From Herbiconiux flava (GTDB lineage Bacteria; Actinomycetota; Actinomycetes; Actinomycetales; Microbacteriaceae), in NCBI RefSeq assembly GCF_013409865.1, contig NZ_JACCBM010000001.1, forward strand, positions 1,612,001 to 1,676,000: a stretch of 64,000 nucleotides of DNA, in the 5' to 3' direction. The notes below the pieces were generated by a model that was not told where the DNA came from, ran no database searches, and saw nothing but the letters and a program-made list of their open reading frames with translations. Positions 1 to 64,000 of the stretch are shown piece by piece. Each line of letters begins with the position of its first letter. Position 1 is the first letter of the stretch. The translations under genes were made by a program, and so were the position numbers.

Positions 1-1
1 G

Positions 2-400
2 ATCATCGCCGGCTCCGTCTTCGGCAAGCGGCCGTCGACCGGGCTGCTCGTCTCGCTGGCCGTCACCGCAGCCTCGGTGCTCGTGCTCTCGGTCTTCACC
101 GCGAACCCGGTGATCGCGATCGGCTCCTTCGCGCTCTGGGGCGTCGTCTTCGGCATCATCCCGACGCTCATGGCCACCCGGCTGATGCACGTCGCCGACC
201 CGGCCATCCGCGACGCCGCCAGCGCGTTCTACTCGACGGCCTTCAACGTCGGCATCGGCCTCGGGGCGGTCGTGGGGGCTCTCTTCCTCGACACCTTCGG
301 GCTCGAGGTGCTGCCCTGGGTCGACCTCGTGGCCATCGTGATCGGCGCCTCGCTGCTGCTCGCGACCCCGATGATCACTCGCCGCGCAGCCCGCTCCTGA
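2..400 (+). CDS. MFS transporter, C-terminal part (cut by window edge)
   Basis: The frame is open from the first bases and ends at a TGA, so only the C-terminal ~132 residues are present. Four hydrophobic stretches are visible, with the small-residue-rich segment 'AFNVGIGLGAVVGALF' typical of the second half of DHA1-type drug or sugar-efflux permeases (AraJ/YdhP-like). The end 'RRAARS' is a cytosolic basic tail. The family exports small molecules by proton antiport across the plasma membrane; the substrate cannot be read from this part. It lies upstream of, and is not coupled to, the riboswitch-controlled glyA gene. Family assignment is fairly safe, specificity is unknown. Confidence 0.8.
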   Translation: MIAGSVFGKRPSTGLLVSLAVTAASVLVLSVFTANPVIAIGSFALWGVVFGIIPTLMATRLMHVADPAIRDAASAFYSTAFNVGIGLGAVVGALFLDTFGLEVLPWVDLVAIVIGASLLLATPMITRRAARS

Positions 401-412
401 GGTAAGCTGACC

Positions 413-494
413 CCGTCGCAACTGGCGTTCAGATGGTCACCATCGGGAAGCGACGGACAGGGATTCGGCCGCGCGCCTGGGTCGATACGAATCC
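413..494 (+). promoter_or_regulatory. ZTP (pfl) riboswitch upstream of glyA-folD
   Basis: Stem P1 pairs CCGTCGC (413-419) with GCGACGG (450-456) and encloses the conserved ACTGGCG (421-427) and a GATGG/CCATC hairpin. The second subdomain holds GCGCGCCTGGG (471-481) inside a GGATTCG/CGAATCC stem (461-467 with 488-494). GGCG (424-427) can form the pseudoknot with CGCC (474-477). This matches the known pfl/ZTP aptamer, which senses ZMP/ZTP when 10-formyl-tetrahydrofolate is short and turns on one-carbon genes. The glyA start lies 36 bases further on, so control may be at translation or at a stem ending near the glyA ribosome site. Confidence 0.88.
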
Positions 495-530
495 TCCCCT
501 TCACGTCCGTCACGCCAAAAGGAGCCCGTC

Positions 531-1805
531 ATGTCCGACACCTTCAACCTGCCCCTGGCCGAGGTCGATCCCGAGATCGCCGAGGTGCTGAAGCTCGAGC
601 TCGGCCGCCAGCGCGGCACCCTCGAGATGATCGCCTCCGAGAACTTCGTGCCCCGCGCCGTGCTCGAGTCGCAGGGCTCGGTGCTCACCAACAAGTACGC
701 CGAGGGGTACCCCGGCCGCCGCTACTACGGGGGCTGCGAGTTCGTCGACATCGCCGAGGAGCTGGCCATCGCCCGCGCCAAGTCGCTGTTCGGCGCCGAG
801 TACGCCAACGTGCAGCCCCACTCCGGTGCCACCGCCAACGCGGCGGTGCTCTCGGCCATCGCGACCCCGGGCGACACCATCCTCGGTCTCGAGCTCGCGC
901 ACGGCGGCCACCTCACCCACGGCATGAAGCTCAACTTCTCGGGCAAGCTCTACAACGCCGTCTCCTACGGCGTCGACCCCGAGACCTTCCTCGTCGACAT
1001 GAACGTGGTGCGCGACAAGGCCCTCGAGCACAAGCCGCAGGTCATCATCGCCGGCTGGTCGGCCTACCCCCGCCAGCTCGACTTCGCGGCCTTCCGCGCC
1101 ATCGCCGACGAGGTGGGCGCGAAGCTCTGGGTCGACATGGCGCACTTCGCCGGCCTCGTGGCCGCGGGCCTGCACCCCTCGCCCGTGCCCTTCGCCGACG
1201 TCGTCTCGTCGACCGTGCACAAGACCATCGGCGGCCCCCGCTCCGGCTTCATCATCAGCCGCGACACCGAGCTGGCGAAGAAGCTGAACTCGAACGTCTT
1301 CCCGGGCCAGCAGGGCGGCCCGCTGATGCACGTCATCGCCGCCAAGGCCACCGCGTTCAAGCTCGCGGCCGAGCCGGAGTTCAAAGATCGTCAGGTGCGC
1401 ACCCTCAGCGGCGCGCGCATCCTGGCCGAGCGCCTCATCGCCGACGACACCCGCGGCGCCGGCGTCGACGTGCTCACCGGGGGCACCGACGTGCACCTCG
1501 TGCTCGCCGACCTCCGCACCTCGGAGCTCGACGGCCAGCAGGCCGAGGACATCCTGCACGAGGTGGGCATCACCGTGAACCGCAACTCGGTGCCCTTCGA
1601 CCCGCGCCCGCCGATGGTCACCTCCGGCCTCCGCATCGGCACGCCCGCCCTTGCCACCCGCGGCTTCGGCGACGTCGAGTTCACCGAGGTGGCCGACATC
1701 ATCGCCACCGCGCTGAAGCCCGAGCCCGACGTCGAATCGCTGCGTGCCCGCGTGCTCACGCTGACCGACGGCTTCCCGCTCTACCCGGGCCTCGAGCAGT
1801 GGTAG
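531..1805 (+). CDS. glyA: serine hydroxymethyltransferase
   Basis: GlyA converts serine plus tetrahydrofolate to glycine plus 5,10-methylene-THF, using PLP in the cytosol. The 424-residue length is normal. Visible signatures are '[11 protein letters not shown]' near residue 25, '[14 protein letters not shown]' with substrate-binding Tyr and Arg, 'PHSGATAN', and the PLP-lysine segment '[14 protein letters not shown]' with Lys about residue 231. The ATG is preceded by AAAAGGAG (517-524), which decides the start. The 3' end overlaps folD by 7 bases, so the two are translationally coupled and share the upstream ZTP riboswitch. Its location with folD fits one-carbon supply for purines, thymidylate and methionine. 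Confidence 0.97.
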
Positions 1806-2680
1806 CCGAGCGCCTCGACGGGGTCGCCACCGCGACCGCGTTGAAGGACGAGATCCGCGCGCGGGTCGACGCCCTGCGCTCCCGCGGCATCCACCCGGGG
1901 CTCGGCACGCTGCTCGTCGGCTCCGACCCCGGGTCGATCTCCTACGTCGCCGGCAAGCACCGCGACTGCGCCGAGGTCGGCATCGAGTCGGTGCGGGTCG
2001 ACCTGCCCGACACGGCGACCGAGGCCGACGTGCGGGCGGCCATCGAGCAGCTGAACGGCGACGACTCCGTCACGGGCTACATCGTGCAGCTGCCGCTGCC
2101 GAACGGCATCGACGAGAACGCGATGCTCGAGCTGATCGATCCCGCGAAGGACGCCGACGGCCTGCACCCCACCAACCTCGGCCGCCTGGTGCTCGGTGTC
2201 GGCGGCGAGCTCGACTCGCCGCTGCCCTGCACCCCGGCCGGCATCGTCGAGATGCTCGGCCGCTACGATGTGCCGCTGGCGGGCAGGCACGTCGTGGTCG
2301 TCGGCCGCGGCCTCACGGTCGGGCGTCCGCTCGGTCTGCTGCTGACGCGCAAGGGCGTCGACGCCACCGTCACCCTCACCCACTCGCGCACCACCGACCT
2401 GGCCGCCGAGGTGCGGCGGGCGGATGTGGTGGTCGCCGCCGTGGGCGTGCCCGGTCTCATCCAGCCCGACTGGGTGAAGCCCGGCGCCGCCGTTCTCGAC
2501 GTGGGTATCACGCGCGTGGTGAACGAGGAGACGGGCAAGGCGCGACTGATCGGCGACGTCGACCCCGGTGTCGCGTCGGTGGCGGGCTACCTCTCGCCGG
2601 TTCCCGGCGGGGTCGGGCCGATGACGCGGGCGATGCTGCTGGCCAACGTGATCGACGAGGCGGAGCGCCGGGCGCGCTGA
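1799..2680 (+). CDS. folD: bifunctional methylene-THF dehydrogenase / methenyl-THF cyclohydrolase
   Basis: FolD interconverts 5,10-methylene-THF, methenyl-THF and 10-formyl-THF. It starts with a GTG inside the last codons of glyA. The 293-residue protein has '[15 protein letters not shown]' with the catalytic Lys, '[10 protein letters not shown]', '[14 protein letters not shown]', the NADP-binding '[15 protein letters not shown]', and the C-terminal family signature '[14 protein letters not shown]'. It is the second gene of the glyA-folD operon and makes the formyl donor whose shortage the upstream riboswitch senses. Nothing is unusual apart from the overlap and GTG start. Confidence 0.97.
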
Positions 2681-2756
2681 GCTCGGCCCGCCTGTCGGCC
2701 GGGCGGGGCCGGCTCGGGGCCTCCTCGGGTCGGGGTGGCCGTCCTAGGGTGGAGCC

Positions 2757-3677
2757 ATGCGCGCACCCACCGGAGACCAGTACCGCCTCGAGCTCGAGGC
2801 CGAGGGGCGCCGGGTGGTCGCCGTCGTCACCGAGGTGGCGGCGGGCATCCGCTCGCTCTCGATCGACGGCGTCGACCTCGTCGAGCCGTTCGCCGAATCG
2901 GTCATCCCGCCGGGCGGCGCCGGCATCGTGCTCGTTCCGTGGCCGAACCGGGTCGCGGGCGGGCGGTGGACGCTCGACGGAGAGCCGCAGCAGCTCGACC
3001 TGACGGAGCCGAAGGCGGGCAACGCCATCCACGGACTGCTGCGGAACACCGCGTACCGCGTGCTCGAGCAGGAGCCGCACCGGGTGCTGCAGGCGGCGAC
3101 CGTGCACCCGCAGCACGGCTACCCGTTCCTCGTCGACACGACCGTCGAGCACCGGCTGACCGACGACGGTCTGACGGTGACGCACACGCTCTCGAACGCC
3201 TCGGCGTCGGCGGCGCCCGTGGCAGTGGGCGCGCATCCTTATCTCAGGGTCGGCGACGTGCCCGTCGAGGAACTGACCCTCACCGTCGACGCGAGCACCC
3301 GGTTCGTCACCGACGACGCGCAGATCCCCGTGTCGGAGGAGCCCGTCGCCGGCACCGCGTACGACCTGACGGCCGGGCGACGCATCGGCGACCTCACCAT
3401 GGACCAGGGCTACGGCGGGGTGCGGGTGACGGATGGCCGGAGCCGGCACCGGGTCGAGGCCCCCGACGGCCGTGCGGTCGAGCTCTGGGCCGACGCCTCC
3501 TTCGGCTACGCGCAGGTGTTCACCCCGCCCGCCTTCGCGTCGATCGACGGGCCGCGGCGGGCCGTCGCGATCGAGCCGATGACCGCACCGGCGAACGCGC
3601 TGAACAGCGGGCAGGGGCTGCGCTGGCTGGCGCCGGGGGAGCGCTGGGAGCTCAGCTGGGGCATCCGTTCAGCCTGA
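2757..3677 (+). CDS. aldose 1-epimerase family protein (galactose mutarotase-like)
   Basis: The family interconverts alpha and beta anomers of aldohexoses. The ATG follows GGTGGAG. In 306 residues I see the 'PWPNRVAGGRW' loop, the first histidine in 'NAIHGLLRN', the second in 'GAHPYLRVGD', and the C-terminal catalytic glutamate segment 'AIEPMTAPANALNSGQGL'. These match the actinobacterial GalM/YeaD-like branch. It stands alone between folD and a non-coding patch, so context gives no clue to its sugar. It could act on glucose-6-phosphate-type hexoses rather than galactose. Confidence 0.9.
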   Translation: MRAPTGDQYRLELEAEGRRVVAVVTEVAAGIRSLSIDGVDLVEPFAESVIPPGGAGIVLVPWPNRVAGGRWTLDGEPQQLDLTEPKAGNAIHGLLRNTAYRVLEQEPHRVLQAATVHPQHGYPFLVDTTVEHRLTDDGLTVTHTLSNASASAAPVAVGAHPYLRVGDVPVEELTLTVDASTRFVTDDAQIPVSEEPVAGTAYDLTAGRRIGDLTMDQGYGGVRVTDGRSRHRVEAPDGRAVELWADASFGYAQVFTPPAFASIDGPRRAVAIEPMTAPANALNSGQGLRWLAPGERWELSWGIRSA

Positions 3678-3790
3678 TGATCAGGGGTGTTGTCAAGCCC
3701 CTTCGCTCTGTTTTGGGGAGTAAATATCGCCACGTTAGGCTCGATTTCGGGAGTACGGCTGTGGGCTCCTGAACTGTTTGGGAGCGTGGC
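3678..3790 (+). other. non-coding, AT-richer patch of unknown origin
   Basis: This ~110-base gap is lower in GC than its surroundings. It contains TGTTGTCAAGCCCC, a possible CCCC/GGGG hairpin around 3698-3716, two GGGAGTA words near 3714 and 3751, and a GCTCC/GGGAGC pair near 3764-3785. It may be a degenerate repeat or insertion-sequence end. I found no partner copy in the window, so this is only a suspicion. Confidence 0.35.
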
Positions 3791-4102
3791 TTGGGCCTGT
3801 TGATCTATGGGCCGATGTCGGCGGAGATCGAGATGGACGACCGTCTGCTCGCCCATCTGCGCCTCGTGATCCTCACGAAGATGCGCAACCACGAGGCGTT
3901 CTCGCTGTCCTGGACGATGGAGCCCGGGCAGGGGAGCGGCCGCGAGACGCTGTGGGTGCATCCGTCGATCCCGTTGCGCTTCCGCTTCTACGGCAGCCGG
4001 CCCGCCGCCATCAACCGGGCGTGGATCGAGCTGATGGTGCAGGCGGCGAACCGGGGCGATTTGCGCATCATGCCCGAGCCGGCGCCCGACGTGGACAACT
4101 GA
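3791..4102 (+). CDS. small conserved actinobacterial protein (DUF7882-like)
   Basis: A 103-residue soluble protein beginning 'MGLLIYGPMSAEIEMDDRL', the characteristic start of a small family common in Microbacteriaceae. Members have a MDDR(T/L)LAHL motif, a central 'SFSLSW'-like strand (here 'AFSLSWTMEPGQG') and a 'W(V)HPSIPLRFRF' segment. No biochemical role is known to me. The start is a TTG; I chose it because it restores the family's conserved N-terminus and GGGAG lies 6 bases upstream. It is followed 27 bases later by a membrane protein, possibly in the same transcript. Confidence 0.75.
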   Translation: MGLLIYGPMSAEIEMDDRLLAHLRLVILTKMRNHEAFSLSWTMEPGQGSGRETLWVHPSIPLRFRFYGSRPAAINRAWIELMVQAANRGDLRIMPEPAPDVDN

Positions 4103-4129
4103 GCCTCCGCCGATCGATATGCTCGGCCT

Positions 4130-5065
4130 ATGACTGAGCTGAGCCCCCGGCCGCGACGGCGGCGGTGGCTGACGGCGGTCGTCGCGGTGGTCGCCGTCAT
4201 CGTCTACGCCGTGGTGGTGCTGCTCTATGCCGGGGGGCTGCGGGCGTCGAGTAACGAGTGCGAGACGGTCATCGACGGAGCCGACGGGGTGACCGTGCTG
4301 CTGCAGCCGGCGGCCGTGCACGCGGCCGAGCAGCGGCTCGAGTTCCAGGTGACCCTCGACCCCTCCGACAACTTCCTGTCGCTGGACGGCTACACGGCGA
4401 AGCAGGGCATCAGCCTCCTGACGTTCCCGGTCGACGGCAGCCTGGTGCAGTCGTTCGCCGAGGGAGAGGCGCTGGCGAGCTCGACCCAGTCGGACTACGC
4501 GGCGGGGGTCGTCGAGGAGTGGCCGTTCGACAGCTACGAGGCCGACCTCACCACCTACGCGTTCACCGGCTCGGGTGCCGACGAGCTGGCGCTGCCCACC
4601 AGGGTCTGCCTGCACGACTCGGTGCCGGGGTGGCAGCTGGAGATGCACAAGATCGACGACCCGGACAAGAAGGTCAACACTGCGCAGGGCAAGGTCACGT
4701 TGCCGATCGTCGTCATCACCGCCACCCGCTCCGCCAGCACCGTGGCGTTCGGCATCGTGCTGCTCGGTTTGATGGCCGTCGTGCCGGTGCTGGTGCTCTT
4801 CGTGGCGATCAGCGCCTACACCGGCCGTCGCAAGGTCGAGGCCACCCTCACCAGCTGGATCGGCGCGATGATCTTCGCCACGATCCCGCTCCGCAACTTC
4901 CTGCCCGGCTCGCCGCCGGTCGGCTCGTGGATCGACTACCTCGTCGTGCTGTGGGTGATCGTCGGCCTCGTCACCGGCCTCGCGATCTACATCCTCGCCT
5001 GGAACCGGTGGGGCACGCGGGCCTCGCCTCGCTCACTGCACGACGCCGAGCAGTCCCAGCACTAG
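4130..5065 (+). CDS. DUF4436 membrane protein
   Basis: A 311-residue protein with an N-terminal signal anchor (residues ~14-35), a ~160-residue extracytoplasmic beta-rich domain with 'DPSDNFLSLDGYTAK' and two cysteines ('NECE' and 'VCLHD'), and three C-terminal membrane helices ending in a short cytosolic tail. This is the layout of DUF4436, whose function is not known. The last 33 bases overlap, in opposite orientation, the 3' end of the M50-like gene, so the two convergent transcripts run into each other. No partner in the neighbourhood suggests a pathway. Confidence 0.8.
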   Translation: MTELSPRPRRRRWLTAVVAVVAVIVYAVVVLLYAGGLRASSNECETVIDGADGVTVLLQPAAVHAAEQRLEFQVTLDPSDNFLSLDGYTAKQGISLLTFPVDGSLVQSFAEGEALASSTQSDYAAGVVEEWPFDSYEADLTTYAFTGSGADELALPTRVCLHDSVPGWQLEMHKIDDPDKKVNTAQGKVTLPIVVITATRSASTVAFGIVLLGLMAVVPVLVLFVAISAYTGRRKVEATLTSWIGAMIFATIPLRNFLPGSPPVGSWIDYLVVLWVIVGLVTGLAIYILAWNRWGTRASPRSLHDAEQSQH

Positions 5066-5737
5066 GGCCGTCGCCACGGCCGCCGCCGCGGTGACCGCCA
5101 CGAAGGCGGCCACCCAGACGACGGCGGGCACGTGGGTGAGGCGGGCCAGGGCATCCGCATCGGATCTGCCCCTGGCCCGCCGGCTGAAGCCGAGCTCGAC
5201 CGACGACCGCACGGCCCCCGCCACGAGCACGAGGCACAGCACCAGCGGCAGCGCCGAGCCGACGCCGCTCGGGAGCAGCAGAAGCCCGCCCACGAGCACC
5301 GCGGCCGTGCCGAGCACCACGAGCGCTCCGACGACGTTGCGCACGAGCACCAGCGCGACGACGAGCAGCGCCCCGAGCCCGGCCGCCACGGCGACGGCGT
5401 GCCCCTCGACCGTGAGCCACACCCCGGCCAGCCCGAGCAGCCCCGGCGCGGGGTACCCGGCGGCGGCCGTCAGCACCATCCCGGGCCCCCGCGGTCTGCC
5501 GCGCGACACCGTCAGCCCGCTGGTGTCCGAATGCACCCGGATGCCCGCCAGCCGCCTCCCCGTCAGCACCGCCGCCAGCGCATGCCCGCCCTCGTGCGCC
5601 AGCGTCACGACGAACCGCGCCACCCGCCACACGGGCGACACTCCCACCACCCCCACGGCGACCCCCACCGCCACGATCACCCCCACCACGGACGGCGCGG
5701 CCGCCCGCGCCACCAGCACCTCCCACACCCCGTCCAC
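5033..5737 (-). CDS. M50 family metallopeptidase-like membrane protein
   Basis: A 234-residue, very hydrophobic protein with about six membrane helices. The segment 'VVTLAHEGGHALAAVLTGR' holds an HEGGH zinc motif inside a helix, the hallmark of M50B-like intramembrane or membrane-bound proteases (PF13398). These usually need a distal Asp for the third zinc ligand, and I cannot place one with certainty, so activity is unproven. Translation starts at a GTG with little Shine-Dalgarno signal. The gene is antisense-overlapped at its 3' end by the DUF4436 gene and stands alone on the minus strand. Confidence 0.75.
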   Translation of the reverse strand: MDGVWEVLVARAAAPSVVGVIVAVGVAVGVVGVSPVWRVARFVVTLAHEGGHALAAVLTGRRLAGIRVHSDTSGLTVSRGRPRGPGMVLTAAAGYPAPGLLGLAGVWLTVEGHAVAVAAGLGALLVVALVLVRNVVGALVVLGTAAVLVGGLLLLPSGVGSALPLVLCLVLVAGAVRSSVELGFSRRARGRSDADALARLTHVPAVVWVAAFVAVTAAAAVATALVLGLLGVVQ

Positions 5738-5830
5738 CCCCGAACGCTACCCCGCCCCGACTGGTTGAAGCGGATACAGCAACGCCCCGGCCAGCGCCTC
5801 ACGACTGGTCAGGGCGTCATGCAGTTCGGG

Positions 5831-6514
5831 TCAGCTGTTGCCGAAGTCGCTCGACGAGCACGTCACGAACGCGAACTGTCCCTCGGCGGTCTGAGTCGAC
5901 ACGACCTCGCCATCGACGGTGATGGTGCAGGTCACGGTTCCGGAGTCAGTGCTCGTAGACCCGGTGAGCAGGAACGATGTGTAGTCGAAGGCGTCGCCGG
6001 TCTCGACCGTGAACTCCTTGACGAATGGCGCCGGCAGACCATTGCTCGACTCGGTGCCCGAGCTGCCGTTCGTGTACGTCGAATAGGTGACGTCGACAGT
6101 CGGCAGGCTGCTGGTCACCTCGTACTTCACGGACACCGGGACGGCCGCAGCGGCCGAACTGGACGCCTGCACCTCATCGATGCTGTCGCTGACCGCGCTG
6201 GCGAATCCGGCTGTGTAGACAACGGCGAGGATGATCGACAGAATCAGCGCGACGAAGGACACGATCGTCCCCGCGATCGCGATGCCCTTCGAACGGCCTT
6301 TGAGGAACAGGGCGATCGCTCCGAGAACGAGACCCACGAAGGCGATGAATCCCGTGGCGTAGTTCAGGAAGGGGATGAATGATCCGAGGAGCGCCAGCCC
6401 GCCGACGATCAACGACGCGATACCCAGGCCGTTGCCCTTCTTCAGCTGCGCTCCGGGAGCCGGGTAGCCGGGCTGAGCGGGCGGGTAGGTGGGGGGTTGC
6501 TGTGAGTTAGTCAT
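5831..6514 (-). CDS. DUF4190 membrane protein with MmpS-like C-terminal domain
   Basis: 227 residues. The N-terminus is cytosolic and rich in Pro/Gln/Tyr, followed by two or three membrane helices (about 32-110) of the DUF4190 type with the motif 'LALLGSFIPFLN'. The extracytoplasmic C-terminal half carries 'SVKYEVTSSLPTVDVTYST', 'PFVKEFTVETG' and two cysteines ('VTCTI', 'FVTCSS'). That is the beta-sandwich pattern of MmpS-family accessory proteins, found here fused to DUF4190 helices. MmpS proteins assist MmpL lipid exporters in mycobacteria; no MmpL is near, so that link is only analogy. The gene is monocistronic. Confidence 0.75.
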   Translation of the reverse strand: MTNSQQPPTYPPAQPGYPAPGAQLKKGNGLGIASLIVGGLALLGSFIPFLNYATGFIAFVGLVLGAIALFLKGRSKGIAIAGTIVSFVALILSIILAVVYTAGFASAVSDSIDEVQASSSAAAAVPVSVKYEVTSSLPTVDVTYSTYTNGSSGTESSNGLPAPFVKEFTVETGDAFDYTSFLLTGSTSTDSGTVTCTITVDGEVVSTQTAEGQFAFVTCSSSDFGNS

Positions 6515-6684
6515 GTGTTGATCATGACAGAGGTATCCACCTCGAACCGGCAGCGAGTGAGCCCAGAACAGGGGTCACGAGCGGCGACCCCTACGTTCTC
6601 TCCCCGGTCTCGCGCCCTAGTATCGGGGCGTCGGAGACGGGCGGGGGAGCCCGGTGGAGGCCGACCGAGGGGAAGGGGTGCGGG

Positions 6685-7061
6685 ATGAGCGAGTACCCGC
6701 TGGCCTTCGAGGTCGGGCCCGGGAGGGCGGTGCCCTCGAGGGTCGGGGACGTCGTGGCGGCGGTGGTGCTGCTCGTGCTGGGCGCGATCGGCATCGCGAT
6801 GCTCGCGTTCGTGTCGCTGTTCCTGGCGATGGTGTCCGACGGATGCGCTCCGGCACCGACTGCGACTTCAGCCTGATGGGGGTCGGCTACTTCATCGCGC
6901 TCCTGGCGCCGCCCCTCGTCTACCTCGCGGCGATCGTCTGGACGATCGTGCGGCTGACGCGCCGCCGGCGCTCGTGGTGGGTGCCCGTCGTGGGCGCGCT
7001 CGCGGCCCTGGCCGTCTGGGCGCTCGGCTACGGCCTCCTGATGGCCAGCCTCAACCGCTGA
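6685..7061 (+). pseudogene. frameshifted three-helix membrane protein
   Basis: The first frame from ATG 6685 encodes 'MSEYPLAFEVGPG', one membrane helix and '...LAMVSDGC', then falls to a TGA at 6874. Directly after the cysteine codon the next frame continues sensibly with 'SGTDCDFSLMGVGYF', two more helices and an end at 7061. Restoring a single base (most simply one G near 6845) joins both parts into one ~125-residue protein with three helices and a CxxxxxC loop. Either the gene is inactivated or the sequence has a one-base error. I do not recognise the family. A TAGTAT -10-like box sits at 6617-6622. Confidence 0.7.
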
Positions 7062-7091
7062 GCAGCACGCTCACGCAACGAGGCGGGAGGG

Positions 7092-7164
7092 TGGGCCCGG
7101 AGGGGCTCGAACCCTCGACCCGCGGATTAAAAGTCCGATGCTCTGCCAACTGAGCTACAGGCCC
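7092..7164 (-). tRNA. tRNA-Lys (anticodon TTT)
   Basis: The reverse strand folds into a full cloverleaf. The acceptor stem GGGCCTG pairs with CGGGCCC, the D-arm contains AGCTCAGTTGG, the anticodon arm reads CGGACTTTTAATCCG with TTT in the loop, and the T-arm has GGTTCGAGCCC. The discriminator is A, and CCA is not fully encoded. Any reading frame that crosses this region, including upstream extensions of the gene starting at 7309, can be dismissed. Confidence 0.97.
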
Positions 7165-7308
7165 TCGGGGTCAAGGGTAGCGCGAATCGGGTGGCGGTCG
7201 GGTCGGCGGTGGGCGTTCGCTGTGCGCGTGAGAGGTGCGGGAAGCGGGGGAGGGTGGCTACCGTTGGAGACTGCGACCGCATACCGCCGACCGGCAGGAC
7301 ATCACCGC

Positions 7309-7938
7309 ATGGCAGACGACTTCCACCGCCCCGCGCTCTTCAGCAACTCGGCCTTCGAGGCCTTCCAGGGCGGCGACGACCCGGCGACCGTGAACCGGGT
7401 CGCCCACGAGACGGCCGGCGCCCTGCTCAGCCGGGTGCGCGACGATCCCCAGCCCGAGGTGATCGAGCGCCTCCTGGCGTTCACCGACGACCACGGGATC
7501 GACGCGATCGCCGAGCTGTGGGCGCGAGCATCCGCTCATTCTCTGCCCGGCAGTCTGTGGCGCATCTACCTGCTGCGCGTGCTGATCAGGCAGGACCCGG
7601 AGCTCGCCAGTTACTTCTTCGAGCGAGGCACCACCATGACGCAGGGCATCGACCCCGTGGTCGCGGGTGCCGAGTCGCCGACCGGGCCGAAGGAGATCAC
7701 CGAGCTGGCCGACCGCATCCTGCGCGGGTTGTTCACCGGCGACTTCGCGGTGGCGCTCGATCGGGCGGCCGCGTTCTGCCGGATCATGGCGCAGGGCTGC
7801 GTGAGCATCGCCGACGACGCCGAGATCGGGGCGCCCGAGACGGCGACCACGCTCACCACCCGGGCCCTGCGGTTCGAGACGATCGGCGACGACCTGGCCG
7901 AGTCTGCGGCGCTCTGGCGGCACGACGGGCTCGACTGA
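7309..7938 (+). CDS. conserved hypothetical protein of Microbacteriaceae
   Basis: A 209-residue, mostly helical soluble protein starting 'MADDFHRPALFSNSAFEAF' and containing 'ELWARASAHSLPGSLWRIYLLR' and 'FFERGTTMTQGIDPVVAGAESP'. I recognise it as a recurrent family in this group that is often mislabelled as an RNA polymerase subunit, which the sequence does not support. I chose the ATG at 7309 because longer starts overlap the tRNA-Lys gene. It lies just ahead of the sigK leader on the same strand. Function is unknown. Confidence 0.75.
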   Translation: MADDFHRPALFSNSAFEAFQGGDDPATVNRVAHETAGALLSRVRDDPQPEVIERLLAFTDDHGIDAIAELWARASAHSLPGSLWRIYLLRVLIRQDPELASYFFERGTTMTQGIDPVVAGAESPTGPKEITELADRILRGLFTGDFAVALDRAAAFCRIMAQGCVSIADDAEIGAPETATTLTTRALRFETIGDDLAESAALWRHDGLD

Positions 7939-7977
7939 GCCGGCACCCGCCCGGTTCGACTCCCACCCGAGGCGTTG

Positions 7978-8143
7978 TAAAATAGAAGCGTCGGGCCGCA
8001 GTAACCCCGGGCTCCAAAATTCGCCGCTTCGAGCGGCCTTCCGCCGAGAGGCGTTTCTGCGGCCCGGCACCTCGCAGCTGGGAAGATCCGGCCAATCCGC
8101 TCCGTAGTTCGTTCCGAATAACGATCGTGACCAGACGAGGTGC
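7978..8143 (+). ncRNA. candidate structured leader RNA upstream of sigK
   Basis: A -10-like TAAAAT (7978-7983) is followed by sequence that can form nested perfect helices. An outer 10-bp stem joins 7992-8001 (CGGGCCGCAG) to 8057-8066 (CTGCGGCCCG). Inside it are GCCGCT/AGCGGC (8023-8037, loop TCG) and CGCC/GGCG (8042-8053, loop GAGA). Next to it a second long-range stem joins 8067-8074 (GCACCTCG) to 8136-8143 (CGAGGTGC). The unpaired stretch 8002-8022 is A-rich for this genome. It resembles a riboswitch or other cis-regulatory RNA, but I cannot match it to a known class. The structure is seen; the function is inferred. Confidence 0.55.
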
Positions 8144-8172
8144 CAACGGCACGAACCCAGGCGTGACCTGTC

Positions 8173-8778
8173 ATGCTTGAGCTCGTGACGACAGACCGAG
8201 GGCAGCGCGACGACGCCGAAGGCGTCGAGGCCGCCGCGACCCTCGAGAGCCTGCTGCTGCAGGTGGCCCAGGGCGACGCGCAGTCGTTCTCCGAGCTCTA
8301 CGACCGCACAGCGGCCCGGGTGCTCGGTCTCGTCAGGCGCGTCCTGGTCGACCACTCGCAGTCCGAGGAGGTCACCCAGGAGGTGCTGCTCGAGGTCTGG
8401 CGCACCGCGCCGCGCTTCGAGCAGGCACGCGGCAGTGCCATGTCGTGGATCCTCACGATGGCCCACCGCCGCGCGGTCGACCGGGTGCGCTCGTCGCAGT
8501 CCAGTCACGACCGTGACGAGAAGATCGGCCTTCGCGACATCGAGGCCGACTACGACAGCGTCAGCGAGACCGTCGAGATCCGAATCGAGCACGAGAGGGT
8601 GAAGAGAGCCATGACACAGCTCACCGCCCTCCAGCGCGAGGCCATCTCGCTCGCCTACTACGGCGGCTACAGCCACACCGAGGTCGCCACCCTGCTCTCC
8701 GTGCCCGTGGGCACGGTCAAGACACGATTGCGCGATGGAATGATCCGACTTCGAGACGCCCTGGGGGTGACATCATGA
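8173..8778 (+). CDS. sigK: ECF RNA polymerase sigma factor SigK
   Basis: A 201-residue group-4 sigma factor. Region 2 includes 'FSELYDRTAARVLGLVRRVL', 'SEEVTQEVLLEVWRTAPRF' and 'AMSWILTMAHRRAVDRVR'. Region 4 contains 'LTALQREAISLAYYGGYSHTEVATLL' followed by the 'VPVGTVKTRLRDGMIRLRDAL' helix-turn-helix. It matches the SigK/SigL group that is held inactive by a membrane RskA protein, encoded directly downstream with an ATGA overlap. Two starts are possible (ATG 8173, GTG 8185), neither with a strong ribosome site. Expression may also be shaped by the structured leader before it. In mycobacteria this regulon covers secreted and cell-envelope proteins; targets here are unknown. Confidence 0.9.
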   Translation: MLELVTTDRGQRDDAEGVEAAATLESLLLQVAQGDAQSFSELYDRTAARVLGLVRRVLVDHSQSEEVTQEVLLEVWRTAPRFEQARGSAMSWILTMAHRRAVDRVRSSQSSHDRDEKIGLRDIEADYDSVSETVEIRIEHERVKRAMTQLTALQREAISLAYYGGYSHTEVATLLSVPVGTVKTRLRDGMIRLRDALGVTS

Positions 8779-9680
8779 CCGACCGCACCGACGACACGAA
8801 CGGCGAGGGCTTCGACCCCCGCGTCTCCACCGGCGCCTACGCCCTCGATGCTCTCACCGCCGCCGAGACCGCCGAGTTCGATCAGGCGATCCGCTCCTCC
8901 GCCTCCCTGCGCGAGGAGAGCGACGAGCTCCGCGAGACCGCGTCCCTCATCGGTCTCTCGGTCACACCCGTCGAGCCCTCGCCCGAGCTGAAGCGCGAGC
9001 TCATGGCGAAGCTGCTGCTCACCCCGCAGCTGCCCGCACTCCCCGTCCAGTCGTCCCGCTCCGAGACGGCGACGGATGCTCGAGCAGCCCTCCCCGACAT
9101 CACCCCCGCGGCCCCCGCCGACGAGGGCCTGCCGACCGCCCTGGGCCAGTCCGCCCCCGTCGAGGCGCGCTCCGCCGGAGGTGCCGAGAACCGAGCCCGC
9201 CTGCGCTGGTTCGCCCGCCCCACGACCCTGGTGGCGGCCGTCGCCGCAGCCGCGGCTCTCTTCGTCGGCGGCGGCTTCGTCGGCAGCGCGATCGTGAACA
9301 GCACCTCCACCACCGACGTCGCCGACTCCTCGGCGAGCGAGCTCGCTCGCATCACGGCGGCCGACGACGTGCAGCGCGCCTCCGTGGCCGTGGCCGGGGG
9401 CGGGAACGCCACCGTGGTCTGGTCGAACGAGCTCGGCCGCTCGGCGGTGCTCGCCGAGGGCCTGCCCGAGCTGCCCGAGGGCAAGGTCTACGAGGCCTGG
9501 TACATCGACGCGAAGGGCCCGGTCGCGGCCGGCACCTTCACCGCCGCCGAGTCGGGCACCTCGTGGCACGTGCTCGAGGGCGCGATGAGCGCCGGCGACG
9601 TCGTCGGCGTCACGGTCGAGCCGGCGGGCGGCTCGCAGCAGCCCACCACCGAGCCCATCTTCGCGGTCGAGTCGGCCTAG
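8775..9680 (+). CDS. rskA: anti-sigma-K factor RskA
   Basis: 301 residues, overlapping sigK by 4 bases. The N-terminal ~90 residues form the anti-sigma domain ('VSTGAYALDALTAAETAEFD' onwards). A Ser/Ala/Pro-rich linker follows, then one membrane helix near residues 153-173 ('TTLVAAVAAAAALFVGGGFV'), and an extracytoplasmic RskA domain with 'VVWSNELGRSAVL' and 'EAWYIDAKGPVAAGTF'. It should hold SigK at the membrane until site-1/site-2 proteolysis frees it. The linker, about residues 85-150, is longer than in short homologues. Confidence 0.92.
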   Translation: MTDRTDDTNGEGFDPRVSTGAYALDALTAAETAEFDQAIRSSASLREESDELRETASLIGLSVTPVEPSPELKRELMAKLLLTPQLPALPVQSSRSETATDARAALPDITPAAPADEGLPTALGQSAPVEARSAGGAENRARLRWFARPTTLVAAVAAAAALFVGGGFVGSAIVNSTSTTDVADSSASELARITAADDVQRASVAVAGGGNATVVWSNELGRSAVLAEGLPELPEGKVYEAWYIDAKGPVAAGTFTAAESGTSWHVLEGAMSAGDVVGVTVEPAGGSQQPTTEPIFAVESA

Positions 9681-9693
9681 CCGGCCCGACGGC

Positions 9694-11460
9694 TCAGTCG
9701 GATGGCCCGCACGGTGTCAGTTCTGCCACGGCCTGACTGAGAGCCGCCGTTCCTCCTAGCAGAGTGGCGACGCCCACCCCGGTGCGCTGCAGCGAACCGA
9801 GCACCGAGTCGGGGACGCAGTCAGGACGGACGGCGTACAGCGGCATCGCCGACTTCGCGGCCCAGGCCGACCCGGACAGTGCATCGGGGAACGTCGTGCC
9901 GGTTGCGAAGAACGCCTGCGATTCATGGGGGAAGACGGCAACGTTGATCGCGACGGACGTCTCGTACCGGTCGGCCCCGAAAAGGCGGTTCGCCCTGGTG
10001 AACGACGCGAGTTCCGCCTCGATCTCCGATGACACCGCGATGGGCCCGCCGACGACGGTGGCCCTGTAGAGGGACAGTGCGCGGAGGAGTTCGGCGGTCG
10101 GCGCGTCGAGAGTCGGGGCGGCGCCGTCGACGAGGAGCACCGGGAGTCGTGAGACACCGGCCGCGGCGCCGGCGCTCAGAGCGTCGGGGAAGTCCCGCCC
10201 GGTCGCGATGAACACCTGTGAAGGGCCGTCGGGGAACGCGTGCGTCAGAACGTTGCGGGAGACCGCGTAGCGATCGGAGCCGTCGATGCGTTCGGTCGGC
10301 GCGATGCCTTCGAGTTCCTCTTGAACGTCCGGTGTTAGGGCGGCGGGCCCTCCGACCATCACGATCCTCTGGGGAGCAAGGCGCGCAAGCTCGGCGCTCA
10401 CCTCGGGGAGCAGCGAGTCTCCAGTGGTGAGAAGGAGTGGCCCGCCCTCCTTGACCGCCGCCGGGCCCGCGGTCAGGGCGTCGGCGAATCCCGACCCGGT
10501 GACGACGTACGCCACTCGGGCGCCGTTAGGGTAGGACGCTTTCGACACGTTCACCGCGACGTCGTAGCGATCCTCACCGCCGAGCCGCTCGGTCGTTATC
10601 GGATGCTCGAGTCGAACGGGCATCCGCAGTTCGAATCGTCCCATCCGGCCCTGCGGGTCGGACCGATCACGAGGCTGGTAGAAGGCGACCCACAGGGACA
10701 TGTCGGCGACGTCGTCATCGACGAGTCCTGCAGGGATGGCGACGAAAAGTTCCGACCCGTCGTCTGACCTCGTGTATTCGAGGTCGATCGTGCGATCGTC
10801 GGCGTTCCCGTCCAGTCGTACCTGCGGCACGATCTCGCGGTCGGGTTCGTTCAACCCGGACGGAGCGGTCCAGAAGCCGTCCTCGGCGTCGAGCACGAAG
10901 TCGCTGCCGGGCCGCAGCACCGCCGGTGAGGGACTCCCGGTGGAGGAGTCCCGGAGGTCGCTCGCCACCGCATTCTGCAGGGAGAGGTCGTAGTCGAAGG
11001 CATCCTGGGCCGGAGAGCCGGAGGAGTCTCCGGTGGTGAAGCTCGCCCAGAGCAGGGCGGAGTCCCTCGACAGATCAGGTTCTCCCGTCTCCTGGTCCGG
11101 AACCGAGATCACCACCGAGAGCCCCTGGTGAGGGGGCAGATCAAGCGGGAGGGGGATGTCGATCGAGGTGGCGTTACCCGGCGCCGTGCCGGTCGATCCC
11201 TCGCCGAGACCGAGGTTCCAGGCGAACGAATCGATCTGGAAGGCGGCGAGTTCGGCCGGCAAGGTGAGATGAAGGCTCTGTGGCGAAGCCGGGATCGGAG
11301 TCGTCGGCCAGTGGGCCGTCAGCGACTTCGTGATGATGTGGACGGCTGCGTGCTGCGTGGGCGATGGTTCGATATCCGAGGCCGCCGCGCCGTGGAGGGG
11401 AAGGAGCGGCGCCAGTAGCAGTGCCGCACTCGCGCTCGCCAGTGTGATGAGTCTCCTCAT
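9694..11460 (-). CDS. secreted protein with three cell-wall-binding (CWB2) repeats
   Basis: 588 residues. A Sec signal peptide (residues 1-28, ending 'LHGAAASD') is followed by a ~260-residue unique beta-rich domain I do not recognise, and then three CWB2 repeats (PF04122). These begin at 'ERLGGEDRYDVAVNVSK', 'ERIDGSDRYAVSRNVL' and 'NRLFGADRYETSVAIN', each with the typical 'FPDALSAG' and 'VGG' strands. CWB2 triplets bind anionic wall polymers, so the protein should be surface-anchored. It converges with rskA, only 13 bases away, and follows the pst operon terminator. The N-terminal domain presumably carries the specific function. Confidence 0.88.
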   Translation of the reverse strand: MRRLITLASASAALLLAPLLPLHGAAASDIEPSPTQHAAVHIITKSLTAHWPTTPIPASPQSLHLTLPAELAAFQIDSFAWNLGLGEGSTGTAPGNATSIDIPLPLDLPPHQGLSVVISVPDQETGEPDLSRDSALLWASFTTGDSSGSPAQDAFDYDLSLQNAVASDLRDSSTGSPSPAVLRPGSDFVLDAEDGFWTAPSGLNEPDREIVPQVRLDGNADDRTIDLEYTRSDDGSELFVAIPAGLVDDDVADMSLWVAFYQPRDRSDPQGRMGRFELRMPVRLEHPITTERLGGEDRYDVAVNVSKASYPNGARVAYVVTGSGFADALTAGPAAVKEGGPLLLTTGDSLLPEVSAELARLAPQRIVMVGGPAALTPDVQEELEGIAPTERIDGSDRYAVSRNVLTHAFPDGPSQVFIATGRDFPDALSAGAAAGVSRLPVLLVDGAAPTLDAPTAELLRALSLYRATVVGGPIAVSSEIEAELASFTRANRLFGADRYETSVAINVAVFPHESQAFFATGTTFPDALSGSAWAAKSAMPLYAVRPDCVPDSVLGSLQRTGVGVATLLGGTAALSQAVAELTPCGPSD

Positions 11461-11481
11461 GCCCGTCCCCGTTCGTCCCCG

Positions 11482-11536
11482 CCCCGCAGGCTGCTGGCCG
11501 CGACCGTGCGGCAGCAGCTCAGCCTAGCCTGCGGGG
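11482..11536 (-). terminator. large hairpin after pstB (pst operon terminator)
   Basis: CCCCGCAGGCT (11482-11492) pairs with AGCCTGCGGGG (11526-11536). A GCTGCTG/CAGCAGC stem inside (11490-11496 with 11512-11518) offers an alternative fold. It begins 20 bases after the pstB stop and also lies between pstB and the start of the CWB2 gene, so it may insulate that gene from pst transcription. There is no T-tract, as is usual in this group. Confidence 0.6.
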
Positions 11537-11555
11537 ACGGCGAGAGGAGGTCAGC

Positions 11556-12335
11556 TCAACCGAAACGGCCGCTCACGTAGTCCTCGGTGTCCTTGACGGT
11601 GGGGTTCGAGAAGATCGTCGTGGTGTCGTCGTACTCGATCAGCTTGCCGGGCTTGCCCGTGCCCGCGATGTTGAAGAAGGCGGTGCGGTCGCTGACGCGT
11701 GAGGCCTGCTGCATGTTGTGGGTCACGATGACGACCGTGTACTCCGACTTGAGCTCCTCGATCAGGTCCTCGATGGCGAGGGTCGAGATCGGGTCGAGGG
11801 CCGAGCAGGGCTCGTCCATCAGGATGACGTCGGGGGAGACCGCGATCGCGCGGGCGATGCAGAGGCGCTGCTGCTGGCCGCCCGAGAGGCCGGAGCCGGG
11901 CGCGTTCAGGCGGTCCTTGACCTCGTTCCAGAGGTTGGCGCCGCGCAGCGACTTCTCGATCAGCGCGTCGGAGTCGCTCTTCGACATGCGCTTGTTGTTG
12001 AGCTTCACGCCGGCCAGCACGTTCTCGCCGATCGACATGGTGGGGAACGGGTTGGGGCGCTGGAAGACCATGCCCACCTGACGGCGCACGAGCACCGGGT
12101 CGACGCCGGGGCCGTAGAGGTTGTTGCCGTCGATCAGCACCTCGCCCTCGACGTGGGCGCCGGGGATGACCTCGTGCATGCGGTTCAGCGTGCGGAGGAA
12201 GGTCGACTTGCCGCAGCCCGACGGGCCGATGAAGGCGGTGACGGTGCGGGGCTCGATCTTGAGGGAGACACCCTCCACGGCCAGGAAGCTGCTGTAGTAG
12301 ACGTTGAGATCGTTGACTTCGATGCGCTTGGACAC
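11556..12335 (-). CDS. pstB: phosphate ABC transporter ATP-binding protein
   Basis: 259-residue ATPase of the high-affinity PstSCAB phosphate importer. Walker A is 'GPSGCGKST', the Q-loop is '[15 protein letters not shown]' with the PstB-specific 'RPNPFP', the signature is '[14 protein letters not shown]', and Walker B is '[13 protein letters not shown]', with 'VTHNMQQA' as H-loop. The start is a GTG. It is the last gene of the pstSCAB operon, 39 bases after pstA. It probably also takes part in signalling to SenX3-RegX3 through PhoU, whose genes lie 16 kb away in this window. Confidence 0.97.
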
Positions 12336-12374
12336 TCGAGTTCCTTCGGGTTGCGGTGGGTTCGACAGGCCGCG

Positions 12375-13475
12375 TCAGCGGCCGAGCTTGGGGGAGAAGA
12401 CCTTCGCGACGATGCGCGCCACGAGGTTCAGGGCCATCACGATCACGACGAGGGTGAGGGCACCGGCCCACGCGCGGTCGAGGTAGGCCTGGGCATCCGT
12501 GCCCTGGTTCGCGTACTGCGTGTAGACGAACACCGGCAGCGTCATCATGCGCTCGTTGAACAGGTTGTAGTTCATGCTCTGCGTGAAGCCGGCGATGATC
12601 AGCAGCGGGGCGGTCTCGCCGATGACGCGGGAGATGGCGAGCATCACACCGGTCGTGATGCCGGCGATCGAGGTGGGCAGCACGACCTTGACGATGGTGA
12701 GCCACTTCGGCACGCCGAGGGCGTAGGCGGCCTCGCGCAGCTCGTTCGGCACCAGCTTCAGCATCTCCTCGCTGGAGCGCACGACGACCGGGATCATCAG
12801 CACCGACAGCGCCACGGCGCCGCCGAAGCCGAAGCGGATGCCGGGCTGGTTCAGGATGAGCGCGAAGAACGCGAAGGCGAACAGACCGGCGACGATCGAG
12901 GGGATGCCCGTCATCACGTCGACCAGGAAGGTGATCGAGCGGGCGAGGTGGCCGCGGCCGTACTCGACGAGGTAGATGGCGGTGAGCAGGCCGACCGGCA
13001 CCGAGATGAGCGTCGCCATGCCGGTGATCTCGAGCGTGCCGACGATGGCGTGCAGGGCCCCACCGCCCTCGCCGACCACGTTGCGCATCGACTCGCTGAA
13101 GAACGGCAGGTCGAAGCGGGGGATGCCGTTCGAGATGACGGTGAACAGCAGCGAGATCAGGGGCAGCAGCGCGATCACGAAGGCCAGCGTCACGAGCGAG
13201 GTGACGAAGCGGTTCATCGCGGGCCGCGGGCCCTCGTAGGCCCGGGAGACGATGTAGTTCACGAGAACCCAGAGCGCGGTGCCGAAGAAGACGGCTCCGA
13301 CGACGTTGAAGTTCTCGTTGACGCCGGCGGCCATCAGGATGACGAAGACCGAGCCGACGATGACCCAGCTGGTGACGAGCAGCAGCCAGGGCACGTACTT
13401 GGGCAGGATGCCCGTGGTGAGCGAGTTGGCGATGGGTTCCGCCTGCCGCGTGGGGGGAGTGGTGGTCGTCGTCAT
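12375..13475 (-). CDS. pstA: phosphate ABC transporter permease PstA
   Basis: 366 residues with an additional pair of N-terminal helices (residues ~28-90) before the usual six-helix permease core. The EAA-type loop is seen in 'ELREAAYALGVPKWLTIVKVVLP', which docks on PstB. 'GGGALHAIVGTLEITGMATLI' marks the start of the binding-protein-dependent transport domain. It is separated from pstC by only two bases and so is translationally coupled to it. The N-terminus starts 'MTTTTTPP'. Confidence 0.95.
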   Translation of the reverse strand: MTTTTTPPTRQAEPIANSLTTGILPKYVPWLLLVTSWVIVGSVFVILMAAGVNENFNVVGAVFFGTALWVLVNYIVSRAYEGPRPAMNRFVTSLVTLAFVIALLPLISLLFTVISNGIPRFDLPFFSESMRNVVGEGGGALHAIVGTLEITGMATLISVPVGLLTAIYLVEYGRGHLARSITFLVDVMTGIPSIVAGLFAFAFFALILNQPGIRFGFGGAVALSVLMIPVVVRSSEEMLKLVPNELREAAYALGVPKWLTIVKVVLPTSIAGITTGVMLAISRVIGETAPLLIIAGFTQSMNYNLFNERMMTLPVFVYTQYANQGTDAQAYLDRAWAGALTLVVIVMALNLVARIVAKVFSPKLGR

Positions 13476-13477
13476 GA

Positions 13478-14434
13478 CTAGTTGGCTCCCGAGAAGGCCT
13501 TGCGGCGGTTGACGATGGCGCGGGCGATGAAGTTCACCGCGAAGGTGATGACGAACAGGATCAGGCCGGTCGCGATCAGCACGTTCACACCGACGCCGTG
13601 GGCCTCGGGGAAGTTCAGGGCGATGTTCGCGGCGATCGTGGTGGGGTTCGTCGACTGCAGCAGGGCGAAGGAGATCAGCACCTGCGGCGAGAGCACCATG
13701 GCGACGGCCATGGTCTCGCCGAGGGCGCGGCCGAGGCCGAGCATGGACGCCGAGACGATGCCGGGACGGCCGAACGGCAGCACGGCCGTGCGGATCATCT
13801 CCCAGCGGGTGGCGCCGAGCGCGAGCGCCGCCTCCTCGTGCAGCTTCGGCGTCTGCAGGAAGATCTCACGGCTGAGGGCGGTGATGATCGGCAGGATCAT
13901 GACGGCCAGCACGATGGCGACCGTGAGGATGGTGCGGCCGGTGCCCGAGACGGGGCCGGCGAACAGCGGGAACCAGCCGAACAGGTCGACCAGGGTCGAC
14001 CAGAAGGGCTGGACGAACGGTGCGAGCACCGTGATGCCCCAGAGGCCGAACACGACGCTCGGCACGGCGGCCAGCAGGTCGATCACGTAGCCGAGGCCCT
14101 GGGCGAGCCGGCGGGGCGCGTAGTGCGAGATGAAGAGGGCGATGCCGATCGCGAGCGGCACGGCGATCAGGAGGGCGAGGAACGCCGCCCAGATGGTGCC
14201 GAAGACCAGCGGGCCGACATAGGCCCAGAAGTTCTCGGCGCCGCCCTTGAGGTCTTCCGGCTTCGCGGTGAAGGCGGGGATGCTCTGGGCGATCAGGAAG
14301 ACCGTGACCGCGGCGAGGGTGACGAGGATGAGCGAGCCCGCGACGACCGTGGCGGTCGAGAAGATGCGGTCTCCCGGCCGTTGCTTGGCCTTGAGCCGCG
14401 GTGGCGCGGCCGGCTTGACGGGGGCGGTGGTCAT
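13478..14434 (-). CDS. pstC: phosphate ABC transporter permease PstC
   Basis: 318 residues, six membrane helices, with the PstC signatures 'IPAFTAKPEDLKGGAENFWAY' split around the first periplasmic loop and the cytosolic EAA-type loop 'HEEAALALGATRWEMIRTAV'. Together with PstA it forms the membrane channel for phosphate delivered by PstS. A strong 45-base hairpin separates it from the upstream pstS gene, which should make its mRNA less abundant than that of pstS. It is followed at two bases by pstA. Confidence 0.96.
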   Translation of the reverse strand: MTTAPVKPAAPPRLKAKQRPGDRIFSTATVVAGSLILVTLAAVTVFLIAQSIPAFTAKPEDLKGGAENFWAYVGPLVFGTIWAAFLALLIAVPLAIGIALFISHYAPRRLAQGLGYVIDLLAAVPSVVFGLWGITVLAPFVQPFWSTLVDLFGWFPLFAGPVSGTGRTILTVAIVLAVMILPIITALSREIFLQTPKLHEEAALALGATRWEMIRTAVLPFGRPGIVSASMLGLGRALGETMAVAMVLSPQVLISFALLQSTNPTTIAANIALNFPEAHGVGVNVLIATGLILFVITFAVNFIARAIVNRRKAFSGAN

Positions 14435-14515
14435 GGAGCTCGTCTCCTGTCGTCCTGGGTGAGGAGTCAGCGGGTGCAGATGTGGGGCGGGGTTCGGGAT
14501 GGGCCCTGACCCGGT

Positions 14516-14560
14516 TCTGTCCGGTTCCGGATCCCGCGGGCGGGACCGGAACCGGACAGA
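14516..14560 (-). terminator. strong hairpin between pstS and pstC
   Basis: A nearly perfect palindrome. TCTGTCCGGTTCCGG (14516-14530) pairs with 14546-14560, extended by TCCCG/CGGGA (14532-14536 with 14541-14545) around a CGGG loop with one bulged A. It lies 14 bases beyond the pstS stop and has no T-tract. In binding-protein-dependent transporter operons, hairpins at this place partially terminate or protect the upstream mRNA, giving an excess of binding protein. That role is inferred. Confidence 0.75.
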
Positions 14561-14574
14561 GGTGACAAGCGGTG

Positions 14575-15681
14575 TTACTTGATGGTCTCGATCGCGGCGG
14601 CGACCTTCGTCGACAGCTCGGAGGAGAGCGGCGCGGCGCCGGCCGACTCGGCGGCGACCGACTGGCCGTCCTCCGAGGCGAGGTAGCCGATGTAGGCCTT
14701 CACGAGCTCACCCTGAGCGGCGTCGGCGTACTCCTGGCAGGCGATCGCGTAGGAGACGAGCACCAGCGGGTATTGGGTCGGGTCGGTGGTGGAGCGGTCC
14801 AGCGCGATGGCGATGTCGTTCGCCTCGCGGCCCTCGACCAGCGGCGACTCCTCGACCACGGCGGCCGCGGCCTCGGCGCTGTACTCGACGAACTCCTCGC
14901 CGACCTTGATCTTCGCGACACCGAGGTCGCCGGCCTTGGAGGCGTCGGCGTAGCCGATGGTGTTCACGCCGTTGGTGACGGCCTGGATGACACCGGAGGT
15001 GCCCTGAGCGCCCTCACCCGACTGGAAGGGGAAGGTGTCGGCGGCCTTCTCGGCCCAGGCCTCGGGAGCGACCTTGCCGAGGTAGTCGGTGAAGTTCTTG
15101 GTGGTGCCCGAGTCGTCCGAACGGTGAACGGCGGTGATCGGAGCGGAGGGGAGCGTCGCGTCGGCGTTCAGCGCGGCGATGGCCGGGTCGTTCCAGGTGG
15201 TGATCTTGCCCGAGAAGATGTTCGCGATGGTGGCCGCGTCCAGGTTCAGGTCGGTGACGCCCTCGACGTTGAACACGACGGCGATCGGGGAGATGTAGAC
15301 CGGGATGTCGATGGCCTTGGTGTCGGGCGCGCAGCTGGCGAACTCGCCGGCCAGCTCCTCGTCGCTCAGCGCCGAGTCGGAGCCGGCGAAGGCGGCGGCA
15401 CCCGAGATGAAGCTCTCGCGGCCGGCGCCGGAGCCCTGGGGGTCGTAGTTGACGGTGACGTCGGGGTTCGCGGTCTGGAACGCGGCGATCCAGGCCTCCT
15501 GGGCCGAGCCCTGCGAGGAGGCGCCGATGCCGGTGAGGGTGCCGGTGAGAGCCGAGGCGGACGCGGCGTCGGAGGAGCCGCCGGCGGCGGGGGCGCCGCC
15601 TTCGTTCGAGGCGCAGGCGCTCAGGGCGAGGGCTGCGGTGATGGCGATGACCGCGGGGGCGGCATAGCGCTTGAGCTTCAC
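14575..15681 (-). CDS. pstS: phosphate-binding lipoprotein PstS
   Basis: The extracytoplasmic phosphate receptor of PstSCAB. I set the start at GTG 15681: AAAGGGAG lies 7 bases upstream, and this gives a clean signal peptide 'MKLKRYAAPAVIAITAALAL' followed by lipobox 'LSAC'. A longer open frame to 15750 is unlikely. In 368 residues I see the phosphate-binding loops 'GIGASSQGS', 'DPQGSGAGRESFISG' and 'HRSDDSGTTKNFTDYL'. A PHO box lies about 90 bases before the start. First gene of the pst operon and the one expected to be most strongly induced by phosphate starvation. Confidence 0.96.
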   Translation of the reverse strand: MKLKRYAAPAVIAITAALALSACASNEGGAPAAGGSSDAASASALTGTLTGIGASSQGSAQEAWIAAFQTANPDVTVNYDPQGSGAGRESFISGAAAFAGSDSALSDEELAGEFASCAPDTKAIDIPVYISPIAVVFNVEGVTDLNLDAATIANIFSGKITTWNDPAIAALNADATLPSAPITAVHRSDDSGTTKNFTDYLGKVAPEAWAEKAADTFPFQSGEGAQGTSGVIQAVTNGVNTIGYADASKAGDLGVAKIKVGEEFVEYSAEAAAAVVEESPLVEGREANDIAIALDRSTTDPTQYPLVLVSYAIACQEYADAAQGELVKAYIGYLASEDGQSVAAESAGAAPLSSELSTKVAAAIETIK

Positions 15682-15773
15682 GAGGAATCTCCCTTTCGGA
15701 GTGATGTCAGGTCGGGCCGGTGCGGGCCCGTCTGAGACGCTAAGCGCCACGGCTTAAGAGCCTGCCGCCCAGG

Positions 15774-15791
15774 GGTGAACGGAAGGTGAAC
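15774..15791 (-). promoter_or_regulatory. PHO box upstream of pstS
   Basis: On the minus strand GTTCACC-TTCC-GTTCACC forms two perfect 7-base direct repeats with an 11-base period. This is the core pattern of the actinobacterial PHO box bound by PhoP or RegX3-type regulators under phosphate limitation. It lies upstream of the pstS start and just past the 3' end of the Nudix gene. The repeats are seen; binding by the RegX3 encoded at 30.3 kb is inferred. Confidence 0.8.
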
Positions 15792-15814
15792 AGCCGGGTT
15801 TCCTCGTGAGAGAT

Positions 15815-16741
15815 CTACTGCGGGACGTGCGTCTCGATCGCGATGATGCCCGATCCGGGCCGGTCGACCGAGAGGTGCAGCACCGAGAACCCGGCCACCG
15901 GCAGGTCGCCCGCACGGGACGCACTGACCCGCGACGCCGTGCCGGTCGCCAGGGCGACCTCGCGCACGATCTCGGGCAGCACCGGCCCGTGGCTGCAGAG
16001 CACCGTGGTGATCCGCTTGCGGATGCGCTTGCCGACCACCTCGCGGATGCCGTCGTCGCCCGACTCGAACGCGTCCTGGCTGATCGCATCCGTCGTCTTC
16101 ACGTCGAGGTGCAGGGTCTTGGACAGCGGTTCGACGGTCTGCCGGCAGCGCTTGGCGGTGGAGCTGATGATGCGGGAGGGGCCGAAGCTGGCCAGGGCGG
16201 GGACGATCGACTTCGCCTCGCCGCGTCCGCGCTCGGTGAGGTGCCGGGAGGCGTCGGGCCCGTCGAACTGGTAGGGCGGCACGGCCTTGGCGTGACGGAG
16301 GGCGATCACGGCGAAGGTGCGCGTGACACCCTCGTCGACGAGCATCCGGAACCTCTCGACGATCTCGGCGTCGCGCTCGTAGGTGAGGGCGCCCAGGGCC
16401 TTGCGGATGGGCAGCCACTCCAGGGCCGCCACCTCGCCGTTCGGCAGGAACGAGGAGGCGAGCACGGCGGCGTCGGTGACCTCGGCGGCCCAGTAGTGCA
16501 CGACCTTCTCGCGCCCGTTGGGCATGGTGTAGTTCGTCATGCCGAGCGGTACGCCGAGGGTGACGGCGAGCCCGGTCTCCTCGACGACCTCGCGCACCGC
16601 GGTCTGCGGCAGCGTCTCGCCGGGGTCGACCTTGCCCTTGGGCAGCGAGACGTCGCGGTGGGCGGTGCGATGGATGACCAGCACCTTCACCTTGCCGTCG
16701 ACGACCCGCCAGCACACCGCCCCCGCGGCGAAGACCGTCAC
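15815..16741 (-). CDS. Nudix hydrolase fused to histidine phosphatase (MutT1/RvMutT1-like)
   Basis: 308 residues in two domains. The N-terminal Nudix domain (~1-135) has the box '[18 protein letters not shown]' after 'LPKGKVDP'. The C-terminal histidine phosphatase domain (~143-300) starts 'VIALRHAKA' with the phospho-histidine, has '[13 protein letters not shown]', '[11 protein letters not shown]' and the second His in '[10 protein letters not shown]'. The mycobacterial homologue hydrolyses 8-oxo-GTP and diadenosine polyphosphates. The GTG start overlaps the ppk stop (GTGA), so it is coupled to ppk; the pair may handle polyphosphate- and nucleotide-derived phosphate together. Confidence 0.92.
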
Positions 16742-18918
16742 CGCGTGGTGCCCGGGCGCTTGCGGCGGCTGACGATGTGCATGAGCTCGTCCTGGAGGTC
16801 GATCAGCGGGGCGCCCTCCCCGTCGAACTCGGAGCGGGTCCAGTCGCCGTCGGCGTCGAGCTCCCAGGAGGAGGTGCTGTCGCTCATCGCCATCTCGAAC
16901 AGGGTGTCGATCTCCTTGAGGTGACCCGGGTCGACCAGGCGCACCAGCGCCTCGACGCGGCGGTCGAGGTTGCGGTGCATCATGTCGGCGCTGCCGATGT
17001 AGACCTGCGGGTCGCCGTCGTTGACGAACGAGAAGATGCGCGAGTGCTCGAGGTAGCGGCCCAGGATGGAGCGCACGCGGATGGTCTCGCTGAGCCCCTC
17101 CTGCCCGGGCTTCAGGGCGCAGATGCCGCGCACCCAGAGGTCGATCGGCACGCCCGCCTGGCTGGCCCGGTAGAGCCCGTCGATGATGGCCTCGTCGACA
17201 ATCGAGTTCAGCTTGATCCGGATGCCGGAGGGCAGCCCCTTCCGCGCGTTCTCGGCCTCGACCGCGATGCGCTTGAGCAGGCCCTTGCGGAGGTGCAGGG
17301 GCGCCACGAGCAGGCGCTTGAACTTCTTCTCGATGGCGTAGCCGGAGAGCTCGTTGAACAGCCGGGTGAGGTCTTTGCCCACCTGGTCGTCGGCGGTGAG
17401 GAGGCCGAGGTCTTCGTAGATGCGCGAGGTCTTCGGGTTGTAGTTGCCCGTGCCGATGTGGCTGTAGCTCTTCAGCCGGCCCTTCTCCTGCCGGATCACG
17501 AGCGCGAGCTTGCAGTGGGTCTTGAGGCCCACCAGTCCGTAGACGACGTGCACGCCGGCCTTCTCGAGCTTGCGCGCCCAGGAGATGTTGGCCTGCTCGT
17601 CGAAGCGGGCCTTGATCTCGACCAGCGCGAGCACCTGCTTGCCGGCCTCGGCCGCGTCGATCAGCGCCTCGACGATGGGGGAGTCGCCGCTCGTGCGGTA
17701 GAGGGTCTGCTTGATGGCGAGCACGTTCGGGTCGGCCGCGGCCTGCTCGAGGAAGGCCTGCACGCTGGTCGCGAACGACTCGTAGGGGTGGTGCAGCAGG
17801 ATGTCGCCGCGCGAGATCGCCTTGAAGATGTCGGGCTTCGCGTTCGGCTCGGGCGGCAGCAGCGCGGCGGCCGTGGTCGGCACGTGCTTGGGGTACTTCA
17901 GGTCGGGCCGCGGGATGCGCGTCAGGTCGAACAGGCCGCCGAGATCCAGCGGCGACGGCAGCCGGTAGACCTCCTGCTCGGTGATGTCGAGCTCGCGCAC
18001 GATCAGCTCGAGGGTCACCGCGTCCATGTCGTCGCTGACCTCGAGGCGGATGGGCGGGCCGAAGCGGCGTCGCAGCAGCTCCTTCTCGAGTGCCTGCAGC
18101 AGGTTCTCGGTCTCGTCCTCCTCGACCTCGACGTCCTCGTTGCGGGTGACGCGGAAGACGTGGTGCTCGACGATCTCCATGCCGGGGAACAGGTCGCCCA
18201 GGTGGTTGGAGATCAGGTCTTCGAGGGTGATGAAGCGCACCTCGTCGGAGGTCTCGCGGTGATCGACCCGGATGAAGCGGCTGAGCACCTGCGGCACCTT
18301 CAGGCGCGCGAACTCCTCCTTGCCGGTCTTGGCGTTGCGAACGCGCACCGAGAGGTTGAGCGAGAGGCCGGAGATGTAGGGGAACGGATGCGCGGGGTCG
18401 ACGGCGAGCGGCATCAGCACCGGGAAGATCTGGTTCGAGAAGATGTCGCGCAGGTTCACGCGGTCGGCCTCGTCGAGCTCGTCATAGGTGGCGATGCGGA
18501 TGCCCGCCTCCGCCAGTGCCGGACGCACGAGGTCCTGGTAGGCCGCCGCGTGCCGGGCCTGGAGCTCGTGGGCCTTGACCGAGATGTCCTGCAGCACGTC
18601 GGTGGGACGGCGGCCGACGTTCGTGGGCACCGCGAGGTCGGTGAGGATGCGGCGCTTCAGGCCTGCGACCCGCACCATGAAGAACTCGTCGAGGTTCGAG
18701 GCGAAGATGGCGAGGAAGTTGGCGCGTTCGAGCACCGGCACCGTCGGGTCCTCCGCGAGCTCGAGTACGCGCGTGTTGAAGGCGAGCCAGCTCAGCTCGC
18801 GGTCGAGGTAGCGGCCCTCGGGCAGCGGCTCGCCGGGGGTCTGCGGAGCGGCCTCGTCGTAGTCGTCGTCGAAGTCGGTCACGACGCCGGCGTCGAGCGA
18901 GATGATGTCGTCGTCCAT
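16738..18918 (-). CDS. ppk: polyphosphate kinase 1
   Basis: 726 residues, the usual size of PPK1, which reversibly makes polyphosphate from ATP. It starts with the N-domain motif '[18 protein letters not shown]', has the head domain '[14 protein letters not shown]', and two phospholipase-D-like catalytic domains with '[15 protein letters not shown]', 'KTHCKLALV', the autophosphorylated His in '[13 protein letters not shown]', and '[17 protein letters not shown]'. The Nudix-phosphatase gene follows with a 4-base overlap, then the PHO-box-controlled pst operon. This links phosphate uptake with polyphosphate storage. Confidence 0.97.
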
Positions 18919-18961
18919 GCAGACATCATGTCACCCACGACGTGTCCAGCGGATGAACGGG

Positions 18962-21139
18962 TCAGCCGGACGGCCTGAGGTAGGCGCGCAGCGCGGCCTC
19001 GGTGGCGGCCGAGACCGGGGCGGTTCCGCCGAGCACGACGATGCGCGTGGGGCGCAGTCGCTTCAGCTCGGCCGCGATGGCGGCGGGGATCGCGTCGCGG
19101 GTGACGAGGAGCACGGGCGCGCCCACCGCGATCGCCGCGGCGGAGCCGGACAGGGCGTCGGGGAAGGTGGCGCCCGACGCCACGTAGACGGTGGGGGTGC
19201 CGGGCGAGGGGAAGACCGCGGCCGAGAGCGAGGCGGCAACGGCGAAGCGGTCGGCGCCGCTGATGCGGGTCACGGGGGCGATTGCGGCGAGAGACGCCTT
19301 CGTGGCCTCGGAGACGGCGTTGGGGCCACCGAGCAGCACGATCAATGTCGGTGTGAGGCGGGCCAGCTCGGCACGGATGGGCTCCGGGACGCCGTCGCGG
19401 CGCACGAGCAGCACCGGCCCCCCGTCGTGGCCGGCGGCGGCCGAGCCCGCGAGGGCGTCGGGGAACGTCTCGCCCGAGGCGACGTAGACCGTGCCCGCGC
19501 CACGAGGGAAGGCGGCCTTCGACACCGCTGCCGACACCACGAAGCGGTCGGCGCCGCCGATCCGGGTGACCGGGGCGACGGCCGCCAGGGCCTGTTTCAC
19601 GGCGGCGCCCACGGAGTTCTCGCCGCCGAGCAGCACGATCTGCGCCGGCGCGAGGCGCTTCAGCTCGGCCGCCACCTCGGGCGGCAGCGCATCCCGGCGA
19701 ACCAGCAGCACCGGACCGCCGACGGCGCCGGCCGCGGCGGAGGCGGAGAGGGCGTCGGGGAAGTTCTCGCCCGAGGCCACGTAGACGGTCGGGGTGCCGC
19801 GCGGGAAGGACGCTGCCGAGATCGCCGCGGACACGACGAAGCGGTCGGCGCCGCCGATGCGCTCGACGCCGGCGGGTGTCCGGGTGCTCGGCTGCCAGGC
19901 GTTGCCCGAGATCAGGAGCATCGCCTGCAGGCGGAGCGTGTCGGAGTAGTACCCGGTGGAGGGCTGCGACTTCAGCAGCGCCCAGCCCGCGTTCACCCAG
20001 CCCTGCCGGCTCGACGAGACCGCGGCTCCGGCGGTCATCGGCGCGAGGAAGGCGAGGTCGGCGAAGTCGGCGGTCGCGGTGCCGTCGAGCGCGTAGCCCG
20101 CCCGGAGGCGCGCGGGGTCGCCGTTCGTCGCCGAGACCGCCCAGCCCGCCAGGCGGCCGGCCGCGGCGGCGGCGCGGGTGTCGCCCGCGAGCAGGGCGGA
20201 GGAGGCGAGCCGCCAGGGCGTGCGGCAGGCGTTGTAGCCGAATTCTCCGTCGTGAACCGATTCGAGGTACTTCGCGGGCGCCGGCACCGGGGTCGTCGCG
20301 GTGCCGACCGCGAAGTCGGGCAGCAGCCCGGTCTTGGGGGCGGCGGTGCGCTGCAGCGTCTCGACCAGGTCGAGGGCCGCGTCGGCGGCCTCGCCCCAGA
20401 ACGGGTCGCCGGTCGCCGCCTGGAAGGCCCGGAAGTGTCCGACCATCAGGTCGGAGGTGCGCACGCCGTCGCGCTTGGGGCTGTCGGGGCCGACCCAGTC
20501 GCCGAGCAGCGGCAGGGCGGTGTCGGGGTTCATCGCGCTGCGCTTGATCGCCGCGATCACCCGCCGGGCCTCTCCGGCGTAGTCGACGGAGCCGCTCGAG
20601 CCCCACTGCGTGTCGGCGAGCAGCAGCGCGTAGGCGATGTCGAGGTCGCCGTCGCTCGCCGAGCTGTCGTTCTCGGGCTCGTCGCTGCAGTCGTCGAGCT
20701 GGTGCCACGACATCAGCTGCGGGTCGCCCGAGCTCGGGTGGTCGAGCACGAAGCGGTACAGGCCGTCGAAGACGGTGCGCGCCTTCGCGTCGTGCCCGGC
20801 CATCAGGGCGGTGACGACCATCCCGTACCCCTGGCCCTCGGAGACCACGAGGTACGGCGTCGCGGTCGAGGCGTCGACGTAGTAGCGGCCGTCGCCGCAG
20901 CCCGCCTTCAGGTAGCGGGTCCTCCAGGCGTCGTAAGCGGCGGCGGTGGCGGCGTCTGCCGCCGCGGTGCCACCCGGTGCGTTCGCCGACCCGGGGGCAC
21001 GCGGAACGGGGTGCGAACCGAACGGGCGCGCGACCGCGGCGGCCGCGCTCGCCGCGGGTGCGGCGACCGGAGCGAGCCCGGTGACGAGCAGCAGAGCGCA
21101 GACGACGAGGCCGAGGAAAGGGATCAGCCGCCGCGCCAC
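18962..21139 (-). CDS. secreted GH8-family glycosidase fused to three CWB2 repeats
   Basis: 725 residues with a GTG start and a signal peptide (to about residue 32). Residues ~60-405 are a glycoside hydrolase family 8 domain. 'VSEGQGYGMVVTALMAG' carries the catalytic acid Glu, and 'SSASDGDLDIAYALLLAD' the catalytic Asp region; an aromatic 'GWVNAGWALL' helix follows. Residues ~430-725 are three CWB2 repeats ('ERIGGADRFVVSAAIS', 'TRIGGADRFVVSAAVS', 'TRISGADRFAVAASLS'). GH8 enzymes cut cellulose, chitosan or related beta-1,4-glucans. It starts 4 bases after the mshD stop, inside an otherwise conserved mshD-ppk block, so it looks like a lineage-specific insertion. Confidence 0.87.
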   Translation of the reverse strand: MARRLIPFLGLVVCALLLVTGLAPVAAPAASAAAAVARPFGSHPVPRAPGSANAPGGTAAADAATAAAYDAWRTRYLKAGCGDGRYYVDASTATPYLVVSEGQGYGMVVTALMAGHDAKARTVFDGLYRFVLDHPSSGDPQLMSWHQLDDCSDEPENDSSASDGDLDIAYALLLADTQWGSSGSVDYAGEARRVIAAIKRSAMNPDTALPLLGDWVGPDSPKRDGVRTSDLMVGHFRAFQAATGDPFWGEAADAALDLVETLQRTAAPKTGLLPDFAVGTATTPVPAPAKYLESVHDGEFGYNACRTPWRLASSALLAGDTRAAAAAGRLAGWAVSATNGDPARLRAGYALDGTATADFADLAFLAPMTAGAAVSSSRQGWVNAGWALLKSQPSTGYYSDTLRLQAMLLISGNAWQPSTRTPAGVERIGGADRFVVSAAISAASFPRGTPTVYVASGENFPDALSASAAAGAVGGPVLLVRRDALPPEVAAELKRLAPAQIVLLGGENSVGAAVKQALAAVAPVTRIGGADRFVVSAAVSKAAFPRGAGTVYVASGETFPDALAGSAAAGHDGGPVLLVRRDGVPEPIRAELARLTPTLIVLLGGPNAVSEATKASLAAIAPVTRISGADRFAVAASLSAAVFPSPGTPTVYVASGATFPDALSGSAAAIAVGAPVLLVTRDAIPAAIAAELKRLRPTRIVVLGGTAPVSAATEAALRAYLRPSG

Positions 21140-21143
21140 GGTG

Positions 21144-22040
21144 CTACCGCGCCGTCCGTCGCGCCGTGCGCTGCGCGTACTGCACGTCGATGGTGTGGTC
21201 GGTGAAGCCGAGGGAACGGTAGAGGGCGACGGCCCGGGTGTTGTCGGCGTCGACGTAGAGGGCGGCCTGCGTGCAGCCGCGCTCGACGAGCCGGTTCAGC
21301 CCCGCGTTCATCAGGTGCCGGCCGAGGCCCTGCCCGGCGTGCCCCTCCTCGACGCCGACCACGTAGATCTCGCCGACCCTGTCGCCCGGCTCGACCTTCA
21401 GCCAGTTGTAACCGACCAGGCGCCCGTCGCCGTCGCGCAGCAGCAGGAAGTCGTCGGGGTCGAACCAGCTCTCGGACTGCCGGAAGCGCAGGTCGTCGGC
21501 GGTGATCGAGCCCTGTTCGGCGTGGCCGGCGAAGACCCGGGCGTTCAGCTCGACCCAGTCGTCGGCGTCGCGCCCGCCGCGGTACGGCACGACCTCGAAG
21601 CCGGCAGGGATCTCGGTGCGCGGCGCCGGAGACGTGGCCGAGAGCTCGCGGCGCAGCTGCAGCAGCGTGCGCACGGCGTCGAAGCGGTGGGTCGCGGCGA
21701 GGCGGCGGCTGGCGGGGTGGTCGCCGTGCGCCCAGGCGAGCAGCGGCCCCTGCGCGTTGTTGCGCAGCACGATGTCGAGCAGCTGACGGCCGAGGCCCTC
21801 CTCGCGCCACTCGGGGTCGATCACGAACTCGAGCTCGCCCTGCCCCACGATGGCGGCGCCCACCACGGTGCCGCCGCGCTCGGCGAGCAGCAGCGAGCGC
21901 GCGCCCTTGCCGGCGTCGATCTGCGCCTGGTCGTTGAAGGGGTGCTGCCCGTCGACGAGCTCCGCCCGGGCGACGAGCCGGAGGAACGGCTCCCGCGCCT
22001 CGTCGGGGCTACTGACCGAGAGTGTGAGCGAGTCGGTCAT
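21144..22040 (-). CDS. mshD: mycothiol synthase
   Basis: MshD acetylates cysteinyl-glucosaminyl-inositol in the last step of mycothiol synthesis. The 298-residue protein contains two GNAT acetyltransferase domains. The N-terminal one has '[17 protein letters not shown]', the C-terminal active one '[21 protein letters not shown]' for acetyl-CoA and '[18 protein letters not shown]'. Its first 32 bases overlap the end of the glnR-like gene, the same order as in mycobacteria. Mycothiol marks the organism as an actinobacterium. Confidence 0.93.
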
Positions 22041-22701
22041 TGTCGTCCTCGAAGAAGTTGAACCGGTAGCCGACGTTGCGCACGGTGCCGATCAACGACT
22101 CGAGGTCGCCGAGCTTCGCGCGGAGACGCCGCACGTGCACGTCGACCGTGCGGGTGCCGCCGAAGTAGTCGTAGCCCCACACCTCGCTGAGCAGCTGCTC
22201 GCGGGTGAAGACGCGCGAGGGGTGCATGGCGAAGAAGCGCAGCAGCTCGAACTCCTTGAAGGTGAGGTCGAGCGGCCGGCCGTGCACGCGGGCCGAGTAG
22301 CTGGCCTCGTCGATGACGACGCCCGAGGCCTGGATCTTCGAGGTCGACTGATCCTGCACCTGACGGCCGATGGCGAGCCGGATGCGCGTGTCGACCTCGG
22401 CCGGACCGGCCGACTCGAGCACCACGTCGGCCGCGCCCCACTCGGCACTGACCGCGGTGAGACCGCCCTCGGTGAGGATCAGGACGACCGGCACACCGAT
22501 GCCCGTGGTGCTCAGGATCTTGCAGAGGGAACGGGCCGAGGCGAGGTCGTGCCGGGCGTCGACGAAGATGAGGTCGCTGTTCGGTGTGTTCACGAGCTGC
22601 GACGGCTCGGCAGGGATCTGACGGGTGCGGTGGCTGAGCAGGGACAGGGCGGGGAGGACCTCGCGGTCGACCGTGGAGGTCAGGATCAACAACTGCGCCA
22701 C
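22009..22701 (-). CDS. glnR: GlnR-like orphan OmpR-family response regulator
   Basis: 230 residues. The N-terminal receiver-like domain (1-115) begins '[20 protein letters not shown]' and contains '[20 protein letters not shown]' and '[20 protein letters not shown]', closely following GlnR. GlnR lacks the usual phosphorylation pocket and has no kinase partner, and none is encoded nearby. The C-terminal winged helix (130-220) contains '[35 protein letters not shown]'-type features split by a short loop. Start is GTG with GGAGG 7 bases upstream. GlnR controls nitrogen assimilation in actinobacteria; the mshD neighbour matches the mycobacterial order. Confidence 0.85.
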
Positions 22702-22747
22702 GTAAGATCCTCCAGAGAATGCCTGCGCTTCATACTACTCGGGCAGA

Positions 22748-23035
22748 ATGGCGGGTATGAGTCTGCTCATGAGAAGCGTAGTGCCGGTCTGGATCCTCTC
22801 CGTGGTGGCCGTCCTCGCGGTGGGGCTGTTCGTGCCCGCCGCGAGCTTCCTGGTCTTCCTGCCCGTGGTGCTCGGGCTCGCCCTCGTGGTGACCTTCGGC
22901 ATCCAGCTGCTCGTGCCCGTGCGCAAGGGCTTCGTCGACCGCGTCTCGGCCAGCCTCGGCGGAGCGGTGGTCATCCTGGCCGTCGCGACGGCGGTGCTCG
23001 CGCCCCTCGCCTTCGCGGCGGGGGCTAAGATCTAG
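22748..23035 (+). CDS. small three-helix membrane protein
   Basis: 95 residues, almost entirely hydrophobic, with helices near 9-28, 30-52 and 70-92 and one basic loop 'PVRKGFVDRVSA'. A second ATG at 22757 (MSLLMRS) could be the true start; neither has a convincing ribosome site. I do not recognise a family. It is followed after 2 bases by an even smaller membrane gene and then nitrobindin, and the three are likely co-transcribed, divergently from glnR. Confidence 0.65.
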   Translation: MAGMSLLMRSVVPVWILSVVAVLAVGLFVPAASFLVFLPVVLGLALVVTFGIQLLVPVRKGFVDRVSASLGGAVVILAVATAVLAPLAFAAGAKI

Positions 23036-23037
23036 GC

Positions 23038-23151
23038 ATGTCCTACGTCGCGCTCGAACTCCTGTTCATCGGCCTTCTCGGGCTCGCGAGCCTCGCGATC
23101 GCCTGGACATCGGGGGTCGTCATCTACAAGCTCTTCCGCGGCCAGCGCTGA
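23038..23151 (+). CDS. 37-residue single-pass membrane microprotein
   Basis: The frame encodes 37 residues starting 'MSYVALELLFIGLLG' and ending 'VVIYKLFRGQR'. One long hydrophobic helix with a basic C-terminal tail gives N-out/C-in topology. It starts 2 bases after the previous stop and ends 16 bases before the nitrobindin gene, and its codon use matches the genome (G/C at third positions). Such tight packing on both sides argues for a real gene. Function is unknown. Confidence 0.6.
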   Translation: MSYVALELLFIGLLGLASLAIAWTSGVVIYKLFRGQR

Positions 23152-23167
23152 CCGGCGAGGCGCGACC

Positions 23168-23806
23168 GTGATCGAGATCCCGACAGGGCTCCCCGCCGAA
23201 CTGGTCCCCCTCTCCTGGCTCATCGGCGTGTGGGAGGGCACCGGCGTCATCGACTACGCCATCGACCCGCCGGCCGACGCCGAGGAGGGCACGGAGCCCA
23301 CCCGTGTCTCGCGCGAGTTCGGCCAGCGCATCAGCTTCAGCCACGACGGCCTGCCCTTCCTGAACTACAGCTCCTCGAGCTGGCTGCTGCCCGTCGGCGA
23401 CGAGACCGAGCCCACCCCGCTCACCGCCGAAACGGGTTACTGGCGCCTCAGCCGCCTGCACATCGAGGGCGACGCCGGCCCCGGCATGCTCCCCGGTGAG
23501 GGCCCGCGGCCCTTCAACACCGCCCAGTCGGTCGAGACGCTCCGCAACGCGGCCGAGGGCTTCGACATCGAGGTGGCGATCGTGCATCCCACCGGTGTCA
23601 GCGAGCTCTACCTCGGCCAGGTCAAGGGCCCGCGCATCGATCTCGCCACCGACGCGGTCGTGCGCACCCGCTCCGCCAAGGAGTACGCGGCGGCCACCCG
23701 CCTCTACGGGCTCGTCGACAACCACCTGCTCTGGGCGTGGGACATCGCGGCCCTCGGCCAAGACCTCCGCACCCACGCCTCGGCGCGGCTCGCGAAGGTC
23801 GACTGA
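23168..23806 (+). CDS. nitrobindin-like heme-binding beta-barrel protein (FABP family)
   Basis: 212 residues of the DUF1794/nitrobindin family: a 10-stranded barrel that binds ferric heme and detoxifies peroxynitrite or senses NO. The N-terminal 'LIGVWEGTG' is the GxWxGxG family motif. Further marks are 'FGQRISFSHDGLPFLNY', 'VAIVHPTGVSELYLGQVKG' and the C-terminal 'LRTHASARL', whose His is at the place of the proximal heme ligand. Start is GTG. It sits between the microprotein and ygfZ with 3-16-base gaps, so the set forms an operon. Confidence 0.85.
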   Translation: MIEIPTGLPAELVPLSWLIGVWEGTGVIDYAIDPPADAEEGTEPTRVSREFGQRISFSHDGLPFLNYSSSSWLLPVGDETEPTPLTAETGYWRLSRLHIEGDAGPGMLPGEGPRPFNTAQSVETLRNAAEGFDIEVAIVHPTGVSELYLGQVKGPRIDLATDAVVRTRSAKEYAAATRLYGLVDNHLLWAWDIAALGQDLRTHASARLAKVD

Positions 23807-23809
23807 GCA

Positions 23810-25015
23810 GTGACGCTCCGCGTCGCCTCGCCCTTCCTCAGCCTCCCCGGCGCCGTCGCCGCCACCGGTGCCGACCACGGTGTGGCCGCCCATTACGGCA
23901 ACCCGGTCTCCGAGCAGCGGATGCTCGATGCCGGCCGCTCCGGCCGCGCCACCGCCGCCCCGGCCGTCGTCGACCTCTCGAACCGGGGTGTCGTGTCGGT
24001 GACCGGCCCCGACCGCCTGTCCTGGCTCGACTCCGTCACCAGCCAGCGCCTCACCGGGCTCGCCCCGGGGGAGTCCGCCGAGACGCTGCTGCTCTCGGCG
24101 GCCGGACGCATCGAGCACGCCATCCGGGTGCTCGACGACGGCGAGACCGCTTGGCTGCTCGTCGACGCCGCCGAGACCGAGCCGCTCGAGCAGTGGCTGC
24201 AGCGCATGCGCTTCATGCTCCGGGTCGAGATCGCCGACCGCAGCGCCGAGTTCGCCACGATCGGCTGGCTGGCCGCCGGGCCGGGGGTGCTCGAGGGCGC
24301 CGCGCCGGTGCTCGTCCCCGCCCTGGCCGAGGGCGGCGGGCATCCGCTCGTCTGGGCCGACCCGTGGCCCGAGGTCGTCGCCGGGGGCGTGCAGTACGCC
24401 CAGATCGCCGAGCACCCGGGGGCCGACTGGTTCTGGCGTGAGGGGCTCGTGCCGCGCGCGGGCCTCGAGGGTCTCGCCGACGCGGTGCGCCGCCGTGACC
24501 TCTCGGCCGCCGGCGTGCTCGCCCTCGAGGCGCTGCGCATCGCCGCCTGGCGACCGCGCCTCTCGACCGAGGTCGACGACCGCAGCATCCCGCACGAACT
24601 CGACTGGATGCGGTCGGCCGTGCATCTCGCGAAGGGCTGCTACCGCGGCCAGGAGACCGTGGCGAAGGTGCACAACCTCGGCCACCCGCCGCGGCGGCTC
24701 GTGCAGCTGCAGCTCGACGGCTCCGACGCGGTGCTGCCGGCCGCCGGCGACCCGGTGCTGCGCGCCGCCGATGCCGCCCTGCCGGCCGACGAAGCACCCG
24801 AGGCCCTCGGCCACGTGACCTCGGTGGGCAACCACCACGAGTGGGGGCCCATCGCGCTCGCGGTGCTGCGCCGCCAGGCGCCCGAGGGGGAGCCCCTCGT
24901 CGTGCGCACGGAGGCCGGTGACGTCGCCGCCTCGGCCGACACGATCGTGGGGCCCGACGCCGGCGCCGCGGTCGGTCGGGTGCGGCTGCCGCGTCTCGGC
25001 GCCCGCACGCGGTAG
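23810..25015 (+). CDS. ygfZ: folate-binding YgfZ/GcvT-like protein
   Basis: 401 residues with a glycine-cleavage T-protein fold. The diagnostic 'KGCYRGQETVAK' motif, with the conserved Cys, is present at about residue 281, as are 'VVDLSNRGVVSVTGPDRLSWLDSVTSQ' features early on. YgfZ (IBA57) uses tetrahydrofolate to help assemble or repair Fe-S clusters in certain enzymes. It starts with GTG 3 bases after the nitrobindin stop and overlaps the FUSC gene by one base, so the row is translationally coupled. NO-linked nitrobindin next to an Fe-S repair protein is a sensible pairing. Confidence 0.9.
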   Translation: MTLRVASPFLSLPGAVAATGADHGVAAHYGNPVSEQRMLDAGRSGRATAAPAVVDLSNRGVVSVTGPDRLSWLDSVTSQRLTGLAPGESAETLLLSAAGRIEHAIRVLDDGETAWLLVDAAETEPLEQWLQRMRFMLRVEIADRSAEFATIGWLAAGPGVLEGAAPVLVPALAEGGGHPLVWADPWPEVVAGGVQYAQIAEHPGADWFWREGLVPRAGLEGLADAVRRRDLSAAGVLALEALRIAAWRPRLSTEVDDRSIPHELDWMRSAVHLAKGCYRGQETVAKVHNLGHPPRRLVQLQLDGSDAVLPAAGDPVLRAADAALPADEAPEALGHVTSVGNHHEWGPIALAVLRRQAPEGEPLVVRTEAGDVAASADTIVGPDAGAAVGRVRLPRLGARTR

Positions 25016-26127
25016 TGACCGCACCCGCGGCCGACGACGGCCCCCTGCCGCTGCCTGCGCGCTGGGCCGCGCTGACCCGCGCCTCAGCCGAGCGCACCGT
25101 CGCGAGCGCACCGGCCCTGCTGCAGCTCGCCGTCGCGGTGACGATCGCGTACGCGCTGGCGCACTTCGTGCTCGCCCACCCCTATCCGATCGCCGCGGTC
25201 ACCGTGACGCTGTCGAGCCTCGGGCTGGTGCTCGACGCCCGGCCGCGCCGGGTGGCCGAGACGGCGGTGGCGATGACGGTGGGCATCGCGCTGAGCGAGG
25301 TCATCCTGCTGCTGGCCGGCCAGGGGCTCTGGCAGTTCGCGGTGACGGTGCTCGTGGCACTGACCGTCACCCGCTTCCTCTCCCCGGTGCCCGGGCTGCC
25401 GATCCTCGCCGCCGTGCAGGCCTCGCTCGTCTCGCTCATGCCGGTGCCCGCCGGCGGCCCGTTCACCCGCACCGCAGACGCGGTGCTCGGCGGGCTCGTC
25501 GCGCTGGCCTGCACCGCGCTCATCCCGCGCGACCCGCGCCGGGCGGCCCGCCGCGAGGGGCTGAAGTTCTTCGCCGCCTTCACCGCCATCCTGTCCTCGC
25601 TCGTGACGGTGCTGCGCATCGGCGACCAGCACACCGCCGAGCTCGTGCTCAGCCGCGCCCGCGGCACCCAGGTGCTCATCGAGCAGTGGCGCGGCTCGCT
25701 CGACTCGGCCGTCGCCATCGCCCGCATCTCGCCGTTCCTCCGCCGGCACCGGTCCGAGCTGGCCGAGCTGCAGACGATGCAGCTGCACCTCGACCACGCC
25801 GCCCGCAACCTCCGCGTGATCAGCCGGCGGCTGAGCGTGCTCGGCGACGGGCACCCCCGGCCCGAGCTGGCTGAGCTGCTGGCGGGCATCCTGAGCGCCA
25901 CCGCCCTGCTCGGGCAGAGCATCGACCGGCCGGAGCTGCGGCCGGTGGTGAGGCAGAGCCTCGTGCTCGTCGCCATCCGGCTCGACCCGCGGGTGCTGAC
26001 GCCAGGGCAGCCGTTCGCCGAGGCGGCGCTCGTGCTGTCGATCCGGCCGCTCGTGCTCGACCTGCTGGCGGCCAGCGGCATGCCCCTCGAGGAGGCCCGG
26101 CGCACGCTGCCCGACATCACCACGTGA
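25015..26127 (+). CDS. FUSC-family membrane protein (aromatic acid exporter-like)
   Basis: 370 residues. About six helices lie between residues 35 and 165 ('LLQLAVAVTIAYALAHFV' onwards), including the FUSC/ArAE-type segment 'GLPILAAVQASLVSLMPV' and 'LGGLVALACTALIPRDPRR'. A ~200-residue cytosolic helical domain follows with 'ARISPFLRRHRSELAEL' and 'AARNLRVISRRLSVL'. Relatives export aromatic acids or fusaric acid, or are of unknown role. GTG start shares a base with the ygfZ stop. Confidence 0.8.
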   Translation: MTAPAADDGPLPLPARWAALTRASAERTVASAPALLQLAVAVTIAYALAHFVLAHPYPIAAVTVTLSSLGLVLDARPRRVAETAVAMTVGIALSEVILLLAGQGLWQFAVTVLVALTVTRFLSPVPGLPILAAVQASLVSLMPVPAGGPFTRTADAVLGGLVALACTALIPRDPRRAARREGLKFFAAFTAILSSLVTVLRIGDQHTAELVLSRARGTQVLIEQWRGSLDSAVAIARISPFLRRHRSELAELQTMQLHLDHAARNLRVISRRLSVLGDGHPRPELAELLAGILSATALLGQSIDRPELRPVVRQSLVLVAIRLDPRVLTPGQPFAEAALVLSIRPLVLDLLAASGMPLEEARRTLPDITT

Positions 26128-26154
26128 GGCCCGCGGATTCGATACCGTAGAGCC

Positions 26155-26583
26155 ATGCAGATGCGAAAGCTCGTTCCCGCCGTTCTCGTCGCCACCGCCT
26201 TCGCGTTCGTGCTCACCGGGTGCACCGAGACCGGCCCCACCCAGAACTTCTCCGGCCTCCCCGACGAGGAGGAGATCGCCACCGAGTCCGAGGGCGGCGC
26301 CGACCAGGGCCTGCAGGCCTTCTGGCTGCAGGAGGGCTCGCAGATCGCCGTCGCCATCTCGGGCAGCTCGACCTGCCCGGTGGTCGGCTCGCACATCGAG
26401 GTCGTCGAGCCCGAGGGCAAGGGCAACGTGGTCGAGATCACCACCCGCCCCATCTCCAGCGGCCCCTGCACCATGGACTTCGTGCCCCACACCTCGGTGT
26501 TCTGGACGCCCGACCTCGTCACCACCGCCGAGCCGCTCACCGTGCGCGTCGGGGACCAGGAGATCGAGCTCCCGATCAAGTAG
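26155..26583 (+). CDS. small lipoprotein of unknown function
   Basis: 142 residues. The signal peptide 'MQMRKLVPAVLVATAFAFV' leads to lipobox LTGC, so the mature protein starts at Cys 22 and is lipid-anchored on the outer face of the membrane. The mature part is acidic at first and then has a compact beta-rich domain with two cysteines ('STCPVVG' and 'GPCTMDF') likely bridged. I recognise it only as a Microbacteriaceae lipoprotein type. Its ATG is 27 bases after the FUSC stop. Confidence 0.8.
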   Translation: MQMRKLVPAVLVATAFAFVLTGCTETGPTQNFSGLPDEEEIATESEGGADQGLQAFWLQEGSQIAVAISGSSTCPVVGSHIEVVEPEGKGNVVEITTRPISSGPCTMDFVPHTSVFWTPDLVTTAEPLTVRVGDQEIELPIK

Positions 26584-26605
26584 CGGGCTCCCGATCGAGT
26601 AGGGG

Positions 26606-27418
26606 TCAGGCGGCCGGCGCAACGTCGGCCCAGTCGACCGTGAGCTCGCCGAGCCGTTGCCGCCGTTTCGGCGTGCGCACCGACCAGCCGGCGTCGGCCA
26701 TCGCGCCCACCGTGGCGATCCAGCGCTGCACCGGGCCGTAGCTGCCGAGCCCGGCGTTGTGCTGCCAGAACCGGTCGAGCTCGGCGAGAAAGCGGTGCAC
26801 GTTCTCGCCGGGAACGTTGCGGTGGATGAGCGCCTTGGGCAGTCGCTCCGCCACGATCGACGGATGCTCGAGCTCGGACAGCCGCAACGACACCGTGAAG
26901 CTCTCCGGCCCCTCCGGCGCGAGTGTGACCCAGCTCGCCACCCGGCCCACCTCGTTGCAGGTGCCCTCGACGAGCCGACCTCCGGGCTGCAGGCGGCCGA
27001 GCATCCGCTGCCAGGCATCGGGCACGGCGCTCTCGTCGTACTGCCTCAGCACGTTGAAGGCCCGGATGACCGCGGCGTCGCGGCCGGCCGGCAGCGGCAC
27101 CTCGAAGCCGCCGACGGCGAACGACACCCGGGCGTCGCGGTCGAACGGGGTGCGGCCGTCGCGCACGTCCTTCAGCTGGGCGGTGGCGGTGGCGACGCGC
27201 TCGGGTGCGATCTCGAAGCCGATCACCTCGACGTCGGGGCGCACCCCGGCGAGCCGGGCCTGCAGTTCGAACGCCGTCACCCCGCTCGCGCCGTAGCCGA
27301 GGTCGACGACCAGCGGATCATCGGTGCGGCGCAGCACCGGCAGCGTGCCGATGAAGCGGTCGACGCGGCGCAGACGGTTGGTGCCCGTCGTTCCCCGGGT
27401 GACGGCACCGATCGGCAT
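26606..27418 (-). CDS. class I SAM-dependent methyltransferase-like protein
   Basis: 270 residues. I chose ATG 27418 ('MPIGAVTRGTTGTNRLRRVD') because the longer frame runs into the gpmA start region. Motif I is 'PLVVDLGYGASGVTAFEL', followed by 'EVIGFEIAPERV' (acidic residue for the ribose) and 'FAVGGFEVPLP'. The second half has 'RMLGRLQPGGRLVEGTCNEVGR', consistent with a methyltransferase fold, though the motif lacks the usual GxGxG. Substrate is unknown. It diverges from gpmA with 74 bases between them. Confidence 0.75.
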   Translation of the reverse strand: MPIGAVTRGTTGTNRLRRVDRFIGTLPVLRRTDDPLVVDLGYGASGVTAFELQARLAGVRPDVEVIGFEIAPERVATATAQLKDVRDGRTPFDRDARVSFAVGGFEVPLPAGRDAAVIRAFNVLRQYDESAVPDAWQRMLGRLQPGGRLVEGTCNEVGRVASWVTLAPEGPESFTVSLRLSELEHPSIVAERLPKALIHRNVPGENVHRFLAELDRFWQHNAGLGSYGPVQRWIATVGAMADAGWSVRTPKRRQRLGELTVDWADVAPAA

Positions 27419-27452
27419 GCGACCATCCAAGCACGAGCGGATGCCCGCCCGG

Positions 27453-27484
27453 GCCCCCTGGATAGGCCGAGCCCCCTGGATAGG
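27453..27484 (+). repeat. tandem 14-bp repeat in the gpmA promoter region
   Basis: GCCCCCTGGATAGG occurs twice, at 27453-27466 and 27471-27484, with an 18-base period. It ends 8 bases before the gpmA ATG. The second copy supplies part of the ribosome-binding context (GGATGGAGG), and either GGATAGG could be read as a weak -10 region. It may be a recent duplication or a double operator. Confidence 0.6.
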
Positions 27485-27492
27485 ATGGAGGC

Positions 27493-28245
27493 ATGCCAAC
27501 AGAGCCCTACACCCTCGTCCTGCTGCGCCACGGCAACAGCGACTGGAACCAGAAGAACCTGTTCACCGGCTGGGTCGACGTGAAGCTCAGTGAGCAGGGC
27601 GTCGCCGAGGCCAAGCGCGCCGGCGAGCTGCTCGCCGAGTCGGGGCTGCTGCCCGACGTGCTGTACACCTCGCGCCTGACCCGCGCGATCCAGACCGCCG
27701 ACCTCGCGCTCGAGGTGGCCGACCGCCTCTGGGTCGACGTCAAGCGCTCCTGGCGTCTGAACGAGCGCCACTACGGCGCCCTCCAGGGCAAGGACAAGGC
27801 GCAGACGCTCGCGGAGTACGGCCCCGAGCAGTTCCAGACCTGGCGCCGCTCCTTCGACGTGCCGCCGCCCCCCATCGACGACGACGCCCAGTACTCGCAG
27901 GTCGGCGACCCGCGGTACGCCGACCTCGGCGACGCGGTGCCCCGCACCGAGTGCCTGAAGGACGTCATCGACCGCATGCTGCCCTATTGGGAGAGCGACA
28001 TCACGGGCGACCTGGCCCTCGGCAAGACTGTGCTCGTCACCGCGCACGGCAACTCGCTGCGCGCGCTCGTCAAGCACCTCGACGGCATCAGCGACGACGA
28101 CATCGCCGAGCTCAACATCCCCACGGGCATCCCGCTCGTCTACCGTCTCGACGAGTCGTTCGTGCCCGTCGGGCCGGCCGAGTACCTCGACCCCGAGGCC
28201 GCCGCCGCGGGTGCCGCCGCGGTCGCCGCCCAGGGCAAGAAGTAG
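27493..28245 (+). CDS. gpmA: 2,3-bisphosphoglycerate-dependent phosphoglycerate mutase
   Basis: 250-residue glycolytic enzyme interconverting 2- and 3-phosphoglycerate. The phospho-histidine motif '[20 protein letters not shown]' is at the N-terminus. '[12 protein letters not shown]', '[15 protein letters not shown]' and the second active His in '[15 protein letters not shown]' follow, all diagnostic of dPGM. Its position before senX3-regX3, with phoU between, matches the gpm1-senX3-regX3 order of mycobacteria. A strong bidirectional terminator follows. Confidence 0.97.
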
Positions 28246-28267
28246 CCCTCGCCCGCATCCCGAACAC

Positions 28268-28306
28268 GAAGAAGCCCCGGCCCGCTGACGCGGCCGGGGC
28301 TTCTTC
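28268..28306. terminator. bidirectional terminator between gpmA and phoU
   Basis: GAAGAAGCCCCGGCC (28268-28282) pairs perfectly over 15 bases with 28292-28306, loop CGCTGACGC. The ends give A/T-rich tracts on both strands, so it can stop gpmA transcription and the convergent phoU transcription. Confidence 0.9.
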
Positions 28307-28324
28307 GGTGAACGGACGGTGAAT
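28307..28324 (-). promoter_or_regulatory. PHO-box-like repeat between gpmA and phoU 3' ends
   Basis: GGTGAAC (28307-28313) and GGTGAAT (28318-28324) are 11 bases apart. On the minus strand this reads ATTCACC-GTCC-GTTCACC, nearly the same as the pstS PHO box. Its position in a convergent gap, touching the phoU stop codon, is unexpected for an operator, so function is doubtful. Confidence 0.4.
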
Positions 28325-28980
28325 CAGGGGTTGGACGACCCGACCCATTCGCCCGTGGCGAGGTACTGCACCTTCTTGGCGATCGAGACCGCGTGGTCGG
28401 CGAAGCGCTCGTGGTAGCGGCTGGCGAGGGTGACGTCGACGGTGTCGACCGCCTCGCCCTTCCAGTGTGCGCCGAGCACCGCGTCGAACACGCTGACGTG
28501 TAGCTCGTCGATCGCGTCGTCGTCGTTGCGCATCTCGTCGGCCAGCGCCAGGTCTTCGGTCTTCAGCAGCACGGTGAGCTTCTTCGCGATCTCCACGTCG
28601 AGCCGGCCCATCTCTGCGAAGGTCTGGCGCAGGCTCTTCTTCACCACCTTGTCGGGGTAGCGGTAGCGCGCCAGCTGGGCGATGTGCTCGGCGATGTCGC
28701 CCATCCGCTCGAGCGAGGCGCTGACGCGGAGCGCGGTGACCACGATGCGCAGGTCGCGGGCGACCGGCTGCTGCAACGCGAGGATGTTGATGGCCAGCTC
28801 GTCCAGGCTCGAGGCCAGGGCGTCGATCTTGGGGTCCTCGGCGATGACCTTCTCGGCCAGGGTGACGTTCGATTCGTTGAACGCCGCGGTGGCGTTCGTG
28901 ATGGCGACCGTGACGAGCTCGGAGATCTCGACGAGACGATCCTGAACCTCGCGCAGCTCTTGCTGGAATACCTCACGCAT
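28324..28980 (-). CDS. phoU: phosphate signalling protein PhoU
   Basis: 218 residues, two copies of a three-helix bundle. Start chosen at ATG 28980 ('MREVFQQELREVQDRLVEI') because AAAGGA lies just upstream and the family begins here. The metal-binding E/D motifs are seen as 'SLERMGDIAEHIAQLARY' in the first repeat and 'YHERFADHAVSIAKKVQYL' in the second. PhoU represses the Pho response when phosphate is plentiful, linking PstB to the SenX3 kinase. It is divergent from senX3-regX3 and separated from it by PHO-box-like repeats. Confidence 0.95.
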   Translation of the reverse strand: MREVFQQELREVQDRLVEISELVTVAITNATAAFNESNVTLAEKVIAEDPKIDALASSLDELAINILALQQPVARDLRIVVTALRVSASLERMGDIAEHIAQLARYRYPDKVVKKSLRQTFAEMGRLDVEIAKKLTVLLKTEDLALADEMRNDDDAIDELHVSVFDAVLGAHWKGEAVDTVDVTLASRYHERFADHAVSIAKKVQYLATGEWVGSSNP

Positions 28981-29086
28981 GCGTGTGGTCCTTTCTTGGG
29001 TACGGCGGACACGTCGGACATGGACCACGCGTGCGCGCGGCGCACCGCCGCGATCGGCAGGCGACGGATCCATCCTCGCGGGGGCA

Positions 29087-29115
29087 GGTTAACGTCAGGT
29101 GCCGGTCAGTTGAAC
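29087..29115. promoter_or_regulatory. PHO-box-like triple repeat between phoU and senX3
   Basis: Three 7-base words at an exact 11-base period: GGTTAAC (29087-29093), GGTGCCG (29098-29104) and GTTGAAC (29109-29115). The first two are each followed by GTCA. On the minus strand they read GTTCAAC, CGGCACC, GTTAACC, a degenerate form of the GTTCACC direct repeats found before pstS. They lie in the 207-base divergent region, well placed for RegX3 autoregulation. Confidence 0.6.
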
Positions 29116-29187
29116 AGTCGCCGAAGCGACGCCCCTGCGGCCCCTGACCTCAGTCTGGCCCCGATCGGACTCACTAGTGTAGTCAGC

Positions 29188-30342
29188 ATGGAAACAGGCT
29201 GGTTGGTGCTGTTGTCCGTGGCACTCGGCCTGGTCGTCGGAGCAGGTTTCATGGCCCTCCTGCACGTCGCCGAGCGGCGCGGGAGCGACGCCGTCGCGGC
29301 GACCTCGAGCGCCGTCCCCGACGGCGTCGATCAGGTGATCGACGCGATCGAGTCGGCGGGCCTCGTGCTCGACCCCTCGAACAACGTCGTGAAGGCCTCG
29401 GCGGCCGCCTACACCTACGGCCTGGTGTCGAACCAGGTGCTCGTGCATCCGGAGATCGACGGGCTGGTCGCCCGCGTGCGTCGCACCGGCGAGCCCGTCG
29501 ACCAGGAGATCACGCTCGCCCGCGGGCCCTTCGGCGAGGCGCTGATCCACCTCGACGTGCGCGTGGCGCGGCTCGGCAGCCGCTACGTCGTGGTGCTCGC
29601 CGACGACCGCACCGACTCGTACCGGCTCGAGGAGACGCGACGGGACTTCATCGCGAACATCAGCCACGAGCTGAAGACGCCGATCGGCGCGATCTCGCTG
29701 CTCGCCGAGGCCCTCGAACCGGCTTCCGACGACCCGGAGCAGGTGCGCCGCTTCGCCAAGCGCATGGCCACCGAGGCCACGCGGCTCTCCCAGATCACCC
29801 GCGAGATCATCGAGCTGTCGCGTCTGCAGGCGACGGATGTGCTGAGCACCGCGAAGCGACTCGACCTCGACGGCATCATCTCGAACGCGGTCGACCAGAA
29901 CCACGTCGCGGCTGACGCCCGGCACATGACCCTCGCGGTCGGCGGCAAGAAGCACGTCATGATCGACGGCGACGAGACCTTGCTCACCCTCGCGGTGAAC
30001 AACCTGATCGCCAACGCCATCCAGTACTCGCCCGACGGCTCGCGCATCGGCATCGGCGTGCGCCTGGAGGAGGGCGTCGTCGAGCTCTCGGTCACCGACC
30101 AGGGCATCGGCATCCCCGAGGACGACCTGCCCCGCGTCTTCGAGCGCTTCTTCCGGGTCGACCAGGCGCGCTCGCGCAACACGGGCGGCACCGGTCTCGG
30201 CCTCAGCATCGTCAAGCACGTGGTGCAGAACCACGGCGGAGACATCCGGGCCTGGTCGCAGATCGGCCAGGGCTCGACGTTCACCATCCGGCTGCCGGAG
30301 GCCTCGAACTCCGCAGCCGCCCTGCAAGGAGAGAAGCGATGA
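29188..30342 (+). CDS. senX3: phosphate-responsive sensor histidine kinase SenX3
   Basis: 384 residues. One N-terminal membrane helix ('WLVLLSVALGLVVGAGFMALL'), an atypical PAS-like domain (~50-150), then the HisKA helix with 'FIANISHELKTPIGAISLLAE' (phospho-His about residue 160). The HATPase part shows the N-box 'LAVNNLIANAIQYSP', 'VTDQGIGIPEDDLPRVFERFF' and 'GGTGLGLSIVKHVVQNHGG'. It phosphorylates RegX3, whose gene starts within its stop codon (ATGA). PhoU, encoded divergently, controls its activity in relatives. Start is the ATG at 29188. Confidence 0.95.
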   Translation: METGWLVLLSVALGLVVGAGFMALLHVAERRGSDAVAATSSAVPDGVDQVIDAIESAGLVLDPSNNVVKASAAAYTYGLVSNQVLVHPEIDGLVARVRRTGEPVDQEITLARGPFGEALIHLDVRVARLGSRYVVVLADDRTDSYRLEETRRDFIANISHELKTPIGAISLLAEALEPASDDPEQVRRFAKRMATEATRLSQITREIIELSRLQATDVLSTAKRLDLDGIISNAVDQNHVAADARHMTLAVGGKKHVMIDGDETLLTLAVNNLIANAIQYSPDGSRIGIGVRLEEGVVELSVTDQGIGIPEDDLPRVFERFFRVDQARSRNTGGTGLGLSIVKHVVQNHGGDIRAWSQIGQGSTFTIRLPEASNSAAALQGEKR

Positions 30343-31019
30343 CCCACATCCTGCTGGTCGAAGACGAGGCCGCGCTGAGCGAGCCGCTCAGCTACCTGCT
30401 GCGTCGCGAGGGCTACGGCGTGACCGTGGCGCCCGACGGCCCGAGCGCGCTCAGCGAGTTCGACCGGGGCGGCGTCGACATCATCCTGCTCGACCTGATG
30501 ATCCCCGGCATCCCGGGCACCGAGGTCTGCCGTGAGATCCGCACCCGCTCCTCGGTGCCGATCATCATGCTGACGGCGAAGGACTCGGAGATCGACATCG
30601 TCGTGGGCCTGGAGCTCGGCGCCGACGACTACGTCACCAAGCCGTACTCGACGCGGGAGCTGCTGGCGCGCATCCGAGCCGTCATGCGGCGTCAGCTCGA
30701 GGTGCTCGACGCCGCCGAGCCGATGCTGAAGGCCGGCCCGGTGTCGATGGACGTGGAGCGGCACACGGTCGCCGTCGACGGCACCGAGGTCTCCATGCCG
30801 CTGAAGGAATTCGAGCTGCTGGAGCTGCTGCTCCGGAACGCCGGTCGCGTGCTCACGCGCGGGCAGCTGATCGACCGGGTCTGGGGCTCGGACTACTTCG
30901 GCGACACCAAGACGCTCGACGTGCACATCAAGCGCATCCGCTCGAAGATCGAGAAGACGCCGTCGGAGCCGACGCTGCTCGTGACCGTGCGGGGGCTGGG
31001 CTACCGCTTCGAGGCCTAG
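30339..31019 (+). CDS. regX3: response regulator RegX3
   Basis: 226 residues, OmpR family. The receiver domain has 'LLVEDEAALSEPLSYLLRRE', the phospho-Asp in 'IILLDLMIPGIPG' and Lys in 'DYVTKPYSTRELLARI'. The winged-helix domain contains 'MPLKEFELLELLLRNAGRVL' and 'GDTKTLDVHIKRIRSKIE'. It overlaps senX3 by 4 bases. RegX3 activates phosphate-scavenging genes by binding 11-base-period repeats; matching sites lie before pstS and before senX3 in this window. Confidence 0.95.
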   Translation: MTHILLVEDEAALSEPLSYLLRREGYGVTVAPDGPSALSEFDRGGVDIILLDLMIPGIPGTEVCREIRTRSSVPIIMLTAKDSEIDIVVGLELGADDYVTKPYSTRELLARIRAVMRRQLEVLDAAEPMLKAGPVSMDVERHTVAVDGTEVSMPLKEFELLELLLRNAGRVLTRGQLIDRVWGSDYFGDTKTLDVHIKRIRSKIEKTPSEPTLLVTVRGLGYRFEA

Positions 31020-31033
31020 GCCTCACGGACCCT

Positions 31034-31093
31034 GGGGGCTGCTCGCCCTCGGGGTCACTCGCCCTGGGGGCTACTCGCCCTCGGGGCTCTGCT
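31034..31093. repeat. 16-bp tandem repeat at the 3' end of a lipoprotein gene
   Basis: Copies start at 31034, 31050 and 31066, with a partial fourth at 31082. Each is close to GGGG(C/T)(T/C)(G/A)CTCGCCCT. The copy at 31066 spans the lipoprotein's stop codon and its last codons (PEGE-stop on the minus strand), so two more degenerate copies of the gene's end lie beyond its stop, in the gap to regX3. Confidence 0.85.
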
Positions 31094-31667
31094 GGGTCCC
31101 TTCGGTGCCGGACGTGGGCTCGGGGGTCGGGACCACGGTGGGGGTCGGCAGCGCGACGGTGGGGGTCGGCGTGGGAGTCGCGGTGGGCGCCAGGCCGTCG
31201 TACTCGGGCAGCGAGGTGTTCAGCACCGGCACCATGAGCTGCTCGCCCTCGGTGTCGCCGTACTGGAAGTAGACGGGGAAGAGGCTGCCCGGCTCGGTGA
31301 CGTTCTCGAGCAGGATCTGCTCGGAGTCGCTGCCGCCGAAGCTCGTGATGGTGCCGACGTTGTCGGCGTCACCTTCGAGCTCGACCTCCTGGGAGACGCG
31401 CTCACCGGTGGAGCCGTTCTCGTACTGCACCGTGACCGACTGGGGCTGGTCGGTGTTGTTGACGAAGGAGACCAGCAGGCTGGCGAGCTCGCCGCTGTCG
31501 CTGATCAGGGTGGCGTTGCGCACGTCGACGTCACCGATGGTGGTGTTGACGCCGTCGGTGACCTGCTTGATCTCGCCGGTCACCTGGGGCGTGATGAAGG
31601 CGCACCCGGCCGTACCGGTGACGACGAGTGCAGCCGTCAGAACGGATGCCGCGAACCGAGCTCTCAC
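31071..31667 (-). CDS. lipoprotein with Thr/Pro-rich tail
   Basis: 198 residues, GTG start with GGAGGG upstream. Signal peptide then lipobox 'GTAGC', with mature Cys at about 22. The mature domain is a beta-rich fold with '[19 protein letters not shown]' and '[19 protein letters not shown]', resembling secreted Ig-like or DUF-type adhesion or stabilising domains. The end is a flexible tail of TPTPTP-type repeats (~155-198). It converges on regX3. No function known; other databases may label similar proteins wrongly as methylases. Confidence 0.8.
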
Positions 31668-31793
31668 AAGACCCTCCAGAGGCGTAGACGCTTTGACTTC
31701 ACCCTACAACGCGGCGGCGGGGAGGGGCTGGTTAGGACACCCTTAGTACATGCCCGCTGTGGTATCCTAGAGGTCACGGAAGGACATCCATAC

Positions 31794-32276
31794 ATGCTTT
31801 TTGAGGTCGGCGAGACTGTCGTTTACCCCCACCACGGAGCCGCAACGATCTCCGAGGTGAAGACCCGGGTCATCAAGGGCGAAGAGAAGATCTACCTGAA
31901 GCTCCGTGTCACCCAGGGAGATCTGACGATCGAGGTGCCCGCCGAGAACGTCGACCTGGTCGGCGTCCGTGACGTCATCGGCCGCGAGGGCCTCGACAAG
32001 GTGTTCGAGGTGCTGCGCGCTCCCTTCACCGAGGAGCCCACCAACTGGTCGCGCCGCTACAAGGCCAACCTCGAGAAGCTCGCCTCCGGCGACGTCATCA
32101 AGGTCAGCGAGGTCGTGCGCGACCTCTGGCGCCGCGATCAGGATCGCGGGCTCTCGGCCGGCGAGAAGCGCATGCTCGCGAAGGCCCGTCAGATCCTCAT
32201 CTCCGAGCTCGCGCTCGCCGAGAAGACCGACGAGGAGAAGGCGTCGCTCGTCCTCGACGAGGTCCTGGCCTCCTAG
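31794..32276 (+). CDS. carD: CarD-family RNA polymerase-binding transcription regulator
   Basis: 160 residues. The N-terminal Tudor-like domain has '[15 protein letters not shown]' and '[17 protein letters not shown]', which binds the RNA polymerase beta subunit. The helical C-terminal domain with '[20 protein letters not shown]' and '[18 protein letters not shown]' contacts the upstream edge of the bubble through the conserved Trp. CarD stabilises open complexes, chiefly at rRNA and growth genes. A -10-like TATCCT lies at 31763-31768. It leads the carD-ispDF-cysS-rlmB cluster seen in mycobacteria. Confidence 0.96.
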
Positions 32277-32278
32277 CA

Positions 32279-33436
32279 GTGCCGGCCACCCCCTCGGTCG
32301 CGGTCATCGTCGTCGCGGCCGGCTCCGGCACGCGCCTCGGGCTGAACCGGCCCAAGGCCTTCGTCGAGATCGCCGGCCGCACCATCCTGTCGCGCTCGCT
32401 CGACCCGGTGCGCGGCATGGCTGAACCTGTGTCGATCGTGGTCGTCGTGCCCGAGGCGCTCGTCGCCGAGACGGCAGCCGGGCTCGATGCGGCCGTGGTG
32501 GCGGGTGCCGCCACCCGGCAGCAGTCCGTCGCCGCCGGGCTGGCCGTCGTGCCCGAGGGCACCGAGATCGTGCTCGTGCACGACGCGGCCCGCGCCTTCA
32601 CCCCGCCCGAGGTCTTCGACCGGGTGGTCGCCGCCGTGCGGGCGACCGGTCACGGCGTCATCCCGGGGCTGCCGGTCACCGACACCATCAAGGGTGTCGC
32701 CGCCGACGGCACCGTGCGTGACACGATCGACCGCTCCACCCTCACCGCGGTGCAGACCCCGCAGGGCTTCCCGCTCGGGCAGCTGACCGAGGCCTACCGG
32801 CTCGCGGCCGGCGACTTCACCGACGACGCCGCCCTCCTGCGCGAGGCCGGGCATCCCGTCTCGGTGGTGGCCGGCGACGGCCGCTCGTTCAAGATCACCA
32901 CGGCAGACGACCTCGGCCGCGCCGAGGACCTGCTGCGCCGGAGCCTCCCCACGATGCGCACCGGCGTCGGCGTCGACGCCCACGCCTTCTCGACCGACGA
33001 GGGCGAGGAGCTCTGGCTCGCCGGTCTGTTCTGGCCGGGGGAGCGGGGCCTCTCGGGGCACAGTGACGGCGACGTCGTCGCGCACGCCATCTGCGACGCC
33101 CTGCTCGGTGCGAGCGGGCTCGGCGACCTCGGCAGCCGCTTCGGCACCGCCGACCCCGAGCTGGCCGGTGCGCACGGCGAGGTCTTCCTGCGCCGCACCC
33201 GCCAGATCCTCGCCGCCGAGGGCTTCACGGTCGGCAACGTCTCGGTGCAGCTGATCGGCAACCGTCCCCGCTTCTCGCCGCGGAAGGCCGAGGCCGACGC
33301 GCTGCTGTCGGCCGTGCTCGGAGCCCCCGTGAGCGTCTCGGCGACCACGACCGACGGGCTCGGCTCCGTCGGGCGGGGCGAGGGGCTCACGGCGATCGCG
33401 ACGGCGCTCGTCGTCGGCGTCACACGCAGCGGCTGA
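32279..33436 (+). CDS. ispDF: bifunctional IspD/IspF (MEP pathway of isoprenoid synthesis)
   Basis: 385 residues, GTG start 2 bases after carD. Residues 1-225 are IspD (MEP cytidylyltransferase) with '[18 protein letters not shown]', '[11 protein letters not shown]' and '[13 protein letters not shown]'. Residues ~227-385 are IspF (MECDP synthase), beginning '[12 protein letters not shown]' with metal-binding Asp and His, then '[20 protein letters not shown]' and '[18 protein letters not shown]'. In mycobacteria the two are separate adjacent genes; here they are fused, as in several Microbacteriaceae. Products feed menaquinone and polyprenyl carriers. Confidence 0.96.
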
Positions 33437-33462
33437 GCGGGGCGGCCCTCTAAACTGTGGGG

Positions 33463-34881
33463 GTGACCATCCGACTCTACGATTCGAAGGCCCACGCGCT
33501 CACCGACTTCTCGCCCATCGTTCCGGGCCGGGTCGGCATCTACGTGTGCGGCCCGACCGTGCAGTCGTCCCCGCACATCGGGCACCTGCGCTCGGCGCTC
33601 GTCTACGACCAGCTGCGCCGCTGGTTCGACCACAACGGCTACGTCGTCACCTTCGTGCGCAACGTCACCGACATCGACGACAAGATCCTGATGAACGCGG
33701 CCGGCACCACCGAGGAGTGGTGGGCGCTGGCCTACCGCATCGAGCTCGAGTTCACCGCGGCCTACAGCGCCATCGGCGTGCTGCCGCCCACCTACGAGCC
33801 GCGGGCCACCGCCTCCATCTCCGAGATGCAGGCGATCATCGCCCGGCTGATCGAGAACGGCCACGCCTACGCCACCGACGACGGCACGGGCGACGTCTAC
33901 TTCGACACCGCCTCCTGGCCCTCCTACGGCGAGCTGACCCGCCAGAAGCTCGATGACATGGCGCCGGCCGGCGACTCCGACTCCCGCGGCAAGCGCGACG
34001 TGCGCGACTTCGCCCTCTGGAAGGGGCACAAGGAGGGCGAGCCGCAGACGGCCGCCTGGCCGAGCCCCTGGGGCGCCGGCCGCCCCGGCTGGCACATCGA
34101 GTGCTCGGCGATGTCCACGAAGTACCTCGGGCCGCAGTTCGACATCCACGGCGGCGGCCTCGACCTGCGCTTCCCGCACCACGAGAACGAGCTGGCCCAG
34201 TCGCACGCGGCGGGCGACCCCTTCGCCAACCTCTGGATCCACAACGGCCTGGTGGCCGTCACCGGCCAGAAGATGTCGAAGTCGCTCGGCAACTCGATCT
34301 TCGCGGCTGAACTGATCGCCTCGGCCCGCCCGGTGGTGCTGCGCTACTACCTCGGCGCCGCCCACTACCGCTCCACCCTCGAGTACCACGAGGGGGCGCT
34401 GGAGGAGGCCGAGGCCGCGGTCTCGCGCATCGAGGGCTTCCTCGAGCGCGCCGAGCGCCGGCTCGAGGGCACCCGCTTCCAGGGCACCGCCGTGCTGGTC
34501 GTGCCCGAGGAGTTCCGGGAGGCGATGGACGACGATCTCAGCGTGCCCCAAGCGGTCGCGGTCATCCACGAGACCGTCCGCCGCGGCAACGCCGCCCTCG
34601 ACGACGAGGACTTCGCCGAGGCGGCCACGCTGCTCGGCCAGGTGCTCGCCATGACCGAGGTGCTCGGCATCAACCCCCTGGCCCCCGAGTGGGCCTCCCG
34701 AACCGACAGCGGGGCCGAGCGCGCGCTCGGCGCGCTCGTCGAACGACTCGTCTCCGACCGGGAGACGGCACGCAAGAGCCGCGATTTCACCACCGCGGAC
34801 CGCATCCGGGACGAACTCGGACAAGCGGGGATCTCGATAGAAGACACGCCCACGGGCGCGCACTGGAGTCTCGATGGCTAA
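33463..34881 (+). CDS. cysS: cysteinyl-tRNA synthetase
   Basis: 472 residues from GTG 33463 ('[16 protein letters not shown]'); another GTG two codons earlier is possible. Class I signatures: '[16 protein letters not shown]' (HIGH) and '[11 protein letters not shown]' (KMSKS). The zinc ligands are Cys in 'IYVCGPTVQ', Cys in '[10 protein letters not shown]', and His/Glu in '[11 protein letters not shown]'. It charges tRNA-Cys. It lies 26 bases after ispDF and overlaps rlmB by 8 bases. Confidence 0.97.
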
Positions 34882-35911
34882 ATCAGGATCGGCACGCCCC
34901 TCGCGGGCCGGAGCCGTACGCAAGAGCAGCAAGGGCCGTGCCGTCGGCTCGGGCGGGCAGGGGCGCCAGGCGCTCGAGGGCAAAAAGCCCACGCCCAAGG
35001 CCGAAGACCGGCCGTACCACCCCGCCGGCAAGGCCAAGGCCGCGCGTGACCGCTTCGCCGCGGCCGGCGGCAAGGGCCGGCCCGGCGCCCGCTCGTCCTC
35101 CGAGCGGGGTCAGGATGCTCCGCGGAGCGCTCCCGCCCGCCGGGTCAAGAAGGCCGACGACAGCGAGATGGTCACCGGGCGCAACTCGGTGGTCGAGGCG
35201 CTGCGCGCGCAGATCCCCGCGACGGCGCTCTACGTGGCGTTCCGCGTCGAGGTCGACGAGCGCGTCAAGGAGGCGCTGTCGCTGGCGAACAAGCGCGGCA
35301 TCCCCGTGATGGAGGTCATGCGCCCCGAGCTCGACCGGCTCTCCGGCCACGACTCCGTGCACCAGGGTCTCGCCCTCAAGGTGCCGCCCTACGAGTACGC
35401 GCACCCCGAGACGCTGCTCGACCAGGTCACGCGCAAGGGTCAGACGCCGCTGTTCGTGGCACTGGACGGCATCACCGATCCGCGCAACCTCGGGGCGATC
35501 ATCCGCTCGACCGCCGCGTTCGGCGGCCACGGCGTGATCGTGCCCCAGCGTCGCTCGGTGGGCGTCACCGCCTCGGCCTGGAAGACCTCGGCCGGCGCCG
35601 CCGCGCGCACGCCCGTCGCCATGGCGTCGAACCTCACCCAGACCCTCAAGGCCTTCAAGGCCGCCGGTGTCTTCGTGGTGGGCCTCGACGGCGACGGCGA
35701 CGTCGAGCTGCCGGGCCTCGACTTCGCCCAGGGCCCGATCGTGATCGTCGTGGGCAACGAGGGCAAGGGGCTGTCGCGCCTGGTCACCGAGACCTGCGAC
35801 GCGATCGTCTCGATCCCGATCTCGTCGGGCACCGAGTCGCTGAACGCCGGCATCGCCGCCTCGGTCACCCTCTACGAGATCGCCAGGCAACGCACCCTGA
35901 AGAAGGGTTAG
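34874..35911 (+). CDS. rlmB: 23S rRNA (guanosine-2'-O)-methyltransferase RlmB / TrmH family
   Basis: 345 residues. A strongly basic, disordered N-terminal extension (~1-95) rich in Lys, Arg, Gly and Ser precedes the substrate-binding domain ('[20 protein letters not shown]') and the SPOUT knot domain with '[20 protein letters not shown]', '[13 protein letters not shown]' and '[19 protein letters not shown]'. It uses SAM to methylate G2251 of 23S rRNA. The extension is typical of actinobacterial members and may aid rRNA binding. It overlaps cysS at the start and, tail to tail, the DUF4032 gene by 4 bases. Confidence 0.93.
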
Positions 35912-37200
35912 ACCTTCAGTCGCCAGTCCTCGTCGTCGGACGCGGCGTCCTGCACCGCGATGGCCATCGTGATCGCCCCGGTCGGGGGCTCGATCACGGT
36001 GGCCTCGTCGCGTCGGTGGCGCAGGATGTCCTCGACGTAGGACGAGAGGGCCTCGGCCAGCGGCACGTCGCGGTTCTGCTCCTGGCTCATGTACCAGCGG
36101 TGCTCGAGCAGCTGGTGGAAGATCTCGGCCGGCTCGAGCTTGCCCTTGAGGTCGCGCGGGATGGCGCGGATGACCGGCTCGAACACCTTGGCGAGCCACT
36201 CGTGCGCGAGCATCTCCTCGTCGTAGGCCTTCCGGCCGTACTTCGCCGTGTACGAGTCGAGGTCGTTCAGCAGGCGCCGGGCCTGGTTCTCCTGGGCGTC
36301 GAGGCCGGTGAGGCGGAGCAGGCGGCGCTGGTGGTGCCCCGCATCCACCACCTTGGGCTGGATGCGCACGGTCGTGCCGCCCTCGGTGGTCTTGATCGCG
36401 AGCTCTTCGATGTCAAAGCCGAGGTCGTTCAGGCGGTCGACGCGCTCGTTGATGCGCCAGCGCTCGGAGCTGCTGAACGACTCGGAACCCGTGAGCTCCT
36501 TCCAGAGCGAGCGGTAGGCCGCGACGATGCCGTTCGAGACGGTGATCGGGTCGAGCTCCTCGTCGATGCGGCCGCCGGCCTCGAGGTCCATCAGCTCGCC
36601 GGCGATGTTCACGCGGGCGATCTCGAGGTCGTTCTCGCGCTGGCCGTTGGAGAGGCCGCCCTCGTAGAGTTGGCCGGTCTCGGCGTCGACGAGGTAGGCG
36701 GCGAAGGCGCCGGCGTCACGACGGAAGAGGGTGTTCGAGAGCGAGACGTCACCCCAGAAGAAGCCGATCACGTGCAGGCGGACGAGCAGCACGGCGAGGG
36801 CGTCGACGAGGCGGGTGGCCGTGTCGGGGCGCAGCTGCTGGGAGAACAGCGCGCGGTAGGGCAGCGAGAACTTCAGATGCCGGGTGACGAGCGCGGAGTT
36901 CAGCACGTCGCCGTCGTAGGTGCGGCGGTTGGTGACCACGGCCAGAGGGTCGACGCAGGGCACGTCGAGACGCTGCAGGGTGCGGAGCATCTCGTACTCG
37001 CGCTTGGCCATCTCGTCGGTGGTCTCCTTGATGGCGATCACGTGGCCCGAGAGGTGGGCGAAGCGCACCAGGTGACGGGAGATGCCCTTGGGCAGCGCGG
37101 CGATGTACTCGTCGGCCCAGTCGTCGAGCGGCAGCTCCCAGGGCAGGTCGAGCAGCGCCGGGTCGGCCGTGGCGGAGGTGATGTTCAGGGAGGTGCTCAT
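35908..37200 (-). CDS. DUF4032 protein with kinase-like fold
   Basis: 430 residues. The N-terminal half shows protein-kinase-like elements: '[20 protein letters not shown]' with a Lys and Glu, the catalytic-loop-like '[19 protein letters not shown]', and '[12 protein letters not shown]' as a DFG-like Asp. The C-terminal ~170 residues are the DUF4032 domain with '[22 protein letters not shown]' and '[17 protein letters not shown]'. The function is unknown; lipopolysaccharide-kinase-like phosphotransfer is possible. It follows the sugar ABC ATPase gene on the same strand, separated by a terminator. Confidence 0.85.
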
Positions 37201-37228
37201 GGGCTCATCCGTCTCGTGAGGGGAAGAC

Positions 37229-37264
37229 GACTCTGCCGTGGCCCCTGGGAGCCACGGCAGAGTC
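37229..37264 (-). terminator. hairpin after the sugar ABC ATPase gene
   Basis: GACTCTGCCGTGGC (37229-37242) pairs perfectly over 14 bases with 37251-37264, loop CCCTGGGA. It lies 17 bases after the ABC ATPase stop and 28 bases before the DUF4032 start, so it should separate the two minus-strand genes. Confidence 0.85.
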
Positions 37265-37281
37265 GATCAGGATCGGGCAGG

Positions 37282-38379
<1,098 letters not shown>

Positions 38380-38594
38380 GTTCATTTCTCCTTCACCGGC
38401 AGGTACGTGCCGGACGATCCGTTGTGATGGATGGAACCGACCCTCGACAGCGAGGGTCCATCGCTCATTCTCGCACAGCTCGGGCGCACAGCCACCCTGT
38501 GGCCAGTTCCCAGACTGCCTTCCTACTATCCTTGAGTGGTCGCGAGCCCCTGGTCGCGCTCCACCCCCCTGACACCACCACACGGAAGAGACGT
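38380..38594. promoter_or_regulatory. divergent promoter region of ugpC and DsbA-like gene
   Basis: The 215 bases between the two starts hold no gene. A -10-like TATCCT (about 38526-38531) faces the DsbA-like gene. An A/T-richer stretch around 38455-38480 could serve the ATPase gene. No clear operator was seen. Confidence 0.4.
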
Positions 38595-39500
38595 ATGACC
38601 ATCGACGGACCCGGAGATCGTCAGTCCAAGAACCAGCGACGCGAGGCCGCCCGGGAGAAGGCGAAGCAGCTCCGCGAGGAGCAGCGCAAGAAAGAGGTGC
38701 GCAACCGCGCCATCCTCATCTCCTCGCTCAGCGTCGTCGTCATCGCGATCATCGTCGGTGTCGCGCTCGTGATCGTGTCGACCATCCGCCCGGCCGGCCC
38801 CGGCCCGCAGAACATGGCGAGCGACGGCATCCAGATCGGCACCGGCTTCGTCGCGGAGACCACTCCGGCCCTCGCCGCCGGCGAAGACCCCGTGCCGACC
38901 GTGAACGACCCGGCGTCCGGCACCGTCGACATCCGCGTCTACCTCGACTACATGTGCCCCTACTGCGGCCAGTTCGAGGCCACGAACAACACCCAGCTGG
39001 GGGAGTGGATCGAGTCCGGCGCCGCCACCGTCGAGATCCACCCGCTGTCGATCCTCGACCGCTCCTCGCTCGGGTCGAAGTACTCCACGCGCTCGGCCAA
39101 CGCCGCCGCCTGCGTCGCGAACTACTCGCCCGATCAGTTCTGGGACTACAACTCGCTGCTGTTCCAGAACCAGCCCGCCGAGAACACCGAGGGCCTCGAC
39201 AACCAGAAGCTCAAAGACCTGGCCGGTGAGGCCGAGGTGACGGCGCAGGGCGACATCGAGTCGTGCATCGACGACACCACCTTCCGGGGCTGGGTCGCCG
39301 ACTCCACCTCGCGGGCCCTCGAGGGCCCGCTGCCCGACACCGACGAGGCCAAGGTCACCGGCACCCCGACCGTGCTCGTGAACGGCGAGAAGTACACCGG
39401 CTCGCTCACCGACCCCGACGCGTTCAGCGCCTTCGTCGTGCAGGTCTCGGGCGAGGCCTACTCGACCGCGACGCCGACCCCCACTCCCACCGCGGGCTGA
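38595..39500 (+). CDS. membrane-anchored DsbA-like thiol-disulfide oxidoreductase
   Basis: 301 residues. A very basic cytosolic N-terminus with Gln/Arg/Glu/Lys repeats (~10-38, likely coiled coil) leads to one membrane helix ('ILISSLSVVVIAIIVGVALV'), then a thioredoxin-like domain with the active site 'DYMCPYCGQFEA'. The cis-Pro loop 'VTGTPTVLVNGEKYTG' and an extra Cys pair ('AACVANY', 'ESCIDD') follow. The C-terminus ends in a TPTPTPTAG tail. It should form or isomerise disulfides in exported proteins. ATG 38595 follows GGAAGAG. A hairpin terminator follows the stop. Confidence 0.92.
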   Translation: MTIDGPGDRQSKNQRREAAREKAKQLREEQRKKEVRNRAILISSLSVVVIAIIVGVALVIVSTIRPAGPGPQNMASDGIQIGTGFVAETTPALAAGEDPVPTVNDPASGTVDIRVYLDYMCPYCGQFEATNNTQLGEWIESGAATVEIHPLSILDRSSLGSKYSTRSANAAACVANYSPDQFWDYNSLLFQNQPAENTEGLDNQKLKDLAGEAEVTAQGDIESCIDDTTFRGWVADSTSRALEGPLPDTDEAKVTGTPTVLVNGEKYTGSLTDPDAFSAFVVQVSGEAYSTATPTPTPTAG

Positions 39501-39508
39501 TCGGCCCC

Positions 39509-39542
39509 AGGACGGCCGTCCGGTGCGCCGGGCGGCCGTCCT
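39509..39542 (+). terminator. terminator after the DsbA-like gene
   Basis: AGGACGGCCG (39509-39518) pairs with CGGCCGTCCT (39533-39542) over a 14-base loop. It lies 8 bases past the stop codon and 43 bases before tRNA-Thr, which has its own -10-like TACAAT at 39564-39569. Confidence 0.7.
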
Positions 39543-39585
39543 CCTGCGCAGCTCCTGCGTCGCTACAATGAGGTGTTCCACCCCA

Positions 39586-39661
39586 GCCGGCCTGGCGCAA
39601 TTGGTAGCGCACCGCTCTTGTAAAGCGGGGGTTACGGGTTCGAGTCCCGTGGCCGGCCCCA
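39586..39661 (+). tRNA. tRNA-Thr (anticodon TGT), integration target
   Basis: Cloverleaf with acceptor GCCGGCC/GGCCGGC, D-arm GCGCAATTGGTAGCGC, anticodon arm CCGCTCTTGTAAAGCGG with TGT, a variable loop GGGTT and T-arm ACGGGTTCGAGTCCCGT. The sequence continues CCCA, so CCA appears encoded at 39659-39661. From 39622 onward the 3' half is repeated at 43628-43669, showing that an element integrated here and rebuilt the tRNA end. Confidence 0.95.
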
Positions 39662-39663
39662 CG
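39622..39663 (+). repeat. attL, 42-bp direct repeat within tRNA-Thr
   Basis: Identical at every base to 43628-43669. It begins with the AAAGCGGGGG side of the anticodon stem and ends just past the tRNA CCA at ACG. The bases on either side differ between the copies (T and A here, G and C at the right copy), so the repeat length is exact. Confidence 0.95.
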
Positions 39664-39696
39664 ATCCGTTGTTCTGCGCGGAACTGCCGCTGAGGC

Positions 39697-40496
39697 TCAC
39701 GCCGCCGCCGAGCCGCCAGTCATGATTTGCTCATGATGAGCATTCTTCTCTGCGCGAGCTAAGGCTTTCGCTCGTGCTGCCTCGACCTTCGAAGTGACCT
39801 CATCGAGCCGATCGGGCCACAGATGGCCGTACGTGTTCAGTGTCTCCGTAGCGTCCCGGTGACTCAACATCCTCTGCACCAGCTTCACGTCGGCGCCGGC
39901 TGCGATCGCCATGCTCGCAGCGGTGTGACGCAGCTTGTGCGGTGTCACACCCACCTCGTCGAGGCCCGCCCCGCGACCGCCTTGGCCCACACTCGAGGCC
40001 GCCAGTTGTGATCGTGGACGGCCTGACCAGATTGAGCGCGGAAGACGTATTCGTCGTCCGTGCGCCCATCGAGTAGTGGCTTCAGTTCTTCCACGATGAA
40101 GCTCACCAGAGGAACCACGCGACGTTCACCGGTCTTCGGCATTCCAAGCTTCCGGGCTCCAGCCGCGTCGATGGTCCAGGTCCTCCGGACGGACACTCTC
40201 CTAGTGGTGATGTCGACGTCGGCGACCGTCAGAGCCAGCGCCTCGTTGATCCGCAGCCCCGAGTAGGCCAGCAGCAGAACCAGGGCCCTATCGCTCTGCG
40301 TGCCGGCAGCTTCGGCCGCGTCCGCGAGCGACTCGACTTCCTCGAAGTTGAGGTAGATCTGCTCCGCCTTCTGCGATGCCGGAAGCTTGACGCCGGCAGC
40401 GGGGTTGGAGGAGACCCATCCCGCCTTCACCGCGTACCCAAGAACCGCCGACGTGACGTAGTGCAGACGATCGATACTCGTCAAGCTCGCCGGCGC
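39697..40496 (-). pseudogene. tyrosine recombinase (phage integrase), truncated and frameshifted
   Basis: The minus strand encodes the end of a core-binding domain ('SLTSIDRLHYVTSAVLGYAV') and a catalytic domain with the first Arg in 'LAYSGLRINEALALTV', HxxR in 'TPHKLRHTAASMAIA', and the nucleophile in 'LNTYGHLWPDRLDE'. The frame changes near 39965-39985, in a GCGGGGCGGG run: '...VWAKAVAG' must shift by one base to reach 'GLDEVGVTPHKL'. The N-terminal arm-binding domain is absent, replaced by opposing phage coding sequence at about 40500. It lies beside attL as expected for an integrase. Both lesions should make it inactive. Confidence 0.88.
39719..39740. repeat. left arm-type repeat (candidate integrase binding site)
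   Basis: GTCATGATTTGCTCATGATGAG contains two TCATGAT words and is matched by GTCATGATCTGGTCATGATGG at 43483-43503. It lies 55 bases inside attL and within the end of the integrase reading frame. Mirror placement of the same word near both ends suggests integrase arm sites flanking attP in the circular form. Confidence 0.6.
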
Positions 40497-40512
40497 AGCG
40501 TCGGCCGAGTCG

Positions 40513-40683
40513 ATGCTCGTCAACAACAACTTGACGGTGCTTGGCAAAGCCAGCGTGGTCGATGACGTCGAGCTCATCAGCAATCTGGACGTACCGAACC
40601 TGCCACCAGTGCCAACGGGCATGACGACGTACGAGGTGGTCGTTGGTTCCAACGGGCGGCTATACCGCGGCCCTGCCATCTGA
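40513..40683 (+). pseudogene. C-terminal fragment of a phage tail / structural protein
   Basis: The plus-strand frame from ATG 40513 reads 'MLVNNNLTVLGKASVVDDVE', then 'LISNLDVPNLPPVPTGMTTY' and ends '...VVVGSNGRLYRGPAI' at TGA 40681-40683. Repetitive N/G/V-rich strands of this kind are typical of minor tail or tail-fibre proteins of actinobacteriophages. There is no room for the rest of the gene because integrase coding sequence on the other strand begins just upstream. I take it as a deletion endpoint. Confidence 0.6.
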
Positions 40684-40709
40684 CGAAGCGGTGCCGGTAT
40701 GGTCGGGGT

Positions 40710-40895
40710 GTGGCAGAAACCTCGATCCCAGGAGTCGGTATCGCGACCTATGAAGTCCGGACCGAGAGCTTTTACCAGCCTGGCTACGAGCTTCGAACAG
40801 CCGAGGACATCCGCGTCGACGGCGCGGTCCCCGACGCGGCGACGAAGCAGCTGGTCGAGGCCCACCTGAAGCGGCTCGCGATCATCAATCAATAG
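40710..40895 (+). CDS. small phage-like protein
   Basis: 61 residues with GTG start: 'MAETSIPGVGIATYEVRTES', a central 'YQPGYELRTAEDIRVDGAV' and a helical end 'KQLVEAHLKRLAIINQ'. It follows the tail fragment by 26 bases in the same direction and precedes another small gene. This is the place where phages keep small accessory tail or lysis-module genes. No family recognised. Confidence 0.55.
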   Translation: MAETSIPGVGIATYEVRTESFYQPGYELRTAEDIRVDGAVPDAATKQLVEAHLKRLAIINQ

Positions 40896-40927
40896 GCGTC
40901 GCTCCGATCCGCCTTGGAGGCAATGAA

Positions 40928-41251
40928 ATGAGCAACGAATCGAGTGACCTGGACCAGTCGATAGTCGAGCTGGCTCGCGAGCAGGTCGATGCGCTCGAGG
41001 TACCAGAGTCGGAAGTCAGGCGCATCTATCTGGAGCTCGCCGCGCTCGCTCAGGACACCGAGTTGCCCGGACCGGAGTTCGTGCTCGCGCAGGTCGGCTT
41101 TCTGGCCATGACGACCGCTCTGCGTGAGAACTTCGAGAAGAAGACTCCACTGCAGGAGCAGGCCGACTTCCTGCGGGCACGGCGCGAGATCAAAAAGCTC
41201 ACTGGTATCGAGGTCAGGAACCCCTATGACGTCTCGCCGCCTTCTTCGTAA
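40928..41251 (+). CDS. small helical phage-like protein
   Basis: 107 residues, acidic and helical ('DQSIVELAREQVDALEVPES', 'FLAMTTALRENFEKKTPLQEQ'). Its ATG follows TTGGAGG at good spacing. It is third in the plus-strand row after the tail fragment and converges on the next minus-strand gene with a 28-base overlap. Function unknown. Confidence 0.6.
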   Translation: MSNESSDLDQSIVELAREQVDALEVPESEVRRIYLELAALAQDTELPGPEFVLAQVGFLAMTTALRENFEKKTPLQEQADFLRARREIKKLTGIEVRNPYDVSPPSS

Positions 41252-41628
41252 AGATCTTCCCTGATTTCTGCCTCGCGCATTGCTAGACCCGCAAGCGTCG
41301 CTTCGATCTGACCGATACGAAGCGCATCCCCGTAGCTCTCAGCCACCTGAAGCCAGTAGCGATTCTTCTCTTGGTCCGCGAGAACTTGCTGCAGCTCGTT
41401 TCGGAGCGACCTCTCGGCACGAGTGGCGAGTGTGTGCTGAGCTGCCGCTTCCGCAGCGCGAGCGTATGCCGTCTGCTCCTCAGCCGCGCGAGCTCTGCGA
41501 TTCGCAAGGACGCTGTCTCGTATTGCGACGATCAGCGCAAGAAGAGTAACCAGACCGATGAATACATTGGCGGCGAAATTCCACCAATCCGAGGCTGAAT
41601 CAGGAGCGAAAGGGTTACCGGTGAGCAT
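41224..41628 (-). CDS. single-pass membrane protein with coiled coil
   Basis: 134 residues. A short periplasmic start ('MLTGNPFAPDSASDWWN'), one membrane helix (~18-38, 'VFIGLVTLLALIVAIRDSVL') and then a long charged Ala/Glu/Arg/Gln helix (~42-125), probably a coiled coil facing the cytosol. It is downstream of the AbiV-like gene on the same strand (20 bases apart), so it may be co-expressed as a partner. It could instead be a phage membrane protein. No family recognised. Confidence 0.6.
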   Translation of the reverse strand: MLTGNPFAPDSASDWWNFAANVFIGLVTLLALIVAIRDSVLANRRARAAEEQTAYARAAEAAAQHTLATRAERSLRNELQQVLADQEKNRYWLQVAESYGDALRIGQIEATLAGLAMREAEIREDLYEEGGETS

Positions 41629-41648
41629 CCGCCGAGCTTAGCGAAAGG

Positions 41649-42401
41649 TCAAGCCGCCGACTCCGGTTCGTTGCCGCCGCCGCCGCCGCCGTAAGGAGTG
41701 CCTGTCTCTGAGAGCCGCCCGATCGCGTCGTCTTGGGCCTCCCAGCCCTCTCTCGACTGTCGCTGCACCGCAAGGCGACCGCCATCCGCGTAGGCGGCGT
41801 AGAGGTCAGTGTCTGGGATTGCCGATCGATCGGGCTGCTCACCGATGAACTTGATGTGGTCGCCCAAGCGAAGCTGCCACCCGATTTGATCGACGATCGC
41901 GACTAACTCCGCGACGTCGTCGCCAGTCTCGTCGTAAGGCTTGCGGGTCCGACCGGTCCCCTTGTCGATGTCGACGTACAGGCCGCTCATGCGATTCGCG
42001 CTCTGCTTCTCGGCGAACGCGTCCAGATCCGCGAGATAGTCCTCAACCGATCCGAGGAGCAGATCGTTGGGCTCCGGCGGCTCGACATCGAACCAGTAGT
42101 CGTGGTTCAGGATGAACGCGCGCACCTCACGCAGCTTGGGCTGATGATTGCGCCAGTCCCGCCAGAACTGATCGTCCAGCTCGGGGTCGCGGTGGCCGGC
42201 GGTGTGGCTGACGATCTTTGCCTTGTGAATCATGATCGCCTTGCCGGATTCCTCGAGAGCCACGATCGCGAGTGCACGGGCCCTGCCGCCGGCACCTACT
42301 GCAGCCAGAGCTTCGGCTTCCCGTGCCAGGCGCCACGCGTTCGACAGGAGCGCGTCGTAGAGCGACTCGACCTGCTCGAACGTCAGCTTTCGATTCGCCA
42401 C
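41649..42401 (-). CDS. abiV: AbiV-type abortive infection protein
   Basis: 250 residues from GTG 42401 ('MANRKLTFEQVESLYDALLS'), chosen because homologous sequence starts here and a GGGGG-containing ribosome site precedes it. The N-terminal ~110 residues match AbiV/HEPN-like proteins: 'NAWRLAREAEALAAVGAGGR', 'ARALAIVALEESGKAIMIHK', and 'FWRDWRNHQPKLREVRAFIL' with the conserved His. The C-terminal ~130 residues are unassigned and end in a Gly-rich tail. AbiV stops phage propagation by interfering with translation in infected lactococci. Here it is cargo of a decayed prophage. Confidence 0.7.
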   Translation of the reverse strand: MANRKLTFEQVESLYDALLSNAWRLAREAEALAAVGAGGRARALAIVALEESGKAIMIHKAKIVSHTAGHRDPELDDQFWRDWRNHQPKLREVRAFILNHDYWFDVEPPEPNDLLLGSVEDYLADLDAFAEKQSANRMSGLYVDIDKGTGRTRKPYDETGDDVAELVAIVDQIGWQLRLGDHIKFIGEQPDRSAIPDTDLYAAYADGGRLAVQRQSREGWEAQDDAIGRLSETGTPYGGGGGGNEPESAA

Positions 42402-42432
42402 CGTAACCCCCGCCCTCGACGTTACCTGCAGC

Positions 42433-42597
42433 CTAGCGATCACCCCAAGCGCCCTTCGGGGTGAAGTTCTTGCCGGCCGGCACCATCGCGTGCAGCGCCG
42501 CTCTATGGCATGCGGCCGCGGCGTCCGCGAGGGTCCCGAAGTAGCCGATGAGCTCGCGCGGCTCGGTCGATACATTCACTGCGCGGAAGCGCCACAC
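42433..42597 (-). CDS. 54-residue protein with AP2-like motif
   Basis: From GTG 42597: 'MWRFRAVNVSTEPRELIGYF' then 'GTLADAAAACHRAALHAMV' and 'PAGKNFTPKG'. The pattern WR-R, G-F-T, AA-A---AA and a final NF agrees with the second half of AP2 DNA-binding domains, which in phages often accompany HNH endonucleases. The usual N-terminal strands are missing or very short, so it may be a fragment. It lies 31 bases upstream of the abiV start on the same strand. Confidence 0.45.
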   Translation of the reverse strand: MWRFRAVNVSTEPRELIGYFGTLADAAAACHRAALHAMVPAGKNFTPKGAWGDR

Positions 42598-42893
42598 CGT
42601 CTCGAGGCCGCGGCGTACCGTACTGCGAGGTAGCGGATCTCCACAAACGGCCCCTCTGTGCCCGGGCGGGGGAAGAGCCAAGTGGTGGGCAGGACCGTGT
42701 CTACGGGATGCCAAGCGGGCAACAGGGGCTCCTCTCTCGGGAGCGCGCCGGCCCGCGCACCAAGACCGTAGCAGTGCCCTCGGACAGCGCCCGTCTTGCG
42801 CTCGTGTGCCCAGCTGTCTCAGATACGACACCTATCCGGTCGGTTCGTGACAGCGTAGGTGCAGCCGCCTCCGCACGTGTCTAGAGTCGCTGC

Positions 42894-43400
42894 GTGACCA
42901 CCCGCGACGCAGCTCTGGCGAATGTCAAGACGAACCTACGTGCAGCGATGCAGCAGGCCCGACTCTCGCCAGCAGAGGTCGCTGCTGCCGCTGGAATGAA
43001 CCGCTCTACCGTTTCCCGGAGGCTGCTCGAGGGTGCCGACATGCCCATAGCCGATGTGTTCAGGATCGCACTGGCCTGCGGAGTGGACCCCGTCGAGATG
43101 TTCGCGGAATCAGGCCGCGTCGAAACTGGAGCCTCATCTGGAGCGCAGGCACAGACAAATCGACTAGCCGCGTTCGTTCGGACGATTGTGCGCGAGGAGC
43201 TGCTTCGATCCGACAACGCGAAGATCGCCTACTCTATCCCGGAGGCTGCAGACGCCGCAGGGCTGAGCACCACCTCGATCAGGAACGCGATCGCCCGCAA
43301 CGACCTCGTGCCATCGTTCTACGGGCCTAAGCCGTTGCTGCCGCGGGCCGAACTTGAGCGGTGGCTCGTGGCCATGCCGTCCGAGCCCCCACGGAGGTAG
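42894..43400 (+). CDS. XRE-type regulator with excisionase-like C-terminal domain
   Basis: 168 residues, GTG start. Residues ~10-65 form a helix-turn-helix of the Cro/CI class ('LSPAEVAAAAGMNRSTVSRR'). Residues ~112-160 resemble the winged-helix excisionase/MerR-like module ('YSIPEAADAAGLSTTSIRNA' then 'LLPRAELERWLVAMP'). The combination suggests an element-encoded repressor or a directionality factor. It is the last gene before attR. The 296-base gap before it (42598-42893) contains no gene that I can support. Confidence 0.7.
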   Translation: MTTRDAALANVKTNLRAAMQQARLSPAEVAAAAGMNRSTVSRRLLEGADMPIADVFRIALACGVDPVEMFAESGRVETGASSGAQAQTNRLAAFVRTIVREELLRSDNAKIAYSIPEAADAAGLSTTSIRNAIARNDLVPSFYGPKPLLPRAELERWLVAMPSEPPRR

Positions 43401-43471
43401 GGGACCCCTCGCCCCCATCAATCGCGAGCCCGCTTCGCGTTCTGCCTCTCGCTGTGCGCATGAGTCTGGGG

Positions 43472-43607
43472 GGTACTTCGATGTCATGATCTGGTCATGA
43501 TGGCCCGCGGCTCAAGCGTGAAGTAGCGGAATCAAGACGAACCGTTCCGGCGCCCGGGTTTCGCATGCCTGCGCGCTTCTCGGACGCAGGGGAAGGTACT
43601 TAGATGT
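43472..43607. repeat. right arm-type repeats near attR
   Basis: GTCATGATCTGGTCATGATGG (43483-43503) matches the left arm site at 39719. In addition GGTACTTCGATGT (43472-43484) and GGTACTTAGATGT (43595-43607) form a direct repeat, 12 of 13 bases identical. These lie 20-155 bases inside attR with no gene between, as integrase and excisionase sites usually do. Basis is sequence likeness only. Confidence 0.55.
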
Positions 43608-43627
43608 ACTGCGAAGTGACGCGAGAG

Positions 43628-43669
43628 AAAGCGGGGGTTACGGGTTCGAGTCCCGTGGCCGGCCCCACG
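43628..43669 (+). repeat. attR, 42-bp copy of the tRNA-Thr 3' half
   Basis: A perfect copy of 39622-39663, lacking the tRNA 5' half, so it is not a functional tRNA. It marks the right boundary of the integrated element and the old 3' end of the original tRNA-Thr gene. Confidence 0.95.
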
Positions 43670-43705
43670 CGCATCCGCCCTGCTCGGCCTGATCAGCCGG
43701 GCGGG

Positions 43706-43879
43706 TCAGCTCAGGATGCGGTCGCCGTACATCGCCATCACGGCGAGACCCACGGCCACGACGCCCATGACGGCGACGAGCACGATCCTGCCGATGCGCA
43801 ACGCGCGGTCGCGTCGCGGGTTGACGTAGTAGCGGCTGGAGTTGCGTCGCCCTCGGCGACGTCTCGTCGTCGAAGGCAT
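43706..43879 (-). CDS. 57-residue basic single-pass membrane protein
   Basis: From ATG 43879: 'MPSTTRRRRGRRNSSRYYVN', then 'PRRDRALRIGRIVLVAVMG', one membrane helix (~32-50) and the end 'MAMYGDRILS'. The highly basic cytosolic head followed by one helix is a layout common for small actinobacterial membrane proteins. Third-position G/C bias agrees with the core genome, so it belongs to the chromosome flank, not the island. Function unknown. Confidence 0.6.
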   Translation of the reverse strand: MPSTTRRRRGRRNSSRYYVNPRRDRALRIGRIVLVAVMGVVAVGLAVMAMYGDRILS

Positions 43880-43966
43880 GACGCCAGATTACGACGTCTG
43901 AGCGCCAGGATCATTGCGGTCGTGTGAACAGATGCTGTGAGACGTGTGACGCGTTCGGGGGGCGTC

Positions 43967-44006
43967 GAGCGGATGCGCGGAGCGGCGTTCGTGCGCGCAT
44001 CCGCTC
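43967..44006. terminator. perfect 13-bp hairpin before the 70-residue gene
   Basis: GAGCGGATGCGCG (43967-43979) pairs with CGCGCATCCGCTC (43994-44006), loop of 14 bases. It may terminate upstream transcription or act as a processing site. The arms contain the CGGATGC word that recurs throughout the window. Confidence 0.5.
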
Positions 44007-44025
44007 ACCGGGGTTGACTTGACCC

Positions 44026-44238
44026 ATGCGCGAACCCACCGACGCCGAGAAGCGCCACGACCAGCTGACCAGTGCCCCCGACGCGACGGAGGCCGACGCG
44101 GCCCCGCGCATCGACGTCTCGACGACGGCCGACGGAACGACGCGGATCGACATCCGTGACGACGCCGAGGTGCGGCCGGGCGGCGACCCCGAGATCATCG
44201 ACCCCGACGGCGACGCCGGGGCCAGCTCTCGCGAGTGA
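44026..44238 (+). CDS. small acidic conserved protein
   Basis: 70 residues: 'MREPTDAEKRHDQLTSAPDA' and a C-terminal half 'TRIDIRDDAEVRPGGDPEII' rich in Asp and Glu, predicted disordered. The 'DAEVRPGGDPEI(I)(D/E)PD' ending recurs in small Microbacteriaceae proteins. There is no strong ribosome site. It converges with the MFS gene 4 bases away. Function unknown. Confidence 0.55.
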   Translation: MREPTDAEKRHDQLTSAPDATEADAAPRIDVSTTADGTTRIDIRDDAEVRPGGDPEIIDPDGDAGASSRE

Positions 44239-44242
44239 CGGT

Positions 44243-45538
44243 TCAGGCCCTGCTGCGCGCCCGGTCGACCGCGAACGACGCCAGCAGCGCCACGAAGCCG
44301 AGCGCCGCCAGCCCCACGCCCACGTAGGCGGGGGCGAGGTAGCCGAAGCCGGCCGCGATGGCGACGCCCCCGAGGAACGCGCCGAGCGTGTTGCCGATGT
44401 TCAGCGCCGAGTGGTTCAGGGCGGCGGCGATGGTCTGCGCGTTGTGCGAGACGTCCATCAGCCGGGTCTGGATGGCGGGCGAGCACGACCCGGCGAAGGC
44501 GCCGACGAAGAAGATCGAGATCATCAGCCCCGCCACGGTGTGCGCGGTCAGGGCGAAGGCGAGCACCGAGACACCGGTGCCGAGGATGCCGATGACGAGC
44601 GAGCGCTTCACCGACCGGTCGGTCAGCCAGCCGGCGAGGGCGTTGCCGATGGTCATGCCCACGCCGAAGGCGACGAGCACCCAGGGCACGAAGCCGTCGC
44701 CCTGCCGGGTGACGTCGGTGACCACGGGAGCGACGTAGGTGTAGACGGCGAACACGCCGCCGAAGCCGATCGAGCCGACCGCGAGCGTGAGCCAGACCTG
44801 CAACCGGGTGAACGCCTTCAGCTCGTTGCGCATCGTGGCCGTCGGGTCGCCCGGCCGGAACGGCACCGTGAGGGCGATCGCGACGAAGGTCACCGCGAAG
44901 ATGATGCCGACCATCAGGTAGGCGCTGCGCCAGCCGAAGTTCTGGCCGAGGAAGGTGCCGAAGGGCACGCCGACCACGTTGGCGATGGTGAGGCCGCCGA
45001 GCACGAAGGCGACACCGCGGGCCCGCTTGTCGGGCCCCATCAGCGAGGCCGCGACGAGCGAGGCGATGCCGAAGTAGGCCCCGTGCGGGAGGGCACTGAG
45101 GAATCGGGCGGCGAGCACCAGTCCGAACGAGGGCAGGATCGCCGAGAGCAGGTTGCCCACGACGAACACGGCGACCAGGACGAGCAGCAGGCGCTTGCGG
45201 GGCCAGCGCGCGGCGGCCGCAGCGATCGTGGGAGCGCCGACCACGACACCGAGGGCGTAGGCCGAGACGAGCAGGCCCGCATTGGCGTTGGCACCCGCCG
45301 CGTCGACCGCGTACTGGCCGGGCAGCAGGTCGGCCGCGATGTTCGGCAGCAGTCCCATCGTGACGAACTCGGTGACGCCGATGCCGAAGCCACCGAGCGC
45401 GAGGGCGAGGATGGCGAGCCACCGCCGCGCCGCGGGCACGTCGATGAGCGCCGGCCCGGCGGGGAGGTCCTGGGCGGCGGAGCCGTCGGCAGGAAGAAGG
45501 GAGTCGTCATCGACCGGAGCACGATCCAGATCGGTCAC
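44243..45538 (-). CDS. MFS transporter, DHA1 family (AraJ/PbuE-like)
   Basis: 431 residues, GTG start, twelve membrane helices. N-terminal 'LALALGGFGIGVTEFVTMGL' and motif A-like 'VGAPTIAAAAARWPRKRLLL' mark the DHA1 sugar- or drug-efflux branch, and 'FPDRSVKRSLVIGILG'-like repetition occurs in the second half ('WLTDRSVKRSLVIGILG'). It exports small molecules by proton exchange; the substrate is unknown. The terminal ~15 residues are basic. The upstream gene is a nitroreductase on the same strand, 21 bases away. Confidence 0.87.
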   Translation of the reverse strand: MTDLDRAPVDDDSLLPADGSAAQDLPAGPALIDVPAARRWLAILALALGGFGIGVTEFVTMGLLPNIAADLLPGQYAVDAAGANANAGLLVSAYALGVVVGAPTIAAAAARWPRKRLLLVLVAVFVVGNLLSAILPSFGLVLAARFLSALPHGAYFGIASLVAASLMGPDKRARGVAFVLGGLTIANVVGVPFGTFLGQNFGWRSAYLMVGIIFAVTFVAIALTVPFRPGDPTATMRNELKAFTRLQVWLTLAVGSIGFGGVFAVYTYVAPVVTDVTRQGDGFVPWVLVAFGVGMTIGNALAGWLTDRSVKRSLVIGILGTGVSVLAFALTAHTVAGLMISIFFVGAFAGSCSPAIQTRLMDVSHNAQTIAAALNHSALNIGNTLGAFLGGVAIAAGFGYLAPAYVGVGLAALGFVALLASFAVDRARSRA

Positions 45539-45559
45539 AGTGCCCCCAGCCTACGGCCG

Positions 45560-46111
45560 TCAGAGGGTCGAGAGGTGCTCCGAGACGCGGATGCGCCCCT
45601 TCCCGCGGGGCTTCCGCCCTCGGGGCGGCACGCCTCCCACATAGAGCCAGCCGAGCAGCTCCTCGTTCTTGCCGAGCCGGTGGGCCTTCTTCACGGCCTT
45701 GGCGCGGGTGTGCTCGCCGGTGCGCCAGAACACGCCCCAGCCCTCGTCGTCGAGCACGAGCGAGAGGTTGTGCGCGACTCCGGCGGCCACCGCCTCCTGC
45801 TCCCACTTCGGCACCTTGTGCTTCGGGGCGTACGACACGACGATGGCCAGCACGAGCGGGGCGCGGTGCGCCTTCGCCACGAACTTCTCGACGTCCTTCT
45901 CCTTCGCGCCGTCGGCCTCGGCGAGGCCCCGGCCCAGGCGGCTGATGCCGTCGGCTCGCATTTCGATGACGCGCCACGGGCGCAGGCCGCTGTGGTCGGC
46001 GAGCTGGCCGGCCGCCTCGACGGCCGCGGCCACCTGGGCGGGACTGGGGGCCGCATCCGTCACCTTCGACGACGAGCGGCGGGCGAGCATCGCCTCCTTC
46101 ACACCGGGCAC
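45560..46111 (-). CDS. nitroreductase family protein
   Basis: 183 residues from GTG 46111, 2 bases after the msrB stop, hence coupled to it. N-terminal '[16 protein letters not shown]' and 'ADHSGLRPWRVIEM' fit the FMN-binding start of nitroreductases. 'KWEQEAVAAGVAHNLSLVLDDEGWGVFWRTG' features, split here, cover the dimer and flavin-binding region, and 'LGWLYVGGVPPRGRKPRGKG' the end. The family reduces nitro compounds, flavins or quinones using NAD(P)H. Pairing with MsrB suggests a redox or repair role. Confidence 0.85.
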   Translation of the reverse strand: MPGVKEAMLARRSSSKVTDAAPSPAQVAAAVEAAGQLADHSGLRPWRVIEMRADGISRLGRGLAEADGAKEKDVEKFVAKAHRAPLVLAIVVSYAPKHKVPKWEQEAVAAGVAHNLSLVLDDEGWGVFWRTGEHTRAKAVKKAHRLGKNEELLGWLYVGGVPPRGRKPRGKGRIRVSEHLSTL

Positions 46112-46113
46112 GG

Positions 46114-46515
46114 CTACACGACCTCGTCGAAGGTGAGCGAGACGGAGTTCATGCAGTAGCGGTCGCCCGTCGGCGTCTGCGGTGCGTCGTCGAAGAGGTG
46201 GCCGAGGTGCGAGCCGCAGCGGGCGCAGCGCACCTCGGTGCGCACCATGCCGAGCGTGCGGTCCTCGATCAGCTCGACGGCGTCCGAGCCGGCCGGGTCG
46301 TAGAAGCTCGGCCAGCCGCAGTGCGAGTCGAACTTGGTCTCGCTGCGGAAGAGCTCGGCCGAGCAGGCCTTGCAGCGGTAGACGCCCTCGCGCTGCTCGT
46401 CGAGCAGCTCGCCCGTCCACGGGCGCTCGGTGGCGGCCTGCCGCAGCACGGCGAACTCCTCGGCCGAGAGCTCCTCGCGCCACTCGTCGTCGGACTTGGA
46501 AACCTGGTAGCTCAT
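46114..46515 (-). CDS. msrB: peptide-methionine (R)-S-oxide reductase
   Basis: 133 residues. Zinc-binding CxxC pairs are 'YRCKACSAELF' and 'RCARCGSHLGHLF'; the catalytic Cys lies in 'GDRYCMNSVSLTF', and 'KFDSHCGWPSFYDP' is the substrate loop. MsrB reduces methionine-R-sulfoxide in oxidised proteins. It starts 'MSYQVSKSDDEWREELS' and is first in a two-gene unit with the nitroreductase. Confidence 0.96.
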   Translation of the reverse strand: MSYQVSKSDDEWREELSAEEFAVLRQAATERPWTGELLDEQREGVYRCKACSAELFRSETKFDSHCGWPSFYDPAGSDAVELIEDRTLGMVRTEVRCARCGSHLGHLFDDAPQTPTGDRYCMNSVSLTFDEVV

Positions 46516-46651
46516 GATGCTCCTGCTGTAACGGGATCGGGTGATCGGGGCCGCGAACGATCATCGCAGGAATGTCTGGGTGCCGCGCGGCTATCGGCGG
46601 GCGTTGAGCTACCCGCCAATATGATGTCGGGATCGGACAGGAGGGCAGGGC

Positions 46652-46903
46652 ATGGAGCTCAGCGAGCGGGACATCCGCATCCTCGTCTTCGAACGCAGCT
46701 GGTGGCGCCACGCCGGCGCCAAGGAACAGGCGATCCGCAAGACGTTCGGCCTCTCCTCCGCCCGCTACTATCAACTTCTCGGTGCGCTGATCGACTCCCC
46801 GGCCGCTCTCGCACACGACCCGATGCTCATCAAGAGGCTTCAGCGGGTTCGGGAGGCGCGCCTCGCAGCGCGCTCGGCCCGGCTGCTGTCGCGCGACGAC
46901 TAG
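46652..46903 (+). CDS. DUF3263 protein
   Basis: 83 residues: 'LSERDIRILVFERSWWRHAG', 'AKEQAIRKTFGLSSARYYQL' and 'DPMLIKRLQRVREARLAARS'. This is the actinobacterial DUF3263, a likely helix-turn-helix protein because the middle part reads as a recognition helix. AGGAGG sits 8 bases before the ATG. It is followed 14 bases later by the LytR_C protein, a pairing shared with other actinobacteria. Confidence 0.9.
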   Translation: MELSERDIRILVFERSWWRHAGAKEQAIRKTFGLSSARYYQLLGALIDSPAALAHDPMLIKRLQRVREARLAARSARLLSRDD

Positions 46904-46917
46904 GACCCTGCCGCTCC

Positions 46918-47541
46918 ATGCCACGTTTCCCCGAGGACAGCTTCGACCGCCTGCCCGCCCCGTCCGGGCGCGTGGGCGCGCATCGCGGCCCCGTGCCGCG
47001 CGGTCGGGGATGGCGCGTGCTCGCCTGGGCGGCGCTCGCGACGGTGCTGCTCGTGGGTGCGGGCATCGGCTACCTCGCGATCATCGACAACAACAACCAG
47101 TTCACGGATGCGCTGGGGGGCGCCGGCTCGTCGGAGGCCGCCACCGAGGCGCCGACCCCGACCCCCACGGTCGCGCCGGTCACCGACGGCACCAAATCGG
47201 TCACCGTCCTGAACGGCACCGAGATCGCGGGACTCGCCACCCGGGTCGGCGACGCGGCGGTCGCGAGCGGCTGGAACGTCGGATCGCGCGCCAACGCCAG
47301 CACCACCGACTTCGCGACCACCACCGTGTACTACGCCGATGCGGCGAACGAAGGGGCCGCACTCGGCCTCGCCCAGTTGCTCGGCGGGGTGCCGACCGAG
47401 CTGAACGCCTCCTTCCCGGGCGCCGACCTCACCGTGGTGCTCGGCACCGACTACGCCGGGCCCGGGCTCACCGACGCGGCGGCGCCGGCGGAGGAGGCGC
47501 CGGCGGAAGAGGCCCCGGCCGAGGACGCTCCGGTCGAGTAG
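46918..47541 (+). CDS. LytR C-terminal domain membrane protein
   Basis: 207 residues. A basic cytosolic head, one membrane helix (~37-60), a Thr/Pro-rich linker ([12 protein letters not shown]) and an extracytoplasmic LytR_C domain with 'SVTVLNGTEIAGLATRVGDA' and 'TTVYYADAANEGAALGLAQL'. LytR_C domains accompany cell-wall glycopolymer ligases, but this protein has no catalytic LCP domain. The tail has three degenerate EEAPAEE repeats. Confidence 0.88.
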   Translation: MPRFPEDSFDRLPAPSGRVGAHRGPVPRGRGWRVLAWAALATVLLVGAGIGYLAIIDNNNQFTDALGGAGSSEAATEAPTPTPTVAPVTDGTKSVTVLNGTEIAGLATRVGDAAVASGWNVGSRANASTTDFATTTVYYADAANEGAALGLAQLLGGVPTELNASFPGADLTVVLGTDYAGPGLTDAAAPAEEAPAEEAPAEDAPVE

Positions 47542-47752
47542 CGGCGGCGTCCGCCGGTCGTGCCGGCGGGCATCATGGACCCCCTCGCGGGGCCCCGTTG
47601 TTTCGCGCACGTTTCGACCGTGTTGAGTTGCTGTCACGATGTGTCGAATTCACCCGGATCGGCCGTCGTGCTCGCCGGACCAGTGATTAGTATCTGGAAA
47701 TGGGCGTGGCAACCGTGTCACTTCTGCAGAAACACAGCACTTGGGAGTAACG

Positions 47753-47956
47753 ATGGCGAACGGAACCGTGAAGTGGTTCAACGCTGAGAAGGGCTTCGGC
47801 TTCATCACGGTCGACGGGGGCGGACAGGACGTGTTCGTGCACTACTCGGCGATCGACATGAGCGGCTACAAGGTCCTCGAGGAGGGCCAGCAGGTCGTCT
47901 TCGAGGTCGGCACCGGATCGAAGGGTCCGCAGGCGGAATCGGTCCGTCTGGCCTGA
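47753..47956 (+). CDS. cspA: cold-shock protein CspA family
   Basis: 67 residues: '[20 protein letters not shown]' with RNP1 (KGFGFI) and '[10 protein letters not shown]' as RNP2. It is an RNA chaperone that melts structured mRNA. The 211-base upstream gap holds no gene and is consistent with the long leader usual for csp genes; GGGAG precedes the ATG. A terminator follows directly. Confidence 0.96.
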
Positions 47957-47970
47957 CGGGTTCGATCCAG

Positions 47971-48005
47971 CGAGACGCCCCGCCCTTCTGGGCCGGGGCG
48001 TTTCG
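47971..48005 (+). terminator. terminator after cspA
   Basis: CGAGACGCCCCG (47971-47982) pairs with CGGGGCGTTTCG (47994-48005), one G-T pair, loop of 11 bases. It separates cspA from the CIRCE-controlled groEL promoter. Confidence 0.85.
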
Positions 48006-48031
48006 CCATGCCCGGCGTCGTCACAGGTTCA

Positions 48032-48058
48032 CTTGCACTCGCGCACCCCGAGTGCCAA
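48032..48058 (+). promoter_or_regulatory. degenerate upstream CIRCE element
   Basis: CTTGCACTC-N9-GAGTGCCAA has the CIRCE inverted-repeat geometry with a few mismatches to TTAGCACTC-N9-GAGTGCTAA. It lies 7 bases before the perfect copy, so HrcA could bind in tandem. TTGCAC inside it may double as a -35. Confidence 0.65.
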
Positions 48059-48065
48059 TATTGGT

Positions 48066-48092
48066 TTAGCACTCATGAAGTTCGAGTGCTAA
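48066..48092 (+). promoter_or_regulatory. CIRCE operator (HrcA site) of groEL
   Basis: TTAGCACTC-N9-GAGTGCTAA is a perfect CIRCE element, 43 bases before the groEL ATG. CIRCE is bound by the HrcA repressor and released on heat shock. Confidence 0.97.
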
Positions 48093-48099
48093 CCGCTGA

Positions 48100-49755
<1,656 letters not shown>

Positions 49756-49840
49756 TCCGCACGGGGTGCCGCGGCCCGCGCCGCGTCACCCCACCCGCGG
49801 CTCGCGCCGCACGCACCACTGCACCACTGCACTACCCCAC

Positions 49841-49866
49841 AGGGCGGCTCCTCCGGGAGCCGCCCT
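49841..49866 (+). terminator. terminator after groEL
   Basis: AGGGCGGCTCC (49841-49851) pairs with GGAGCCGCCCT (49856-49866), loop TCCG, followed by TCTG. It lies 86 bases past the stop codon. Confidence 0.85.
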
Positions 49867-50245
49867 TCTGCGTTCCCCGACGGTCCTTCGCCGCTCGGAT
49901 CTCAGCCCGCGGGTGCACCCGGATGACGGAAGTTGCTTCTACCGACCCAGCCATGATCATCTCGGGTAATCGCGTGAGCGCGCGGCAGCCGGGTGTGCTG
50001 CCGCGCGCTTCGCGCTTGCCTACGGATGCGGTGGCTGGTTTAGGCGGCGGGTCGCCGGATGGTGCGTCGACGGGTCGTCGGAATAGGCTTCTGTTCCGTG
50101 TCGACCCATCTGGGTGGAATGAGATGAGGCACACCCTCGTGCATGGTCAATTTCCACGGTGATTTGTGCAGGTGTGAGTGGTGGAAGTGGCGGAGAAGAC
50201 GCCATCGTCGATGTCGGTTCTTCCGGGCGGATGATTGTGACCGGC
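49867..50245. other. gene-poor stretch after groEL
   Basis: No reading frame here has coding character. The only clear structure is a 12-bp perfect hairpin, GCGCGCGGCAGC (49978-49989) with GCTGCCGCGCGC (49997-50008). The sequence is less GC-biased than the flanks and abuts the DUF222 remnant, so it may be debris of a lost HNH-repeat gene. Confidence 0.5.
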
Positions 50246-50449
50246 TCAGGCCTCGTTGCCGAGTTCGGTGCGCGACGGCACCCCGACCTCGCCGCTGAGC
50301 CGGCCCTGCAGCGCCCTCGCCGCGCGCCCGAGGACTTCGTGAGCGGCAAGCATTTCGAGCAGTTCGTCGTCAGTCAGGTCGGCCAGGCTCGAGCGTTGAT
50401 CGCCGCGGATTTCGGCGGCGATCTCGTGCAGGCGAGCGGCTGAGATCAA
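50246..50449 (-). pseudogene. N-terminal remnant of a DUF222 (13E12-type) HNH gene
   Basis: 67 codons read 'MISAARLHEIAAEIRGDQRS', 'LADLTDDELLEMLAAHEVLG' and 'RAARALQGRLSGEVGVPSR', then stop right after 'GNEA'. This is the beginning of the DUF222 family, which normally continues for 350-500 residues to an HNH nuclease domain. The downstream sequence does not resume it in any frame. DUF222/HNH genes are multicopy, mobile-like repeats in this group, so this is probably a deletion scar. Confidence 0.65.
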
Positions 50450-50497
50450 CCTGAAATTCTGTCAGACGAAGCTGATGAATGCTCGGTTTCTGCCTAC

Positions 50498-52681
50498 TTA
50501 CAGGGGGGCAGGGGCAGGCGGGGCGGGGGCGTCCATGAGGGGGAGGGTCACGCGGAAGGTCGCGCCACCGCCCGGCGTCTCGAGCGCCTGCACGGTGCCG
50601 TGGTGGGCTGCCACGATCGACGAGACGATCGCGAGGCCGAGGCCCGAGCCGCCCGTCTCGCGCGTGCGCGAGGAGTCGGCGCGCCAGAAGCGCTGGAAGA
50701 TCTTCTCGCGGATCTGCGGCGGGATGCCGTCACCGTGGTCCACGATGTCGACCATCGCCACGCCCGCGGCCTCGTCGACCTGAACCACGAGCTCGATCGG
50801 GCTGTCGGCGTCGGTGAAGCGCAGAGCGTTGCCGATCAGGTTGGTCAGCACCTGCCGGATCTTGTTCTCCTCGGCCAGCACGATCGGCCGCACCGCAGGC
50901 GTCAGCTCGATCTCACCGGTCGCGGCGAACTCCTCGGTGCCGTCGAGGGCGGGGTCTCCGGATGCTCCGCCCGCCGTCTTTGGCCGACGCCGCAGCCGCG
51001 CCATGGCCGCGTTCGCCGACGACCGCACCGACGCCGAGGCGCCCTTGCGGGCCGGCGTGCCGATGGGCCCGGTGGTGTCGGCCGGGGTGCCGGCCCCGCC
51101 GTCGGGGGTGGCGGCGGACGATCCGGCCGAACGGGCGGCCGACTGCCCCGAGGCGAAGGCCGAACCGCCCCGCGGAAGCCCCCAGGCCCGCGCGGGCTTT
51201 CCGACGGCCGGAGGCGGGGTGGTCTCTGCGGCCGCGGAAGGTTCGGCCGATTCCTGGGGTGCGACGACCGTCTCGGAGGCCATGTCCGACGAGGCAGGTG
51301 AAAGAGGTACGTCAGGGATGACGGGTGACAAGGCTTCGGCGAGCTCCAACGTCTCCGCGACGGGATCGGGGGTCGTCGGCGTCACGGGCTCGACCGCTCC
51401 GGTCGTGTAGAGAGAGCCGGTCGAGGGCTCCCGCGGCTCCGCCGACACGTACAGCGACGGCTTTGGGCTGCCGGCGGGGGGCTGCTCCTCGCCGTCCAAC
51501 GGCTGATACGCCGAACCGGGTGGGGCGTCCTCGGCGGGAGCGTCGGCCTGCTCCTCCGCCGGAGCCTCGAGCACCGGGCTGAACGGTACGGCAGGCGGGC
51601 CGACGGGGGTGCGCACGGTGACTTCGCGGCCGGGGCTCGCGGCACGCGCATCCGATGCCGTATCGATCGAGAGGGGCAGCAGGTCGACGGGAGCGAGCTG
51701 CAGGGGCCGGGTCTCGTCGAGGCGGGCCAGCTCGAGCAGGTCCTCGACGAGGGTGCCCATGCGGATCGCCTCCTTCTCGATGCGGTCCATGGCCTGGGCG
51801 ACGTCGTCGGGGGTCTGCAGCGCACCCATGCGGTAGAGCTCGGCGTAGCCGCGCACCGAGACGAGCGGGGTGCGCAGCTCGTGCGAGGCGTCGCCGACGA
51901 AGCGGCGCATCTGGTCGATCGTGCGGGCACGGTCGGCGAAAGCGCTGTCGATGCGGGAGAGCATCGTGTTGAGGGAGCGGTTCAGGCGCCCGACCTCGGT
52001 CTCCGGCATCGCATCCGACATGCGGCGGCTGAAGTCGCCGCCGTCGGCGATGGCCGCGGCGGTGCGCTCCACCTCCCGCAGCGGGCCGAAGGTCGACGTC
52101 ACGAGCAGCCGCGTGAGCATGGCGCCCAGGATGACCACGCCGATGCCGAAGGCGAGGAAGATCGACAGGTAGGTCGCTGTCGTCTTCTCGGTCTCGACCA
52201 GCGACTTCGCGATCACCACCGTGCCGAAGCCGTCGCCGCCGAACAGCTCGACCATCGTCGTGACGGCGTGCCACTCGGCACTGTGGTCGACCGAGTCGAC
52301 CGTGAAGACCTTGCCGCCGAGCTGGTTCGCGGTGTCGAGGTCGACCAGGGCGGCGGGCATCGTGCCGGAGTCTTTATCGGCCCAGTTGCTGACGATCAGG
52401 TTGCCCGAGGCGTCGAGCAGACCCACGAAGTAGTCGTCAGGCGCCGACGTGATGTCCTGGATGTTGAACGAGGTGCTCGACGCGTTCGGCCCGAGGAAGG
52501 GGGAGGGGTCGGCGCTCGCCTGATCGAGCTGCGAGTCGACCTGCTGGAGCAGATACGTGCGCAGCACCACCATGGTGCCGACGCCCGAGACCACCAGCCC
52601 GAAGGTCAGCATCAGGACCGTCACACCGGTGATCTTGGTGCGCAGGGAGATGGAGTTCCACTGCCTCAGAATGGCGTGCAT
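50498..52681 (-). CDS. sensor histidine kinase with long disordered insertion (TcrY/PrrB-like)
   Basis: 727 residues, far above the ~480 usual for this family. Two membrane helices (~17-37, ~170-192) flank a sensor domain; HAMP follows (~195-250), then HisKA with 'FVGDASHELRTPLVSVRGY' (phospho-His 267). The ATPase domain starts at about 335, but between 'GREVTVRTPVG' (~355) and the N-box 'EENKIRQVLTNLIGNALRF' (~605-620) lies a ~240-residue Pro/Ala/Ser/Glu-rich stretch. The rest is intact: 'VDHGDGIPPQIREKIFQRFW' and 'GGSGLGLAIVSSIVAAHHG'. The cognate regulator is encoded upstream, 13 bases away. Confidence 0.92.
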   Translation of the reverse strand: MHAILRQWNSISLRTKITGVTVLMLTFGLVVSGVGTMVVLRTYLLQQVDSQLDQASADPSPFLGPNASSTSFNIQDITSAPDDYFVGLLDASGNLIVSNWADKDSGTMPAALVDLDTANQLGGKVFTVDSVDHSAEWHAVTTMVELFGGDGFGTVVIAKSLVETEKTTATYLSIFLAFGIGVVILGAMLTRLLVTSTFGPLREVERTAAAIADGGDFSRRMSDAMPETEVGRLNRSLNTMLSRIDSAFADRARTIDQMRRFVGDASHELRTPLVSVRGYAELYRMGALQTPDDVAQAMDRIEKEAIRMGTLVEDLLELARLDETRPLQLAPVDLLPLSIDTASDARAASPGREVTVRTPVGPPAVPFSPVLEAPAEEQADAPAEDAPPGSAYQPLDGEEQPPAGSPKPSLYVSAEPREPSTGSLYTTGAVEPVTPTTPDPVAETLELAEALSPVIPDVPLSPASSDMASETVVAPQESAEPSAAAETTPPPAVGKPARAWGLPRGGSAFASGQSAARSAGSSAATPDGGAGTPADTTGPIGTPARKGASASVRSSANAAMARLRRRPKTAGGASGDPALDGTEEFAATGEIELTPAVRPIVLAEENKIRQVLTNLIGNALRFTDADSPIELVVQVDEAAGVAMVDIVDHGDGIPPQIREKIFQRFWRADSSRTRETGGSGLGLAIVSSIVAAHHGTVQALETPGGGATFRVTLPLMDAPAPPAPAPL

Positions 52682-52694
52682 GCTGAGGGAAAGG

Positions 52695-53384
52695 CTACGC
52701 CTTGCTCACCTTCAGCATGTACCCGAAGCCGCGCTTGGTCTGGATGAGCGACTCCTCGGTGTGTGCGTCGAGCTTGCGGCGCAGGTAGGAGATGTAGCTC
52801 TCGACGATGCCGGCGTCGCCGTTGAAGTCGTACTCCCAGACGTGGTCGAGGATCTGCGCCTTCGACAGCACCCGGTTCGGGTTCAGCATCAGGTAGCGCA
52901 GCAGCTTGAACTCGGTGGGCGAGAGTTCGATGGCGGTGTCGCCGACGAAGACCTCGTGCGTGTCCTGATCCATGGTCAGCTCACCGGCGCGGATGATCGC
53001 GTCCTCGTCGGCCTGCATGGTGCGGCGGAGGATCGCCTTGATGCGCGCCACGATCTCGTCGAGGCTGAACGGCTTGGTGACGTAGTCGTCGCCGCCGACG
53101 GTGAGGCCCGTGATCTTGTCTTCCGTGTCGTCCTTCGCCGTGAGGAAGAGGATGGGCGCGGTGTAGCCGGCCGCGCGCAGACGCTTTGTGACGCCGAAGC
53201 CGTTCATGTCGGGCAGCATGACGTCCAGGATGATCAGGTCGGGCTCCTCCTCGAGCACCGCCGAGATGGTCTGCGCACCGTTCGAGACCGCGCGCACGGC
53301 GAAGCCGGCGAAGCGGAGGCTCGTGGTGAGCAGATCGCGGATGTTGGGTTCGTCGTCGACGATCAGGATGCGAGGACCGGTCAT
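52695..53384 (-). CDS. OmpR-family response regulator (TcrX/TrcR-like)
   Basis: 229 residues. Receiver: 'ILIVDDEPNIRDLLTTSLRF', phospho-Asp in 'IILDVMLPDMNGFGVTKRLR', and Lys in 'DDYVTKPFSLDEIVARI'. Winged-helix domain: 'LSPTEFKLLRYLMLNPNRVL' and 'ESYISYLRRKLDAHTEESL'. It pairs with the insertion-bearing kinase on the same strand. Homologues in mycobacteria answer to envelope or growth cues; the signal here is unknown. Confidence 0.93.
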   Translation of the reverse strand: MTGPRILIVDDEPNIRDLLTTSLRFAGFAVRAVSNGAQTISAVLEEEPDLIILDVMLPDMNGFGVTKRLRAAGYTAPILFLTAKDDTEDKITGLTVGGDDYVTKPFSLDEIVARIKAILRRTMQADEDAIIRAGELTMDQDTHEVFVGDTAIELSPTEFKLLRYLMLNPNRVLSKAQILDHVWEYDFNGDAGIVESYISYLRRKLDAHTEESLIQTKRGFGYMLKVSKA

Positions 53385-53465
53385 GCTCCTAGTATCTGCG
53401 GGTTCGCTGGGCGCAACCTGGGAGCTGGCGGCACGGCATCCATGACCGCACCCGGCCCGACCGGG

Positions 53466-55106
53466 CTACGCGGCCGCCGGCTCCGCGTCGAGGATCGTGT
53501 AGGCGTAGCCCTGCTCGGCGAGGAAGCGCTGGCGGTTCTGGGCGAACTCCTGGTCGACGGTGTCGCGCGCGACGAGCGTGTAGAAGCTCGCCGTGAGGCC
53601 CGACTCCTTCGGCCGCAGCAGACGGCCGAGGCGCTGGGCCTCCTCCTGGCGCGAGCCGAACGAGCCCGAGACCTGGATGGCGACGCTCGCCTCCGGCAGG
53701 TCGATCGAGAAGTTCGCGACCTTGGACACCACGAGGATCTTCTCCTCGCCGTCGCGGAAGGCCTGGAACAGCCGCTCGCGCTCGGCCACCGGCGTGGCGC
53801 CCGTGATCTGCGGGGCGCCGAGGGCCGCCGAGAGCTGCTCCAGCTGATCCAGGTACTGGCCGATGACGAGGATGCGCTCCCCGCGGTGCTGCTCGATGAG
53901 CCGCTTCGTCGCGTCGAGCTTCGCGGGGGCGGTGGCGGCGAGCCGGTAGCGCTCGTCGTCCGATGCGGCGGCGTAGATCATCCGCTCGTCGAAGGGCAGG
54001 TCGACCCGCACCTCGAAGCACTCGGCGGGGGAGATGTAGCCCTGGGCCTCGATCTCCTTCCACGGGGCGTCGAAGCGCTTGGGGCCGATCAGGCTGAAGA
54101 CGTCGCTCTCGCGGCCGTCCTCCCGCACGAGCGTGGCGGTGAGGCCGAGGCGGCGGCGGGCCTGCAGGTCGGCGGTGAGCTTGAACACCGGGGCGGGCAG
54201 CAGGTGCACCTCGTCGTAGACCACGAGACCCCAGTCGAGGGCGTCGAGCAGCTCGAGGTGGGCGTACTTGCCGCCGCGCTTGGCCGTGAGGATCTGGTAG
54301 GTCGCGATCGTGACCGGCTTGATCTCCTTGAGCTGGCCCGAGTACTCGCCGATCTCCTCCTCGGTGAGGCTCGTGCGCTTCAGCAGCTCGGCGCGCCACT
54401 GCCTCGCCGACACCGTGTTCGTGACCAGGATGAGCGTGTTCGTCTTCACCGCCGCCATCGCCGCGGCACCGACGAGCGTCTTCCCCGCGCCACAGGGCAG
54501 CACGACCACGCCGGAACCGTGCTCGGCGAAGTTGTCGACGGCCTGCTGCTGGTAGCCGCGGAGGTGCCAGCTGGTCTCGTCGAGGTCGATCTCGTGCGGG
54601 GTGCCGGGGGTGAAGCCGGCCAGGTCGTCGGCGGGCCAGCCGAGCTTGATCAGCTCCTGCTTGAGCTGCCCGCGGGCCCAGGCCTCGATGCTCCAGGTGC
54701 CGTCGTCGTTCTTCTCGGTCAGCAGCGGGGCGACCTTCTTGCCGCGCGTGATCTCGGTCAGCACGGCCGGGTCGGTGGAGCGCAGGGTGAGGATGCCGTC
54801 GGGGCGGCGCTCGATCACGAGCTTGCCGTAGCGGCCGATGGTCTCGACGATCTCCATGGTCACCGACTGCGGCACCGCGAACTTCGAGTAGCTCTCGAGC
54901 GTGGCGAGGATCTCGTCGGCGCTGTGGCCGGCGGCGCGGGCGTTCCAGAGGCCGAGCCGGGTGATGCGGTAGGTGTGGATGTGCTCGGGCGCGCGCTCGA
55001 GCTCGGCGAAGACAGCGAGCTCGTGGCGGGCGGCTTCGGCCTGCGGATGCGCGACCTCGAGCAGCACGGTGCGGTCGCTTTGGACGATGAGAGGGCCGTC
55101 GGGCAT
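53466..55106 (-). CDS. XPB/ERCC3-like DNA helicase
   Basis: 546 residues from ATG 55106 ('MPDGPLIVQSDRTVLLEVAH'). The N-terminal ~180 residues form the helicase-C-3/damage-recognition-like region. Walker A 'LPCGAGKTLVGAAAMA', DEVH box 'LVVYDEVHLLP', motif III 'LGLTATLVREDGRE' and motif VI 'EEAQRLGRLLRPKESG' define an SF2 helicase with 3'-5' polarity in studied XPB enzymes. An RED motif ('VREDGRES') is present as in eukaryotic XPB. It follows the helicase-associated protein gene in the same order as the mycobacterial pair. Confidence 0.93.
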   Translation of the reverse strand: MPDGPLIVQSDRTVLLEVAHPQAEAARHELAVFAELERAPEHIHTYRITRLGLWNARAAGHSADEILATLESYSKFAVPQSVTMEIVETIGRYGKLVIERRPDGILTLRSTDPAVLTEITRGKKVAPLLTEKNDDGTWSIEAWARGQLKQELIKLGWPADDLAGFTPGTPHEIDLDETSWHLRGYQQQAVDNFAEHGSGVVVLPCGAGKTLVGAAAMAAVKTNTLILVTNTVSARQWRAELLKRTSLTEEEIGEYSGQLKEIKPVTIATYQILTAKRGGKYAHLELLDALDWGLVVYDEVHLLPAPVFKLTADLQARRRLGLTATLVREDGRESDVFSLIGPKRFDAPWKEIEAQGYISPAECFEVRVDLPFDERMIYAAASDDERYRLAATAPAKLDATKRLIEQHRGERILVIGQYLDQLEQLSAALGAPQITGATPVAERERLFQAFRDGEEKILVVSKVANFSIDLPEASVAIQVSGSFGSRQEEAQRLGRLLRPKESGLTASFYTLVARDTVDQEFAQNRQRFLAEQGYAYTILDAEPAAA

Positions 55107-55154
55107 AGTCCTCAAGTCTACGGCGGCCTGGGGCGGGGCGGTCGCCCGGGGCTG

Positions 55155-55258
55155 TCAGAGCGCCGTGAGCCTGGGCGTGTTCGCCGAGGGCGCGGAGGGC
55201 CGCGCGCGGGTGGCCGATCGGCTCAGAGCGCCGTGAGCTCGACGATGTTCGCCACGGG
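55155..55258. repeat. partial duplication of a gene's 3' end
   Basis: The 36 bases at 55223-55258, which encode the last codons and stop of the helicase-associated protein, recur at 55155-55190 with 28 identities, the first 16 being perfect (TCAGAGCGCCGTGAGC). The copy lies just beyond the stop codon, in the gap before the XPB gene. Confidence 0.75.
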
Positions 55259-57238
55259 CACCGTGCGCTCGACGCCGGCCCGCTCGTCGGACACGCGGAG
55301 GCGTCCGTTGGCGAGGCTCAGCGGGGTGACGTCGAGACGCGTGGTGCTGCCGTCGGGCATCCGCACCCCGATGGTGACGGGGGTGCGGGCGCGCACGGCG
55401 CGGTCGAGCAGGCGCGCCGTCCAGGCGTCGGCGTCGTCGGGGTTGCGGCGGGCGGCGTCGCGCAGGCGCAGCACGAGGTCGGTGACGGCTGCGGTGGCGG
55501 GCGGCGGGGTGGCGGCGCTCGCCGCGGGGCGGGCCGGCAGCACGCGGGCGCGGCGCATCAGGCGCACGCGGCCGTCGGCGTCCTCGGCGATGACGGGGTA
55601 GCGGGCGTCCAGCAGCAGCCAGTAGGCGGATGCGGGGGTCGCCCGGGTGGCCAGCGCCCCCTCGCCGTCGCGGCGGAGGCCGAGCGCCGAGAGCGCCTGA
55701 TCGGCGGCCAGCGCGGTCAGCAGAGAGGGGTCGGCGCTCTGCACGAGGGTGCGGGGCGGCTCCTCGCCGGCACCACGGTGCTGCGGGGAGCTGCGGTACC
55801 GGCCGTCGGCGCGGAACGGATCGCCGCCGTCGCGCTGGTCGGAGCCGGGGTGCCGGTCGGATCCGAGGTGCTGCCCCGAGCCGTGGTACTGGTCGGCCTC
55901 GCGGTGGGACTCGCTCGGCGGACGCGAGAGCACCCGCACCAAGCCGTGCCGGCGGGCTCCTTCGGTGAGCAGGTAGTCGACCGCCTGCGGGATGCCGGTG
56001 AGCGAGAGCGCGCCGAGGAACTCATGGAGCGACTGCTCGGTCTCGCCCGAGGACAGGGCGCGATCGATGCTCGGCTGCGAGATGCGGTACGAGGAGGCGA
56101 CGCCGCGGTTCTCGAGGTCGGCCGCGAGGCGGAGGCGGGCATCGAGGGCAGGGGAGAGGGGGCCGGGGGCGATCACCGAGAGGTCGTGCTGGAGGTAGAC
56201 CTGGTCGACCTCGGGCGGCAGCTCGGCGTCGAGCGCGGAGGTGTCGAGCACGGTGGTGTCGAGCGCGGTGGGGGCCGCGTCGGTGGCCGCGGCGGTGCCG
56301 GTCGCGGGGGTGGTGCGCCCCGCGTCGGCGGGGGAGTCCGCGGCGTCGAAGAGCGTGCGGCCGAAGAGGGTGAGATGTCCCGACGCCCAGACGCCCAACA
56401 GTTCGCCGCGCTCGGCGGCGTCGAGCAGGGCCGCGTGCATCGGCTCGTCGGCGGCGGGATAAGCGGCGTCGAGGGCGGCGGCGTCGGTGACCCGGGCGGT
56501 GCGCAGATGCTCCGGCAGCGGGGCGGGCAGCCCGTTGAGCCAGCGGCGCGCGAGCGCCAGCCAGCGGCCGCCGGGGGAGAGGGCGCTCCAGGCGTCGGCG
56601 GACTCCGTCGACAGCAGCTCCTCGCCGTCCACCGCCGCGAGTCCGGCCGCCACCGCGACCTCGGCCAGCGGGCCGACCGCGTCGGGTTCGAGCGAGAGCA
56701 GGGGCGCGAGGCGCTTCTCCTCGGCGACCGAGACGCCGCCGCGCGCCCGCACCCGGGCGGGGGCGACGCGCAGCTGCTGCACGAGCTCGGCCACGGCGGT
56801 GATCGCGGTGAAGGCGCGCTCGCGGGCGGTCGCGGCGACCGGCTCGGGCACCTCGGCGGTGTCGTCGGCCTGAGGGCTGCGCCGCGCATCCTGAGCCCCC
56901 TGGCCATCGGGCAGCGGATGCTCGGACATCACCGACCCGGCCGTCTCGGCGACCTCGGGGGGAACGCTCGGGCCGGCCTCCGTATCCGGGATCACGAGGG
57001 CCAGCGCCACCGCGGTGTCGAGGTCGGCGGGCGCGGTGCCGGACGCGAGGCGCTGGAGCTCGGCACGCGGCAGGGTGCGCAGGGCCGGGCGGATCGAGGC
57101 GGGGTCGAGCAGCGCGTCGGCGAGGTCGAAGAAGTCGCGGAGTTCGCGGGGAGGCGGCTGCCGGGTCAGCAGCAGCGAGGTGAGCGCGTCGTCGTCGAGG
57201 CGGGTGAGCCGGCGGGCGAGCGGGAGCGGATCGCTCAT
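55223..57238 (-). CDS. helicase-associated protein (XPB N-terminal-like domain)
   Basis: 671 residues without helicase motifs. The N-terminus 'MSDPLPLARRLTRLDDDALT' and 'FDLADALLDPASIRPALRTL' and the C-terminal half with 'VYLQHDLSVIAPGPLSPALD' and 'TASAYWLLLDARYPVIAED'-type sequence fit the helicase-conserved C-3 domain proteins encoded beside XPB. A hydrophilic His/Gln/Gly/Ser/Asp-rich segment at about 450-490 (DNA 55755-55905) consists of degenerate GS(D/G)xHxG repeats. It is coupled to the upstream membrane gene by ATGA and likely works with XPB in DNA repair or transcription-linked processes. Confidence 0.82.
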   Translation of the reverse strand: MSDPLPLARRLTRLDDDALTSLLLTRQPPPRELRDFFDLADALLDPASIRPALRTLPRAELQRLASGTAPADLDTAVALALVIPDTEAGPSVPPEVAETAGSVMSEHPLPDGQGAQDARRSPQADDTAEVPEPVAATARERAFTAITAVAELVQQLRVAPARVRARGGVSVAEEKRLAPLLSLEPDAVGPLAEVAVAAGLAAVDGEELLSTESADAWSALSPGGRWLALARRWLNGLPAPLPEHLRTARVTDAAALDAAYPAADEPMHAALLDAAERGELLGVWASGHLTLFGRTLFDAADSPADAGRTTPATGTAAATDAAPTALDTTVLDTSALDAELPPEVDQVYLQHDLSVIAPGPLSPALDARLRLAADLENRGVASSYRISQPSIDRALSSGETEQSLHEFLGALSLTGIPQAVDYLLTEGARRHGLVRVLSRPPSESHREADQYHGSGQHLGSDRHPGSDQRDGGDPFRADGRYRSSPQHRGAGEEPPRTLVQSADPSLLTALAADQALSALGLRRDGEGALATRATPASAYWLLLDARYPVIAEDADGRVRLMRRARVLPARPAASAATPPPATAAVTDLVLRLRDAARRNPDDADAWTARLLDRAVRARTPVTIGVRMPDGSTTRLDVTPLSLANGRLRVSDERAGVERTVPVANIVELTAL

Positions 57239-57498
57239 TTACTCCCGCGGGCATCCTGCCGGCGACGGCGGATGCTGATGATGAGCAGCACGAAGATCAG
57301 CACGAAGCCGATCGGCAGACCGAAGTACGGCACGAAGAAGACGACCTGCCAGATCTGCAGGTCGTAGTTCAGCGTCTGGGTGGCCAGGCCGATGAGCAGG
57401 GCGACGAACGCGAGCACCGAGAGACCGATCACCGCGGCGATCATGAAGGTCAGCGACCGCTGCACTCGGCTCGGCGGGGTGTTCTCGGCATCACTCAC
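57235..57498 (-). CDS. small two-helix membrane protein
   Basis: 87 residues from GTG 57498 ('MSDAENTPPSRVQRSLTFMI'). Helices lie at ~17-40 and ~52-75, followed by a basic cytosolic tail 'IRRRRQDARGSK'. It overlaps the next gene by ATGA and may be an accessory gene of the XPB unit by position only. No family recognised. Confidence 0.75.
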   Translation of the reverse strand: MSDAENTPPSRVQRSLTFMIAAVIGLSVLAFVALLIGLATQTLNYDLQIWQVVFFVPYFGLPIGFVLIFVLLIISIRRRRQDARGSK

Positions 57499-57576
57499 AG
57501 TCCGAGGATACCGGCACGGGTAGTCTGGTAGTCGGCCACGAGCGGTATTCGGGCCGATTACACGAGGAGATGCACG

Positions 57577-57957
57577 ATGCCCACCGGCAAGGTCAAGTTC
57601 TACGACGACGAGAAGGGCTTCGGCTTCATCAGCAGCGATGACGGCCAAGAAGTGTTCCTGCACGCGTCCGCCCTGCCTGCGGGAGCCACCGTCAAGGCGG
57701 GCACCAAGCTCGAGTTCGGCATCGCCGACGGCAAGCGCGGCGCCCAGGCTCTCTCGGTGCGGGTGCTCGAAGCGCCCCCGAGCCTCGTGAAGATGTCGCG
57801 CAAGCCGGCCGACGACATGGCCGTCATCATCGAAGACCTCGTGAAGGTGCTCGACTCGATCGGCGGCAATCTCAAGCGCGGCCGCTACCCCGACAACGCC
57901 CACAGCCGCAAGATCGCGGCCCTGCTGCGCAAGGTCGCCGACGAGCTGGACGCGTGA
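57577..57957 (+). CDS. cold-shock domain protein with C-terminal extension (CspB-like)
   Basis: 126 residues. Residues 1-67 are a cold-shock domain with 'GKVKFYDDEKGFGFISSDDG' and 'QEVFLHASAL'. Residues 68-126 are a helical extension ('DMAVIIEDLVKVLDSIGGNL', 'RKIAALLRKVADELDA') found in actinobacterial CspB-type proteins. It binds single-stranded nucleic acid. It overlaps the start region of the DUF3027 gene. Confidence 0.92.
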   Translation: MPTGKVKFYDDEKGFGFISSDDGQEVFLHASALPAGATVKAGTKLEFGIADGKRGAQALSVRVLEAPPSLVKMSRKPADDMAVIIEDLVKVLDSIGGNLKRGRYPDNAHSRKIAALLRKVADELDA

Positions 57958-59201
57958 TGACGGATGCCCGTGCCGCCGCCCCGGGCGACGGTGACGAGAC
58001 CGTGACCGCTGCCGACACCGTCGTCGAACCGGCCTCGGTGGTGACCGACTCTGTCGAGCCTTCGGGCGGGGTCGAGGTCGAGCTGGCCGCTGAGGTCGAG
58101 GTCGAGATTGACGTCGAGGTCGAGGTGGTTGAGCTGGCGGCCGAGGTCGTCACGGTCGAGCCCGACGGCATCGAGATCGTGGAGATCGCCGAGGTGATCG
58201 AGACCGCGGAGGTTCTCGAGGTGCTGGACGAGCTGGGGTCCGGCGACGACGCCGACATCGCGGCCGACGTGGAGCCTGAGCCCGAGGTGGACGAGAACCC
58301 GTCCCAGGCCGAACCCGAGCCCGCGGTGGACGAGGTCGCATCCGAGCCTGCGCCCGCGGTGGACGAGGACGCGGCTGAGGCGGCGGTCGACGAGGTCGCA
58401 GCGGAGCCTGTCGAGGGCGCGGTGGAGGCGAAGCCGGAGCCCGTCGTGGACGAGGTGCTGCTGAAGGCCGTGGAGCTCGCGCGGAGCGCGCTGCGGGAGA
58501 TCACGCCCGGCGCGACCGTCGGCGAGGTCATCGGGCATCGCGCCGAGGAGGATCACGTGCTGAGCCTCTTCTTCGCGACCCGGCTGCCCGGCTACCCCGG
58601 ATGGCACTGGACCGTCACGCTCGGCCGCGTCGACGCGGACTCCGCGCCGTCGGTGCTCGAGGTCGAGCTGCTGCCGGGCGAGGGCGCCCTCGTGGCCCCC
58701 GACTGGCTGCCCTGGTCGGAGCGCCTCGCCGAGTACCAGCTCGCTCAGGAGCTGGCCGCAGCCCAGGCCGGCGACGACTCCGACGACGACGATTCCGACG
58801 ATGATGTCGATTCCGACGACGATTCGGACGACGACGACAGCGACGACTCCGACGATGACGACTCGGACGACGACGATGATGATGGCGACGAGTCCGATGA
58901 CGACGACCTGGACGACGCCGATGACGTGCTCGACCTCGACGACGGCATCGGCCTCGACGACCACGTCACGGACGACGACGACCTCGTCTCGTCAGCGGCC
59001 GGCGCCGAGGCCGACGGCTCGGACGACCTGTCGTACGACGACGAGTCCGACGACGGCGATGACGACGACGAGGCGGGCGACGACGAGTCCGACGACGACG
59101 GCGACGTGGACGACGGCGAGTCGGACGGCCACGACGACAACGACGACGCGGACGACTTCGACGACCCGCACGCCGAGGGGCCCGCATCCGGCCGCTGGTG
59201 A
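57957..59201 (+). CDS. DUF3027 protein with extreme acidic flanks
   Basis: 414 residues from ATG 57957 (a GTG at 57954 is also possible). Residues ~160-260 form the DUF3027 core ('ALREITPGATVGEVIGHRAE', 'FATRLPGYPGWHWTVTLGRV', 'PDWLPWSERLAEYQLAQELA'). The N-terminal ~150 residues are Glu/Val-rich degenerate repeats ('VEVE', 'EPEPAVDEVA'). The C-terminal ~150 are mostly Asp/Ser (for instance long runs of DDDDSDD), encoded by GAC/GAT repeats at 58770-59170. No function is known for DUF3027. Overlap with the cold-shock gene and the neighbouring serC match mycobacterial order. Confidence 0.85.
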   Translation: MTDARAAAPGDGDETVTAADTVVEPASVVTDSVEPSGGVEVELAAEVEVEIDVEVEVVELAAEVVTVEPDGIEIVEIAEVIETAEVLEVLDELGSGDDADIAADVEPEPEVDENPSQAEPEPAVDEVASEPAPAVDEDAAEAAVDEVAAEPVEGAVEAKPEPVVDEVLLKAVELARSALREITPGATVGEVIGHRAEEDHVLSLFFATRLPGYPGWHWTVTLGRVDADSAPSVLEVELLPGEGALVAPDWLPWSERLAEYQLAQELAAAQAGDDSDDDDSDDDVDSDDDSDDDDSDDSDDDDSDDDDDDGDESDDDDLDDADDVLDLDDGIGLDDHVTDDDDLVSSAAGAEADGSDDLSYDDESDDGDDDDEAGDDESDDDGDVDDGESDGHDDNDDADDFDDPHAEGPASGRW

Positions 59202-59309
59202 CCGTGGCGCATGATCGGTGACGGGTGAGCCGTCACGGCCGAACGTTCGCACGCACCGGTGGCGCAGCCTCTGCACCACCCGGCCTGAGGGCCCGCCCGC
59301 CCCGGCGGG

Positions 59310-60488
<1,179 letters not shown>

Positions 60489-60507
60489 TTAGGTACGCCT
60501 CACATGG
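60489..60507. promoter_or_regulatory. iron-box-like operator before ideR
   Basis: TTAGGTACGCCTCACATGG resembles the DtxR/IdeR box TTAGGTTAGGCTAACCTAA, with TTAGGT, GCCT and CAC conserved in place. It lies 18 bases before the ideR start codon, suited to autoregulation. The match is moderate. Confidence 0.5.
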
Positions 60508-60524
60508 CCGCAAGGAGTATTCAC

Positions 60525-61217
60525 TTGGCAGATCTGATCGACACCACCGAGATGTATCTCCGCACCATCCTCGAACTCGAGGAGGAGAACATCAACCCCC
60601 TGCGCGCTCGCATCTCCGAGCGCCTCGGGCACTCGGGCCCCACCGTGTCTCAGACCGTCGGCCGCATGGAGCGCGACGGCCTGGTCGTCGTCTCGCTCGA
60701 CCGCCACCTCGAGCTCACCGAGGTCGGCCGCAAGAAGGCCATCTCCGTCATGCGCAAGCACCGGCTCGCCGAGCGCCTGCTGAGCGACGTCATCGGCCTC
60801 GAGTGGGAGCTCGTGCACGACGAGGCGTGCCGCTGGGAGCACGTGATGAGCGAGCAGGTCGAGCGGCGCATCCTCGAGATGCTCGACCACCCCACCGAGT
60901 CGCCCTACGGCAACCCCATCCCGGGCCTGGATGCGTTCGGCGACAAGGAGTCGATCCCCTTCACCAAGGGCGTCGTCAACATCGTCACCCTCGTGCACGG
61001 CGCGGTCGGGCCGCAGACCAAGACCATCCGCCGGCTCGGCGAGCCCGCGCAGGTCGACCCCGAGCTGCTGCTGCAGCTGAAGCAAGCCGGTGTGGTGCCG
61101 GGCAACTCCGCCGCCTTCACCGCGGTCGGCTCCTACGTTCTGGTAGAGGTCGAAGGTTTCGACGAGGGCATCGAACTGCCCAACGAGGTCGCGAGCCATA
61201 TATTCGTTGGCATCTAG
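60525..61217 (+). CDS. ideR: iron-dependent DtxR-family repressor IdeR
   Basis: 230 residues. I set the start at TTG 60525 because AAGGAG lies 7 bases upstream and IdeR proteins begin 'M(x)(E/D)L(V/I)DTTEMYLRTI'. Helix-turn-helix: 'LRARISERLGHSGPTVSQTV' and 'RMERDGLVVVSLDRHLELTE'. Metal-binding residues are in 'VMRKHRLAERLLSDVIGL' and 'DEACRWEHVMSEQVERRI'. A C-terminal SH3-like FeoA domain follows. With Fe2+ it represses iron uptake and adjusts storage genes. Confidence 0.94.
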   Translation: MADLIDTTEMYLRTILELEEENINPLRARISERLGHSGPTVSQTVGRMERDGLVVVSLDRHLELTEVGRKKAISVMRKHRLAERLLSDVIGLEWELVHDEACRWEHVMSEQVERRILEMLDHPTESPYGNPIPGLDAFGDKESIPFTKGVVNIVTLVHGAVGPQTKTIRRLGEPAQVDPELLLQLKQAGVVPGNSAAFTAVGSYVLVEVEGFDEGIELPNEVASHIFVGI

Positions 61218-61293
61218 CCGGGTCGACGTCGACGGGCGTTACCGAAATGTTAAAAACACCCCGTTTCAAGGTGACAAAGCCACCCCCCTCCCG

Positions 61294-61442
61294 TATTCTC
61301 TAACGAGTCCACCGGCCCCCGAATGGCGGCGGACACGGGCCAAGACACCTCGATTCCCGTCTCTTGGCCGCTGACTGCACACGGACTCGGTGTGGACGGG
61401 AGCAGCTGCCCTTGCTGCGAGAGGTGCCGGAGGAAAATAATC
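61294..61442 (+). promoter_or_regulatory. promoter and structured leader of the NlpC/P60 gene
   Basis: GTGACA (61271-61276) and TATTCT (61294-61299) with 17-base spacing form a good promoter. The ~137-base leader can fold into consecutive hairpins: GTCC..CCG/CGG..GGAC (about 61307-61335), GGCCAAGA/TCTTGGCC (about 61337-61369), CACAC/GTGTG (about 61380-61396) and GCAG/CTGC (about 61404-61421), followed by GGAGG at 61431. Wall-hydrolase genes in this phylum often carry regulatory leaders. I could not match the c-di-AMP (ydaO) consensus. Confidence 0.5.
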
Positions 61443-62438
61443 TTGGCCCCACTTGGTGATTCGCTCGACAACGAGCAGAACCCCGACAACGACCGACCCG
61501 AACAGCCGATGACCCGGCGCCGCCTGCGAGAGCTCGAAGCTCTGAACTCCGCAGCGGCGAGCAGCGCGGTCGAGGCTCCCTCGAAGGACATGGTTCTCGC
61601 CGTGCCCGCGCCCAGCGCGCAGGCCCGCGCCACCACGACCGCTCTCGAGGTGAAGAAGCCGGCTCCCATCGCGACGCAGCGACCGAGCATCCGGATGCCG
61701 CGGTTCGCGAAGCCGTCGAAGAAGAGCGCCGGCCGCGCGGTCGTCATGACCTTCGCCGCCGCCCTCGTGGCCACGATGGCCCTGCCCGCCTACGCCTTCG
61801 GCGGCGGCGGAAGCTTCGAGGCCGGCGTCGCCACCGATGGCGAGCTCGCCGGCAACCAGACGCTCGTGGTGCCCGACGCCTCGGCGGCGCTGGCCGTGAG
61901 CCGCGACAACTACACCGCTCCCACGCCCGAGGAGCTGCAGGCCAGCCGTGAGCGGGCCGCCGCCGCGGTCGCCGCCACCCAGGCCGCCGCCGCCCGCGAG
62001 GCCGCCGCAGCATCGGCCGCCACCGCAGCGGCCGCTGCGGCCGAGAAGGGTTCGTCCGCGGGCTCGAGCGCCTTCACGGTGAACCCGCCTTCGGGCGCCT
62101 ACAGCGGTGCCGCGGTCGTCGAGTACGCCGAGCAGTTCGTCGGCAAGGTGCCCTACGGCAGCGGCGCGAGCCCCGACACCAGCTTCGGCTGCGACGGCCT
62201 CACCCAGTACGTCTTCGGTCAGTTCGGCATCTACCTGCCCCGTCTCGTCAGCAACCAGGCCGCGATGGGCATCCCGATCTCGCCCGCCGACGCGCAGGCC
62301 GGCGACCTGATCATCTGGCCGATCGGCCACGTCGGCATCTACGACGGCGCCGGCGGATCGATCGATTCCCCCGACTGGGGCCGCTACGTCGAGCACCGCC
62401 CTCTGTGGGGCAGCTACTACTTCGTGCGGATCGTTTAG
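61443..62438 (+). CDS. NlpC/P60 (C40) peptidoglycan endopeptidase
   Basis: 331 residues from TTG 61443, with GGAGG 7 bases upstream; a longer frame exists but lies in the leader. The order is: a hydrophilic N-terminus with 'MTRRRLRELEALNSAAASSA', a membrane or signal helix (~95-115, 'AVVMTFAAALVATMALPAYA'), an Ala/Glu-rich coiled coil (~155-205), and an NlpC/P60 domain with Cys in 'TSFGCDGLTQYVFGQFG' and His in 'WPIGHVGIYDG'. It should cut stem-peptide bonds in the wall. The sequence GCDGLT replaces the usual DCSGL(V/T). Confidence 0.9.
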   Translation: MAPLGDSLDNEQNPDNDRPEQPMTRRRLRELEALNSAAASSAVEAPSKDMVLAVPAPSAQARATTTALEVKKPAPIATQRPSIRMPRFAKPSKKSAGRAVVMTFAAALVATMALPAYAFGGGGSFEAGVATDGELAGNQTLVVPDASAALAVSRDNYTAPTPEELQASRERAAAAVAATQAAAAREAAAASAATAAAAAAEKGSSAGSSAFTVNPPSGAYSGAAVVEYAEQFVGKVPYGSGASPDTSFGCDGLTQYVFGQFGIYLPRLVSNQAAMGIPISPADAQAGDLIIWPIGHVGIYDGAGGSIDSPDWGRYVEHRPLWGSYYFVRIV

Positions 62439-62515
62439 TCGGTCGAGTCCCGACCGGCCGGATCGGCCGCCGAGCATCCGCTCGGGGAGTGTAAACACTT
62501 CGTTACCAGCACCTG

Positions 62516-62549
62516 AATCGGCGCGCTACCTGTAGGTGGCGCGCCGATT
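62516..62549 (+). terminator. terminator after the NlpC/P60 gene
   Basis: AATCGGCGCGC (62516-62526) pairs with GCGCGCCGATT (62539-62549), and ACC/GGT extend the stem within the loop. It lies 78 bases after the stop codon. Confidence 0.88.
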
Positions 62550-62596
62550 CTGTCGTATCCTGGCGCTCTGATCGTCTCGAGAACACGGAGAGCCAG

Positions 62597-62716
62597 ATGA
62601 CGCAGGGCAGGAGCATCCCCACCACGGATCGCCTCGTGCTGCGCGTCCGCCGGCACACGAGTGGGCTGAGTCAGAGCCAGATACCCGGTTCTGCATGCAC
62701 GGCGCTGTCATCATGA
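62597..62716 (+). CDS. possible 39-residue small ORF ending in a terminator
   Basis: ATG 62597 follows GGAGAG and encodes 'MTQGRSIPTTDRLVLRVRRH', then 'TSGLSQSQIPGSACTALSS', stopping inside the right arm of the hairpin at 62701-62723. A TATCCT -10-like box lies at 62556-62561. This could be a leader peptide, a small protein, or chance reading of a short non-coding RNA. Codon use is mixed, so confidence is low. Confidence 0.35.
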   Translation: MTQGRSIPTTDRLVLRVRRHTSGLSQSQIPGSACTALSS

Positions 62717-62730
62717 CGGCGCCTTTTTTT
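62701..62730 (+). terminator. rho-independent terminator with T7 tract
   Basis: GGCGCTGTCA (62701-62710) pairs with TGACGGCGCC (62714-62723), one G-T wobble, loop TCA, followed by seven T. This is the most canonical terminator in the window. It ends a short transcript of about 160 bases that begins after the NlpC/P60 terminator. Confidence 0.92.
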
Positions 62731-62815
62731 GTGCCCTCCCGTCTCCCCGTTCGCCCGATGAGCGGATGCACGTCGAACACCTGGAAGCCGTCCAGGTCTC
62801 TTCGAAAGGGAGAGC

Positions 62816-63313
62816 ATGCGAACACTGGTACTCAACGCAGGATATGAGCCGCTCGGCGTCGTGTCGTTCAAGCGGGCCCTCGTGCTCGTGCTGAACGACA
62901 AGGCCCGGGTGCTGGCACGGGATGCCGAGCATCCGGTGCACGGCATCGACACCGACTTCGACCGCCCGGCCGTCATCCTGCTCACCCGCTACGTGCGGGT
63001 TCCCACGAATCGGATGATGCCGGTCTCGCGCCGCGGCGTGCTGAGACGCGACTCGCAGCGCTGCGGGTACTGCGGCGGGTCGGCCAGCACGATCGACCAC
63101 GTGCAGCCCCGGTCGCGGGGTGGGAAGGACACCTGGGAGAACCTCGTGGCCTGCTGCCTGCGCTGCAACAACGTCAAGGGCGATCGCACGCCGGCCGAGA
63201 TGGGGTGGTCTCTGCGGTTCGCGCCGCGGATGCCGCACCAGGCCGGGTGGACCGTGAAGGGCGCGGAGCGGGTCGAGCCGGCGTGGGATCCGTTCCTCGC
63301 GGTGGCTGCCTGA
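62816..63313 (+). CDS. HNH endonuclease-family protein
   Basis: 165 residues, ATG after AAAGGGAG. N-terminal 'MRTLVLNAGYEPLGVVSFKR' leads to an HNH domain with zinc-ligand pairs 'RCGYCGG' and 'CCLRCNNVKGDRTP' and the active segment 'STIDHVQPRSRGGKDTWENL'. This compact, conserved single-copy type occurs in most actinobacteria outside mobile elements. A repair or housekeeping nuclease is likelier than a homing enzyme, but its role is unproven. Confidence 0.88.
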   Translation: MRTLVLNAGYEPLGVVSFKRALVLVLNDKARVLARDAEHPVHGIDTDFDRPAVILLTRYVRVPTNRMMPVSRRGVLRRDSQRCGYCGGSASTIDHVQPRSRGGKDTWENLVACCLRCNNVKGDRTPAEMGWSLRFAPRMPHQAGWTVKGAERVEPAWDPFLAVAA

Positions 63314-63410
63314 GTGGTGGTGCCGACCGTCGGTGCGGTGGTGCGAGTGCGGGCGCGGGCCGCCCGAGCGGTGGTGCTCGCTCAGGCGGCGGCCGCGCAT
63401 CCGCTCGTCG

Positions 63411-64000
63411 TCAGAAGCTGAGCAGGATCTTGCCCCGTCGGCCGGGCACCGCGCTCGCGGCGGCGGCCTCGCGGCCCTGCTCGATCGGGTAGACGGCCTC
63501 GACCGGCAGTTCGACCTCGCCCGAGCCGACGCGCTGGAGCAGCTCGCCGAAGAGGGCGTTGCGCTTGGCCGGGTCCATGTCGCGGCTGACGGTGCTGCCC
63601 CAGAAGCCCTTGACGGTGGCCTGCTTGAAGATCAGGTCGCCCGAGGAGAGCTGGAGCTGGCCCGACTCCATCGCGCCGAACGAGACGAGCGTGCCGTTCT
63701 CACCGAGGAGTGACAGCAGCTCACCGGCCGAGGCCCCGCCCACGGAGTCGACGGCGGCCCGCGGGCTCGCGCCGTCGAGCAGCTCGGCCACCCGGTCGCG
63801 CCAGCCGTCGTGCTCGGTCGACACGACGTCGCGGATGCCCACCCGGGCCAGCTCGTCGACACCGGCGTCGCGGCGCACGAGCCCGAGCACCCGCACCCCG
63901 CGGGCGGCGGCGAACTGGGCGAGCAGCTTGCCCACGGCGCCGTTCGCGGTGTTCTGCAGGATCCAGTCACCCTCCTGCACGTCGAGGAAGTCGAGCAGGC
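63411..64000 (-). CDS. zinc-type alcohol dehydrogenase / enoyl reductase-like (partial)
   Basis: The C-terminal ~196 residues of a medium-chain reductase; the 5' end lies beyond the window. The NAD(P)-binding part shows 'DWILQNTANGAVGKLLAQFA' (with AxGxxG-like glycine motif) and 'VRVLGLVRRDAGVDELARVG'. 'AAVDSVGGASAGELLSLLGE' and 'LVSFGAMESGQLQLSSGDLI' place it near the MECR/quinone reductase branch, which has no catalytic zinc. Substrate unknown. Confidence 0.85.
   Translation of the reverse strand, partial: LLDFLDVQEGDWILQNTANGAVGKLLAQFAAARGVRVLGLVRRDAGVDELARVGIRDVVSTEHDGWRDRVAELLDGASPRAAVDSVGGASAGELLSLLGENGTLVSFGAMESGQLQLSSGDLIFKQATVKGFWGSTVSRDMDPAKRNALFGELLQRVGSGEVELPVEAVYPIEQGREAAAASAVPGRRGKILLSF

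Follow-up and report, generated by a model that had tools for sequence, protein, structure and literature searches.

A possible cos-type satellite-like element with a broken integrase in a tRNA-Thr gene of Herbiconiux flava

Phage satellites of the cos type attach to the chromosome at a fixed site through an integrase, carry a phage cos and, as PICIs, are packaged by the terminase of a helper phage; in the accounts of PMC5052747, PMC6092414 and PMC6739421, the cos SaPIs SaPIbov4/5 have a conserved phage cos, and the Gram-negative PICI EcCICFT073 has two cos sites. For actinobacteria, PMC10690885 mentions predicted Actinomycetota PICIs and describes the Streptomyces satellites MulchRoom and MiniFlayer, which have terminal repeats and their own genes for terminase, portal and capsid; MulchRoom in addition encodes an HTH protein and an integrase of the tyrosine type. 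The integration sites of actinobacterial phages form a second point of reference. As presented in PMC3203893, the attP of L5 and Giles has arm pairs in direct orientation, and in that of CrimD the core falls within the 3' end of an RNA gene, flanked to left and right by 11-bp arm sites in pairs. A third is the CIME, in which attL and attR are retained and the integration gene is lost (PMC5704250).

The locus described here is a 4.0-kb island in Herbiconiux flava, lying within the window, the whole 64-kb stretch of DNA that was analysed (Table 1). It shares with the cos-type PICIs an integrase-type attachment at a fixed site and a cos site, the latter as judged from sequence and position, but differs from them in its size, its broken integrase, its actinobacterial host and the placement of its cos-like motif beside attR. 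No gene for replication or for redirecting or altering capsids was recognised among the nine ORFs scanned, and because no replication module was recognised we do not file the island as a PICI. The same nine ORFs, scanned against Pfam and PHROGs, include no recognised terminase, portal or capsid gene, in which the island departs from MulchRoom and MiniFlayer; neither were terminal repeats recognised. This absence of terminase and virion genes would be found equally in a collapsed prophage. Like a CIME, the island has kept its att ends and lost its integration gene, but CIMEs come from ICEs or IMEs, and here phage-type features, among them the cos-like site, stand in place of any sign of such a derivation; no conjugation family was recognised among the nine ORFs.

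Table 1. Features of the island and its ends, in window coordinates
Feature	Position	Strand	Basis or match
tRNA-Thr(TGT), target gene, intact on the attL side	39586..39661	+	ARAGORN; Rfam RF00005, 67.6 bits (39586-39658)
attL core copy	39622..39663	+	exact repeat
Integrase fragment, catalytic C-terminal part	39697..39969	-	PF00589, 39.1 bits (ORF 39697-39990)
Putative left arm-type pair, two direct repeats 11 nt apart, within the int 3' end	39719..39738	+	
Integrase fragment, frame differs from that of the C-terminal fragment	39969..40505	-	PF00589, 48.7 bits (ORF 39945-40892)
56-codon ORF, weak tail-fibre-like resemblance only	40513..40683	+	
61-aa ORF	40710..40895	+	weak phrog_6046 match, 7.7e-4
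107-aa ORF	40928..41251	+	
134-aa protein, by eye one membrane helix and a coiled coil	41224..41628	-	translation
AbiV-family abortive-infection-type protein, 250 aa, intact	41649..42401	-	
132-aa ORF, start uncertain	42433..42831	-	no family (Pfam, PHROGs, PADLOC)
Regulator, N-terminal XRE-type HTH and C-terminal HTH_17/excisionase-like domain	42894..43400	+	
cos-like packaging-site motif (candidate)	43430..43473	+	sequence and position
Putative right arm-type pair, starting 145 nt before the core	43483..43502	+	
attR core copy	43628..43669	+	exact repeat

The ends of the island are marked by an exact direct repeat of 42 nt, whose first copy is the 3' half of the tRNA-Thr(TGT) gene and extends 2 nt beyond it. 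This repeat had been noted in an earlier, sequence-only reading of the DNA, and it is indeed present, with unlike bases flanking it on both sides. The same reading gave the att core as exactly 42 bp; this holds for the maximal identical stretch rather than as an established functional core, and the islands of two genomes, G004 and G012, in which fragments of a related integrase occur, have about 39-40 nt of the repeat in common, with variable final bases. The empty site that the reading had proposed to look for in related genomes exists in two members of the genus, each with a single copy of the repeat in which the host flanks meet (identity 93/88% in G013 and 90/80% in G001), so the repeat is not a product of chance. 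The GC content of the island is 63.5%, against 70.4% for the remainder of the window. That a tyrosine recombinase inserted the island at the 3' end of the tRNA, as had been suggested, is strongly supported by the empty sites, the type of integrase and the arm-like pairs at both ends. An inverted match to the core at 42392-42413 (18/22) was left as chance.

The integrase is broken: its N-terminal third is gone and the remainder is frameshifted. Aligned with an intact relative of 429 residues, the upstream fragment corresponds to residues 173-355 and positions 39754-39969 to residues 356-427; no counterpart was found for the part before residue 173, and an ORF on the opposite strand starts 8 nt beyond the end of the match. 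The N-terminal third is the portion that binds arm sites in such integrases, as described in PMC3203893. The island should thus be fixed today, having lost this third and suffered the frameshift, unless an integrase acts in trans. Among the matches listed in a scan of named genomes, relatives of the integrase were mainly from Streptomyces and Firmicutes MAGs.

Beside each core lies a pair of direct repeats spaced 11 nt apart, which look like arm sites that the integrase would bind. At up to two mismatches, the pair occurs at exactly two sites in the 3.85-Mb source genome, and a reversed-pattern control at none. The arrangement is like that of the CrimD attP, and the apparent 11-bp direct pairs on both sides are of the L5/Giles type. 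The island nevertheless differs from all three in its own arm sequence, its arm-to-core spacing (about 56 nt on the left and 145 nt on the right), its target tRNA and its integrase, in which the N-terminal arm-binding domain is missing.

Similar arm pairs at equal spacing are found in the islands of G004 and G012, such that tRNA-Thr islands with a related integrase and similar arm pairs occur in 3/16 genus genomes. The right pair is identical among the three at 18-19 of 19 positions, its start always lying exactly 145 nt from that of the core, and the 126 nt that follow it share 40-47 identical positions in an ungapped comparison. One ancestral insertion, later lost from G013 and G001 by clean excision, would explain the common tRNA, the related integrase and the similar arms, but we regard it as very improbable. 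For the integrase, dS from the window island to the other two (1.48 to G012, 1.42 to G004) is nearly three times as high as for a host gene nearby (0.50 and 0.53), a rough measure at sites near saturation, and blastn aligns little of the island interiors outside att and integrase. The divergence in dS and in the right spacer thus disfavours a common insertion of the window island with the other two, and since its integrase dS exceeds the host-gene dS we consider it a separate acquisition. The integrases of G004 and G012 are closer to one another (dS = 0.91), and these two islands may share an origin.

Next to attR, and ending 9 nt from the right arm pair, is a motif that resembles a cos region and is our candidate packaging site. 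Two scans of viral contigs returned four contigs with this motif, three of which have a small terminase gene within 0.4 kb. Across 398 genomes of the family, 11 match at up to one mismatch (6 for the reversed control). The exact motif occurs only in the source genome and in G011, a member of the same genus; the other nine genomes have one mismatch, and three of them have terminase genes within 1.1 kb. In the three terminase-bearing regions examined (G089, G286 and G291), genes for terS, terL, portal and protease come after the motif, and a tape measure gene starts about 11-13 kb on. In the Arthrobacter phages Tweety19 and VroomVroom, approximately nt 10-29 of the linear record correspond to the 3' part of the motif; terS is close to this end and HNH lies at the opposite one. 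These matches were made with the G011 copy as query at E-values of 2 to 7, and their weight lies in their position. The window segment 43401-43482 found nothing among phage records at E up to 1, and segment 43405-43500 found just two weak, unrelated matches among plasmids.

Within the island, the motif is directed towards attR, which it meets after 9 nt, and adjoins no terminase or HNH gene. This order, a motif beside att and no terminase, is absent from the three terminase-bearing regions compared and is present in G011, where a ~12-kb element at a tRNA-Leu has the motif ~50 nt from its right arm pair. The G011 integrase is full-length and only ~36% identical to the relative from G093. The element has no terminase gene; it encodes a tape measure protein and a head maturation protease, and its head and tail genes lie on the other side of the motif. 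It is spread over two contigs, joined through a 41-nt overlap within a tandem repeat, where further sequence could be hidden. Terminase proteins of one locus, L248, matched 3/16 genus genomes for TerL and 1/16 for TerS, and at thresholds of E up to 1e-5 (TerL) and 1e-4 (TerS) neither the source genome nor G011 had a match. The whole island had no blastn match among 50,697 phage records.

These observations lead us to favour, with a modest degree of confidence, a reading of the island as an integrase-broken, cos-type satellite-like element. A phage-type element would have entered tRNA-Thr through its tyrosine integrase, using an attP whose core was flanked on each side by one 11-nt-spaced direct arm-site pair; the terminase of a helper phage would recognise the cos-like site and package the element; and the integrase has since been truncated and frameshifted. 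Helper packaging and a satellite way of life are thus proposed rather than observed. Speaking against the satellite-like reading are the small size of the island, its dead integrase and the lack of any recognised replication or capsid-altering gene, and no helper phage is known. The cos assignment comes from sequence and position alone; no such motif occurs at up to three mismatches in the islands that G004 and G012 have in this tRNA, and motifs without terminase occur in two other genomes, beside a tRNA-Ala in G227, where no related integrase was found, and in the order HNH, motif, tape measure in G168.

The main rival is a collapsed prophage, as the sequence-only reading had proposed: a temperate phage at tRNA-Thr would have been almost wholly deleted, leaving the integrase C-terminus, the att ends, cos and a few cargo genes of the right end. 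We give this a substantial probability, somewhat short of even. Decay is supported for the integrase, whose match stops shortly before the opposite-strand ORF. Its remaining codons have a dN/dS of 0.09-0.14, so the breakage looks recent, as it would after deletion in situ, and relatives of its C-terminus (59-64% identity over ~120 residues) lie in IMG/VR contigs of 27-34 kb. The motifs of G168 and G227, which could be plain remnants, also sit in what may be debris. The attL and attR of a tyrosine integrase are what a prophage would leave, but structural, lysis and replication genes were not recognised among the island ORFs, which offer an integrase, an HTH protein and weak matches only. In the three terminase-bearing regions examined the motif leads into the packaging genes, yet here it meets attR, and a deletion would have had to break inside the 9-nt gap between motif and arm; the same end moreover appears in G011, whose integrase is distant and whose element sits at a different tRNA. 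A satellite-like origin accordingly fits at least as well as a prophage.

It is also conceivable, though less probable, that the island is cis-mobilisable and CIME-like, derived by deletion from an integrative element of any kind. It would then have retained attL, attR and the arm sites, an integrase acting in trans would mobilise it, and its cos-like site would be incidental; this overlaps with both other readings. In its favour, six both-ended islands with this attP geometry were found, all retaining cores and arm pairs, and in five (all but that of G346) the integrase is N-terminally truncated; the window island, moreover, was separately acquired by the dS comparison. However, the islands were found through the integrase C-terminus and att repeats, and elements missing an end escape such a search. 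The source genome has no close full-length integrase (best other match 36% identical), and the truncated-integrase junction of the island was not noticed at a second place in the course of the other comparisons.

Extending the satellite-like reading, we tentatively raise the possibility that Microbacteriaceae have a family of cos-type satellites of the design cos-attP-int-cargo, with an integration module where helpers hold their terminase genes. On this view the window island would be a pared-down member that has lost its integrase, and the G011 element a more complete one, perhaps able to modify the capsid or tail of its helper; pared-down members might spread in trans by virtue of the cos, core and arm pairs that they keep. 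The isolated actinobacterial satellites described in PMC10690885 encode their own capsid and terminase, and a cos-like element without terminase would suggest that cos piracy reaches actinobacteria. Small tRNA islands labelled as prophage remnants may then be satellites, and more could be sought as cos motifs far from terminase genes and close to att sites.

The cargo includes one gene that would link the AbiV family to a satellite-like element and that might affect phage infection of the host. Its product scores 80.4 bits with PF18728 (cut-off 27.1) and 81.5 bits with TIGR04498 (cut-off 27), and it is by these profiles that it is placed among the AbiV (HEPN) abortive-infection proteins; it may act against phages. 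It had no PADLOC match and no relative in viral contigs. A protein search listed 45 proteins including itself, 26 of which were aligned, and the 20 kb fetched around each homologue in G227, G421 and G132 contained no integrase related to that of the island. The second recognisable product, a double-HTH protein, may serve as an excisionase or regulator: PF13560 (33.9 bits) and PF12728 (29.5 bits) are both above cut-off, phrog_66 (excisionase and transcriptional regulator) matches at 8.9e-8, and its sole match in the protein database is itself. PADLOC matches of this protein to mad1 (2.4e-10, residues 113-141, the HTH_17 part) and to two weaker families were taken as shared HTH.

The earlier description of the gene content thus stands for the defence gene and the regulator, and for an integrase that is there but broken; its "phage-like genes" come down to weak matches. 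The 56-codon tail-like ORF has one viral contig match (40% identity, query residues 4-38), none in Pfam, PHROGs or phage records, and none in the G168 stretch. The 61-aa ORF was not found in phages or viral contigs, nor was the 107-aa ORF in these or in Pfam, PHROGs or PADLOC. A scan for promoters and terminators gave signals not above those of shuffled sequence. The 134-aa protein has no Pfam match above cut-off and weak PHROG matches only, and no significant similarity was seen among the membrane proteins from the window, from G011 and from G227. Short stretches similar to the 132-aa ORF recur elsewhere in the genus.

The 42-nt direct repeat that the sequence-only reading had drawn from the 3' half of the tRNA-Thr(TGT) gene is present without a mismatch, and its copies bound the island. 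That reading had proposed looking for empty sites in relatives, and two congeners, G013 and G001, each carry a single core copy in which the flanks join (left 93% and right 88% identity in G013; 90% and 80% in G001). Across the 16 genus genomes compared at this tRNA-Thr site, these two are clean empty sites (2/16), while an island with this integrase occupies it in three (the Herbiconiux flava genome itself, G000, and G004 and G012). In three more (G006, G011, G014) the stretch from the tRNA to the matching downstream gene is about 4.7 to 6 kb of different DNA, with only partial core-like copies; seven (G002, G003, G005, G007, G009, G010, G015) have less than 1 kb at the site and lack a DNA-level integrase match, and in G008 the contig stops ahead of the tRNA. 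The 3' end of tRNA-Thr is also partly repeated, possibly as the relic of an earlier att site, about 60 nt past the tRNA in G003 (L059) and G010 (L063), and about 60 nt past attR in G012 (L054). Where the AbiV gene starts, an inverted match to the core (18/22) is probably chance.

Features of the island and its surroundings, in window positions
Feature	Position	Sequence	Remark
tRNA-Thr(TGT)	39586-39661		repeat covers its 3' half and two bases beyond
left core (attL)	39622-39663		exact 42-nt repeat
left arm pair	39719-39738	GTCATGATTTGCTCATGATG	short words 11 nt apart
inverted core match	42392-42413		
ORF	42433-42831		
double-HTH protein	42894-43400		ends 29 nt before cos-like motif; C-terminal half excisionase-type-like
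cos-like motif	43430-43473		
right arm pair	43483-43502	GTCATGATCTGGTCATGATG	short words 11 nt apart
right core (attR)	43628-43669		exact 42-nt repeat
tRNA-Ser(GCT)	63658-63751		

As a reference for the integrase, we used the intact 429-aa protein encoded beside tRNA-Thr in G093, whose contig stops short of any attR. The window integrase aligns to this relative over residues 173-355 and 356-427 in two different frames, and nothing corresponding to the residues before 173 (G093 numbering) was found in the window. The N-terminal part of such integrases is described in PMC3203893 as binding arm sites. N-terminal truncation occurs in 5 of 6 islands with both ends (window, G004, G012, G082 and G362; not G346), a fraction biased by the route to these islands through the integrase C-terminus and att repeats; the count leaves out G011, whose spacing differs and whose full-length integrase is distantly related. 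The remaining C-terminal codons have dN/dS of 0.09-0.14 (68-85 codons), so selection acted on the integrase through most of its history, and its breakage in the window looks recent. Integrase dS is 0.91 for G012-G004. Rough integrase dS values of 1.48 (window-G012) and 1.42 (window-G004) exceed the similarly rough 0.50 and 0.53 of a neighbouring host gene for these two window comparisons; the window island was therefore acquired separately from the G004 and G012 islands.

Each core is accompanied by a pair of direct repeats, and these are the only two such sites in the genome at up to 2 mismatches (reversed control, 0). In the window, G004 and G012 islands alike, the right pair lies 145 nt before the right core and the left pair 55-56 nt past the left core. 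The right pair is identical at 18-19/19 positions among the three, and the next 126 nt at only 40-47/126 (ungapped); the left pairs of G004 and G012 have one or two changes, with the second word weakened. Like geometry built from other words recurs in islands at tRNA-Thr in G082 (about 58 and 146 nt), tRNA-Lys in G346 (56 and 146 nt) and tRNA-Met in G362 (about 65 and 144 nt). According to PMC3203893, phage CrimD has 11-bp arm sites paired on either side of the core, and the arm-site pairs of L5 and Giles are directly oriented. The window island, with its paired words spaced by 11 nt, resembles this arrangement. We infer that the pairs would bind integrase.

The cos-like motif, a candidate phage packaging site, was first seen as a match to contig ends of G011. 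Within the genus, at up to 3 mismatches, it has one site in G000, five in G011 and none in the other genomes; two of the G011 sites may be the same copy, since the contig ends overlap there, and the reversed control gives 0. Exact copies among 398 family genomes are likewise confined to these two. With up to 1 mismatch the motif is found in 11 genomes and its reversed control in 6, so isolated one-mismatch hits weigh little; those in G030, G081, G109 and G256 look like chance. Terminase genes lie within 1.1 kb of the motif in 3 of the 9 one-mismatch genomes (G089, G286, G291), in the order HNH, cos, terS, terL, portal, protease, with the tape measure gene starting about 11-13 kb on. In G168 (C1, ~2443981; L278) an HNH gene, the cos-like motif and a tape measure gene follow one another in that order, an integrase stands about 5.5 kb ahead, and no terminase or portal was found in 60 kb. 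G227 (C12:673644; L276, 19145) has most of the longer motif beside tRNA-Ala; no terminase, HNH or related integrase turned up in the 40 kb searched.

Patterns made from the motif matched four viral contigs over two scans. In three of them (L246, L247, L248) the motif stands within 0.4 kb of a small terminase gene, which the large terminase follows, and L247 and L248 also carry an HNH gene no more than about 2 kb ahead of the motif; L249, the fourth contig, shows neither terminase nor HNH beside the motif. The best PHROGs match of the small proteins of this type is phrog_226 (minor tail protein) and the second phrog_1897 (terminase small subunit); we favour a terminase small subunit, since terL follows and Arthrobacter homologues are annotated that way. 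Scanning with the 3' half of the motif gave L248 again, L273 (HNH 1.3 kb before the motif) and two contigs with neither HNH nor terminase. Among phage records, the window's own motif segment had no match and the G011 copy had 16 weak ones. Five are Arthrobacter records with E-values of 2 to 7, meaningless alone, so that weight rests on position: four (three phages, Tweety19 twice) have the match at the start of the linear record (nt 2-29 or 6-29), and in the fifth, SWEP2, it adjoins an HNH gene. In both Tweety19 and VroomVroom, terS lies close to the left end, and the right end holds HNH. The remaining 11 of the 16 look unrelated.

The second genus member with the motif, G011, has it within a roughly 12-kb element at tRNA-Leu(TAA) bounded by 24-nt cores (C15:1-13000 and C16:1-400; L242, L243). 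The element has a full-length integrase, which shares about 36% identity with the G093 relative, along with genes for a 981-aa tape measure protein, a head maturation protease and an HTH protein resembling excisionases; no terminase is among its genes. The cos-like copies are in tandem, the motif lying about 50 nt ahead of the right arm pair. This element is a candidate for a fuller satellite than the window island.

The sequence-only reading took the window island for a decayed prophage. Decay is supported for the integrase, which is broken; prophage origin now appears the less probable account. Collapse of a prophage through deletion would fit an island this small with a dead integrase, and G168 and G227 retain cos-like motifs in sequence that may be no more than debris. 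The order of elements around the motif speaks against it. In the window the motif reads towards the right arm pair, which stands 9 nt away, and neither terS nor HNH accompanies it, unlike in G089, G286 and G291; it lies beside attP in both the window and G011 elements, despite distant integrases and different tRNAs, and the G011 head and tail genes are on the opposite side of it from those of the same three genomes. Deletion alone would not easily yield such an order. The L248 TerL and TerS queries had no match in G000 or G011; TerL matched 3 of the 16 genus genomes (G006, G007, G015) and TerS one (G007).

We therefore lean slightly towards a satellite-type element, cos-bearing and with a broken integrase, over a dead prophage, which we hold to be a serious possibility at somewhat below even chances. 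A CIME-like islet, cis-mobilisable through its retained attL and attR, overlaps both readings. Cos SaPIs and Gram-negative PICIs are known cos-bearing islands that use a helper terminase for packaging (PMC5052747, PMC6092414 and PMC6739421). Literature searches on cos-site satellites of this group and on Herbiconiux prophages, with most subscription journals outside their reach, brought up no description of the arrangement seen in the window island; predicted Actinomycetota PICIs are mentioned in PMC10690885.

The AbiV-family cargo protein (250 aa) is intact and of the same length as its relatives. A protein search listed 45 entries, itself among them, and the closest of the others shares 79% identity. 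Its distribution is sporadic: with an E-value limit of 1e-10 it has matches in 4/398 family genomes, own genome counted. The double-HTH protein scores below the cut-off for TIGR01764, as does a 103-aa protein near attR of the G004 island for HTH_17. As a guess, the double-HTH protein might control excision, or might act in packaging by analogy with the wHTH Rpp proteins of PICIs, which do so according to PMC6739421. At this tRNA the island of G004 may hold another defence cargo, a protein (L053, 2367-3215) whose AbiJ_NTD4 match falls below threshold. DNA similar to the 42433-42831 ORF occurs elsewhere in genus genomes, including G000:C1:111903-112143 (67%) and the G006 and G014 inserts. Integrase relatives lie about 24-25 kb from tRNA-Thr in G001, G007 and G013 and about 29 kb in G006, so the tRNA-Ser(GCT) gene may be a second insertion site, distances being taken from tRNA-Thr; the match to the G013 relative begins at residue 131, as if truncated.
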